Below are positions 1 through 37,054 of a DNA stretch of 37,054 bases, piece after piece. Made by a program: the position numbers and the translations under genes. Source of the DNA: a virus. Every line of letters starts with the position of its first letter. Position 1 is the first letter of the stretch. The stretch lies in the IMG/VR virus record IMGVR_UViG_3300036715_003268, positions 1-37,054 of that record. The stretch is one strand, 5' to 3'. The notes under the pieces are model-generated. The model was not told the origin of the DNA, made no database searches, and saw only the letters and a program-made list of their open reading frames with translations.

Positions 1-2
1 TG

Positions 3-443
3 TACCGTTCCAAAGTCGAGGGTTACGAAACGCCTGAGACGGAGCAAATGCGCATCGGCAAACGCATTGAAGCCTTTACCGTGCGTGAGTTCAAACGACT
101 AAAGCCGGAATTTACGGTACAGAATCCGAAACGCTTGTACAAACGCGACGGCATCTTTTTGGCAACGCCTGACCGCTTGTTATCTGTTGGCAGCAGTGAA
201 GCTCACGCGATTTTGGAAATCAAAAACGCTGCTTACTGGTCGAAAGACAAGCGCACAATGGCAGCGTATCAAGTGCAGTGGTACTTGTTCGTTTTGGGCA
301 TGAAGTTTGGCTATATTTGCGCTCTTGAGCAAGGCTGGAAGCTGCACGTGCAGCCGATTGTACGCGATGAAGAGCTTATTGAGCGAATGAAAGACACCGC
401 ACAAATGTTTTGGGAGAAAATAGGGGAAAAATATGTTGCCTAA
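3..443 (+). CDS. YqaJ-type phage exonuclease/recombinase, C-terminal part (5' end outside the window)
   Basis: The frame is open from base 3, upstream of the first ATG (48), and starts with YRSKVEGYE..QMRIGKRIE, the usual beginning of the YqaJ core, so the true start is left of the window. The family contains 5'-3' exonucleases of the lambda Exo/RecE type used in phage recombination. The catalytic D-ExK signature is visible as TPDRLL followed by AILEIKNA, and the downstream YQVQWYL matches the conserved Q-rich helix. It lies outside the predicted left attachment site, so it belongs either to host-side DNA or to a neighbouring prophage. Family assignment is fairly sure; its relation to the element is inference. 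Confidence 0.75.
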   Translation, partial: YRSKVEGYETPETEQMRIGKRIEAFTVREFKRLKPEFTVQNPKRLYKRDGIFLATPDRLLSVGSSEAHAILEIKNAAYWSKDKRTMAAYQVQWYLFVLGMKFGYICALEQGWKLHVQPIVRDEELIERMKDTAQMFWEKIGEKYVA

Positions 444-509
444 ATGTTGCCCAATTATTTGTTTTTCAGGCAACATTTTCCTTAAAATTTTCGATTTTCC
501 AGAAAATAG

Positions 510-542
510 AAAAGCCGATGAATATCGTATTCATCGGCTTTT
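510..542 (-). terminator. Strong hairpin terminator just downstream of the tRNA 3' end
   Basis: A perfect 15-bp inverted repeat (510-524 against 528-542) with a 3-base loop. Read on the minus strand it follows the tRNA-like CCA end by a few bases and ends in TTTTCTATTTT, as a tRNA terminator would. On the plus strand it also follows the YqaJ gene, so it could act in both directions. Confidence 0.8.
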
Positions 543-544
543 AT

Positions 545-572
545 TGGTGCACCCGTAGAGATTCGAACTCCA
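545..572 (-). other. tRNA 3'-end fragment, probable left attachment site (attL)
   Basis: On the minus strand this reads as a complete T arm (stem TGGAG/CTCTA, loop TTCGAAT), then acceptor strand CGGGTGC, discriminator A and CCA. The 5' part of a tRNA that would pair with it (GCACCCG) is not found to the right. A tRNA 3' end without its body, about 125 bases from a tyrosine integrase gene, is the usual form of a phage attachment site. The geometry predicts that the intact tRNA lies at the far right end of the element, outside the window. The exact core length cannot be set without attR. Confidence 0.7.
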
Positions 573-678
573 AATGCCACCCCGAAAAATCCCAGTAAAG
601 ACAAGACAAAATGTTGTTTATTCATGCGTCTTTTCGGTAAATTGCTTTTTCTACTTCTTTCTATTTTTTCTCGTCTTG

Positions 679-699
679 CGTCCCCAATACGTCCCCAAT
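679..699 (+). repeat. 10-bp direct repeat abutting the integrase start
   Basis: CGTCCCCAAT occurs at 679-688 and 690-699, an 11-base period (about one helical turn), the second copy overlapping the integrase start codon. It could be an integrase or excisionase arm site or part of translation control; only the repeat itself is seen. Confidence 0.45.
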
Positions 700-1744
700 G
701 GCTAAATCGAACCTCGCTCAATCTACAAATATCGTCCTACGAAAAAAGGCTTTGTCGTCTGGACAATATCATCTGTTTCTTGACGTGCATCTGAAGGGAA
801 AAAGAACAAAGGAATATCTTCATTTGTACCTGAATGGAAACAAAGATACGGACAAACAAACCCTAGAATTAGCAAAAAAAATTCATGCAAAGAGAGTGCT
901 TGAAATTCAATCGGCGGCGCACGGAGAATTTGACCACAGCAAGACCAACGCTGATTTTATCGTTTTCTTTGAGTCCCTTATCGAAGAAAAAACCAACAAA
1001 AAGGCATATCGAAACACGCTTAATTATCTCAAAAAATTTCGCCCTGTACTGCCATTTCGTGCTATCAACTCCTCCATGCTCGAAGAGTTCAAAAAGCTGC
1101 TTTTGAAGCACGTTTCGCAGAACTCTGCCGGAACCTATTTTAACTGCGTCCGAGCGGCGCTCAATCAAGCAGTAAAACAAGACTTTATCGCTGTCAATCC
1201 AGCGCAAAAAGTCTCCAACATCACCTACCGAAACCCTCAACGACCTTTCCTCACCATTGACGAAATCCGCACTATTTCTGTTGCTGACTGCAAGTATCCT
1301 GAAATTAAGCGGGCATTCCTTTTTTCCTGCTTTACTGGACTGCGACTTTCGGATATACAGCAACTACAATGGGAAGATTTTCAAGCTGGGACAATCGTTT
1401 TCCGCCAGCAAAAGACCCAAGAGCTTCTTTCCTTACCTCTCTCCGAACAAGCGATGTTGTTTTTGGGAGAACCCCAAAAGACAGGACGGGTCTTTCATCT
1501 TGGAATCTCTACCTCAGGCTTGCAAGCATTTATTCCACTTTGGACAAAATCGTTAGGCATCGAAAAGCACGTTACATTCCATACCGCTCGTCATACCTTT
1601 GCCACGCTCGCCTTGACCAGCGACGTAGATATTTACACCGTGTCGAAACTGCTTGGACATACCGACGTGCGACATACCCAGATTTACGCCAAGCTCGTGG
1701 ACGAAAAGAAGCAAAAAGCTATGATGAAAATGCCAACCCTATAA
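698..1744 (+). CDS. int: Tyrosine recombinase / phage integrase
   Basis: A 348-aa site-specific recombinase that would integrate and excise the element at the adjacent attachment site. Order of domains: arm-binding N-terminus (about residues 10-50), SAM-like core-binding domain (about 85-180) and catalytic domain (about 185-335). The catalytic set is visible: R216 in CFTGLRLSDI, K239, H295 and R298 in HTARH, H321 in LLGHTDV and nucleophile Y330. CFTGLRLSDI is typical of Bacteroidota integrases. No clear ribosome binding site precedes the ATG. Its stop overlaps the end of the convergent gene by six bases, so no terminator separates them. Confidence 0.95.
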   Translation: MAKSNLAQSTNIVLRKKALSSGQYHLFLDVHLKGKRTKEYLHLYLNGNKDTDKQTLELAKKIHAKRVLEIQSAAHGEFDHSKTNADFIVFFESLIEEKTNKKAYRNTLNYLKKFRPVLPFRAINSSMLEEFKKLLLKHVSQNSAGTYFNCVRAALNQAVKQDFIAVNPAQKVSNITYRNPQRPFLTIDEIRTISVADCKYPEIKRAFLFSCFTGLRLSDIQQLQWEDFQAGTIVFRQQKTQELLSLPLSEQAMLFLGEPQKTGRVFHLGISTSGLQAFIPLWTKSLGIEKHVTFHTARHTFATLALTSDVDIYTVSKLLGHTDVRHTQIYAKLVDEKKQKAMMKMPTL

Positions 1745-2020
1745 AACGTGTTCCATAATCGGCGAAAAACGTGGCATCAGTGAAAGCCGATAGCCCGTTT
1801 CTTGAAAAATATCTGCTTCTAAATCCCCTGTGAAGTTGATAAAATCTACCTCTTCGTCTTCACTCAAGGGAGCGTGAACGTATAAAAATATATGCTCACT
1901 ATCTTCTGGGCTCCGGCTAATCTCTTGACGCTCAAGAGAAGGAAAGCGCTCTTGTACTTGTTCAAACAGGCGGCTGAGTAATTCCGCCTGTTTATGATTG
2001 ACTTCGGTGTTCGGTCTCAT
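1739..2020 (-). CDS. Small acidic protein, probable partner of the HEPN protein
   Basis: A 93-aa protein, not recognised by family. It is acidic and mixed alpha/beta in look, with DSEHIFLYVHAPLSEDEEVDFINF followed by a C-terminal GYRLSLMP. It overlaps the HEPN gene by four bases (ATGA), which implies coupled translation. HEPN genes often come with a nucleotidyltransferase or other antitoxin; no nucleotidyltransferase GSxxxG-DxD motif is visible, so if this is an antitoxin it is of another kind. A toxin-antitoxin role is inferred from position only. Confidence 0.6.
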   Translation of the reverse strand: MRPNTEVNHKQAELLSRLFEQVQERFPSLERQEISRSPEDSEHIFLYVHAPLSEDEEVDFINFTGDLEADIFQETGYRLSLMPRFSPIMEHVL

Positions 2021-2385
2021 TGAAGTTCCTCTGCTATTTTTGATACAAAATATTCTGCTTTTTTGAGTTGTTCCTTTGCAATTTGCTTGCTTACGCCGCG
2101 CTCTTCATAGTCTGCAAGTGTCCTTGATTTGTGCATTGAGGTCAAGTACCCTTTTAATTCACCACCCAGCTTTTTGGAGCGCTTTATTACCTCGCCGTTA
2201 AACACTGCTTGCACTTTTGCATGGTCGCTCTTAAACTCAAAACCTTTTGCCTGTATGATTGTCGCTGCTGCATGATAGGCAGCGTAATAGGCTCTATTTG
2301 TTGCTGCGTTGAAAAGCGATTGTTCAAACAAGATTTGTGCTGCCTTCAGGTTCTCTTGCGCTCTGTTCCAGAACTCGTTTGTCAT
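2017..2385 (-). CDS. HEPN-domain protein (UPF0332-like)
   Basis: 122 aa, all-helical. The HEPN signature is RAYYAAYHAA: R31 and H38 form the R-x(4-6)-H pair that serves as the RNase active site in many HEPN toxins. The N-terminal WNRAQENLKAAQILFEQ helix and the later SHAKVQAVF-like segment fit the UPF0332 branch. First gene of a two-gene operon, with a promoter and palindromic operator 38 bases upstream (2423-2453), and the XRE regulator gene just beyond. Known HEPN proteins of this type act in toxin-antitoxin or abortive-infection systems; that role here is inference. Confidence 0.8.
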   Translation of the reverse strand: MTNEFWNRAQENLKAAQILFEQSLFNAATNRAYYAAYHAAATIIQAKGFEFKSDHAKVQAVFNGEVIKRSKKLGGELKGYLTSMHKSRTLADYEERGVSKQIAKEQLKKAEYFVSKIAEELQ

Positions 2386-2422
2386 TGTCGTGCCGTTGAT
2401 GTTTGTGTACCTTGAATTGATT

Positions 2423-2453
2423 CAAATATACAATAAATGTATTTTATGTACAA
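2423..2453 (-). promoter_or_regulatory. HEPN operon promoter with embedded palindromic operator
   Basis: On the minus strand: TTG (2453-2451), exactly 20 bases, then TATATTTG (2430-2423), matching the Bacteroidota -33/-7 consensus. The palindrome TACAATAAATGTA (2429-2441) lies between the elements and touches the -7 box. The spacing and operator position are identical to the promoter at 2749-2779, pointing to a common regulator, probably the neighbouring XRE protein. Confidence 0.7.
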
Positions 2454-2462
2454 GAGAAAAAA

Positions 2463-2675
2463 TCAAGCCTCGCCGATTTCTTTAACGTATTCCGGCAAAA
2501 CACCGTATCGCTCCACGTATTTGCATAAACGCTCCGTTTGGCTGGTAATAATGGCTTTGTTGTTCTCCATATTGGACACCATCGTATTCGGATTTGCAAA
2601 GCCCAAAAGCCTACCAAACTGTATTTGTGTCAAACCTAACTTCTTACGCAATTCGCGCATTTCCGTACCTTCCAT
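2463..2675 (-). CDS. XRE-family HTH transcriptional regulator
   Basis: 70 aa from the ATG at 2675, chosen because GGAG stands six bases before it on the minus strand and because the HTH domain begins there; a longer open frame to 2942 has no matching family sequence. MRELRKKLGLTQIQFGRLLGF.NPNTMVSNMENNKA is a standard XRE helix-turn-helix. Palindromes of one type lie before it, before the HEPN operon and before the divergent gene at 2864, so it is the likely repressor of all three. A short stand-alone HTH of this kind is common as a toxin-antitoxin or defence regulator. Confidence 0.85.
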   Translation of the reverse strand: MEGTEMRELRKKLGLTQIQFGRLLGFANPNTMVSNMENNKAIITSQTERLCKYVERYGVLPEYVKEIGEA

Positions 2676-2710
2676 GATGTTCTCCGTTTTGTAGTCAGGA
2701 TGTTTCCGTA

Positions 2711-2741
2711 CAAATATACAAAAAATACAATGAATGTAAAA
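2711..2741 (-). promoter_or_regulatory. Putative promoter of the XRE gene with palindrome
   Basis: Minus-strand -7 box TATATTTG (2718-2711) lies 36 bases before the XRE start. The palindrome TACAATGAATGTA (2726-2738) lies just upstream, nine bases further from the -7 box than in the two neighbouring promoters, and the -33 element is only TTT. This would suit weaker autoregulation. Confidence 0.5.
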
Positions 2742-2748
2742 AAAATAC

Positions 2749-2779
2749 TTGTCAGTTAAATACAATAATTGTATATTTG
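2749..2779 (+). promoter_or_regulatory. Promoter of the 77-aa gene with palindromic operator
   Basis: TTG (2749-2751), 20 bases, TATATTTG (2772-2779). The perfect palindrome ATACAATAATTGTAT (2760-2774) sits between the two boxes, centred five bases from the -7 box exactly as in the HEPN promoter. The last 11 bases (TTGTATATTTG) are the same in all three promoters of this locus. Confidence 0.7.
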
Positions 2780-2792
2780 TGTGCAATAAAGA

Positions 2793-2843
2793 ACGCCGCT
2801 TGACGAGCGACCAACTACTACAAGCGGCGTAATTCCAAAACCT
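2793..2843 (+). promoter_or_regulatory. 5' leader stem-loop followed by AATTCCAAAACCT
   Basis: A 10-bp perfect stem (ACGCCGCTTG 2793-2802 with CAAGCGGCGT 2821-2830), followed directly by AATTCCAAAACCT (2831-2843). The predicted transcription start is about 2786, so the stem is at the very 5' end of the mRNA. The same arrangement stands before the gene at 15061. No U tract follows, so it is not a terminator. Confidence 0.6.
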
Positions 2844-2863
2844 ACATTTCGGAGACTTGCAAT

Positions 2864-3097
2864 ATGCAAACCCCATCGCACATCCACAATGCCAATGTCC
2901 TTGCACAAGCAATGACGCAGCAGAACGTCGCAACAAAGGCACAGGTCGTATCCAGCGCCCTCAACGACTTTTTGAACTTACCGTATGACCAGTTTATTGA
3001 GCCGATTGACACGATGGCACTCTACAAAGCGCAGGAGATTCTGGCGAAATTTAATGCGCGGAAGATGTATGAAGAGCTAGCGAAGCAGCTTGTGTAA
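2864..3097 (+). CDS. Hypothetical 77-aa protein under the XRE-type operator
   Basis: Not recognised. Predicted mainly helical: ATKAQVVSSALNDFL then PYDQFIEPIDTMALYKAQEILAKFNARKMYEELAKQLV. GGAG stands nine bases before the ATG. It is the only plus-strand gene in the cargo block, has its own promoter, operator and structured leader, and is closed by a strong terminator, so it is a self-contained transcription unit. The shared operator ties it to the HEPN pair and XRE regulator. Confidence 0.7.
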   Translation: MQTPSHIHNANVLAQAMTQQNVATKAQVVSSALNDFLNLPYDQFIEPIDTMALYKAQEILAKFNARKMYEELAKQLV

Positions 3098-3100
3098 TCA

Positions 3101-3144
3101 AAATGGAAAGTGCAGCCAAAATTGGCTGCACTTTCCATTTTTTT
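3101..3144 (+). terminator. Rho-independent terminator after the 77-aa gene
   Basis: A 19-bp nearly loopless inverted repeat (AAATGGAAAGTGCAGCCAA and its complement) followed by a T run, four bases after the stop codon. Confidence 0.9.
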
Positions 3145-3241
3145 AGCTCTGCAATTCTATATTTATTCAATCAGATATGAGAAGAAAAGCGAAACTTCAA
3201 CCGAATAAGAATCTCTTTATCCAGCCATCAGCCAACGTGCT

Positions 3242-3754
3242 TTATTCAGGACGTTTGAAATTTTCCAAACTTAATATCTCAAACAGTATGTAAAGGCTTC
3301 GTGAGATAGTAGTTAAGATAATAAATATTCCTGCTGCATTGAATTTATGGATTATTTGTACTCCGAAACCATCTGATGTAACCCAGACAGTATAAAGCAT
3401 TGCAAATGAAATGATTAGCTCTATAATCCCAGTTTTGAAAATCTTAACAATAGTAGAATAATGTTTACTGGAAAAAATTAGTTCTAAAGCATTTTCCGCC
3501 TCATTTACCCCTTTTGCATGAAGATTTGACTTAAAAGTAACAATTATTGTTAGAGCAGCGAGCATAAAACCAGCAAGCGAAACGCTTGTTGAAATCAAAC
3601 TGGATAGAATGTTTATCTGGCTTAATTTTTCTGGTATCGGCAACATAAACAATGGAGAATTATGCCAAAATGTAAGCACCGTAGCCACAATAGCTAAATC
3701 AATTATTATTGGTTTAGCTAAGTAAAAATCTGCTAATGTTTTTTTGAGTTTCAT
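3242..3754 (-). CDS. Four-helix membrane protein, partner of the 309-aa gene
   Basis: 170 aa with four predicted membrane segments at about 15-33, 51-73, 107-126 and 140-161; the second reads SLAGFMLAALTIIVTF. A charged loop of about 30 residues lies between helices 2 and 3. It overlaps the upstream 309-aa gene by four bases (ATGA). A soluble sensor-like protein followed by a small membrane protein is a common plan of abortive-infection modules, but I do not recognise the family. The pair is visibly much richer in A+T than the phage core, suggesting separate acquisition. Confidence 0.75.
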   Translation of the reverse strand: MKLKKTLADFYLAKPIIIDLAIVATVLTFWHNSPLFMLPIPEKLSQINILSSLISTSVSLAGFMLAALTIIVTFKSNLHAKGVNEAENALELIFSSKHYSTIVKIFKTGIIELIISFAMLYTVWVTSDGFGVQIIHKFNAAGIFIILTTISRSLYILFEILSLENFKRPE

Positions 3755-4680
3755 AGAAATTTTTTCGATTTTATTTCTAATTGCATTTTCTCAAACATAT
3801 CACTCGAAACAATTGTTCTATAACGCTTTCTTCTTTCAACATGAATTTCACTTTCAACCTTATCAACCAACAGATTAAAAATTTCGAGGCGATTGTAATT
3901 GTCTCTATTTTCTGCTTTTACCTTAAGAGTATTAAAATATCCAACTCTTTTTTTATCCTGAAGTAATTTACTGATTATTTGTAAGATAACAGACTTAATT
4001 GCGCCAGTGGATTCTCGTTTTCTGTAATCAAAATTCAAAGAAATTGTAACATAATCGCTTTGGAAATGCTCTTTTGAAGTTTCTAAGGCGCTATACATAC
4101 CCATATCAATGTCTTGTATTTTAGCAATATTATCTTTGTGAACTTTCGCGATGAATTCTGAACACCTTTGTATCTTATCACGCATTTTAGCTAATTCATC
4201 TTTTAAGATTGGGGTATATTCAATTTCTTTAAGTACCTTTAGGTGTTGACCAACAGTTACGATATACTTAGTGAAATCTTGAATCTTAGCCCCAAACTGA
4301 TTATACTCAATTGCAACTTTGATATTAGGCTTTGAATAATCTATCACAAAATGTGTGGTTTCTAAAATTCCTTCTTTGTCGGATACATCAATATCTCTTA
4401 CTACATCGGTATCTGTATTCATAATCTCAGGCAAAATATTTTTCCTTACACAACGTAATTTTCCTGTGACAAATTTACCAGTTGAATTAAAGGCTATATC
4501 CTGAATAAATATAGATTTCTCGTCTGAAAAGTCTTGATATCTGATTGCGGCACGAGTTTTTGCCAGAGACATAATCTTTGCAAAAAGTTCTCTGAAATGA
4601 TTGCCGTCGCTAGGAGTAAAATCAGGAGCGAAAACAAAGTTAAGTTCGTAGAAATGGATTTTTCTTTTAATTTTTGCCAT
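3751..4680 (-). CDS. Hypothetical 309-aa protein, candidate defence component
   Basis: Not firmly recognised. The N-terminus KRKIHFYELNFVF looks like a beta strand opening a mixed domain, followed by VTGKLRCVRKNILPEI, then HFVIDYSKPNIKVAIEYNQFGAKI, then a helical region (about 150-200) and a C-terminal Lys-rich tail. No nuclease, ATPase or nucleotidyltransferase motif is evident. It resembles in outline the DUF-type first genes of two-gene phage-resistance cassettes, but I cannot name one. Translationally coupled with the membrane protein; AT-rich. Confidence 0.75.
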   Translation of the reverse strand: MAKIKRKIHFYELNFVFAPDFTPSDGNHFRELFAKIMSLAKTRAAIRYQDFSDEKSIFIQDIAFNSTGKFVTGKLRCVRKNILPEIMNTDTDVVRDIDVSDKEGILETTHFVIDYSKPNIKVAIEYNQFGAKIQDFTKYIVTVGQHLKVLKEIEYTPILKDELAKMRDKIQRCSEFIAKVHKDNIAKIQDIDMGMYSALETSKEHFQSDYVTISLNFDYRKRESTGAIKSVILQIISKLLQDKKRVGYFNTLKVKAENRDNYNRLEIFNLLVDKVESEIHVERRKRYRTIVSSDMFEKMQLEIKSKKFL

Positions 4681-4812
4681 AAATCAAAAAGCAAGAAATG
4701 AATTTGTTAATATCCCGTTTTGAAGAGGAAAGGTTTTAGTTCTTAATTAGTCATCAACCGCCAATTTGACATGATACTCAAATAATAAAACTGTTGTTCT
4801 GTGAGTATATCG

Positions 4813-4836
4813 GAGGGCAGCCAATTGGCTACCCTC
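4813..4836. terminator. Hairpin downstream of the small minus-strand gene
   Basis: GAGGG-C-AGCC, loop AATT, GGCT-A-CCCTC: a 9-pair stem with one C/A mismatch, 11 bases past the stop at 4847. No good T tract follows on the minus strand; on the plus strand GCGTTTTATT follows. A terminator for either strand is possible. Confidence 0.4.
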
Positions 4837-4846
4837 TGGCGTTTTA

Positions 4847-5134
4847 TTATTGCCACTCAGAAACTTTGCGACGACGTTTTGAAGTTGTAGGTTTAGGTTT
4901 AGAGAAATGCTCTATACCTAAATCTATCCCCCAACCGATGCCCATTCCAATGAGAAGTCCCCATTGCTGCCCTGTTTGACAGTCTTTGGCATTTTTACTG
5001 CCAGCAACTGCACCAACAAAGCCGAAAAAGCCCGGAAGGGATTTGCTCGCGTTCTGGATTACCTCCGGCTGTATGGAGCATGGACGGTTGTCTGTCGCAA
5101 ACACTTGTGGTAACGTATTTTTTTGTAAATACAT
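4847..5134 (-). CDS. Small protein with a glycine-rich hydrophobic segment
   Basis: 95 aa; not recognised. The C-terminal half has a glycine-zipper-like stretch (LLIGMGIGWGIDLGIEHF, about 60-77) after a first hydrophobic patch (GFFGFVGAVAGS, about 35-46) and ends in a basic tail. The start is uncertain: no signal sequence is encoded in this frame, and the first 10 residues are unlike the rest, so the 5' end may be damaged or the real start may be further in. Probable membrane or cell-envelope association. Confidence 0.4.
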   Translation of the reverse strand: MYLQKNTLPQVFATDNRPCSIQPEVIQNASKSLPGFFGFVGAVAGSKNAKDCQTGQQWGLLIGMGIGWGIDLGIEHFSKPKPTTSKRRRKVSEWQ

Positions 5135-5225
5135 AACTATAAGAGTTTATAAGAGTTTGTAGAAAAATCCTGTGCTTATATTTCATAAAACAGGTTGAAT
5201 TAGTTCCTTCAAGTTTTCAAATGCT

Positions 5226-6287
5226 TCATATTGCCTCTCGCAGCCCAATCTTGTGCCAATCCGCCAAAACAACCATATCCACCAACACCAATTTTCCATT
5301 CCGCGCAGCGCTTTCTCTGGCTTCGCTCGTGAAGGTACTGGTGGTGACGATATAACCGCGATGGGCTTCGTTTTCTTCGATTACGCCTTTGAATTGCTGT
5401 ACGATAGGACGACCTACCGTGTTCTCCGGCGCATTGCGCTTGCATTGTACCACAATCAACCCTTCGGGATGCCGCGCAAAACCGTCCACACCCGCATCGT
5501 TGCTTTGCTTCGTTACCCATGCCGTAAGTCCGGCACTTTGGAAAAATGACATGACGTGCTGCTCAAACTCGTAGGGTTTTAATTGTAGCAGTGCTTGCTG
5601 CAAGGCGGCTTGTTCTTCGGGAACATCGTAACGGTGCGGTGGTGCTGGCTTTTCCGTCATTGCCTTGCGCAAGTCTGCTTTTGTGCGGCGCAATATCTCG
5701 TCGTGGGCTATCATTGCACCGATGAACGCAACATATTCACCAGCGCCCTTGTTCGTCAGCACAGCATCAATCACCGATGTAACGCCCGCAGCGCCCAGAA
5801 ACACCAGCAGCAATGCCGATACACCAATACCTGTTCCAAACCCAACAATGCCGACTCCAGCGCCGCCTATAACCGTAGATGCGGCAAGCGTTACGGGAAT
5901 GGCGATTTTGACGGGGAGAGGGAGATTGCTGTTTTTGTAGTTGTTGAATGCTTCGCCAACGCTGCGACCAAGAGCCAGTGCAGCTTTCTTACCGTCTATC
6001 CGGCTTGAAACAGCACGAAACTTCTCCGCAGCGTTCTGGTCGGAAGCAAGGTCGGTACGCACAGCGGAAAGCCACACCAAAAGTTCTGTGCGGTCTTCTT
6101 CGGTGGAGCAAGATTCAACGGCTTTGACAAATAAGGAAGCTACCCACGCGCGGATTTTATCAACAATGACATTATCCTCCACGACGTTGGAAGCCTTTTC
6201 TTTTGCAGAATCCAACGCACGAGAAGCGCTGCCTTTTAAGCGCTCAAGCGAGGTTTGGGCTTTGACGAGGGCGTTTTTGTTGTCCAT
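5226..6287 (-). CDS. Membrane-anchored Mrr-type restriction endonuclease
   Basis: 353 aa. The C-terminal domain (about 236-345) is an Mrr_cat PD-(D/E)XK nuclease: LKPYEFEQHVMSFF, then D268 in DAGVDGFA and Q281-C-K283 in VVQCKR, the D-QxK active site of this family. In front are a helical region (1-120) and two hydrophobic segments (about 125-150 and 153-176). Mrr nucleases cut modified or foreign DNA; with membrane anchors they would act at the inner face of the membrane, where phage DNA enters. It follows the AbiC-like gene by two bases, so the two are one operon. Nuclease fold is sure; defence role is inference. Confidence 0.85.
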   Translation of the reverse strand: MDNKNALVKAQTSLERLKGSASRALDSAKEKASNVVEDNVIVDKIRAWVASLFVKAVESCSTEEDRTELLVWLSAVRTDLASDQNAAEKFRAVSSRIDGKKAALALGRSVGEAFNNYKNSNLPLPVKIAIPVTLAASTVIGGAGVGIVGFGTGIGVSALLLVFLGAAGVTSVIDAVLTNKGAGEYVAFIGAMIAHDEILRRTKADLRKAMTEKPAPPHRYDVPEEQAALQQALLQLKPYEFEQHVMSFFQSAGLTAWVTKQSNDAGVDGFARHPEGLIVVQCKRNAPENTVGRPIVQQFKGVIEENEAHRGYIVTTSTFTSEARESAARNGKLVLVDMVVLADWHKIGLREAI

Positions 6288-6289
6288 TG

Positions 6290-7252
6290 CTACTCATATT
6301 TTTTTAGTATTGTTTGAATTTGCTCTTCGGCATCTTTAATATATTTATAGTCAGAATCATCTGGAGTCAAAAAGTTGTCAAGCCAGTTTCTACCGCTGAG
6401 GTTGAAAAATTTTGTGTACAAAAACTTCATATAGCTTTGCGCAAACTCAATCTTTTCAGATTGATTTAATTTAGAGTTATCTAGCCGTTGGCACCAGCGC
6501 AATACATTATCTAACAGAACCTTATATTGGTCGATGTAATCATAATCAAGATAAGACCTAAGAGTTTTACGTGGCAAATCCAGTTCCATTTGAAATACCG
6601 TCATCATCATTTCATAAGTCCAGTCCTTTCTGAATGTGTAATCCTTGCTGCCGTCAGGTTCGATTTTAATATCAAATAAGAAGGCTTGATTCTCAGGAGT
6701 AAGGTTTTCACGATTATTAGAAATCAGAGTGTGTAACCTGCCGAGCAATATGCTATTGATGGTATTTGCACCATGGAAGGGTGGTCGGCTTTGAAAACGA
6801 CTAGATTTTATTGAAAGTAATTCTGTTATTTGAGAGTCAAATCGCTCAAATAATCTTAAAAGTATTGTGTATTCATTCTGCTGGAAGAATCGCTCACGCT
6901 CTTCTTCGAGTGCCTGTTTTTGAATTTCATTTTGCTGGAAAAATTGCTCACGTTCCTCTTCGAGCGCTTGTCTCTGCATTTGATTTGCTTTTAACTGCTG
7001 CCGAAAGGCTGCGTAGACGAAAACTCCATTTAGTAACCCAATAATCGGTGCAGTCAAACCGCCAATCATGTCCCCAATTTCATTTGGTTTTAAGTCTGTG
7101 TCAGAAGAACAGCCTTTTGCTATCACGATAATGAAAGGTATCCATGCAAAAAAAAATGCGAAGGAATAAACCAACCAAACAGGCAGACTGGTCATCAATG
7201 TTTGCAAGTCTTTATCCACTTTTTTAGGTGTTTTTTCTGATACGGTTTGCAT
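6290..7252 (-). CDS. Putative phage abortive-infection protein (putAbiC-like)
   Basis: 320 aa. Two membrane helices (about 26-47 and 61-84, the second reading GDMIGGLTAPIIGLLNGVFVYAAF) run directly into a coiled coil, then a helical C-terminal domain starting EYTILLRLFERFDSQ. This plan and the GDM-G...F.YAAFRQQL junction match the family named putative phage abortive infection protein. The coiled coil contains a 17-residue tandem duplication (KQALEEERERFFQQNE type, two copies, about 94-127). First gene of an operon with the membrane Mrr nuclease, which is itself unusual and suggests a sensor-effector pair. Confidence 0.7.
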   Translation of the reverse strand: MQTVSEKTPKKVDKDLQTLMTSLPVWLVYSFAFFFAWIPFIIVIAKGCSSDTDLKPNEIGDMIGGLTAPIIGLLNGVFVYAAFRQQLKANQMQRQALEEEREQFFQQNEIQKQALEEERERFFQQNEYTILLRLFERFDSQITELLSIKSSRFQSRPPFHGANTINSILLGRLHTLISNNRENLTPENQAFLFDIKIEPDGSKDYTFRKDWTYEMMMTVFQMELDLPRKTLRSYLDYDYIDQYKVLLDNVLRWCQRLDNSKLNQSEKIEFAQSYMKFLYTKFFNLSGRNWLDNFLTPDDSDYKYIKDAEEQIQTILKKYE

Positions 7253-7334
7253 CTGTATTTGATTGCTTGTTTTTGATTGTAGTGATTGTTAGCACTACGC
7301 ATTTGTAAGTAGTTTGTACTCAAGCAAGTAGATT

Positions 7335-8291
7335 TTACCTCATTACCGAAATCTTCTCCCGCCATTCAATATTCCCCGCCTTAATAGCCAGAAAAGACGC
7401 TCCGACCGCAATATCCGAAAGCGACAAGCGGATGCTCTGCTCTCCGGCTGTGTGATTGTTCGCATAGATTTCACGACGATTACCAAGCATATCCACAAGC
7501 GCAATGCTGACCATTCCGCCAGCATCCAGACGAAAGTTTACCGTACAATCGCTGCTTGCTGGTTGCGGTGCAATCACGGCACGGGAAATTCCTTTTTGCC
7601 TATCATCGTAAACTGAGGTTCTTACTTTGCGAAGTGAATCCAGAAAGCGCTGGTTTACCGGGTTGTTGGCAATGCCAAATCGTGCTTGGGCAATTGTTCC
7701 GGCTCGGTTGCCGTTGTAATCGGTTGTGTCTCCTTTAAGGTTGCTCGGTACAGCAAAGGGTGTGGTCGTGGCAGTTGCAGTTTGAGAGGTACTTAACAAA
7801 GACACTATTCCTGCGGTATTTGCCGACGCAATTGGTCCGGCACAAAAGGCGTGGACACTGCCCACAGTGCCACTAATAGCTACGTTGGGGCGTTTTATCA
7901 TTACCATATCATCGGCTGCAATGTCAAAACGTCCAGTTTCTATGAAATAGGTGGTATTCTGTAAGCCCACACTTATTACCGTGTCTCCCAACCTTTGCAC
8001 TATTCCATTGGTAAGTGGTAACACCAGAAGCGTTCCCGCAGGAACTCGCTGCCAAAGCGACGTGTTGGCAAAGCGATAACTACCAGAACTCAGAGAATCG
8101 GCGTTGAAGCTATTACTGGATGTAGCAAAATCTCGCAAGATATAGCCACGTAGGTCAAAATTATCTCGTACCACCAGAACTTCAACGGTATCAATGAGGT
8201 TTTGCCCTCCATTGCGGTATTTATTGATGAGAACGTCTTGAGCGAAGATGGGTGACGCGTACAGGAAAACAATGAGGAGAAGTAGGCGCAT
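7335..8291 (-). CDS. Secreted lamin-tail-like protein with T9SS sorting domain
   Basis: 318 aa. Signal peptide MRLLLLIVFLYASPIFA, cleaved before QD. Residues about 20-160 resemble a lamin tail domain (INKYRNGGQNLIDTVEVLVVRDNFDLRGYIL). The last about 80 residues form a type A C-terminal sorting domain: PQPASSDCTVNFRLDAGG, then LVDMLGNRREIY, ending REKISVMR. Such domains direct export by the type IX secretion system, known in Bacteroidota and relatives, so the protein would be at the host cell surface or outside. Stand-alone gene inside the cargo block; lysogenic conversion is one explanation, a carried host gene another. Confidence 0.8.
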   Translation of the reverse strand: MRLLLLIVFLYASPIFAQDVLINKYRNGGQNLIDTVEVLVVRDNFDLRGYILRDFATSSNSFNADSLSSGSYRFANTSLWQRVPAGTLLVLPLTNGIVQRLGDTVISVGLQNTTYFIETGRFDIAADDMVMIKRPNVAISGTVGSVHAFCAGPIASANTAGIVSLLSTSQTATATTTPFAVPSNLKGDTTDYNGNRAGTIAQARFGIANNPVNQRFLDSLRKVRTSVYDDRQKGISRAVIAPQPASSDCTVNFRLDAGGMVSIALVDMLGNRREIYANNHTAGEQSIRLSLSDIAVGASFLAIKAGNIEWREKISVMR

Positions 8292-8343
8292 AATGGGTAA
8301 ATAAACTGAATGGAGAAAATTGGTTGTCGTAATTACTGCTTTT

Positions 8344-9133
8344 CTACTGATTTTTTAGCACTGTACTTACTGCTTCTGGTACTGCACGAAAAAATGAATA
8401 CCCCGTCCTGACTTCAATCTTCGCTACTGTTGTTGTGTATGGCTTCCAGTCATTTATTGCCTGTGCAGTGTTGGGCATCATTACAGCAAGTACCTGTGTT
8501 GTTGTTGTGATATTCGACAATGTTTGACCACGTTCTAATACTACGATGATTTTCCAGCATGAGTCAGGTATTGCCACTTTGTTGTTAATCATCGCATCAG
8601 ACTGAAAGACACCGCCAGAAATGAGGTACAGTTCCTTATTTCCCTGCTTACAGAGGCGCTCACACTCTTCCTCAAGTCTGAGCCAACCCAAACGGTTAAG
8701 TTCGGGTGTTTGCGGAATAATATTGGTCATCAGAAATGTACTCCGATTGTCCTCGTCGTTACGTGTTCGTTCCTCGCTGCGCACAAGATGTCCCCTATCA
8801 AAACCGCTGTTCGTATAATCACCATGAGTGACGCGAACGAAACCAGATGGCAGCGATATATCGGTAATAAAATTACCTGAATAACGCGGCGCATCACCGT
8901 ACCAACTTGCATTGAGATTCCATGATACCCAGTTCGGAACATTTCGCTTATTGTTGTAGCTGAGGGCGAATCATTAGGTAATCGTCTGTACTATCTGCAT
9001 CGCGGGGAATACCTGTTTCAAGATGGATACTGCCGTAGCGCAAAGTGTCTGTGCTTGTTTTAGACGTAGAGGTAACGGTTTGGCAAGCAGAAGTACCAAA
9101 TGTTAGGAAGAGAGCAATAATGAGATATTTCAT
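8344..9133 (-). pseudogene. DNA/RNA non-specific endonuclease (NUC1) lipoprotein, frameshifted
   Basis: Two reading frames together encode one NUC1-family nuclease. The first (9133 to 8948) has a lipoprotein signal (MKYLIIALFLTFGTSAC, lipobox GTSAC) and runs to STDDYLMIRPQ. The second, open from about 8970, begins ALSYNNKRNVPNWVSWNLN, carries the active-site motif DRGH (about 8790) and NIIPQ, and ends at 8344. The frames differ by one. At 8960-8970 the bases TTCGCCCTCAG could encode both sides of the break, and an 11-base loss between two copies of it would restore the frame exactly. Either a slippage mutation or a sequencing error; as read, no full protein is made. Confidence 0.8.
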
Positions 9134-9139
9134 TGGGAT

Positions 9140-9979
9140 TCACCGTAATTTTTCAATCCAGAGTATATTTTTGTCAATATCCAGTATTTGCCTATCAATG
9201 AGCATTTTTTGGTTTTCGTGTGGAAATAACGCTGCTTCTTTCTGCAATCGCAATCGAATACGGCTGCTCCTATCCATGCGTCGAGTAGTGCTGCTTTGAT
9301 AGTATGATGTACCAATTTTAGCATTTCGCTGTCGTGCTTCAACCGAAACAGCCTTCATCTCAAGGGCAACTTCTTTCTTCTCAAGAGCAAGCTCTTTTTT
9401 CATCAACTTCAAATCCTTGATGAGTTCTTTTGCTTCTTGCGGCGTATTGGGCGTAAAGTCTATGGCTAGTTCAAGTGCCTCTCTCGTTTTATCAAGCCGC
9501 TCAATCGTGGTAGCAAGTTTTGAACATAAGGCTAACAAATTTGATTTTTCCGATGAGGTTTGTACTCCCAGAGCTAACTTTGATTCGCAGTCAGATAGGA
9601 TATTGCTTATTTCACTGGAAAGTAGTTCAATCCCCTGCACGTACTTTTCAGCTTTTGAATCCCATCTGTCTATGTCTGCAAAAGTTTCGATGTTTTTCAC
9701 CTCGTGAAGAACCATTTGCATTGAGCTTGCAATGTCAAGTGCTTGTTGATGCTTCTCTAGCATATTCGCCTCCAAAGCGCTAGGAACATAATCTTTCACC
9801 GCTAAAACTGTTGGATTGTTACCTTTCAAACGCACAACCAACTTGTAGGGCAAATAGAATAAAGCCCACGTGATAATCAGCGTGAGCAAGCCAATACCAT
9901 ACTGCCCTGATTGTATTGCGCCTAAAAGTATCATGAAGGCAAGGAGAGAAAACAGTCCAAACCAAATTTTCTTGAGCAT
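9140..9979 (-). CDS. Membrane protein with long coiled coil
   Basis: 279 aa, not recognised. Two membrane helices (about 5-22 and 27-47) are followed by a long helical region rich in E and K (about 70-220, including LMKKELALEKKEVALEMKAV) and a basic RRMDRSSRIRLRLQ segment. It ends six bases before the broken NUC1 gene, so the two were probably one operon. Cytoplasmic coiled coil on a membrane anchor suggests a scaffold or sensor; no enzyme motif is seen. Confidence 0.7.
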   Translation of the reverse strand: MLKKIWFGLFSLLAFMILLGAIQSGQYGIGLLTLIITWALFYLPYKLVVRLKGNNPTVLAVKDYVPSALEANMLEKHQQALDIASSMQMVLHEVKNIETFADIDRWDSKAEKYVQGIELLSSEISNILSDCESKLALGVQTSSEKSNLLALCSKLATTIERLDKTREALELAIDFTPNTPQEAKELIKDLKLMKKELALEKKEVALEMKAVSVEARQRNAKIGTSYYQSSTTRRMDRSSRIRLRLQKEAALFPHENQKMLIDRQILDIDKNILWIEKLR

Positions 9980-10112
9980 AATCCCTGAAAATCAATCTAT
10001 AAGTTTATGGAGATTGCCAGCACCGTGCTATAAGTACATGGTATTATTTGCTTGAAACTCTTTCCAATACCAATTCTGTTCCGTACCGATTTCGATACTA
10101 TGGATTACGTTC

Positions 10113-10502
10113 TCATGCTGCTTGCATCTCCTCTCGGTTTAAGAACGTGTCTTTGTATTTGATGTATCGCTTGTAGCAATAATCGGTCAATTTCATGAAT
10201 CTATCTGCTGCTTGCCCCACCATTTTCTGGTCAGATTGCCAATTGATGCGCTCGTGAAAGCCCATGCTCATAAACTTGGGGTTGCCCATCAAGGTAGACA
10301 TATTGACTAGCGGCTCAGGAAACACATCGGATTCAAATTCGCTTTGAATCCACTCTATGGCTGGCAGCAGCCTTTTTCGCAAACCGTTGTCAAGTGTATT
10401 GTCCGCAATGGCTTGTAGTTTGGTATATCGAAATGGCATTCTGTTTTTATCCGTCAAAATAATCAGCACTTCGATGTAATTGATGTAGTTTTCGACTTTC
10501 AT
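10113..10502 (-). CDS. Hypothetical 129-aa partner of the PD-(D/E)XK protein
   Basis: Not recognised. Helical, soluble, with NRMPFRYTKLQAIADNTL and a C-terminal Lys/Tyr-rich helix (YCYKRYIKYKDTFLNREE). The start overlaps the stop of the nuclease gene by four bases (ATGA), so translation is coupled and a complex or joint function is likely. No signal peptide or membrane segment. Confidence 0.65.
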   Translation of the reverse strand: MKVENYINYIEVLIILTDKNRMPFRYTKLQAIADNTLDNGLRKRLLPAIEWIQSEFESDVFPEPLVNMSTLMGNPKFMSMGFHERINWQSDQKMVGQAADRFMKLTDYCYKRYIKYKDTFLNREEMQAA

Positions 10503-11608
10503 ATTGCTTGCATGGAGTAAGATGGTTTTTTATCATATAACAGCACGGCGGCTGCAAAATCGCGCTTGTGGAGGTATAAGTCGGCTATGCCGCCAATTTC
10601 CTTTTTGAACTCACCTTTGTCGGAGAACAAACCCAAGAATTTTTTGGGATTGTTGAAGTAGAAGCGGCATATCTGCTGGCGGGGATTGCCGTCGAGTAAG
10701 ACGTTGAAGTACGACACGGTGTCTTTGAACTGCACCCGCTCTGGATGCACGATGTCGTGCAAAAGCGTCCGCACGGTGTAGAAGCCTTCCCATTCCTCGA
10801 CGGTAGTGACAATTTCTTTCCCTCCGGCAGCCTGTCCATTCTCGGAAATGGTGCCATTTTGTGAACCCGCTATTTGTGCGGTCTTCAGAACTTGGTGAAC
10901 GCGGCTTTGCACAACGTTTTCAAGTGCCTTTTTCACGATGGAACGCATGATGTCAGCGTTTTTGGTAGTGAATTTTGCGTTCGCATCCGACGCATTGATA
11001 AGTAGTTTTACGAACTCGTCACTGGGGCTGTCAAGCTGCCGGACGAGGTATGCCTTTACGTTTTCTGCGTGCATGAGTTGTGTGGCAGTGCGGGTTACGT
11101 CGTCCACATCGAAGGTCTCGCGGGTGAATTGCGACAATTCTTCAATCATAATCGTCTCCGGCTTGGTGAAATCAACCGTGAAAAATGGTGCACTGTCCAA
11201 TACATTAGGGTTTTCGGTGTCGGTGTAAAAGAGATACCGCACACCATCGGTAAGAATCGCAATCGGGCATGACAAGAGCGTTCCGAAATAGCGGTACAGC
11301 TGCGAAGCATGAGCGCTTTCGAGCTTCGCGCCCGGCATCTTGCACTCAATAATAAACGCGATTTTACCTTTTTTCATCACTGCATAGTCAACCTTTTCCC
11401 CTCGTTTGATGCCCGTGTCGGCAGTAAATTCGGGGATGACTTCGAGTGGATTGAAAATATCCCATCCTAAAACGAATTGCAAGAATGGCAGAACAAGGGC
11501 GTGTTTGGCGGCTTCCTCCGTCTGGCATTTGGAGGAGTATGCTTGGATGTGGGTGACAATACCGTTCACATTCTTCTCAACCTGTTTTTCGACTTCTGCG
11601 CGGGTCAT
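10499..11608 (-). CDS. PD-(D/E)XK nuclease-domain protein (HsdR N-terminal type, COG4748-like)
   Basis: 369 aa. Residues about 30-170 form a restriction-endonuclease fold like that at the N-terminus of type I HsdR: LGWDIFNPLEVIPEF, then EKVDYAVMKKGKIAFIIECK with D74, E88 and K90 as the catalytic set. The C-terminal part (about 180-369) is helical and unrecognised. No helicase domain and no methyltransferase or specificity gene are nearby, so this is not a complete type I system. Operon with the 129-aa gene. A DNA-cleaving defence role is plausible. Confidence 0.75.
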   Translation of the reverse strand: MTRAEVEKQVEKNVNGIVTHIQAYSSKCQTEEAAKHALVLPFLQFVLGWDIFNPLEVIPEFTADTGIKRGEKVDYAVMKKGKIAFIIECKMPGAKLESAHASQLYRYFGTLLSCPIAILTDGVRYLFYTDTENPNVLDSAPFFTVDFTKPETIMIEELSQFTRETFDVDDVTRTATQLMHAENVKAYLVRQLDSPSDEFVKLLINASDANAKFTTKNADIMRSIVKKALENVVQSRVHQVLKTAQIAGSQNGTISENGQAAGGKEIVTTVEEWEGFYTVRTLLHDIVHPERVQFKDTVSYFNVLLDGNPRQQICRFYFNNPKKFLGLFSDKGEFKKEIGGIADLYLHKRDFAAAVLLYDKKPSYSMQAI

Positions 11609-11646
11609 ATTTTCTCAGTTTCAATGTTGAATACAATTCCGCTGGC

Positions 11647-12048
11647 TTATTTGGATGCAGCAACTTTTTTCAATTCTTCCAAGAGCGATTTTTCAGGATT
11701 GCCCAATTCGCTTTCTTGGAGACCTTTGAGCGAGCCGTCAGAGTTGGCAAAGTAGAACCACACCGACATTACGCCGTTATTCAACAGCACCGTGACTTTC
11801 CATTTCATGGTGCCGAACGACGGTTTTTCGGCTTGGAGATAGAAATACTCCAGCTCTTTGGCAGAGAATTGCTCGGGCGAATGGGTGTGAGTAATAGTCC
11901 AGACCTCACTTGTGAGTGCTTTTAGGAGCGGTACACGATACCACGTATAGTATTCTTTGTAGGGTATTTCAACAGGTTTTGCTTTGGGAAATTGTGCAAA
12001 AACAGGAGCGCCTACGCAAAACAAGAGAACCAAGAATAATTTTCTCAT
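11647..12048 (-). CDS. Small exported protein
   Basis: 133 aa with signal peptide MRKLFLVLLFCVGAPVFA cleaved before QF. The mature part is short, with EYYTWYRVPLLKALTSEVWTITHTHSPEQFSAKELEYFYLQAEKPSFGTMK reading as alternating strands; no family recognised. Periplasmic or surface location is expected. It is preceded by the 419-base gene-free stretch holding the TCGGTCATTA repeats. Confidence 0.65.
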   Translation of the reverse strand: MRKLFLVLLFCVGAPVFAQFPKAKPVEIPYKEYYTWYRVPLLKALTSEVWTITHTHSPEQFSAKELEYFYLQAEKPSFGTMKWKVTVLLNNGVMSVWFYFANSDGSLKGLQESELGNPEKSLLEELKKVAASK

Positions 12049-12186
12049 TACGAAACCCTTTTCGATAGAAAAACTAGAAAAACACAGTTACACACTGCGA
12101 AATAGTCAAAAAAATATCAACCTTCCAAATTGATTTATTTGAACTTGTGGCTTCCTTAGAAAAAAATAGTTTCTGTGCAATAGCGC

Positions 12187-12258
12187 TCGGTCATTAGAAT
12201 GGGGGTCTCGGTCATTACTTTTGGGCTTCGGTCATTAGTTTGGCATTTTGGGTCATCG
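12187..12258. repeat. Helically phased direct repeats of TCGGTCATTA
   Basis: Exact copies at 12187-12196, 12208-12217 and 12228-12237, and a degenerate fourth (GGGTCATCGG, about 12249-12258). Start-to-start distances are 21, 20 and about 21 bases, two helical turns, so all copies face the same side of the helix. G-rich linkers separate them. They lie in the 12049-12467 gap, which otherwise shows no gene. A protein-binding array or iterons are both possible. Confidence 0.6.
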
Positions 12259-12467
12259 GAGTTGCATGGAAGATAAATTTTACAGTGTACCCTTGTGAAT
12301 GAAATTTACACTCAAAACAGCATAGTAGAGCCATCCACTGAGAAAGACAGTAGAATAGTAATTGAGTATAGAAGTGAAAAATGGAGATTTTACCGACCTA
12401 CAACCCGTGAATATACAAGTAGCGAGAGACCTCGCGCTAGTATCGGAACTCTGTTGATTGCTCTCAT

Positions 12468-12944
12468 TTATTTTCTACGCGCAATGCCGTGATAACGACC
12501 AATCACCACGCCCTTGATTTCTACGGTAGCGTAATCTGCAAATCGAATAGGTTCATAACGAGGGTTTTCCGGCACAAGAATCGGCTCTTGGGACCATAGC
12601 TTTACTTTCAGTCGGTAGGTCTTGACGGTCATTTCGCCGTCAATATCCGCGAGGACAATATCGCCGTCTTGCGCCTCAAGCTGAGAATCAACAAACACAA
12701 GGTCGCCGTTTTCTAAGCCGGCGCCTATCATGGAGTCACCTTTCACCCGAAAAACATAGGTCATTTTTGGGTGCTGCGAAATATAGTCTCCAACAGTTTC
12801 GCGTTCTTCGGGGGGAATATCGTTAAATGATTCTTCGGGCGTACCGCATGGGACACTGCATACAATCGGCATGGAGGCAATATCAAAATCAAGTATTTCC
12901 GCGTTGCCTATTGCTCTACGTTCCTTTTGGGTTTGGTTTTGCAT
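12468..12944 (-). CDS. S24 self-cleaving peptidase, C-terminal half of a split phage repressor
   Basis: 158 aa from the ATG at 12944, preferred over 12980 because AAAGGA stands seven bases before it. LexA/UmuD-type fold: cleavage site C33-G34 (SVPCGTPEE), nucleophile Ser71 in KGDSMIGAGLENGD and Lys108 in EMTVKTYR, 37 residues apart as in UmuD. There is no DNA-binding domain in this protein; it overlaps the end of the upstream HTH gene by 29 bases in another frame. No UmuC follows, so a UmuD role is less likely than a detached repressor domain responding to RecA. Confidence 0.85.
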   Translation of the reverse strand: MQNQTQKERRAIGNAEILDFDIASMPIVCSVPCGTPEESFNDIPPEERETVGDYISQHPKMTYVFRVKGDSMIGAGLENGDLVFVDSQLEAQDGDIVLADIDGEMTVKTYRLKVKLWSQEPILVPENPRYEPIRFADYATVEIKGVVIGRYHGIARRK

Positions 12945-13329
12945 TGGTTTGTCCTTTGATTTTTGTGATAAGAGACTCAAGTGTTTCCAAATCTTCGATG
13001 TCTATAACTCGTTGATTAAACTCCGGCATATCGGAGAGATTACCCACTAACTCTGGTTCGTGTTCTTTGCCTATACCCTGTTTTGCTTTTTTGAGCTTCG
13101 TTCCTGCCTCATTCTTCGCATACATCTCACCTTCACCTGTTAATAGCCAATCTGCACTGATGCCTACTTGCCAAAGCGCCGCTAAAATTTCACCACCTGG
13201 TATGCTGCCTTTTGAAAAATATTGATTCAAGGCATCTGGTCGCTTGCCGATTGCTCTGGCAAGATTTGCTCGTGAACCCTCAAAATGAAGATTCATAGCG
13301 GTTTCTAGCCTTTGTAAAATAACATTCAT
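12916..13329 (-). CDS. HTH DNA-binding half of the phage repressor (CI-like)
   Basis: 137 aa. N-terminal helix-turn-helix: SRANLARAIGKRPDALNQYFSKGSIPGGEILAALWQVGISADWLLTGEGEMY, the usual CI/phage-repressor head in Bacteroidota, followed by a linker and an acidic C-terminus. It reads away from the operator array at 13336-13382 and sits in the standard repressor position against rightward early genes. In related phages this head is normally fused to an S24 domain; here the S24 domain is the next, overlapping gene. Confidence 0.85.
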   Translation of the reverse strand: MNVILQRLETAMNLHFEGSRANLARAIGKRPDALNQYFSKGSIPGGEILAALWQVGISADWLLTGEGEMYAKNEAGTKLKKAKQGIGKEHEPELVGNLSDMPEFNQRVIDIEDLETLESLITKIKGQTNAKPNPKGT

Positions 13330-13335
13330 AAAAAT

Positions 13336-13382
13336 TTATCTTTAATAGATAAAAATATCTTGACAAGCAGATATTTTTATCT
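13336..13382. promoter_or_regulatory. Repressor operator array
   Basis: Three overlapping or adjacent palindromes built on AGATA/TATCT half-sites: TTATCT-N5-AGATAA (13336-13352), AGATAAAAATATCT (13347-13360) and AGATATTTTTATCT (13369-13382). The last two are also exact inverted copies of each other around TGACAAGC. They fill the space between the divergent repressor and early genes and overlap the rightward promoter. Confidence 0.8.
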
Positions 13383-13390
13383 TATTTTTG
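13360..13390 (+). promoter_or_regulatory. Rightward early promoter
   Basis: TTG (13360-13362), 20 bases, TATTTTTG (13383-13390), the same Bacteroidota-type spacing as the promoters near 2.4-2.8 kb. The right operator palindrome abuts the -7 box, so bound repressor would block it. Confidence 0.7.
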
Positions 13391-13439
13391 TTCCCAGATA
13401 CCTCGCAAGGAATATACGAGAAACCTAATATAAAAACTT

Positions 13440-13685
13440 ATGGAAAAGTTGAAATCTCTCAAAGAGAAAAAGGAATGGGAGAAGAAAGAATCCATTTCTT
13501 TTTCGCTGCCACTGGGAATGATTCGAGAACTGAAAAAGTCCGCAGAGAAATACGGACTGAATCATTCTGACATTGTAGAGCAAGCACTTTCAGAGTTTTT
13601 TCCCCTACTGGGTGCCGAAAACGACCTTGAAAGTTATGCTGAGTCCCAACAAGAAGCGTACCAAACGGGAGTGATAGTGCCATGA
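13440..13685 (+). CDS. Ribbon-helix-helix-like early regulator
   Basis: 81 aa. ESISFSLPLGMIRELKKSAEKYGLNHSDIVEQALSEFF has the strand-helix-helix pattern of Arc/CopG DNA-binding proteins (about residues 18-55), flanked by a Lys/Glu-rich N-terminus. First gene of the rightward early operon, in the position of Cro in lambdoid phages. It overlaps the next gene by four bases. Confidence 0.65.
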   Translation: MEKLKSLKEKKEWEKKESISFSLPLGMIRELKKSAEKYGLNHSDIVEQALSEFFPLLGAENDLESYAESQQEAYQTGVIVP

Positions 13686-13870
13686 AACCCACACAAGCAG
13701 AAGTCCTTGATAACCTCAAAGAGGCTATCACCAAACTCAACAAAGCGCTGATAGACGTGCGGGCGTTGGGCATGACGGCAAATCTGACATTCCCCCAGTA
13801 CGATGAAGAATGTGGGCTGCAACGCCTGAAAATCAAGGTTTCCAAACGCGAAACAGTCTTGGAGCTATAA
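13682..13870 (+). CDS. Hypothetical 62-aa early protein
   Basis: Not recognised. An N-terminal amphipathic helix (VLDNLKEAITKLNKALIDVRAL) followed by a short basic C-terminus. Coupled by ATGA overlap to the RHH gene and followed after three bases by the HTH gene, so it is part of the early operon. Confidence 0.6.
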   Translation: MKPTQAEVLDNLKEAITKLNKALIDVRALGMTANLTFPQYDEECGLQRLKIKVSKRETVLEL

Positions 13871-13873
13871 ACC

Positions 13874-14206
13874 ATGCAAAACGTTACTCTCCAAATCTCC
13901 ATTCCAGAAGCGCTCTTGCAGTCGCTCATCGAAGATGAAGTGCGCAAACTGGTACGGGAACGCGCCACCGAGCAGATAGAGCAAGACATGGTGCTTGGTG
14001 TTGCCGAAGCCGCGAAGTACCTGAACATCGCAAAGCAGACACTCTACACGAAAAGCTGCTATGGTGAAATCGCTTCCTTCAAGCGTGGTGGCTTGAAATT
14101 CCGCAAGTCCGACCTTGACGCTTGGCTTTTCAATAATCGCCGCGCTGCCGGCACGGAACTCGAAATGCAAGCTGCCAACTACGCCATGAAAAGGAAACGC
14201 GCATGA
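13874..14206 (+). CDS. Excisionase-type HTH (HTH_17) DNA-binding protein
   Basis: 110 aa. VLGVAEAAKYLNIAKQTLYTKSCYGEIASFKRGGLKFRKSDLDAWLFNN (about residues 40-90) is the winged helix-turn-helix of the excisionase/MerR-like family common in Bacteroidota phages. A helical N-terminus precedes it. It may direct excision with the integrase or act as an early regulator; it lies 12 kb from the integrase, so a Xis role is inference. Confidence 0.8.
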   Translation: MQNVTLQISIPEALLQSLIEDEVRKLVRERATEQIEQDMVLGVAEAAKYLNIAKQTLYTKSCYGEIASFKRGGLKFRKSDLDAWLFNNRRAAGTELEMQAANYAMKRKRA

Positions 14207-14349
14207 AACCGCTTCAAATCTTGACGCTCTGCCTCGTTGCCATTGCAGCAGCACTGTTTCTCAACAAACTATTCTGGATGCTGGTAGATTTTGTGCGGCA
14301 AAAGCTGAATGAGCGGGCAATCCGACGCATTCTCGACCACTACGATTAG
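14203..14349 (+). CDS. Small single-helix membrane protein
   Basis: 48 aa, overlapping the previous stop by four bases (ATGA). MKPLQILTLCLVAIAAALFLNKLFWMLVDFV is one membrane helix, followed by a basic cytoplasmic tail (QKLNERAIRRILDHYD). Function unknown. Confidence 0.55.
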   Translation: MKPLQILTLCLVAIAAALFLNKLFWMLVDFVRQKLNERAIRRILDHYD

Positions 14350-14363
14350 CCACCGTTGGCGCT

Positions 14364-14534
14364 ATGAACAACAACAAGCGCGGCGATAGACTTCGTGTGC
14401 GTGAATTTATGCTGTACGGCACTAACTCTATTTTTGGGCATGAGCTACAAGCCGCGCCTTTTCCTCACAACCTTTTCCTCAAAGACTATGATTTGCCCCG
14501 GGATTATCAACACCTTTCAGAAGCGTGTTTCTGA
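14364..14534 (+). CDS. Hypothetical 56-aa protein
   Basis: Begins MNNNKRGDRLRVREFMLYGTN and is hydrophilic. It lies 14 bases after the previous gene with no clear ribosome binding site, and its end overlaps the next frame. Accepted only because of operon spacing. Confidence 0.35.
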   Translation: MNNNKRGDRLRVREFMLYGTNSIFGHELQAAPFPHNLFLKDYDLPRDYQHLSEACF

Positions 14535-14706
14535 TGTCGAAACGGAGATTCAGCACCTGTACAAGCGCCGCGACGAGTACAAATTTGGTTCGAGTGAGTG
14601 GCTCTATCACCAAGACCGCATCAACCAGCGCCAGAAGCGATTGAGTTACTTACGTGGAGTGGTGGAAAGAATGAAAGAAGAGACGTTGACAGAAGGCGCA
14701 TGGTAA
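14488..14706 (+). CDS. Hypothetical 72-aa basic helical protein
   Basis: From the ATG at 14488: NTFQKRVSDVETEIQHLYKRRDEYKFGSSEWLYHQDRINQRQKRLSYLRGVVERM, two charged helices likely to form a helical hairpin. The frame extends further left to 14395, but that part has a shadow-like composition and overlaps the 56-aa frame. Family unknown. Last gene before the tRNAs. Confidence 0.5.
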   Translation: MICPGIINTFQKRVSDVETEIQHLYKRRDEYKFGSSEWLYHQDRINQRQKRLSYLRGVVERMKEETLTEGAW

Positions 14707-14774
14707 CATCAAGGTATGCAGCATAAATACCTTCCTGAACACACAGACACAACTTGTAGGGGAGTTTTTTTTAT

Positions 14775-14847
14775 CGCGGTGTAGAGCAATGGTAAACTCG
14801 CTTGGCTCATAACCAAGAGATTGTGGGTTCGATTCCCACCACCGCAA
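14775..14847 (+). tRNA. tRNA-Met (CAU), initiator-like
   Basis: A 73-base cloverleaf: acceptor CGCGGTG/CACCGCA, D arm GAGC..ACTC, anticodon arm CTTGG-CTCATAA-CCAAG with CAT at 14808-14810, T arm GTGGG-TTCGATT-CCCAC. Six acceptor pairs form and the first is a C1/A72 mismatch, the hallmark of bacterial initiator tRNA; A11-U24 also agrees. Only two of the three G-C pairs of initiator anticodon stems are present (29-41 is U-A). CCA is not encoded. Confidence 0.85.
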
Positions 14848-14917
14848 CTAGCCTATTTAGTATAGGCGCTTACGATGACGGGGTTGTGTCCGTCAAAAAA
14901 TAAGTAGCGCACAGGTC

Positions 14918-14990
14918 AGCGATATAGTTCAATTGGTAGAACCTCCCCATTTACGGCTGAGGAATGAGAGTTCGAGTCTCTCTATCGCTG
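14918..14990 (+). tRNA. tRNA-like gene with anticodon UUA and a weak anticodon stem
   Basis: 73 bases with a perfect acceptor stem (AGCGATA/TATCGCT), D stem (GTTC/GAAC) and T arm (GAGAG-TTCGAGT-CTCTC). Canonical numbering puts TTA at 34-36 (14951-14953), which would read the ochre codon UAA. The anticodon stem has mismatches at 29-41 and 30-40 and C at position 37, where a purine is usual. It may be a suppressor, a decayed tRNA, or a tRNA-like structure. CCA is not encoded. Confidence 0.6.
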
Positions 14991-14999
14991 CAAACAAAA

Positions 15000-15042
15000 G
15001 CCGCCTGAATACTTGCAATATTCAGGCGGCAATTCCAAACCT
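15000..15042 (+). promoter_or_regulatory. Leader stem-loop followed by AATTCCAAACCT
   Basis: A perfect 12-bp stem (GCCGCCTGAATA 15000-15011 with TATTCAGGCGGC 15019-15030, 7-base loop) followed directly by AATTCCAAACCT (15031-15042), 18 bases before the start codon at 15061. The same order occurs before the gene at 2864. It starts 10 bases after the upstream tRNA, so tRNA 3' processing would leave it at the mRNA 5' end. Confidence 0.6.
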
Positions 15043-15060
15043 TTAGCTGAAAGGTATTCT

Positions 15061-15468
15061 ATGTCTAGTGTTGTAAGAAAAATGACTGCGCAAAACTACA
15101 TCAAGCAGTCAAAATCGAAACTTCGGTTGGTGCGATTCTCGCCGGAACAAGTAAAACTGAACCTTGAGAAAGCACAACGAAAATACTACGATTTGGTGAA
15201 AGATTCAATAGAAATCGAAAGCCATGCCCATCTTTCGGACGAACTCAACGACTGTGTGCGTGGTCTGGGTGAGGTTGCGCTGGTGTATAGCCTCCAGCAG
15301 CGTGGTCATCTTGCGACGGAATTTGAAATGGTGAAAGCTGTCGAAAAGACGAAAGAAGAACTTGACGACTTCCTAAAACGCTTCTTGGAATCTACGAGCG
15401 GTATCATCTTTTCAACGATACCCGAATGTGTTATTGATACCGATACAGAACCATTATTTGTTGAATAG
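15061..15468 (+). CDS. Hypothetical 135-aa helical protein
   Basis: The start at 15061 is chosen because AAAGG stands six bases before it and the leader motif precedes it; the frame extends upstream to 15013 only through the hairpin. Helical: RFSPEQVKLNLEKAQRKYYDLVKDSIEIESHAHLSDELND, then FEMVKAVEKTKEELDDFLKRFLE. Not recognised. It opens the replication gene cluster, after the tRNAs. Confidence 0.6.
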   Translation: MSSVVRKMTAQNYIKQSKSKLRLVRFSPEQVKLNLEKAQRKYYDLVKDSIEIESHAHLSDELNDCVRGLGEVALVYSLQQRGHLATEFEMVKAVEKTKEELDDFLKRFLESTSGIIFSTIPECVIDTDTEPLFVE

Positions 15469-15538
15469 GCGGCGCAAAGCCGCATCATTAGTACACTACT
15501 AACAACTTTTTGTACACTTACATTTTTTGAGGTAAACC

Positions 15539-16294
15539 ATGGGATTCAATGATGTTAAAACCCCGACGTATGTGTCCGTTGAAAAGGACACCGCGCATTT
15601 TAACGTGAAACGCCAAGAGCAAGAGGCGTTCGCAGCGCAAAGCATAAGCGGCTTTTTGGTAGGCATTGATTACATCAACGCCACCTACAACAACAAACCC
15701 GCACCAAAGCTCTCGTTGAAGTTTATTGACCACACGAGCAACGAAGATTTCATATTTCAGACTTCTTTTACAGGCGGTTACGCACAAACGATTCTGAATT
15801 GCCTTGCGGGTGTGGGACACGCTCAGTTTGGCGTGGTCGGCTTGAAGATGGTAGAAAAAGGCGACAAAGCAAAGATGCAAGTCTATCACAATGAAATGTA
15901 CCTCCAGTGGAAGTACAAGCCAGAGCAGATGCCGAAGCCAGAAGAATATAGGCTCAAGTCCGGCGAGACGGTAGTTGACTACACCGAGCGCACAAACTGG
16001 TTCCGCGAAACGGTCTTGTCGGAGGTGCAAGCAAAACTGCCCTCACGCTACGACCGCAAAGAACTCGTAGAAAGTACAATGGACAAGCAACATATCATTG
16101 CGCCACCTGCGCCCAAAGAAGAAGACATCGAATGGGGCAGAAAACCCGTAGCAGCTTTACCCGAAAGGAGCGCGGCGGCTGATTATGTCCCGTTTCCGAC
16201 CGCAGCAGGCAGCGTCAACGTCCCGCGAGGCGCTTCACGAATTGTTGAGGCAGAAGTTGTTCCTTTCCCAACAGACGACGACCTTCCGTTTTAA
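15539..16294 (+). CDS. Single-stranded DNA-binding (SSB-like) protein
   Basis: 251 aa. The C-terminus EVVPFPTDDDLPF has the acidic tip of bacterial SSB proteins (DDD[IL]PF), which binds partner proteins. The N-terminal about 130 residues are strand-rich (VGIDYINATYNNKPAPKLSLKFID; VYHNEMYLQWKYK) and could be an OB-like fold, but they do not match standard SSB. A disordered linker connects the two. AGGT stands five bases before the ATG, and the helicase genes lie downstream. Assignment rests on the tip and the context. Confidence 0.6.
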   Translation: MGFNDVKTPTYVSVEKDTAHFNVKRQEQEAFAAQSISGFLVGIDYINATYNNKPAPKLSLKFIDHTSNEDFIFQTSFTGGYAQTILNCLAGVGHAQFGVVGLKMVEKGDKAKMQVYHNEMYLQWKYKPEQMPKPEEYRLKSGETVVDYTERTNWFRETVLSEVQAKLPSRYDRKELVESTMDKQHIIAPPAPKEEDIEWGRKPVAALPERSAAADYVPFPTAAGSVNVPRGASRIVEAEVVPFPTDDDLPF

Positions 16295-16322
16295 CCCGAT
16301 AACACCAATCGAAGAACTATCA

Positions 16323-16859
16323 ATGGAAGTCACTCTTGCACTATTCAACATCGAAGAACAAGCGAAAAACCGCTTGGATGAACGCTTGCGTGGCTTCCGT
16401 GCAAAGTACGCTCCTCAGAAACAGCAGCCAAATGCAACCATCGAGATTCAAACTCCGCTGCCTTCGGTATCACCTATTCCAGAACCGCTCGTAAAAGAGT
16501 CGGAACCGCTCGTGGAAGAGCCTGTGCAGGCTGCGAAACAATGTTTGCAGCCTAGCGTGGAAGCGCCTACGGAGCGCATTTCGGAAGAGGTCTTCTGGGC
16601 GTGTGTGTTTGGTGTGGATGAGGTGCTGCATATCTCCGAACTGGTACGACGGGTGCGGTATTGCGGCGAGATTTTCGGTGTAATCCCGAAGCCGCTTCCG
16701 CAATACCTCAACGACGCAACGCAAGACACCCTTGCGCACAATCTTATCAACCGCGCCCACCATGACGGCTTATTGCAAGAAACAGCACGTTTCAGCAATC
16801 ATGCCGTCTTGTGGTCGCATAATTACTGCTATCAGCATGGCACGACCACTCAAAACTAA
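16323..16859 (+). CDS. Hypothetical 178-aa protein with Pro/Glu-rich linker
   Basis: Starts MEVTLALFNIEEQAKNRLDERLRGF, then a linker with two short repeats (PLVKESE/PLVEEPV), then a C-terminal domain (about 95-170) reading EEVFWACVFGVDEVLHISELVRRVRYCG..LPQYLNDATQDTLAHNLINRAHHDGLLQETA, which looks like a winged helix. It overlaps the DUF4373 gene start by 23 bases. A role in replication, perhaps helicase loading, is suggested by position only. The frame is open to 16185 but the upstream part lies inside the SSB-like gene. Confidence 0.6.
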   Translation: MEVTLALFNIEEQAKNRLDERLRGFRAKYAPQKQQPNATIEIQTPLPSVSPIPEPLVKESEPLVEEPVQAAKQCLQPSVEAPTERISEEVFWACVFGVDEVLHISELVRRVRYCGEIFGVIPKPLPQYLNDATQDTLAHNLINRAHHDGLLQETARFSNHAVLWSHNYCYQHGTTTQN

Positions 16860-17766
16860 CGCCGAGCATTTCAAGCACACACGCGACTTTCGCAATGAAC
16901 TCGCTGTGAGGGCGCTCCGGCAGCGCTTTGGCATTGTAGGCTATGGAATAACTGTGATGCTGCTTGAATTTTTGACGGGTGCCGAATATATGCGCATAGA
17001 ATGGAATGAAATTCAGAGAGAACTCATCTCCGCAGACTTCGGAACGGACAGCGAAACGCTCCAAGAAGTGGTTGAGTATGGGTGCAAAGTCGGGGTTTTC
17101 CGTATGGAAAACTCACAGGAAACAGAGTTTTCCAACGGTAAAACTACACACGTGTTTTCCCCGCTTTTACAACACCTTTTGAGGGATTTATTAGAGTTTC
17201 GCGCCGGAGAACGTACCAGAAAAGGAGTTTTCCGCACGGAAAACCCGCAGGAAACTCCGACAAACGACAGTTTTCCGCACGGAAAATCACATAGTATAGT
17301 AGAGTATAGTAAAGATATATCTATATCGGATTCTGCGAATCAAACCCAAACCCCAGAAGCCCTCCCCGAAAAAGAAAGCGCGGTTGCGCCGCCGCCAGAA
17401 AAACCCGACGACGACGACCCACACCGAGCAGAAGCCCTCGCACTGGTAAAGTTCTGCGCCGCGCTGCCGACACTAAGCAGCCTCAAGCGGCAACTCGCCG
17501 TAGATGAAGCCTCGCGTCTCGTGATGCTCTACGGTCTCCAAGCCGCGAAGGAAGCTGCCGAAGGACGCGACGGTTACAAAGGCTGCGAGAACTACACGAG
17601 CGTGTATGTCGCTGTGGAGAAATGGGCGAAATCCTCGCAACTCTACACCCGAAGTAATCCGAAAGCCGCTCCCGCGCAAGCGCCGAAAGCAGCGAACCTT
17701 GTCCAAGCCCCTGCTGGCTGGAAACCTAATCCCGTCATTCCCAAACCAATTCCTCAAACAGCATGA
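16837..17766 (+). CDS. DUF4373 (Lin1244/Lin1753-like) phage replisome organiser
   Basis: 309 aa from ATG 16837. MARPLKTNAEHFKHTRDFRNELAVRALRQRFGIVGYGITVMLLEFLTGAEYMRIEW is the family signature (residues 1-57). In phages of Firmicutes and Bacteroidota these proteins bind the origin and recruit helicase. The middle (about 85-155) is encoded by the palindrome array at 17095-17287 and repeats VFR-EN-QET. A Pro-rich linker follows, then a helical C-terminal domain (about 205-270) resembling DnaD-type helicase-interaction modules. It overlaps the helicase gene by four bases. A misplaced frame start at 16732 is rejected. Confidence 0.8.
   Translation: MARPLKTNAEHFKHTRDFRNELAVRALRQRFGIVGYGITVMLLEFLTGAEYMRIEWNEIQRELISADFGTDSETLQEVVEYGCKVGVFRMENSQETEFSNGKTTHVFSPLLQHLLRDLLEFRAGERTRKGVFRTENPQETPTNDSFPHGKSHSIVEYSKDISISDSANQTQTPEALPEKESAVAPPPEKPDDDDPHRAEALALVKFCAALPTLSSLKRQLAVDEASRLVMLYGLQAAKEAAEGRDGYKGCENYTSVYVAVEKWAKSSQLYTRSNPKAAPAQAPKAANLVQAPAGWKPNPVIPKPIPQTA
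17095..17335. other. Candidate phage replication origin inside the replisome organiser gene
   Basis: Iteron-like palindromes GTTTTCC-N4-GGAAAAC: 17095-17112 (centre GTAT), 17127-17144 (imperfect), 17227-17244 and 17270-17287 (both centre GCAC, the last with one change), plus half sites at about 17154. They are immediately followed by an AT-rich tract with TATAGTA-type repeats (17287-17335). Iterons beside an AT-rich tract inside the initiator gene is the plan of the lambda origin in gene O. Confidence 0.65.
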
Positions 17767-19148
17767 TTGCATCGAAGCCACTTCCCTTTTCGACAGATGC
17801 CGAAACCGCCGTTCTGGGCGCGTGTATGCTCTCCGAATCGGCGCTCATGGTCGCTTCCGAGAAACTGACCTCCGAGCATTTTTACCACGAAACGCACCGT
17901 ATCATTTTCGATACCATGCTGACCATGTACCGCGCCGGACAGCCTCTGGACATGGTCACGGTGACACAGAATCTTCATAACAACGGACAAATCGCACAGG
18001 TCGGCGGTTCGTCGCGTTTAGTGGCGATGTACAGCAACACGCCGAGCGCTGCCAACATTGACCACTACGTTGCGATTGTCCTCGAAAAATCCATTGCCCG
18101 TGAACTGGCGAAGGTTTGCTCCACCTACTACGACGCGGCATTAGACGAAACGCTCGACCCATTGCAAATGATGGTGGAGTTTCAAGACCACGCACTGAAG
18201 CTGGGTTCGGGACTGGTTACACCAACGCTGCACAAGCCGCGTCAGCTTGCCGCAGAGGTCTTTGCACACGTGGACGCAATGTTGGAAGCTGGCAGCCACA
18301 TTACCGGAATACCAACAGGAATATCCGACCTTGATTTCATGCTTGGCGGCTTCAAACCTGCCGACCTCGTGATTATCGGCGCACGACCAAGCGTCGGCAA
18401 ATCGGCGCTCATGCTCTCAATGGCGCACAACATGGTTTTGAGAGAGGCTCCCATAGCAATTTTCTCTATCGAAATGTCCGCAAAGGCTCTTGGAACAAGG
18501 CTGCTCAAAATGATTACGGGTTTAGACCTTGATTCGTACAAATTTCTTTCTTCTCGCCCCGGTCAAAACCAGATAGACCGCATTGTCGCTGGTGTGGAAG
18601 AAATGCAGAACATGAAAATTTACATTGACGACAAGCCAAATTTGAACGCTGCGGAATTTGCTGCAAAGGCGCGTCGGTACGTGTCCGAATTTGGCTGCAA
18701 GGCGATTTACTGCGATTACCTGCAAAAGTTCCAAAAAACGAACTTCCGGCTTGAAGAGCGGCATTTCATCACCGAGATAGCACGTATGCTTAAGAATACC
18801 GCGAAAATGCTGGATGTTCCCGTCATCGCGCTTTCGCAGCTAAAGCGCGATGTGGACAGCCGTGCCGACAAAAAGCCGCTCATGTCTGACTTCATGGAGA
18901 GCGGCAATATCGAAGCCGAAGCAGACGTAATGATAGGCATTGAGCGCCCGGAGCGCTATGGTGATATGATGTTTAGCGACGGTACTCCGGCAGTCGGCAA
19001 GGCAAAGCTGTGTGTGCTGAAACACCGCAACGGTACTATCGGCGAGGTGATTGTGAACTATCGCAAAGAACTTACACTTTTCCACGACAACCTTCCAAGC
19101 TACCCAGATTACACGGTGGACGAGGGCGATTACGGAGAGGCTTTCTAA
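17763..19148 (+). CDS. dnaB: DnaB-type replicative DNA helicase
   Basis: 461 aa. An N-terminal helical domain (about 1-110: STDAETAVLGACMLSESAL) and a RecA-like domain from about 180. Walker A GARPSVGKS (206-214), Walker B-like IYCDYLQK (about 316-323), SQLKRDVDSR and a C-terminal KHRNGTIGEV loop are all typical of DnaB. It unwinds DNA at the phage fork. The start ATG overlaps the replisome organiser stop by four bases, fitting a loader-helicase pair. Confidence 0.95.
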   Translation: MIASKPLPFSTDAETAVLGACMLSESALMVASEKLTSEHFYHETHRIIFDTMLTMYRAGQPLDMVTVTQNLHNNGQIAQVGGSSRLVAMYSNTPSAANIDHYVAIVLEKSIARELAKVCSTYYDAALDETLDPLQMMVEFQDHALKLGSGLVTPTLHKPRQLAAEVFAHVDAMLEAGSHITGIPTGISDLDFMLGGFKPADLVIIGARPSVGKSALMLSMAHNMVLREAPIAIFSIEMSAKALGTRLLKMITGLDLDSYKFLSSRPGQNQIDRIVAGVEEMQNMKIYIDDKPNLNAAEFAAKARRYVSEFGCKAIYCDYLQKFQKTNFRLEERHFITEIARMLKNTAKMLDVPVIALSQLKRDVDSRADKKPLMSDFMESGNIEAEADVMIGIERPERYGDMMFSDGTPAVGKAKLCVLKHRNGTIGEVIVNYRKELTLFHDNLPSYPDYTVDEGDYGEAF

Positions 19149-19462
19149 TGGGAGCAAAACGCATAGATGGTAATCAAAATGCCATCGTCGCAGCGCTGCG
19201 TAAGTGTGGCGCGTCGGTGCTGATTTTAAGCGAAGTCGGCAAGGGCTGCCCAGATATTTTGGTTGGCTACGGTGGACAAAATCTTGTCATGGAAATCAAA
19301 GATGACCAGCAGCCAAAATCGGGGCAAAAACTCACTCCCGCAGAAGAGAAGTGGCACAATGACTGGCGCGGGCAAAAAGCAGTCGTTCACAACGTACAAG
19401 AATCAATCAATTTACTCAACAATGCGACAAAAGGAAGGCGAAATGGAAACCAAAACCAATGA
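19148..19462 (+). CDS. VRR-NUC-like nuclease
   Basis: 104 aa from ATG 19148, which shares one base with the helicase stop (TAATG). The fold is a small PD-(D/E)XK nuclease: NAIVAALRKCGASVLILSEVGKGCPDILVGYGGQNLVMEIKDD, with D in CPDIL and E-x-K in MEIK as catalytic residues. VRR-NUC proteins of phages may resolve branched DNA. The C-terminal part overlaps the next gene by 20 bases. Confidence 0.75.
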   Translation: MGAKRIDGNQNAIVAALRKCGASVLILSEVGKGCPDILVGYGGQNLVMEIKDDQQPKSGQKLTPAEEKWHNDWRGQKAVVHNVQESINLLNNATKGRRNGNQNQ

Positions 19463-19745
19463 CGAGCCAAAGCTCAAGCCCGGACAGCGCAAGCGCCCAT
19501 TCAGCGAAGCGGGGTCTCCCAACGCTGGCAAAATCATGTTTTCTCGTAACGGAGCGGTGTACACAGTGCAAGCAAACGGCTCAATGAAGCGCCTCAAGCC
19601 AAACGAGCAAAAAGCGGTGTACGACGAACTGGCGGCAAATCCTGTGCAGAAGGAATGCGGGGCAATGCTGCATTTCTTTTACTGCGCAGAATGTGGCGTG
19701 TCTCGACACGAACCCTGTAAAAGGTTAAAGGAGCGTTTGATATGA
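19443..19745 (+). CDS. Hypothetical 100-aa protein with Cys-rich C-terminus
   Basis: Start chosen at ATG 19443 behind AAGGAAGG. The N-terminus is basic and Pro-rich; the C-terminus FYCAECGVSRHEPCKRLKERL has C-x2-C-x4-H-x2-C, a probable zinc-binding knuckle. Not recognised otherwise. It belongs to the overlapping early operon. Confidence 0.65.
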   Translation: METKTNDEPKLKPGQRKRPFSEAGSPNAGKIMFSRNGAVYTVQANGSMKRLKPNEQKAVYDELAANPVQKECGAMLHFFYCAECGVSRHEPCKRLKERLI

Positions 19746-20020
19746 GAAGACAGCCTGTTTACATGGAAGTCGAATGTGAGGAGCTTGGGCTTGATGAAGT
19801 AGAAGAGTGGATAGATACGGAAGCTAATTCACGGGAGCTAAATCTTGTAATCGAAGCCGCAGTAAAGAAGCTCCAGCAAATCACCATTAAAAGAAAAGAA
19901 CAGGACGATAGCACCAAACGCGCTGTATTTGTAACAGTGCGCATCGAAAGAACCGATAAAATCAGCGACCTGCTAAACTACCTACTTTCCCACGAATTAG
20001 AATTTGAGGCAGAAGAATGA
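19742..20020 (+). CDS. Hypothetical 92-aa acidic protein
   Basis: VECEELGLDEVEEWIDTEAN..LNLVIEAAVKKLQQITIKRK..AVFVTVRIERTDKISDLLNYLLSHELEFEAEE suggests helix-strand-helix structure. Not recognised. Overlaps both neighbours by four bases. Confidence 0.6.
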   Translation: MRRQPVYMEVECEELGLDEVEEWIDTEANSRELNLVIEAAVKKLQQITIKRKEQDDSTKRAVFVTVRIERTDKISDLLNYLLSHELEFEAEE

Positions 20021-20367
20021 GACTCACCTTATACACCGAAAGCACGTGGATGGAGCTTGGAATACACGCGGCATACCAGTGGAGCGATACTGTTATGTGC
20101 GCCCAGGAATATGATGCCGTACAAATGATTACCGAAGAGATGGTATCTCGTGTTGAGCAGATGAAAGCCTACGACTTTGGTTTTACACCAGACTTTCGGG
20201 CAAAAATGATTGCCGAACTTCGGCGTAATATCGGAAAACGTGTATTGATAACAACTCACTTTTCTAAACAAGAAAGGTTCATGGAATTAGTTGGGTTACT
20301 GAATGAGGGCAGAACGCTTGAGGAAGCGCAAAAAATTCTTACAGCAGAAATGGAGGTATTGAAATGA
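20017..20367 (+). CDS. Hypothetical 116-aa protein
   Basis: Helical: DAVQMITEEMVSRVEQMKAYDFGF and FRAKMIAELRRNIGKRVLITTHFSKQERFMELVGLLNEGRTLEEAQKIL. Not recognised. ATGA overlaps at both ends keep it in the operon. Confidence 0.6.
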   Translation: MRLTLYTESTWMELGIHAAYQWSDTVMCAQEYDAVQMITEEMVSRVEQMKAYDFGFTPDFRAKMIAELRRNIGKRVLITTHFSKQERFMELVGLLNEGRTLEEAQKILTAEMEVLK

Positions 20368-20786
20368 ATATCAATGAGCATTTATCCGAAACTGAGAAGC
20401 TGAGAGAAATGAACGATTTTCTCCTTGCTACTCTACAATCTGTACAGGCAACGCTGCGCAAAACCAATTCTGTGAGTATAGCAGTTACAGGCATCATACA
20501 CAGACCTGAACGAGCAGAAACGTCTGAGATTCGAGCAATATGGTCGCAACTTGAGGAGGCAATTTCACGAGCGGGCGGAAATACAGATGAACGCATTGCA
20601 GAAAAAAATGAGCCGACAACAATCGAACAACTTCAAAAAGCTGCTGTCGCTAGTTTTATCGCGCTTGTAGAAGAACGCGCTGAAGCCAAGATGCTGACAA
20701 CGCACAAACTGGAAGGCGCTCACTACGCGGCTATGAAAGAGATTGCAGCGGAGATGGGTATTGTGATGGGAGAGATGAAGTTATGA
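20364..20786 (+). CDS. Hypothetical 140-aa helical protein
   Basis: Begins MNINEHLSETEKLREMNDFLLATLQSVQATLRK, largely coiled-coil-like, with ERAEAKMLTTHKLEGAHYAAMKEIAAEMG near the end. Not recognised. Overlaps both neighbours by four bases. Confidence 0.6.
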   Translation: MNINEHLSETEKLREMNDFLLATLQSVQATLRKTNSVSIAVTGIIHRPERAETSEIRAIWSQLEEAISRAGGNTDERIAEKNEPTTIEQLQKAAVASFIALVEERAEAKMLTTHKLEGAHYAAMKEIAAEMGIVMGEMKL

Positions 20787-20956
20787 ACGATGAACAAAAA
20801 CCAACGCGATTGCTACTCGGCGAGGCATATATGTTTTGCCGTGAGTGTGGTGCAAGGCTGTACAGCTTCGACGGGAAAGAAGATGCCGATATGGATTGCC
20901 CCTATAAAAAAGATTCGCAAGGCAGATGCACTGATATTCCGAAGGTGAAGAAATGA
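20783..20956 (+). CDS. Small zinc-ribbon-like protein
   Basis: 57 aa, too short for a standard ORF cut-off. FCREC (C-x2-C) then, 20 residues on, CPYKKDSQGRC give four cysteines in a zinc-ribbon spacing. ATGA overlaps at both ends. It may bind nucleic acid; function unknown. Confidence 0.6.
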   Translation: MNDEQKPTRLLLGEAYMFCRECGARLYSFDGKEDADMDCPYKKDSQGRCTDIPKVKK

Positions 20957-21156
20957 TTTACACTATCGAAATAGACATGGACGCGAAATGCGCCGAGTGC
21001 GGACAGCTGGGAGCAACTAAAAATACTCTCTGCTTTAAGTGTATTGCAAAGGCACTCAGACCGTCAAGCCGCATGAAATCTGAGGCTGGGAAAACATTGC
21101 AGCAGCATTTTGACAAAAAGTATAGAATTTCAAAGAAACGAAAGGCGAAGCCATGA
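20953..21156 (+). CDS. Small treble-clef/zinc-ribbon protein
   Basis: 67 aa. AKCAECGQLGATKNTLCFKCIAKAL carries C-x2-C-x10-C-x2-C, a probable zinc site (about residues 13-30), followed by a strongly basic tail (KKYRISKKRKAKP). Likely a nucleic-acid-binding early protein. Overlaps both neighbours by four bases. Confidence 0.65.
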   Translation: MIYTIEIDMDAKCAECGQLGATKNTLCFKCIAKALRPSSRMKSEAGKTLQQHFDKKYRISKKRKAKP

Positions 21157-21305
21157 CAAAATTAGAAGCACTTATCAAACAGTTAGAGGAATGGGAAGCA
21201 GAAAAAGCAAAACTCCTTGAGCGAGTTACTGATTTAGACTTTTTCATTGTTCTCATTAAAGAAGGAATTATCAGATGCAAAGACGAAGAAATGAGGCATC
21301 CATGA
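21153..21305 (+). CDS. Hypothetical 50-aa coiled-coil peptide
   Basis: MTKLEALIKQLEEWEAEKAKLLERVTDLDFF is a leucine-spaced amphipathic helix; the rest is short. Overlaps neighbours by four bases at each end, which is the main reason for accepting it. Confidence 0.5.
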   Translation: MTKLEALIKQLEEWEAEKAKLLERVTDLDFFIVLIKEGIIRCKDEEMRHP

Positions 21306-21526
21306 CTAAAAGCCTGAAATTTTACCTGCTGGGTGTAGCGTTCTTTTTCTCGCTACTGCTGGTGTTCCTGCGCCCAGCATCAATCACGGTTTTTCTATTC
21401 TCGTTGGCAATGGTTACGCCCGGATATTACCTCATGGAACATGGTTGGGTGATTGCTGGCGGCGCGTGGATAATCGTTGCACTGGCTGTGGTAGCGGTGC
21501 TGTGCTGGCAGATTGGAGGGATGTGA
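21302..21526 (+). CDS. Small membrane protein with two to three helices
   Basis: 74 aa from ATG 21302. Hydrophobic throughout: LLGVAFFFSLLLVFL, ITVFLFSLAMVTPGYYLM, AGGAWIIVALAVVAVLCW. Its size and topology would suit a holin, but it lies in the early operon far from the lysis genes, so superinfection exclusion or membrane docking are alternatives. Confidence 0.6.
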   Translation: MTKSLKFYLLGVAFFFSLLLVFLRPASITVFLFSLAMVTPGYYLMEHGWVIAGGAWIIVALAVVAVLCWQIGGM

Positions 21527-21804
21527 TGGACACAGAACTTGAAAAACTCGAATACCAAATGTTTCAAGCGCACGTGCGCTTGACAAAGGCAAGCGATGAG
21601 TTTCTTGATGCCTTGAGCGCCGTTATGAGGCACAGAAGAATCTATCCCAAATCAGAACATTTGCAACGAAGAAACCAGCGTATTGGCGAGGCATTCACGA
21701 ATATTGCGATTGATTTACAGCAGCAGAGCCGAAGCGTTGAATCGCTCACACTGGAGGAATTACAACAACTTTTTCAAGACTGTTTTGCTATAAGCAAGGA
21801 GTAA
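21526..21804 (+). CDS. Hypothetical 92-aa helical protein
   Basis: Start at ATG 21526 in a TGATG overlap with the membrane protein gene. ELEKLEYQMFQAHVRLTKASDEFLDALSAVM and SLTLEELQQLFQDCFAI are helices. Not recognised. Confidence 0.6.
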   Translation: MDTELEKLEYQMFQAHVRLTKASDEFLDALSAVMRHRRIYPKSEHLQRRNQRIGEAFTNIAIDLQQQSRSVESLTLEELQQLFQDCFAISKE

Positions 21805-21808
21805 CGCC

Positions 21809-22075
21809 ATGCTGAAAGTCTGTGAGCAAAAATGTAATGAATGCCTGTTCTCCAAGAACCGTATTGTAAGCAAAGAACGCACGAAGGAAATCATTGTCGA
21901 ATGCTTGGAGGAAGATAGGTACTTCGTTTGCCATAAAGCCACAAATGCCAACAAGCAAGTGGTTTGTCGCGGCTTTTACGAGAAGTTTGGTTTGCAAAAC
22001 GGTACGATTCGCGTTTGCGACCGCAATGATTGGGTTCAATTCGTGAATCCAACAACGGGATGCCCGGAAGAATAA
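21809..22075 (+). CDS. Cysteine-rich small protein
   Basis: 88 aa. CEQKCNECLFSKNRIVSKERTKEIIVEC then YFVCHKA..VVCRGFYEKFG contain seven cysteines and one His in a pattern that recurs in small Bacteroidota phage-type proteins; zinc binding is likely. Last of the overlapping run, four bases after the previous gene. Confidence 0.65.
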   Translation: MLKVCEQKCNECLFSKNRIVSKERTKEIIVECLEEDRYFVCHKATNANKQVVCRGFYEKFGLQNGTIRVCDRNDWVQFVNPTTGCPEE

Positions 22076-22100
22076 ACAACAACAATTTCCCCACGCTTGT

Positions 22101-22394
22101 ATGAATACGACCATGAACACTGTTTTAACCTGCGTCAGCCTCGTTACAGGGCTGAAAAGTGACCATATTTTCCTCAACACCCGTCATCAGCACGGTTTGT
22201 TTGCGCGGTATATCGCTATCCAACTTCTCAAGGAAAGCGGGCTGACACATCAGCAGATTGCAGCAGAAACGCAGCGTACACGGCAAGCAGTGGGAAAGGC
22301 ATTGAAAGCACACGAGCAGCTTTTTTCATCGGATTATCGCTATCGAAACACCTACCATCTCGCGCATCAGAAATTTGCGGAGCGCACGAGTTAG
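22101..22394 (+). CDS. DnaA domain IV-like DNA-binding protein
   Basis: 97 aa. VLTCVSLVTGLKSDHIFLNTRHQHGLFARYIAIQLLKESGLTHQQIAAETQRTRQAVGKALKAHEQLF has the helix order of the DnaA C-terminal domain, with R-x(6)-AR-x2-A in the basic loop region and an HTH after it. No AAA+ domain is present. The stop codon lies inside a hairpin. Origin binding or transcription control are both possible. A second ATG at 22113 is an alternative start. Confidence 0.65.
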   Translation: MNTTMNTVLTCVSLVTGLKSDHIFLNTRHQHGLFARYIAIQLLKESGLTHQQIAAETQRTRQAVGKALKAHEQLFSSDYRYRNTYHLAHQKFAERTS

Positions 22395-22413
22395 TTGCCG
22401 CAACTAACTCGTG
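22385..22413 (+). terminator. Hairpin over the stop codon of the DnaA-like gene
   Basis: A perfect 13-bp stem (CACGAGTTAGTTG / CAACTAACTCGTG) with 3-base loop; the TAG stop is inside the left arm. No T tract follows directly, so it may protect the 3' end or pause polymerase ahead of the next hairpin. Confidence 0.6.
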
Positions 22414-22425
22414 TCCAGACTGTTT

Positions 22426-22470
22426 AAGCCATGCTGTAAATTTGATTTTTCACAGCATGGCTTTTTGTTT
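22426..22470 (+). terminator. Rho-independent terminator ending the early operon
   Basis: A 12-bp stem (AAGCCATGCTGT / ACAGCATGGCTT) with a 14-base AT-rich loop followed by TTTTGTTTTTTT. It separates early and late regions. Confidence 0.9.
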
Positions 22471-22488
22471 TTTTACGAAGAGAACCGC

Positions 22489-23025
22489 ATGAACGCTCCC
22501 ATCAGCCCTATATCCGCTCAGGCTCTCAATCTGGTTCCTGTTGCGTCGCTGCCTGTTCCGTCATCTAAAAACGACGGATGGATACTGCGTTTACGTGCCG
22601 ATAGGCGTTTGTATGAATCCGATGGTACACAATGGAACGATTTTTTGAGCGGCGGAGCGCCACCTGTCGGTTCGATTGACGCAAATTCGCCCATCAATGG
22701 AAACCCTGCCGCATTAGATACTCCTGCCGAGCTTGCTGCTGAAATTCAAGCGCTACAAACGGCAATGGCAACGAAACTCAGTGACTCTGTTTTTGACAAG
22801 GACAAAGACGGCAGACTTGACGTTGATGCGCTTGACGACATGGAAATTCCCTTCACCACCCCTTCGACAACTTGGAACTACACGCACAATTTAGGGCGTA
22901 TTCCGCAGGTCACGGTTTTGGATGATACGGGCAGTGAATTTGATGCTGACCCGCAATTCCCTGACTTGAACAACATTACGATTGAATTTATCACACCCAA
23001 AACGGGTAAACTTATTTTACACTAA
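22489..23025 (+). CDS. Phage tail-fibre-type structural protein
   Basis: 178 aa from ATG 22489. The last about 50 residues (TTWNYTHNLGRIPQVTVLDDTGSEFDADPQFPDLNNITIEF...TGKLILH) are the domain often found at the C-terminus of tail fibres and baseplate proteins (HNLGR-P-V-V-D). A short DKDKDGRLDVDAL segment looks like an EF-hand-type calcium loop. First gene after the early terminator. Confidence 0.7.
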   Translation: MNAPISPISAQALNLVPVASLPVPSSKNDGWILRLRADRRLYESDGTQWNDFLSGGAPPVGSIDANSPINGNPAALDTPAELAAEIQALQTAMATKLSDSVFDKDKDGRLDVDALDDMEIPFTTPSTTWNYTHNLGRIPQVTVLDDTGSEFDADPQFPDLNNITIEFITPKTGKLILH

Positions 23026-23043
23026 TATCTTGGAGATATAGTC

Positions 23044-23469
23044 ATGCCAGTCAAATTGATTGAATTTTTGCAGCAGTTGGCTTCTGCCACTACTGCCCGT
23101 ATCGCAGCCGTTCTCGCGGCTCTTGTCCTCGCCGGAAAATCTACGGCAGGTATTTTTGGTTTTGATTCAAGCATCGGTCGTTTTATTGGTGTTCGCACCA
23201 ATGGTGGCGCACCTGACCCGTTTGCACACCTCAGCGATATTGCTCCGAGCGCTGTTAAAACGTTTGCAGGTACGTTACCTCCCGTTGCTGCAAACGAAAA
23301 CACGATTTTGCATAGTCTAGGTACTATGAAAATCAATTCGGTGACATTGATAAACACTGATAACTACCCGATTGTTGCGGGCTGGGAGGTTGTTGACAAC
23401 AATAATCTGAAAATCTACACCCTGAACGATTACGCAGACTTGCCATTCAGCATTGTTGCCTTGCCGTAA
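23044..23469 (+). CDS. Probable virion/tail accessory protein
   Basis: 141 aa, GGAG eight bases before the start. The N-terminus RIAAVLAALVLAGKSTAGIFGFDSSIGRFIGVRTNGGAPDPFAHLSD resembles the peptide seen in fibre proteins of such phages, and the C-terminal half (TILHSLGTMKINSVTLINTDNYPIVAGWEVVDNNNLKIYTLND) resembles the same HNLG-type fold as the preceding gene. Own terminator follows. Confidence 0.55.
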   Translation: MPVKLIEFLQQLASATTARIAAVLAALVLAGKSTAGIFGFDSSIGRFIGVRTNGGAPDPFAHLSDIAPSAVKTFAGTLPPVAANENTILHSLGTMKINSVTLINTDNYPIVAGWEVVDNNNLKIYTLNDYADLPFSIVALP

Positions 23470-23479
23470 GAATACTCAA

Positions 23480-23508
23480 CCCCGCACTAATTCAGTGCGG
23501 GGTTTGTT
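23480..23508 (+). terminator. Rho-independent terminator
   Basis: A 9-bp G+C-rich stem (CCCCGCACT / AGTGCGGGG), loop AATTC, then TTTGTTT, nine bases after the stop codon at 23469. Confidence 0.9.
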
Positions 23509-23535
23509 TCTCTCCTTTACTATCGAATTACAGCC

Positions 23536-24945
23536 ATGAAATTTAGTAGCAACGTTGAATTTGAAAAATATACTACTGCCGCACGTGACGCTCGTGTAGC
23601 CGCAGGCAAGATGCCTGTTGGCTCAGTTATAGAAAACACCACGACCGGAACAGTGCAGTGGAGAAAAGATGCTACTACATGGCTGGATATTGGCGTTCCG
23701 CCCGGTGCTTCTCTTACACCTGTTGCATATCAGGCAAACCCAACGCTGGCATCACTCCGTGATGCAATGGTGTCGTTTGGCGGTATGTCTCCTCAGCCGA
23801 CATATCAAGTTTCGGGGCAAATCACAGGTACTGGAAACAACGGCGTAGCAGTAGCATTGGTTGGTGCGCAAACTTATAATACGACCACAGACGGAAGCGG
23901 TAACTTCTCCTTCCCTGCTGTGGTGGATGGCTCTTACACTCTTACCGCAAACAAAAGCGGGTACTATTTTACGCCATTTAACCGTAGCGTTACGGTCAGC
24001 GGCGCAAATGTTACCGCACAGAACTTCACGATTGCAGTTTCAGCAGCAGCAGGTACAACAACTGATACGCACGTTATTGTGCCGACATCAAATACGGGGC
24101 GCTTACGGGCTGCTGTAAAATCAGGTTTCACGCTGGACGCAGCTACATTCACCAACGCCACAGCGCAAGCATACACGCCATGCGTTGAACAATCTCGAAT
24201 CTTCGTGCCGAATGCCACAGGTATCGGTACAGTTGGCGTTTGGAACGCAGCAACACTTGCCTACATCGGTTCATTCACGGCGGTTGCCGGACAGAACGTT
24301 TTCCGTCTGTATTTCAGTGGTGGGAAAATGGCTATTGTCACATCGGGTGGCATCCGTTTCGGCACATACAATTTTGGTACGGACGTGTTCACGAGCGGTA
24401 CGCTTCTCGCAAACGAGGTGTACCCTATTGATTCCGACATGGGCAACGGGAACATTTATATTGCCTCGTCTATCGGTGGTTCACCGTCTAGGAACTTGAC
24501 GGTTGTTAATATCGCCAGCGAGACCGTAACAGCGCGAACTAGTGTCATCAGCGGTTCGACGAATCTTGTTGGTGTACAATACGGAGCCGGGAAACTGCTG
24601 TGCATACCATCTACGCTCAGTTCGCAGCGCATTATTGATGCCGGAACGTTTGCTCAATTTGGCAGCGACCTCCCAATCAACGGAGACCCCTACCGCATGG
24701 CATTTGCTCAAGGGCATTGGTTCCAAGCAAGTGGCGCGGGCGGTGTAATGCGTTGGATTAAGGTATCGGACGGTACAACAGGCACAATCGCCAGCGTCAC
24801 AGCCGTTGGTTGTGTCGCTGATGACAGCTATGTGTATGCTGCCGACAACACAAACAACCGTCTTATCCGTATTGATGTGGCAACGAAAGCAGTCGTCGGT
24901 TCGCCGTTGACAGGTTTTGCAAGCCCGAATTTCCTACGTTCATAA
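23536..24945 (+). CDS. Fibre protein with Ig-like and beta-propeller domains
   Basis: 469 aa. Residues 1-90 are a virion-type N-terminus. About 92-170 is a carboxypeptidase-regulatory-like/Ig-like domain (VSGQITGTGNNGVAVALVG..TTDGSGNFSFPAVVDGSYTLTANKSGYYFTP). About 185-469 is a series of repeats of NVFRLYFSGGKMAIV, GNGNIYIAS, GKLLCIPS and DSYVYAADNTNNRLIRIDVATK type, as in seven-bladed propellers. Probably a receptor-binding or decoration protein. No export signal. Confidence 0.65.
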   Translation: MKFSSNVEFEKYTTAARDARVAAGKMPVGSVIENTTTGTVQWRKDATTWLDIGVPPGASLTPVAYQANPTLASLRDAMVSFGGMSPQPTYQVSGQITGTGNNGVAVALVGAQTYNTTTDGSGNFSFPAVVDGSYTLTANKSGYYFTPFNRSVTVSGANVTAQNFTIAVSAAAGTTTDTHVIVPTSNTGRLRAAVKSGFTLDAATFTNATAQAYTPCVEQSRIFVPNATGIGTVGVWNAATLAYIGSFTAVAGQNVFRLYFSGGKMAIVTSGGIRFGTYNFGTDVFTSGTLLANEVYPIDSDMGNGNIYIASSIGGSPSRNLTVVNIASETVTARTSVISGSTNLVGVQYGAGKLLCIPSTLSSQRIIDAGTFAQFGSDLPINGDPYRMAFAQGHWFQASGAGGVMRWIKVSDGTTGTIASVTAVGCVADDSYVYAADNTNNRLIRIDVATKAVVGSPLTGFASPNFLRS

Positions 24946-24978
24946 TTCACTTTCTGATTTCATTTTCAAAATTCTTCC

Positions 24979-25548
24979 ATGAAAACATTTACACCCAGAC
25001 TCGACCGCTTTGTCTCTTGGCTAACGATTTTCACGCTGCTCGTGATTGCGTCGTGTATGCCCGCATTTGCGCAAGACGAAGCGGACACATCACAAGTCCA
25101 AGTGACTTCTGCACTATCCAAGCAAGAGGCAAAGCGCCATTTTGTGCGTAATCACGCAGTCACACAAAGCGACACGATTAGTGTCCTTGTCAAGCGTGTG
25201 ATTGACGGCGATACGTTCATTTGTACGACCTGCCTCACTTGTGACGATTCCATCAGCATTCGCGTTCTTGAATTGGACACCTTTGAAAAGCGACGCGGAG
25301 AACATTTATCTCGGCAAGCAAAAGATTGGAATCTCACACAAAGCCAAGTTATCAATAAAGCCAAAGAAGCAACCGCAGAGGCAAAGAAACTTTTAGAAGG
25401 GCGACAGGTTAAACTTCACCGTGGGGACAAACTCGATATTAACCTCGACCGTTACGACCGACCTTTGCGATATGTGATACTACCAGACGGACGTGATTAT
25501 TCCTCGCTTATGCGAAGTCGAAACCACGACGCATACCTCAATCGCTAA
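24979..25548 (+). CDS. Exported staphylococcal-nuclease (SNase) homologue
   Basis: 189 aa. A hydrophobic signal (about 13-31, ending SCMPAFAQ) is either a lipoprotein signal with Cys26 or a type I signal cut after AFA. The SNase domain (about 66-180) has D77 in DGDT, R95, D100 and E103 in RVLELDTFE, and R158/R161 in DRYDR, matching D21, R35, D40, E43 and R87 of the Staphylococcus enzyme. It degrades DNA outside the cytoplasm. Between fibre and lysis genes, so a late phage gene. Confidence 0.85.
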   Translation: MKTFTPRLDRFVSWLTIFTLLVIASCMPAFAQDEADTSQVQVTSALSKQEAKRHFVRNHAVTQSDTISVLVKRVIDGDTFICTTCLTCDDSISIRVLELDTFEKRRGEHLSRQAKDWNLTQSQVINKAKEATAEAKKLLEGRQVKLHRGDKLDINLDRYDRPLRYVILPDGRDYSSLMRSRNHDAYLNR

Positions 25549-25583
25549 AACTCGATTTTTCAAGTACGACACAATATTTACTT

Positions 25584-26258
25584 ATGCAAGACAAGACCAC
25601 ACAAACCAACGCTCCTGAACCTCTTTTGAGGCGTGACGAGTATTACCCCGTGGAGCAGCGCAAGAATCAAATTGTGTTGCACCATACGGCAGGCTCTCAC
25701 CGCCCGGACTGGACGATTCAAGGATGGAATTCGGACAGGCTGGGGCGTGTTGCTACGGCATACGTTATCGGTAGCATTTCCACAACGGACGGCAATCGTG
25801 ACTTTGATGGTCGTGTGCTGCAAACGATGAATCCCGCTCACTGGGCGCATCATTTAGGCATTCAAGCCGAACAGAATGAACGGCTCAACAAAGCCAGTAT
25901 CGGTATTGAATTGTGCTGCTACGGCTATGTGACAAAACGTCGTGACGGTACGTTCTGGAGCTATGTCAATCGCCCTGTTCCGGCAGAACAAGTGATTGAC
26001 TTGGGCTTTGAATTTCGCGGCTATCGTTTTTGGCAATCGTACACCGATGCACAACTCGAAGCCGCACAAAATCTCATTCGCTCTCTCGGTGAACGCTTTG
26101 GTATTCCGCTCACAAAGAAGTGGTCGGTATCAGATTTCAATGTCAGTCGTGATGCCCTCTCCGGCACTGCCGGAGTGTTCACACATTGCCAATACCGCAC
26201 GGACAAATTCGACTGCTATCCGCATCCGAAACTAATCGAAATGCTCAATTCGCTATGA
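25584..26258 (+). CDS. N-acetylmuramoyl-L-alanine amidase endolysin (Amidase_2)
   Basis: 224 aa. Zinc ligands in the T7-lysozyme pattern: LHHTAG (H33/H34), FTHCQ and FDCYP. The catalytic core runs about 28-190 (NQIVLHHTAGSHRPDW..YVIGSISTTDG..MNPAHWAHHLG..SIGIELCCYG). It cuts the bond between muramic acid and the stem peptide at lysis. No signal peptide, so it needs the holin. ATGA overlap joins it to the membrane protein that follows. Confidence 0.9.
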   Translation: MQDKTTQTNAPEPLLRRDEYYPVEQRKNQIVLHHTAGSHRPDWTIQGWNSDRLGRVATAYVIGSISTTDGNRDFDGRVLQTMNPAHWAHHLGIQAEQNERLNKASIGIELCCYGYVTKRRDGTFWSYVNRPVPAEQVIDLGFEFRGYRFWQSYTDAQLEAAQNLIRSLGERFGIPLTKKWSVSDFNVSRDALSGTAGVFTHCQYRTDKFDCYPHPKLIEMLNSL

Positions 26259-26764
26259 ACCTTTTCCGTACCATATCGCGCACACACGCTTCCGATGCTA
26301 CACCGTCAATCTCGGTGTATGACGTGATTGCGAATTGGGATTGGCGCATTGTCCGTCTGGCGTTTGTGGCGTTGTTTGTTTGGGCTGGTATTGTTCAAAT
26401 TCTCTGGGCGCGTGAATCGCACTTGCAGTCTATCACGTTTTTCTACACGATGGGCGCTGCTGCAAGTGCGGTTTGCAGCCTACTCTACTGGCAACTTGTG
26501 CGGTTTCGAGCGGAGGAATCCAACGCTGAACAGCACAGGTACAGACTGTATGTTCAGATTGCCGGAGGTGCGGTGTGGTTCTGGACGGCTGGCATAGATG
26601 TCTATGTCCACGTCAATGAAGTGATATTTATCAATCCCACGTCGTGGCTGCATCACCTACTCATTAACATAACCATCCTTGCCTTGCTGTTTTGTTTGTG
26701 TTTGAATGAGATTGCTGCGATTACAAGAGCAGAAAAGTCAAACCAAGCGGGGGGCTATGAATGA
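26255..26764 (+). CDS. Four-helix membrane protein in the lysis cassette
   Basis: 169 aa from ATG 26255. Membrane helices at about 30-50, 60-81, 96-115 and 131-152 (e.g. IVRLAFVALFVWAGIVQIL, LLINITILALLFCLCL). Located directly after the endolysin, so holin or anti-holin function is plausible; no family recognised. Overlaps the next gene by eight bases. Confidence 0.6.
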   Translation: MNLFRTISRTHASDATPSISVYDVIANWDWRIVRLAFVALFVWAGIVQILWARESHLQSITFFYTMGAAASAVCSLLYWQLVRFRAEESNAEQHRYRLYVQIAGGAVWFWTAGIDVYVHVNEVIFINPTSWLHHLLINITILALLFCLCLNEIAAITRAEKSNQAGGYE

Positions 26765-27233
26765 GAAGGAAATGTTTTCATGGGGCTTTGGTGGTGGGCT
26801 TACGCTGGTCATAGGAAGCGTTGTCGCTCTCTTTGTTAGAAAAGTTCTGCCACTCATCACCAGTTTTTTGGCAGCAAAGACAGCAGAGAAAGACGCAAGC
26901 GCGGAACTGGCTTCAGCAGCCGAATCACTAGCCAAAGTCTCGCAAACTACATCGGCAGCGCACAGCACAGAATACCAAGCTCTCGCGGAGCGGAAAGCAC
27001 AGGCAGACGCTCTGATACTGAAGCTGGAGAAAGAGCTTGCTCAGAAAAACGCGGAATTGCGCAAAATCAAATCGGTAGAAAAGGCTGTTTTGATGCAAGA
27101 GCGAGACGAAATGAAAAAGAAGGTAGCTGAACTGGAAGCCGAAATCGAAAGGCTGCAAAAGGAACTGGCAGCAGCAAAGGCACTAATCGAAAAGCACGAA
27201 CAAAATAGAACCGACATCATTTCCGCAGACTAA
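26757..27233 (+). CDS. Spanin-like protein: one membrane helix and long coiled coil
   Basis: 158 aa from ATG 26757. One membrane helix (about 10-38, SWGFGGGLTLVIGSVVALFV) followed by a continuous coiled coil (about 50-150, LILKLEKELAQKNAELRKIKSVEKAVLMQERDEMKKKVAELEAEIERLQKEL). This is the topology of inner-membrane spanins (Rz), which help disrupt the outer membrane. The position next to endolysin supports it. Confidence 0.65.
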   Translation: MNEKEMFSWGFGGGLTLVIGSVVALFVRKVLPLITSFLAAKTAEKDASAELASAAESLAKVSQTTSAAHSTEYQALAERKAQADALILKLEKELAQKNAELRKIKSVEKAVLMQERDEMKKKVAELEAEIERLQKELAAAKALIEKHEQNRTDIISAD

Positions 27234-27234
27234 C

Positions 27235-27885
27235 ATGAACGAAGAAACACGCATAGAGCAAGTACCACTGCTGCCACCTGAACCGCCAGTCGTGAAAGCG
27301 CCGGACATGACACCGAAAAAGGCTGTACTTCCTCAGTCGGTTATCAATGCAGTCAAGATGCGGCATGAGCAGCTTGCAGAAGCTGAACTGAACGGACTGC
27401 AACGCTTGTACCGTGAAGGCGAACTGGATGCGGAGCAAATTACGCTGCTCGTTCAAAGCGGTATCATTCAAGAACCAAAAAACATTTTTCAACTTTTACA
27501 GGAGAAATCCATGAACGCAATTTTCGCATTTGTCCTTAGCTGGATAAAAAACAACTGGCGTACAACCTACGCTGGTATTGTTGTCTTTGCCGCAACAACA
27601 CTGGCAAAAGCAGGAATCAATCTCAATCAACACGAACTGGATGCGCTGATGGGCATTGGTTACGCGGTTATTTTCAAATTTTCCGATGTGCGGTGGGATT
27701 TATCCACCATCGTTGGTGTTGCTTTGATGGTGCTTTCGTTCTTCATCAATCCTGTTCTTGCGGGACTTGGTGTCACGGTTGATATGGGAGTGTTGCTGTT
27801 CATTCAACAACTATTGCAGCAAGGCGTAGCAACATTGCTGAAAGACCAGAAACAACTTTTCACGCAGCCAGTTCCGCAACAATGA
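27235..27885 (+). CDS. Holin-like membrane protein with an internal strong start
   Basis: 216 aa. The first 92 residues are soluble (Pro-rich, then SVINAVKMRHEQLAEAELNGLQRLYREGELDAEQI). At 27511 there is an internal ATG preceded by AGGAGA at six bases, and from there begins a hydrophobic domain: AFVLSWIKNNWRTTYAGIVVFAATTLAKAG, DLSTIVGVALMVLSFFI, TVDMGVLLFIQQLLQQ. The 125-aa short form resembles a holin; the frame could yield both products. Confidence 0.6.
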   Translation: MNEETRIEQVPLLPPEPPVVKAPDMTPKKAVLPQSVINAVKMRHEQLAEAELNGLQRLYREGELDAEQITLLVQSGIIQEPKNIFQLLQEKSMNAIFAFVLSWIKNNWRTTYAGIVVFAATTLAKAGINLNQHELDALMGIGYAVIFKFSDVRWDLSTIVGVALMVLSFFINPVLAGLGVTVDMGVLLFIQQLLQQGVATLLKDQKQLFTQPVPQQ

Positions 27886-28094
27886 ACCCGATTTGTCCCA
27901 TAAGAAAAGTGATGTGTTGGGATTGCCTCGTACCCTGCACTGCGCCTACAATCAATGATGCTGCGATCATCGTTCCAAAAGAAGAACCAGAGTTTCACGG
28001 TATTCTGGCAACGGTTGTAAAAGTCGCAGACACGGTAAGTGTCGAAACAAATTTCCAAGACGAACACAAACTAAACGTGAAAGTACAGCTATGA
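27882..28094 (+). CDS. Hypothetical 70-aa protein with Cys-rich N-terminus
   Basis: CPIRKVMCWDCLVPCT has four cysteines, then a strand-rich part (FHGILATVVKVADTVSVETNF..KLNVKVQL). ATGA overlap with the preceding gene and the following one. Not recognised. Confidence 0.5.
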   Translation: MNPICPIRKVMCWDCLVPCTAPTINDAAIIVPKEEPEFHGILATVVKVADTVSVETNFQDEHKLNVKVQL

Positions 28095-28402
28095 CACTCA
28101 AACAGATAAGCGACTTTGCAGAAGAACACGGATGCGGCGATTTTACGTTTATTGTTGCAGACGTGGGAGGCAAAGAACTGTGGCTGGGTAATCCAAGCGT
28201 TGAAAACGAAGCGCTGGTGCTCAATGCAGATAGCAACAATTCGTATTTCAATCTGAACCAGCTTCTGTTTTGGCGTAAAGTCATGCTTTATCCGAACAAT
28301 CCAGTCATCATCAAATCTGACAACGTTGACTATCAAGTCAAAAGTCTTGGCAGAGGTGCAACGCCGGATGGTGGCGCAAAGGCAATCATTTTACAGGCGT
28401 AA
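28091..28402 (+). CDS. Hypothetical 103-aa late protein
   Basis: MTLKQISDFAEEHGCGDFTFIVADVGGKELWLGNPSVENEALVLNADSNNSYFNLNQLLFWRKVMLY is a compact alpha/beta protein. Its stop is followed at once by the large fibre gene. A chaperone or virion component is possible; no family recognised. Confidence 0.55.
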   Translation: MTLKQISDFAEEHGCGDFTFIVADVGGKELWLGNPSVENEALVLNADSNNSYFNLNQLLFWRKVMLYPNNPVIIKSDNVDYQVKSLGRGATPDGGAKAIILQA

Positions 28403-31400
28403 ATGACACTGCCTATCCAATATACCGACGACGGACGGCACGTACTGGAGGAAATCGCTCTCTCCGGCATTTCTCATGTGTCCGGCATTCCTGTTGGTTC
28501 GAGCATCATTTCGGATGGTACAAAGTGGATTGTTGGACAAGTGACAGGCGGCGGTACATCGAATTTGGCAGACACTACGCAAAACGGGCTACTACGAAAG
28601 TTGCCCACTCCATCGTTCTTTACCAATCAAACTATTCCCTTCCCTCGCACCGGCAGAGAAATGACGGGTTACACGGGAACATTCGGTACGGACAACTACA
28701 CAGTCGCAGCCCTTGGCACTGAACTACAACCAGCGCACAAGGCGCTGAACCTCACGCTCACGACTGCCGAAAGCGCCGTATTTACAGGTACGACAGGCGG
28801 TATGCAGGTTACGTTTTCCAATGCCGTCGCTGCTGACTTGTACGAAATCGCGGTTCCGAACAACCTCAATAGCTGGCAAAACGCTCCTAAATCGTGGCTC
28901 TTTCAAGCATACAACGGCGTTACGTGGCAAACTCTGAGTACGGTTTCCAATGCTCCAGCATGGACAAGCGGCGAAAATCGTAGTTATCCACTTGCGAATA
29001 CTACGTTTTTCAATGATTACCGTTTGAATGTCACGGATGCCTACACGGGTGGTGGCTTGGGAGCATCCGAACTATTCCCTCGTGCAGGTGCGGTAATGAC
29101 TGCAAACACAACGGTAATTTCGGGCGGAACGTACACGGCTTCGGCATCCTCTAATAACGCACAGGCGTACTTCGCCTTCAACGGCGTACTGAATGGCGGT
29201 AATTGGTGGCTCTCCGGCGCAACAACGGGCTGGGTGCAGTTACAAATTCCGACAGCGCGAGTGATGCAATCCGTCGCAATCCAGTTCCCAAGCGTTCCCG
29301 TTCAACACTCACCCGCAAGCCTCACCATTGAAGGCTCGACAAACGGCACTTCGTGGACGACGCTTGCAACCGCTTCGGGCTTGACATGGGTGGCAGATGA
29401 AAGCAAGACGTTTACCATTTCCAATACCTCAGCGTACAGCTACATCCGATTTACAGGCACATCAAACGGTTTCGCGCTCGTGTACGGTGAAATCACGTTG
29501 ACGTACTATCTCCCACAGTCCAATCGGTTTTCGATTGCACGGCTTCGGATTTCGGGCGCGAATCTTCAGGTGGCACAACCTGAAAAGCGCTGGTTAAAGG
29601 CAACGGCAAACGGCGGTAATTGGGAAGAAATCACATTCACGCAATCTGGCGGAAACGTTACGGGAACAATCACGGGCGATACGTTTACGCTCACAGCGCC
29701 GACCTACACGCATCCGACGTTCTCAACACAAAGCATTACGCCAAGTATCGTCGGCACAACGCTGAACGCTTTAGCTGCTACTCGTGATGCACTTGGTCAC
29801 GTTTCCCTCAGTCTTGTAGCACTCACGCTGCCCTCGTCAGGTGGTTCGCTTACAGGCACAAGTGGAAACGGACTGACGGTTTCGCCGAACAGCGTTTCTC
29901 TCGCAGTGGCAACAACGAGCAGTCCCGGCGCAATGCCAGCGTTTCCATCGTTGAATCCCACATTTCTTTTCTTGCGCGGCGACGGCTTGTGGGCGCAGCC
30001 TCCGGCAGGCGGTGGCGGCAGTTCCTACACCCAGTGGCGGGCGCAAGTCGCGGACACATTCGGCAATGTTCTTTCACAAGATTCGATTACGGATAACGGC
30101 ATCCTTCGTTTTGTTGCCGGAAGCAACGTGACCATTTCGCAAACCAGTCTTGGTGCGGGTGCTACGGCTATCACGATTTCTGCAACAAGCGGCGGTGGTG
30201 GTGGCAGTCTTACTGGCACAAGTGGAAACGGATTGACGGTTACGCCGACAACTGTTTCCCTCGCTCTTGCCACAACCAGCAGCGCAGGCGCAATGCCCGC
30301 GTTCTCCGGCAATTCGCTCACCTATCTTCGTGGTGACGGCTTCTGGGGCTTCTTGCCAAGCGGCAGCGGCGCTGTGAACAGCGTAACGACTGGCAACGGT
30401 GCGGTTCTCTCAGTAACACCGACCACGGGCAGCGTCGTCATTACGCCGATTGGTCTTTCGACAACGCTGAACAGTGGATGGAATTCTACAACGAAAACTT
30501 TGAGTTTGCCCGTTCCCGTGTATCAAGGCGGCATTTTGCTGAGTGCCAGTGTTGCGAACTTTGACCTGTCTAGTTTAGGTGGCGGTGGCGGCGGAACAAC
30601 CATCGAAGTTCGGAAAGACGGCGCTGTTATTGGACAGGCATCCATTTTGAACTTTACGGGTCCGGGCGTTTTTGTTTCGACAGGTGTTGGATACGAAATC
30701 AACATACCGGGCGGAATTGGCGGCGGTGTTACCTCGTTCAATAGCACGGTAGGCGCAATCAATCTCGTGAACGGCACGAATACGACAATTACAAATCTTG
30801 GCGGCGGCACATTCCGCATTGATGCAACGGCAGGAAGCGCTTCACTAGCGGGTTTCTCCGGCAATGGACTGAGTGTAACGAGCAATACCGTTTCACTGGC
30901 AATGGCTTCGCTGGCAAACGCAGGTGCAATGCCAGTTCTGAGCGGTATTTCTACTCAGTATCTCAATGGGCTTGGGCAATGGACAACGCCACCGAGTGGA
31001 AGTGGCGGAATCACAAGTGTTGTAAGCGGGAATGCTGCGGTATTGAGCGCCAATGTTGTTGGCAACACGGCGACTATTACGCCGATTGGTGTCACGACCA
31101 CATTTACACCGTCGTTCAATGCCCTGACCTCGACACTGACACTACCCATTTTAACGACGAGCGGCGGCATTCTCTCAAGCATTGGTTCAACATCCTTCAC
31201 GATTTCGGGTGGCGTTCAGAGCCTTATCAATGGCACAAGTACAATCGCTACGAATATGGGTAGCGGGATTTGGCGCATAAATACTGACTTGCAAAATACT
31301 GGTACGGCAACCTTTGACAATGATGTTTATGGAGTTTTCTTCGGTGTGGCAAATATCGTTACACCGACACAGCAAATACGGAAAATACAAGGTAGCGAAG

Positions 31401-31579
31401 GTATTTATGTTCATCAAACGCCTAATGATGTGATTAGAATTGAGAACCGAAGCCTTATTTACCATGCTTCATACGCTGTAAACATCCCGCTCGGAGGTGG
31501 CATTACCGTCCGTTCTATTCAGCAATACCGAGATTTGAACCGCAACATCATCGTAGATTTTCTATCACTGAATACATAG
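28403..31579 (+). CDS. Large tail fibre with discoidin domains and internal repeats
   Basis: 1058 aa. N-terminal attachment region (about 1-90); a first discoidin-like region (about 95-225) and a clearer F5/8 type C domain (about 230-370, AYFAFNGVLNGGNWWLSG..GWVQLQIP..SLTIEGSTNGTSWTTLA), known for carbohydrate binding; then Gly/Ser/Thr-rich repeats. A unit GLTV-P..VSLA.AT.SS.GAMP recurs three times (about 480, 605, 815), a unit ending in TITPIG..TTL recurs twice, and one with NLVNGTNTTITNLGGGTFRI twice. It is likely the receptor-binding fibre; the repeats make a long shaft. Confidence 0.75.
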   Translation: MTLPIQYTDDGRHVLEEIALSGISHVSGIPVGSSIISDGTKWIVGQVTGGGTSNLADTTQNGLLRKLPTPSFFTNQTIPFPRTGREMTGYTGTFGTDNYTVAALGTELQPAHKALNLTLTTAESAVFTGTTGGMQVTFSNAVAADLYEIAVPNNLNSWQNAPKSWLFQAYNGVTWQTLSTVSNAPAWTSGENRSYPLANTTFFNDYRLNVTDAYTGGGLGASELFPRAGAVMTANTTVISGGTYTASASSNNAQAYFAFNGVLNGGNWWLSGATTGWVQLQIPTARVMQSVAIQFPSVPVQHSPASLTIEGSTNGTSWTTLATASGLTWVADESKTFTISNTSAYSYIRFTGTSNGFALVYGEITLTYYLPQSNRFSIARLRISGANLQVAQPEKRWLKATANGGNWEEITFTQSGGNVTGTITGDTFTLTAPTYTHPTFSTQSITPSIVGTTLNALAATRDALGHVSLSLVALTLPSSGGSLTGTSGNGLTVSPNSVSLAVATTSSPGAMPAFPSLNPTFLFLRGDGLWAQPPAGGGGSSYTQWRAQVADTFGNVLSQDSITDNGILRFVAGSNVTISQTSLGAGATAITISATSGGGGGSLTGTSGNGLTVTPTTVSLALATTSSAGAMPAFSGNSLTYLRGDGFWGFLPSGSGAVNSVTTGNGAVLSVTPTTGSVVITPIGLSTTLNSGWNSTTKTLSLPVPVYQGGILLSASVANFDLSSLGGGGGGTTIEVRKDGAVIGQASILNFTGPGVFVSTGVGYEINIPGGIGGGVTSFNSTVGAINLVNGTNTTITNLGGGTFRIDATAGSASLAGFSGNGLSVTSNTVSLAMASLANAGAMPVLSGISTQYLNGLGQWTTPPSGSGGITSVVSGNAAVLSANVVGNTATITPIGVTTTFTPSFNALTSTLTLPILTTSGGILSSIGSTSFTISGGVQSLINGTSTIATNMGSGIWRINTDLQNTGTATFDNDVYGVFFGVANIVTPTQQIRKIQGSEGIYVHQTPNDVIRIENRSLIYHASYAVNIPLGGGITVRSIQQYRDLNRNIIVDFLSLNT

Positions 31580-31616
31580 CAAACAACTAGGCTTATACAC
31601 TTTTCACAATACAACC

Positions 31617-31982
31617 ATGAAATTCCTCGAAAACCTCGAATTCTCCGTCACCGCACTCTTCACGCAAGACAGCGAAGAACCTGTTTTGGATGACGACGGC
31701 AAACCGCTGTATAAAGGCGACGGTAGCCCCAAGACGAAAAAAGTCAAATCCAAGTCTTTGCAAATCGCCTTCCGTGATGCTGCGAAAGACAAGGACATTG
31801 CCCTTGCTGTTGTGAAATGCAACGACGTGGAGGAAGATGTCGCAAAAGAAATGATTGGTAAAGTTTTTGAGAAGTTCCCGCTTCAGATTGTAGATGCAGT
31901 CTATCGTGGCGAGAAAGTTGAGACCGTTACAGCACCCGCAGCAACTGATACGAAACCAGAAACAGTGGAAACCAATGGCTAA
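31617..31982 (+). CDS. Hypothetical 121-aa structural/packaging-region protein
   Basis: MKFLENLEFSVTALFTQDSEEPVLDDDGKPLYKGDG, then a basic loop (PKTKKVKSKSLQ), helices (IALAVVKCNDVEEDVAKEMIGKVFEKFP) and a Thr/Glu-rich tail. The end overlaps the methyltransferase start by eight bases. Not recognised. Confidence 0.55.
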   Translation: MKFLENLEFSVTALFTQDSEEPVLDDDGKPLYKGDGSPKTKKVKSKSLQIAFRDAAKDKDIALAVVKCNDVEEDVAKEMIGKVFEKFPLQIVDAVYRGEKVETVTAPAATDTKPETVETNG

Positions 31983-33306
31983 AGACACGCTCAATATCGC
32001 CGACCTGAAGCAACACGAACAAAACGCCAATCGCCACACTGAGCGCGGACGCTCACTGCTGGCGAATTCGCTGCGCGAGTACGGTGCTGGTAGGTCAATC
32101 GTTTTGGACAAAAACGGTGTAATCATCGCCGGAAACCTCACTGCGGAATATGCTGCGGAATGTGGTATTTCCAACGTCCGCGTCGTGAAAACAACGGGCA
32201 ATGAGCTTGTTGCAGTGATGCGTACAGATTTGGACATCACCACCGACCGCAAAGCAAAGGAACTCGCTCTTGCCGATAACCGCATCGCACAGGTGAGCAT
32301 TGATTTCGACCCCGTAGTGTTGCAGGCTCTCGAAGCCGAAGGCGTGAATATGGAGCAATTCTTCTCTAGCGATGAACTGACGGCGCTTATGGCAACTGAC
32401 GAAGCTGCACAAGAACCTGTCGAAACGCCCGTGCCGGAGCTAAAAAGTGTGGCAATTACCAAAACGGGCGATGTGTACGAGTTTACGTTGAGCGGTATGA
32501 CAAGTCGGCTTATGTGCGGTGACTCCACGAATGGTGGCGACGTAGCGCTGCTCATGCAGGGCAAAAAAGCAGCCATGCTCTTTACCGACCCACCGTACAA
32601 TATCGCTTATACCGAATTTAACAACGAAGGTCGCGGCGGCGCTGAGAAAGCGGGCAAAGACTGGAGCGAGGTGTATTGCACTGCATGGAAAGATGAAATG
32701 TCCGATGACGACTACGCCAAATTCTTGAATGCGGTGCTGCGAAATGCGAAGGACAGCCTCATTCCTGATGCGCACTACTACGTCTGGTACGCAGCGAAAT
32801 ACTACGTGACCTTGACAGAAGCGTTCCGCGCAAACGAGGTTTCGTTTGATTCTATACCGCTTGTGTGGGTAAAACAGACCTTTACGATGTCGTGGGCGCA
32901 CTACCATCGTCAGTACGAGCCGTGCATTGTGGGCGGAAAAGGAATGCCGACCGTTTCAAAACGCTGGTTTGGTCCCAAGAACGAAACCAACGTTTGGGCA
33001 ATCTCTACGGAGCATAACAGCACATACATCCACCCAACGCAAAAGCCCGTAGCGCTCGTGCAAAGGGCGCTGCTCAATAGCTCCGAAGCGGGCGACCTGA
33101 TTCTTGACCTCTTCGCCGGAAGCGGTTCGACTCTGCTTGCTTCGGTGCAAAACGCTCGGCATTGCTACACGATAGAGCAGGAGCCGCTTTTCTGCGATGC
33201 TGTTGTCCGCAGAATGATTTCTTACTGCGAGACGGCAGCTATCCCACTTGTTCTGAAGCGCAATGGCGAAATAATCAACCCAGAGGAGTTCCAATGTGCC
33301 AAGTGA
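31975..33306 (+). CDS. ParB-like nuclease domain fused to DNA methyltransferase
   Basis: 443 aa from ATG 31975. Residues about 8-130 are a ParB/Srx domain (LKQHEQNANRHTERGRSLLANSLREYGAGRSIVLDKNGVIIAGN). About 160-440 is a type-beta amino-methyltransferase: motif IV TDPPYNIAY (204-212), then a recognition region, then motif I DLFAGSGSTLLAS (about 378). It would methylate adenine N6 or cytosine N4. This fusion is common beside phage terminase genes and may protect packaged DNA from restriction. No paired endonuclease is seen. Confidence 0.9.
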   Translation: MAKDTLNIADLKQHEQNANRHTERGRSLLANSLREYGAGRSIVLDKNGVIIAGNLTAEYAAECGISNVRVVKTTGNELVAVMRTDLDITTDRKAKELALADNRIAQVSIDFDPVVLQALEAEGVNMEQFFSSDELTALMATDEAAQEPVETPVPELKSVAITKTGDVYEFTLSGMTSRLMCGDSTNGGDVALLMQGKKAAMLFTDPPYNIAYTEFNNEGRGGAEKAGKDWSEVYCTAWKDEMSDDDYAKFLNAVLRNAKDSLIPDAHYYVWYAAKYYVTLTEAFRANEVSFDSIPLVWVKQTFTMSWAHYHRQYEPCIVGGKGMPTVSKRWFGPKNETNVWAISTEHNSTYIHPTQKPVALVQRALLNSSEAGDLILDLFAGSGSTLLASVQNARHCYTIEQEPLFCDAVVRRMISYCETAAIPLVLKRNGEIINPEEFQCAK

Positions 33307-33922
33307 GTACATCGGACATATCTGGGAGCGTCAAACGTGGGAAACTGACAATCAATATGGCGCATTTTTAGCGTATCGGGACTTAGGCACGAATCGCAGT
33401 GTAGATGCGGCTTTTGAGGTGTATGACGAAAAGAAAAAGGCACAAAAGAGTACAGAAAAGGCACAAAAGAGCGCAAAAAAAGACCAAAAAGCGCAAAAGA
33501 AGAAACGAGCAAACGGCACGTTTCGCGGATGGGTAAAAGACAACGATTGGGCAAGACGAGCAACCGAGTACGACGCATTTGTCCAGCGCGAACTTGACAC
33601 CGCAAAACTGGAAGCACAAAAAGAGGCTCAAGTCGAAATCGTTGGCAAGATAGCCAAAGCTGCTTTGGAAGCGACGCTCAAAATGTTGGAAAAACCGTCG
33701 TTGGAGAAGGTTCGCAAAAGGTACAAAGTCGAGAAGGACGGCAAGCAAATACTGACGGAAGTCGTTACTGAGCAACAAAGCGTGTTTGCATCCGAAGGCA
33801 TTGTGCGGTTTAGCTTGCAATCGCTCTTTCCACAGTTCTTTGGAAATATTGCCGACATAGACCCGAACGACATTAAAAGCAAAACGGATGCGGAACTTGA
33901 AGCACTGATAAAAGGCAAATGA
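33296..33922 (+). CDS. terS: Terminase small subunit (probable)
   Basis: 208 aa from a GTG at 33296 with GGAG seven bases before it; it overlaps the methyltransferase by 11 bases. IWERQTWETDNQYGAFLAYRDLGTNRSVDAAFEVY and GWVKDNDWARRATEYDAFV are the HTH-like signature of phage terminase small subunits, which recognise the packaging site. A low-complexity Lys/Gln segment (about 46-70) interrupts it, and a coiled coil follows. Next to the large subunit with four-base overlap. Confidence 0.7.
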   Translation: MPSEYIGHIWERQTWETDNQYGAFLAYRDLGTNRSVDAAFEVYDEKKKAQKSTEKAQKSAKKDQKAQKKKRANGTFRGWVKDNDWARRATEYDAFVQRELDTAKLEAQKEAQVEIVGKIAKAALEATLKMLEKPSLEKVRKRYKVEKDGKQILTEVVTEQQSVFASEGIVRFSLQSLFPQFFGNIADIDPNDIKSKTDAELEALIKGK

Positions 33923-35310
33923 AACAAGCAACCATCGACATTCGCGCTGCTGCTGAATTGGAATTACGTCGTCGGCAGCGCATACGCGAAGAGCAGCAAG
34001 CGCCTGATTGGATAACGCTTGTCGGCTTGATGGACTTCATTCCGTACATCTCTCCGGCATGGCAATCACCGCTTCACCTTGCGCCGATTGTGCAAGCATT
34101 AGAGCGGGTTTTGACGGAAAGCGTGAAGCTGGTGATTGAAGTACCGCCCAGACACTTCAAAACCGAGACCGTTCTTCACGCGATTGCTTGGATTCTCAGA
34201 CAGCAGCCACATCGTACCGTAGGTTATGTGAGTTATGCCATCAAGCAAGCGCACTCGAAAGCGCTTAAAGCACAGCGATATAGCATTCAAGCAGGTCTGA
34301 AGCCCGATAAACAAATGCACAATCTCTCGGAATGGCGTGTTAGAGAAGGTGGTGGGATTTTGGCAACTGGTATCGGCGGGCCACTCACCGGGCAAGGTTT
34401 GGATGTTGGGATCATTGACGACCCAACGAAAAACCGCGAAGATGCTGAATCTCGCCAGAAACGAGACAAGCAATGGGGCTGGTTTGAGGACGTTTTCGAG
34501 ACTCGGTATGCACCCAACGCCAGCGCAATCGTCGTTCTCACGCGCTGGCACGACGATGACCTTGCAGGACGGATAATGAAAGAGCGACCTGAGTATGAGT
34601 TTATCCGTATTCCGGCACTTGCAGATTGCTTAGACGCTCGTGGTGTGAGTTACGCTCCCGACCCGCTCGGACGGATGGAAGGCGAAGCATTGCTGCCAGA
34701 CCGATACAGTAGTGAGTATTTGGAGCAAATCAGGGCAAAGAAGCCCTACACATTTGCTTCGCTTTACCAAGGGCTGCCTCGTCCGCGTCAAGCGAAGGTA
34801 TTTGGTGATGCGACGTTCTATGAAAAATTGCCGGACAAAGTGTCCTACATCATCGGTGTGGACTTGGCATACACAGCATCTACTCGCGCACATTGGAGTT
34901 CTGCTGTGGTGTTTGCGGTAGATGGCGATATGTACTACATCGTTCACGTTGACCGCTGGCAATCGGACATTACCTCAACAACGGAGCGGCTCAAGCGCCT
35001 CCAAGCGCGGTATCCCGTGAGAATGTACGTGGAGGCGAATGGTCCGCAGAAAGCCGTTTGCGATATGCTTGAAGAGCGGAAAATTCGCATCAAGCGCTTG
35101 CAGCCCTCGGCAGATAAATACGTCCGCGCACAACCTTTTGCCGAAGCATGGAACGCCGGACGGGTTTTGCTGCCCAATGAAGCCCCGTGGCTGTCGGCAT
35201 ATTTAGACGAAATCAACGATTTTACTGGTGTTGGCGACGTGGAAGACGACCAAGTAGATGCGTCGGCAAATGGTTATCAACGAATTAAACGACCTGGAAT
35301 ATACTCGTAA
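33919..35310 (+). CDS. terL: Terminase large subunit
   Basis: 463 aa. ATPase domain with PPRHFKTE (76-83) in place of the usual PPRHGKS/T Walker A, Walker B-like VGIIDDP (about 160), and coupling region RWHDDDLAGRI. Nuclease domain (about 310-455): GVDLAY, YVEANGPQKAVCDML, and ..VEDDQVDAS.. supply the acidic metal ligands. It drives DNA into the capsid and cuts concatemers. The stop overlaps the portal start by one base. Confidence 0.9.
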   Translation: MKQATIDIRAAAELELRRRQRIREEQQAPDWITLVGLMDFIPYISPAWQSPLHLAPIVQALERVLTESVKLVIEVPPRHFKTETVLHAIAWILRQQPHRTVGYVSYAIKQAHSKALKAQRYSIQAGLKPDKQMHNLSEWRVREGGGILATGIGGPLTGQGLDVGIIDDPTKNREDAESRQKRDKQWGWFEDVFETRYAPNASAIVVLTRWHDDDLAGRIMKERPEYEFIRIPALADCLDARGVSYAPDPLGRMEGEALLPDRYSSEYLEQIRAKKPYTFASLYQGLPRPRQAKVFGDATFYEKLPDKVSYIIGVDLAYTASTRAHWSSAVVFAVDGDMYYIVHVDRWQSDITSTTERLKRLQARYPVRMYVEANGPQKAVCDMLEERKIRIKRLQPSADKYVRAQPFAEAWNAGRVLLPNEAPWLSAYLDEINDFTGVGDVEDDQVDASANGYQRIKRPGIYS

Positions 35311-37054
35311 TGTTAGAACGCTTTCGCTCATATCTCCCTTGGCAACAAAGAGCAGCTTCACAGGCTGCTTCCAAGCCGTCCTACGCAAACATCATGGAGG
35401 TGTTGGGGCTGATGGCGCGTTCCATGCGGGCAAGCGGCGTAAAGCGCTCTGTGCAGGAACAAGCTGCTATCGGCATCACGTATGCTTGCTTGCAGCGCCG
35501 GGCGCAATCTATTTCGTCGTCGTGGGAGAAGGTGTACAGTGAGCGCACACAAAGCGATAAGAAAGAAGTACCGCTTGACCACTGGCTTGTACGCTTGCTT
35601 TGGAAGCCAAATGCCTATTATACGCGCTCACAGATACGCAAGCTAACGGCATACTGGCTGGACATCAATGGAAATGCGTTCATTCACACACCGATTGTTG
35701 CCGGAAAGCCGACAAGTATGTGGGTGCTGCGCCCTTCGCGTGTGAAGATTATTCTGGATTCTACCAGTCTGGTTGCTGGATACGAGGTGCAAAATTCAGG
35801 TTCAAGCGTTCTTGTTCCGGCAAACGAAATGATTCACCTGCGCGACCTCTACGCTTCCGATGCAGACGAGTATCAAGTCTATGGACGTGGCATTATTCAG
35901 GCATTGAAAGACCAGTTGTCGCTGGACAGCAACTTAGGGCAATATCTGGCTCGGTATTTTGACAATGATGCACGACCGCCATTTGTAGCAAAAGTAGCGA
36001 CAGAGTTTGATGGCGATTGGAATGCGTTCAAAAACGAATGGAATGAGAAAAATCCGAACATGAAGCTACGTGGTTTGCTCACCGATGGGATGGAATTTGA
36101 GGAAATCAAGAGCGAGTCGGTGAAGGTAGATTTTGGCAAGGTTACGCTCTCGACGCAGGAGCAAATCACGTCTATCATGGGCGTTCCGCTTGGCTTGATA
36201 ACGGGCAATCTGGCAAACCGCTCAACCGCAGAGGTCTTGGAACGGCATTTCTACACGAACACCATTGACCCGATACTGGACTACATTGATGAAGAATTTA
36301 CGCGGCATTTCGCACAGTTTGAAGCGGGTTTGCTGGTAGAACACGAGCCGTACCGCGTCATTGACCCCGAAATGGAACTCAAGCGTGAGCAGCACGAAAT
36401 CATGTACGGCATTAAAACCGTGAACGATGCCCGCAAAGAGCGTGGCAAGGAGTCCGTAGAATATGGTGATAAGCCGCTTGCACCCAAGAATTTGACATTT
36501 TTAGAAGCGCTTGTTCCGCCCCCTGCTCCCACAAACGCACCAGCGCCGGAGCCGGACAAACCCAAAAAGCAGCTTCCCAAAAAGCACCAACCTTCGCCAA
36601 ACCAGCTATCACTCAACTGGGGCGATAATGCGCCGGAAGAAGATTCGCTCTTAGCGTACTGGAAAAGCTATGACGAAAAAGCCGGAACGTTCACGGATGC
36701 CGTGAAAGGTGAGCTAAACAGCGTCATGGATGACCTCGAAACGACGACGCTGGACAACTTAGAAAAGGGCTTGTTTGTGCCGGAAGAGTGGGCAGCGTCC
36801 ATGTCGAAGCGGGTACAAGCAGCAATGCAGAAACATATTGAAACCATTACTGCTGCTGCCCTTGGCGACGCAAATGCAGAGCCGGAAGACCTTTCGGCAA
36901 CCTTCGATGAGCGCATGGCAATCGCATCGCAGGAAAGCACGGACTTGATTACAGGCATCTTCGGCACGGCGAAAGAGGAATTACAAGCGAAAATTGCTGC
37001 CAACACGCAAGCCAGCACGGAGGAATTACAGACGATAGTGAGCGAGTATTTCAC
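35310..37054 (+). CDS. Phage portal protein, HK97 family (3' end outside the window)
   Basis: Open from ATG 35310 to the window end without a stop (about 581 codons seen). HK97-portal features: QEQAAIGITYACLQRRAQSISSSW, LTAYWLDINGNAFIHTPIV, HLRDLYASDADEYQVYGRGII.. and STQEQITSIMGVPLGLITG, with TVNDARKERGKESVEYGDKPL near 360-390. It then continues through a Pro-rich linker (about 395-430) into a helical region, longer than a standard portal of about 400-450 aa; a fused head-morphogenesis-like domain is possible. Twelve copies form the capsid vertex and the DNA channel. Confidence 0.8.
   Translation, partial: MLERFRSYLPWQQRAASQAASKPSYANIMEVLGLMARSMRASGVKRSVQEQAAIGITYACLQRRAQSISSSWEKVYSERTQSDKKEVPLDHWLVRLLWKPNAYYTRSQIRKLTAYWLDINGNAFIHTPIVAGKPTSMWVLRPSRVKIILDSTSLVAGYEVQNSGSSVLVPANEMIHLRDLYASDADEYQVYGRGIIQALKDQLSLDSNLGQYLARYFDNDARPPFVAKVATEFDGDWNAFKNEWNEKNPNMKLRGLLTDGMEFEEIKSESVKVDFGKVTLSTQEQITSIMGVPLGLITGNLANRSTAEVLERHFYTNTIDPILDYIDEEFTRHFAQFEAGLLVEHEPYRVIDPEMELKREQHEIMYGIKTVNDARKERGKESVEYGDKPLAPKNLTFLEALVPPPAPTNAPAPEPDKPKKQLPKKHQPSPNQLSLNWGDNAPEEDSLLAYWKSYDEKAGTFTDAVKGELNSVMDDLETTTLDNLEKGLFVPEEWAASMSKRVQAAMQKHIETITAAALGDANAEPEDLSATFDERMAIASQESTDLITGIFGTAKEELQAKIAANTQASTEELQTIVSEYF

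What the first reader, a model, noticed from the sequence alone, without database searches (positions are those of the whole stretch)
2017..3097. HEPN pair, XRE regulator and 77-aa gene tied by identical operator-promoters
The promoters at 2423-2453 (minus) and 2749-2779 (plus) have TTG-N20-TATATTTG with a TACAATnAwTGTA palindrome centred at the same point; a third copy sits before the XRE gene. Four genes thus look like one regulon, a possible toxin system with an unknown 77-aa member on its own structured leader.
Basis: partly seen in the sequence, partly recalled or inferred. Interest (0 to 1): 0.7.

Follow-up and report, generated by a model that had tools for sequence, protein, structure and literature searches.

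The report
Phage repressor cassette with new leader RNA
In a virus of Ignavibacteria bacteria, one small repressor appears to control itself, a HEPN toxin-like gene pair and an unrelated small phage gene through one DNA palindrome, and the small phage gene starts with a previously undescribed, evolutionarily conserved RNA hairpin that also sits in front of several other small phage genes.

Summary
TTG-N20-TATATTTG occurs exactly twice in the window, at the stated sites, each with a TACA-N5-TGTA palindrome in the same register; a third palindrome precedes the XRE gene in a shifted register. A sister prophage in an Ignavibacteria MAG (L005) has the same gene order and keeps all three palindromes; in that 5.7-Mb assembly TACA-N5-TGTATATTTG occurs nowhere else. 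HEPN genes without the XRE lack it (0 of 19). A small XRE regulon is therefore well supported, though binding is untested.

The "one toxin system" reading is not supported. HEPN plus the ~93-aa protein is its own two-gene family in Ignavibacteria (up to 11 copies per genome, ATGA overlap in 14 of 21), mostly without XRE or p77. p77 homologues sit in other prophages without HEPN. Nucleotide identity puts p77 with the phage backbone (95%), not with the XRE-HEPN-p93-int cassette (58-72%).

The leader is more than a p77 feature. A covariance model finds 11 copies in four genomes/records before several unrelated small genes, with a strongly covarying 10-bp hairpin, a TTTCGGAG ribosome-binding segment, and promoters that carry prophage-specific palindromes. 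Rfam has no match. It looks like a new leader-RNA family of phage accessory genes; its function is inferred.

The parts
1739..2020 (-). p93: 93-aa partner of HEPN; predicted alpha-beta-beta-alpha-beta fold; no named family
   Evidence: ATGA overlap with HEPN; 29-member family, 46% mean column identity; AF2 pLDDT 88; no Pfam family
2017..2385 (-). HEPN-domain protein, 122 aa (PF05168; invariant R31-x-Y33-Y34, H55, R88-x3-D92-Y93 in 26 homologues)
   Evidence: Pfam E 1.6e-14; alignment A4; PDB relatives 9xbd, 9xbc, 2hsb
2423..2453 (-). HEPN-p93 promoter, TTG-N20-TATATTTG, with operator 2429-2441 (TACA-N5-TGTA) touching the -7 element
   Evidence: arms kept in L005
2463..2675 (-). XRE-family repressor, 70 aa
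   Evidence: HTH_3 E 4.8e-7; orthologue 77% identical in L005
2711..2741 (-). XRE promoter (TTT-N20-TATATTTG) with operator 2726-2738, register shifted by 9 bp
2749..2779 (+). p77 promoter, TTG-N20-TATATTTG, with operator 2761-2773 (perfect palindrome TACAATAATTGTA)
2792..2866 (+). leader RNA: 10-bp hairpin 2793-2802/2821-2830, 18-nt loop, then TTCC...TTTCGGAG and the start codon
   Evidence: covariation in 9 copies; models R1/R2; no Rfam match
2864..3097 (+). p77: small phage protein, function unknown, predicted three helices
   Evidence: 96% identical in L005; 39-43% in three G661 prophage copies; AF2 pLDDT 83; no PDB fold match
3100..3141 (+). p77 terminator: perfect 20-nt inverted repeat
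   Evidence: the repeat finder
698..1744 (+). tyrosine integrase next to the cassette; same neighbour in L005 and L052
   Evidence: Phage_integrase 1.7e-20
547..574 (+). probable attachment site: 28 nt identical to the 3' end of a tRNA-Arg(acg) gene of the relative G001

Best explanation
This is an accessory region beside the integrase of a temperate Ignavibacteria phage. It joins two units of different origin through one repressor. Unit 1 is an XRE repressor plus a HEPN-p93 pair, a two-gene module that looks like toxin and antitoxin. Unit 2 is p77, a small phage gene that carries its own leader RNA and terminator. I infer that an XRE dimer binds the TACA-N5-TGTA palindromes, two of which touch the -7 promoter element, and so blocks RNA polymerase at its own promoter, the HEPN-p93 promoter and the p77 promoter. 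The three promoters would be silent in the lysogen and fire together when XRE is missing, as on entry into a new cell or on induction. The p77 leader is a member of a recurrent family of 5' hairpins. I infer that it protects the 5' end of the transcript and keeps or controls access to the ribosome-binding segment, so that such genes can be inserted behind any local operator-promoter. Shown: the palindromes, their uniqueness and conservation, the two gene families, the mosaic boundary and the covarying hairpin. Inferred: XRE binding, repression, toxicity and leader function.
For: Palindromes exact at three sites only. In the sister prophage L005 all 24 arm bases are kept (TACAGTAAATGTA, TACAATGACTGTA, TACATTTTTTGTA) while the five inner bases change; the intergenic stretches are 62% and 72% identical. 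TACA-N5-TGTATATTTG has three matches in the 5.7-Mb G001 assembly, all at this locus, with 0 for the reversed control. No such site and no TAnnTTTG within 150 nt of 19 HEPN genes that lack the XRE. The XRE orthologue is found only beside HEPN in 13 genomes searched; two others are 32-33% hits elsewhere. HEPN-p93: ATGA overlap in 14/21 pairs, p93 in 12/391 class genomes, up to 11 copies. p77 block 94-95% identical to L005 like Mrr 92, S24 90, HsdR_N 89, versus XRE 72, HEPN 68, p93 67, int 58. The phage has its own CI/S24-like repressor pair at 12468-13329, so XRE is unlikely to be the master repressor. Leader: covariation score 0.559 against 0.155 shuffled (0/500) and at most 0.108 when slid; 9 of 10 stem pairs changed on both sides.
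Against: No binding, expression or toxicity data. The complete four-gene arrangement is known from two loci only; a third (L052) is cut off at p93. The HEPN family has D in place of the catalytic H of Rx4-6H; PMC7641770 found no active RNase motif in PF05168 toxins, although PMC3710099 notes another conserved H that could serve, so toxicity is uncertain. The XRE-side palindrome is in another register. The second small stem at the ribosome-binding segment is predicted by folding but hardly covaries. The G001 assembly may be incomplete, and it is not the host of the window.
Confidence: 0.6

Rival explanations
1. The palindromes are bound by something other than XRE, for example a HEPN-p93 complex that represses its own operon as many toxin-antitoxin pairs do, or p77 itself.
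For: Type II toxin-antitoxin complexes commonly autoregulate (established knowledge). The operator lies at the HEPN-p93 promoter and at the p77 promoter.
Against: 19 HEPN-p93 pairs without XRE lack the site. p77 copies in other prophages have different palindromes. Only XRE has a recognised DNA-binding domain; p93 is predicted as a small alpha/beta protein and p77 as three helices.
Confidence: 0.2
2. XRE and p77 form a small CI/Cro-like genetic switch of the phage, and HEPN-p93 is a lysogeny-linked effector of that switch.
For: Divergent promoters with two operators 35 bp apart between XRE and p77. L049 has another HTH-like ORF divergent from a p77 homologue with an inverted repeat between. 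The cassette is next to int.
Against: A separate CI-like plus S24 repressor lies at 12468-13329 and in the sister prophage. p77 has no detectable DNA-binding family and no helix-turn-helix or ribbon-helix-helix in the model.
Confidence: 0.12
3. All four genes are one toxin system and p77 is a second antitoxin or an accessory toxin part.
For: Shared operator; same four genes in L005. The N-terminal half of p77 resembles VapB antitoxins weakly (Pfam E 0.025; the weak profile hits L056 and L058 are VapB-like ORFs followed by PIN-like ORFs).
Against: p77 occurs without HEPN in G661 prophages and HEPN-p93 without p77 in most genomes. Different divergence of the two halves. AF2 gives three helices, no ribbon-helix-helix.
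Confidence: 0.08
4. The leader inverted repeat acts as DNA, being a binding site for a dimeric protein rather than an RNA hairpin.
For: Perfect inverted repeats are typical operators.
Against: The stem sequence differs almost completely between copies while pairing is kept (93% of cells paired; 9/10 pairs changed on both sides); the 18-19-nt loop is the more conserved part; the position relative to promoter and start codon is fixed.
Confidence: 0.1

Closest known systems
HEPN/MNT (HepT/MntA) toxin-antitoxin modules, Class II (PF05168/PF01909)
   Same: PF05168 HEPN protein encoded with a small partner; conserved C-terminal DY; mobile and multi-copy
   Different: Partner p93 lacks the GSX10DXD nucleotidyltransferase motif and shows no profile similarity to 30 MNT proteins from the same genomes (hhalign probability 0.6%); HEPN comes first in the operon, MNT normally does (PMC3710099)
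XRE/HTH_3 autorepressors of phage accessory and toxin-antitoxin loci
   Same: Small HTH_3 protein with palindromic operators over its own and neighbouring promoters
   Different: One repressor joins a HEPN pair and an unrelated leader-bearing phage gene
Phage morons (accessory genes with own promoter and terminator)
   Same: p77 and the other leader genes each have a promoter, a short ORF and often a hairpin terminator, and differ between related phages
   Different: They share a covarying leader hairpin and promoter-embedded, prophage-specific palindromes
Bacteroidota sigma-A promoters (TTTG/TAnnTTTG)
   Same: TTG-N20-TATATTTG
   Different: Nothing; ordinary promoter (PMC6847099). The palindrome is additional
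Rfam cis-regulatory leader families
   Same: 5' hairpin plus ribosome-binding segment before an ORF
   Different: No Rfam 15 family reaches threshold; best chance matches E 0.87 and 2.2

Membership tests
HEPN superfamily, PF05168 (HEPN-T) | Match to the PF05168 profile above the curated cut-off | tested here: met
   54.5 bits against cut-off 22; PDB relatives 9xbd/9xbc/2hsb
HEPN superfamily, PF05168 (HEPN-T) | Catalytic Rx4-6H motif, or the PF05168 variant with D in place of H and a conserved H elsewhere | tested here: inconclusive
   R88-x3-D92-Y93 and H55 invariant in 26 homologues, the variant described in PMC3710099; activity of that variant not established
HEPN/MNT toxin-antitoxin | Partner carries GSX10DXD nucleotidyltransferase motif | tested here: not met
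   Motif absent from 29 p93 homologues; no PF01909 hit; hhalign probability 0.6%
HEPN/MNT toxin-antitoxin | Partner adopts the nucleotidyltransferase fold | tested here: inconclusive
   AF2 alpha-beta-beta-alpha-beta; MNT HI0073 (1no5) at Z 5.9, rmsd 3.7 over 80 residues, among many unrelated folds of similar Z
Two-gene toxin-antitoxin module | Two co-translated small genes conserved as a pair across genomes | tested here: met
   20 further HEPN-p93 pairs, ATGA overlap in 14/21 including the window
Two-gene toxin-antitoxin module | One product toxic, the other neutralises it | not testable with these tools
   needs expression assays
XRE/HTH_3 repressor regulon | HTH_3 domain above cut-off | tested here: met
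   30.2 bits against 23
XRE/HTH_3 repressor regulon | Same palindrome at all regulated promoters, conserved in the sister locus and rare elsewhere | tested here: met
XRE/HTH_3 repressor regulon | Protein binds the palindrome and represses | not testable with these tools
   needs EMSA or reporter assays
VapB-type (ribbon-helix-helix) antitoxin, for p77 | VapB profile above cut-off, ribbon-helix-helix fold and adjacent PIN toxin | tested here: not met
   14.9 bits against 23.4; AF2 three helices; no PIN gene adjacent
Known structured leader RNA (Rfam 15) | Gathering-score match to a family | tested here: not met
   only tRNAs in the window; no leader match
Structured RNA element | Compensatory base changes in the stem beyond controls | tested here: met
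   covariation 0.559 against 0.155 shuffled, slid <=0.108; the alignment was fitted to the model, which favours the structure. Hand-placed 10-bp stems of four leaders give 39/40 pairs with 9/10 positions of >=2 pair types

The most novel reading that the evidence does not exclude
The leader is a new phage regulatory RNA class: a hairpin with a conserved A/C-rich loop that a phage or host factor reads to switch translation of a whole set of unrelated accessory genes by exposing or hiding the TTTCGGAG segment, giving Ignavibacteria phages a plug-in expression cassette whose transcriptional input (a local palindrome) is exchanged from prophage to prophage while the RNA output module stays.
Probability: 0.3. 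Interest if true: 0.7.

Novelty: new variant of a known kind. Interest (0 to 1): 0.52.

Why it matters
It gives a testable example of how phages wire accessory genes: transcription is set by an exchangeable palindrome built into a standard promoter, while a conserved leader RNA travels with the small ORF. The leader family, if confirmed, is a new RNA element and a handle for finding accessory genes in uncultured Bacteroidota-related phages, where most small ORFs have no annotation. The p93 family is an unannotated partner of PF05168 HEPN proteins without the MNT catalytic motif, so it raises the question of how Class II-like HEPN proteins are controlled without AMPylation.

Tried and rejected
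p77 as ribbon-helix-helix/VapB: weak profile signal only, model all-helical. p93 as degenerate MNT: considered from its strand-helix-strand pattern; profile comparison gave probability 0.6% and fold matches were a mixed crowd below Z 7, so not claimed. Relatives in phage and plasmid records: none for the DNA or for HEPN; p77 none in plasmids; p93 one 33% hit at E 0.04 in a Streptomyces plasmid. IMG/VR scans for p77, p93 and the leader: no relative; a looser leader pattern hit L117, which has the TTCCAAAA-TTTCGGAG segment but no hairpin and is probably chance. HEPN in IMG/VR gave one 27% relative in an unrelated context. A weak R1 match in the window at 14997-15063 (E 0.35) was not counted. Matches of R2 in G238, G518 and G425 (E 0.002-0.009) were not followed and not counted.

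Full report
WHAT THE WINDOW IS. The window is an IMG/VR virus record, a fragment that begins inside a RecE-like exonuclease gene and ends in what reads as a portal gene (the portal reading is mine). It carries a tyrosine integrase, a CI-like plus S24-like repressor pair at 12468-13329 and genes that read as replicative helicase and terminase (my reading). The nearest relatives are prophages in Ignavibacteria MAGs. A 28-nt stretch at 547-574, just before int, is identical to the 3' end of a tRNA-Arg(acg) gene in the relative G001 and is probably the attachment site.

THE OBSERVATION. TTG-N20-TATATTTG is exact at 2423-2453(-) and 2749-2779(+) only. TACAATNAWTGTA occurs at 2429-2441, 2726-2738 and 2761-2773 only, with 0.32 matches expected at the same stringency. 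The first and third are in the same register, 5 nt upstream of the -7 element; the XRE-side one is 9 bp further up and its promoter lacks the TTG. TTTG/TAnnTTTG itself is the normal Bacteroidota promoter (PMC6847099).

THE REGULON. L005, from the MAG of Ignavibacteria bacterium Clear-D13, has p77 (reverse), XRE, HEPN, p93 and int (reverse) in the same order. All 24 arm bases of the three palindromes are kept while the inner five bases differ; the surrounding intergenic DNA is only 62% and 72% identical. In the 5.7-Mb assembly of that MAG, TACA-N5-TGTATATTTG has three matches, all at this locus, and none in two other genomes. Nineteen HEPN-p93 pairs without the XRE have neither the palindrome nor TAnnTTTG within 150 nt. 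The XRE orthologue was found only beside HEPN; two 32-33% hits lie elsewhere. An XRE-controlled regulon is the simplest reading; binding itself is not shown.

TWO UNITS, NOT ONE. HEPN-p93: p93 homologues occur in 12 of 391 genomes of the class, up to 11 per genome, most with HEPN directly upstream and with an ATGA overlap in 14 of 21 pairs. HEPN is PF05168 with invariant R31, Y33, Y34, H55, R88, D92, Y93, the variant in which D replaces H (PMC3710099); PMC7641770 calls PF05168/PF01909 pairs Class II and saw no RX4H motif in them. p93 is predicted alpha-beta-beta-alpha-beta at pLDDT 88, has no GSX10DXD motif, no Pfam family and no profile similarity to 30 MNT proteins of the same genomes. So the pair works like a toxin-antitoxin module by anatomy but is not a HEPN/MNT member by the tested motif. 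p77: 96% identical in L005 and 39-43% in three copies in G661 prophages, beside tail genes and with no HEPN in the regions read. None was found in the sampled phylum apart from G001; the profile found only G001 and G661 clearly in the class sample. Between the window and L005, p77 and its leader are 94-95% identical, like Mrr 92%, S24 90% and HsdR_N 89%, whereas XRE is 72%, HEPN 68%, p93 67% and int 58%. The break lies at the -7 element of the p77 promoter, so the p77 operator belongs to the XRE side. This indicates mosaic exchange, in which a new repressor cassette took over a resident gene; that history is an inference.

THE LEADER RNA. The p77 leader folds better than 200 shuffles in all five first copies (z -3.3 to -5.1). 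Hand placement of the stems in four independent leaders gives 10 bp in each, 39 of 40 pairs formed, 9 of 10 positions with two or more pair types, a loop of 18-19 nt, then TTCC-N13/14-GGAG(A)-N7-9-ATG. A covariance model from three copies found the other two and, unexpectedly, copies in front of other ORFs: a 113-aa and an 86-aa ORF at the far end of the G001 prophage, an ORF in G661:C394 and another in G661:C128. With nine copies, nine of ten stem pairs change on both sides, covariation 0.559 against 0.155 shuffled (0/500) and at most 0.108 when slid; this alignment was fitted to the model, which favours the structure, so one search is the cleaner test. A second model found two more, in tandem, in G643 (E 2.6e-6 and 0.0044), making 11 copies in four genomes or records. 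The downstream proteins other than p77 have no confident Pfam match, and two match PHROGs of unknown function. All eight copies with a readable own promoter have TATATTT/G 18-22 nt upstream of the model start; seven have a palindrome that overlaps it, different in different prophages, and in L049 the palindrome lies just upstream (for G643 the palindrome ATACTTAAACGTTTAAGTAT is read from the sequence). Shine-Dalgarno-like tetramers precede only 7 of 37 window genes against a background of 8% per position, so the conserved TTTCGGAG is unusual for this genome. Rfam has no match.

MECHANISM. Inferred: XRE represses three promoters; in its absence p77 and HEPN-p93 are expressed together. By the -7 to start distance given in PMC6847099 the transcript would start near 2784, placing the hairpin about 9 nt from the 5' end, a position typical of hairpins that protect mRNA 5' ends. 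The small UUCC/GGAG stem could hide the ribosome-binding segment, but its pairs hardly vary and the second G643 copy lacks it, so switching is less certain than the hairpin itself.

SHOWN VERSUS INFERRED. Shown: palindromes, uniqueness in the sister assembly, arm conservation, gene families, mosaic pattern, covarying hairpin. Inferred: binding, repression, toxicity, neutralisation, leader function. The host of the window and its genome are not available, and the four-gene arrangement is complete in two loci only.

Noticed in passing
window 547-574; L017 1027-1054: Probable att site: 28 nt identical to the 3' end of tRNA-Arg(acg) of G001. In the window both flanks (exonuclease, integrase) read as phage genes, suggesting an excised or virion form; next to the tRNA in G001:C77 lies a 28-codon 3' fragment of p77, perhaps a prophage remnant.
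   Followed up: partly
L112 5945-6230 to L005 about 6880 (G001:C106 about 66.0-117.8 kb): Sister prophage of about 52 kb flanked by tRNA-Pro(cgg) sequence, with leader-bearing genes near both ends.
   Followed up: partly
window 3242-11608: Run of reverse-strand genes between the cassette and the repressor, with an Mrr-type endonuclease (5226-6287) and a gene that reads as an HsdR N-terminal-like protein (10499-11608): a candidate defence island of the phage.
   Followed up: no
G597, G538, G661, G002: Lineage-specific expansion of HEPN-p93 pairs, some in tandem (L034, L040, L023); G597 also has 48 MNT (PF01909) matches.
   Followed up: no
window 14918-14991: ARAGORN reports a tRNA with a four-base anticodon (tacg) next to a tRNA-Met in the phage: possibly a frameshift suppressor tRNA or a degraded gene.
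   Followed up: no
L112 6612-6860 and L048 3512-3763: Similar small DNA-binding-like proteins beside leader genes with ATACG...CGTAT palindromes: candidate regulators of those promoters.
   Followed up: partly
window 4813-4836: Terminator-like inverted repeat GAGGGCAGCCAATTGGCTACCCTC resembling the p77 terminators of L005 and G001:C77, but without a p77 gene before it.
   Followed up: no
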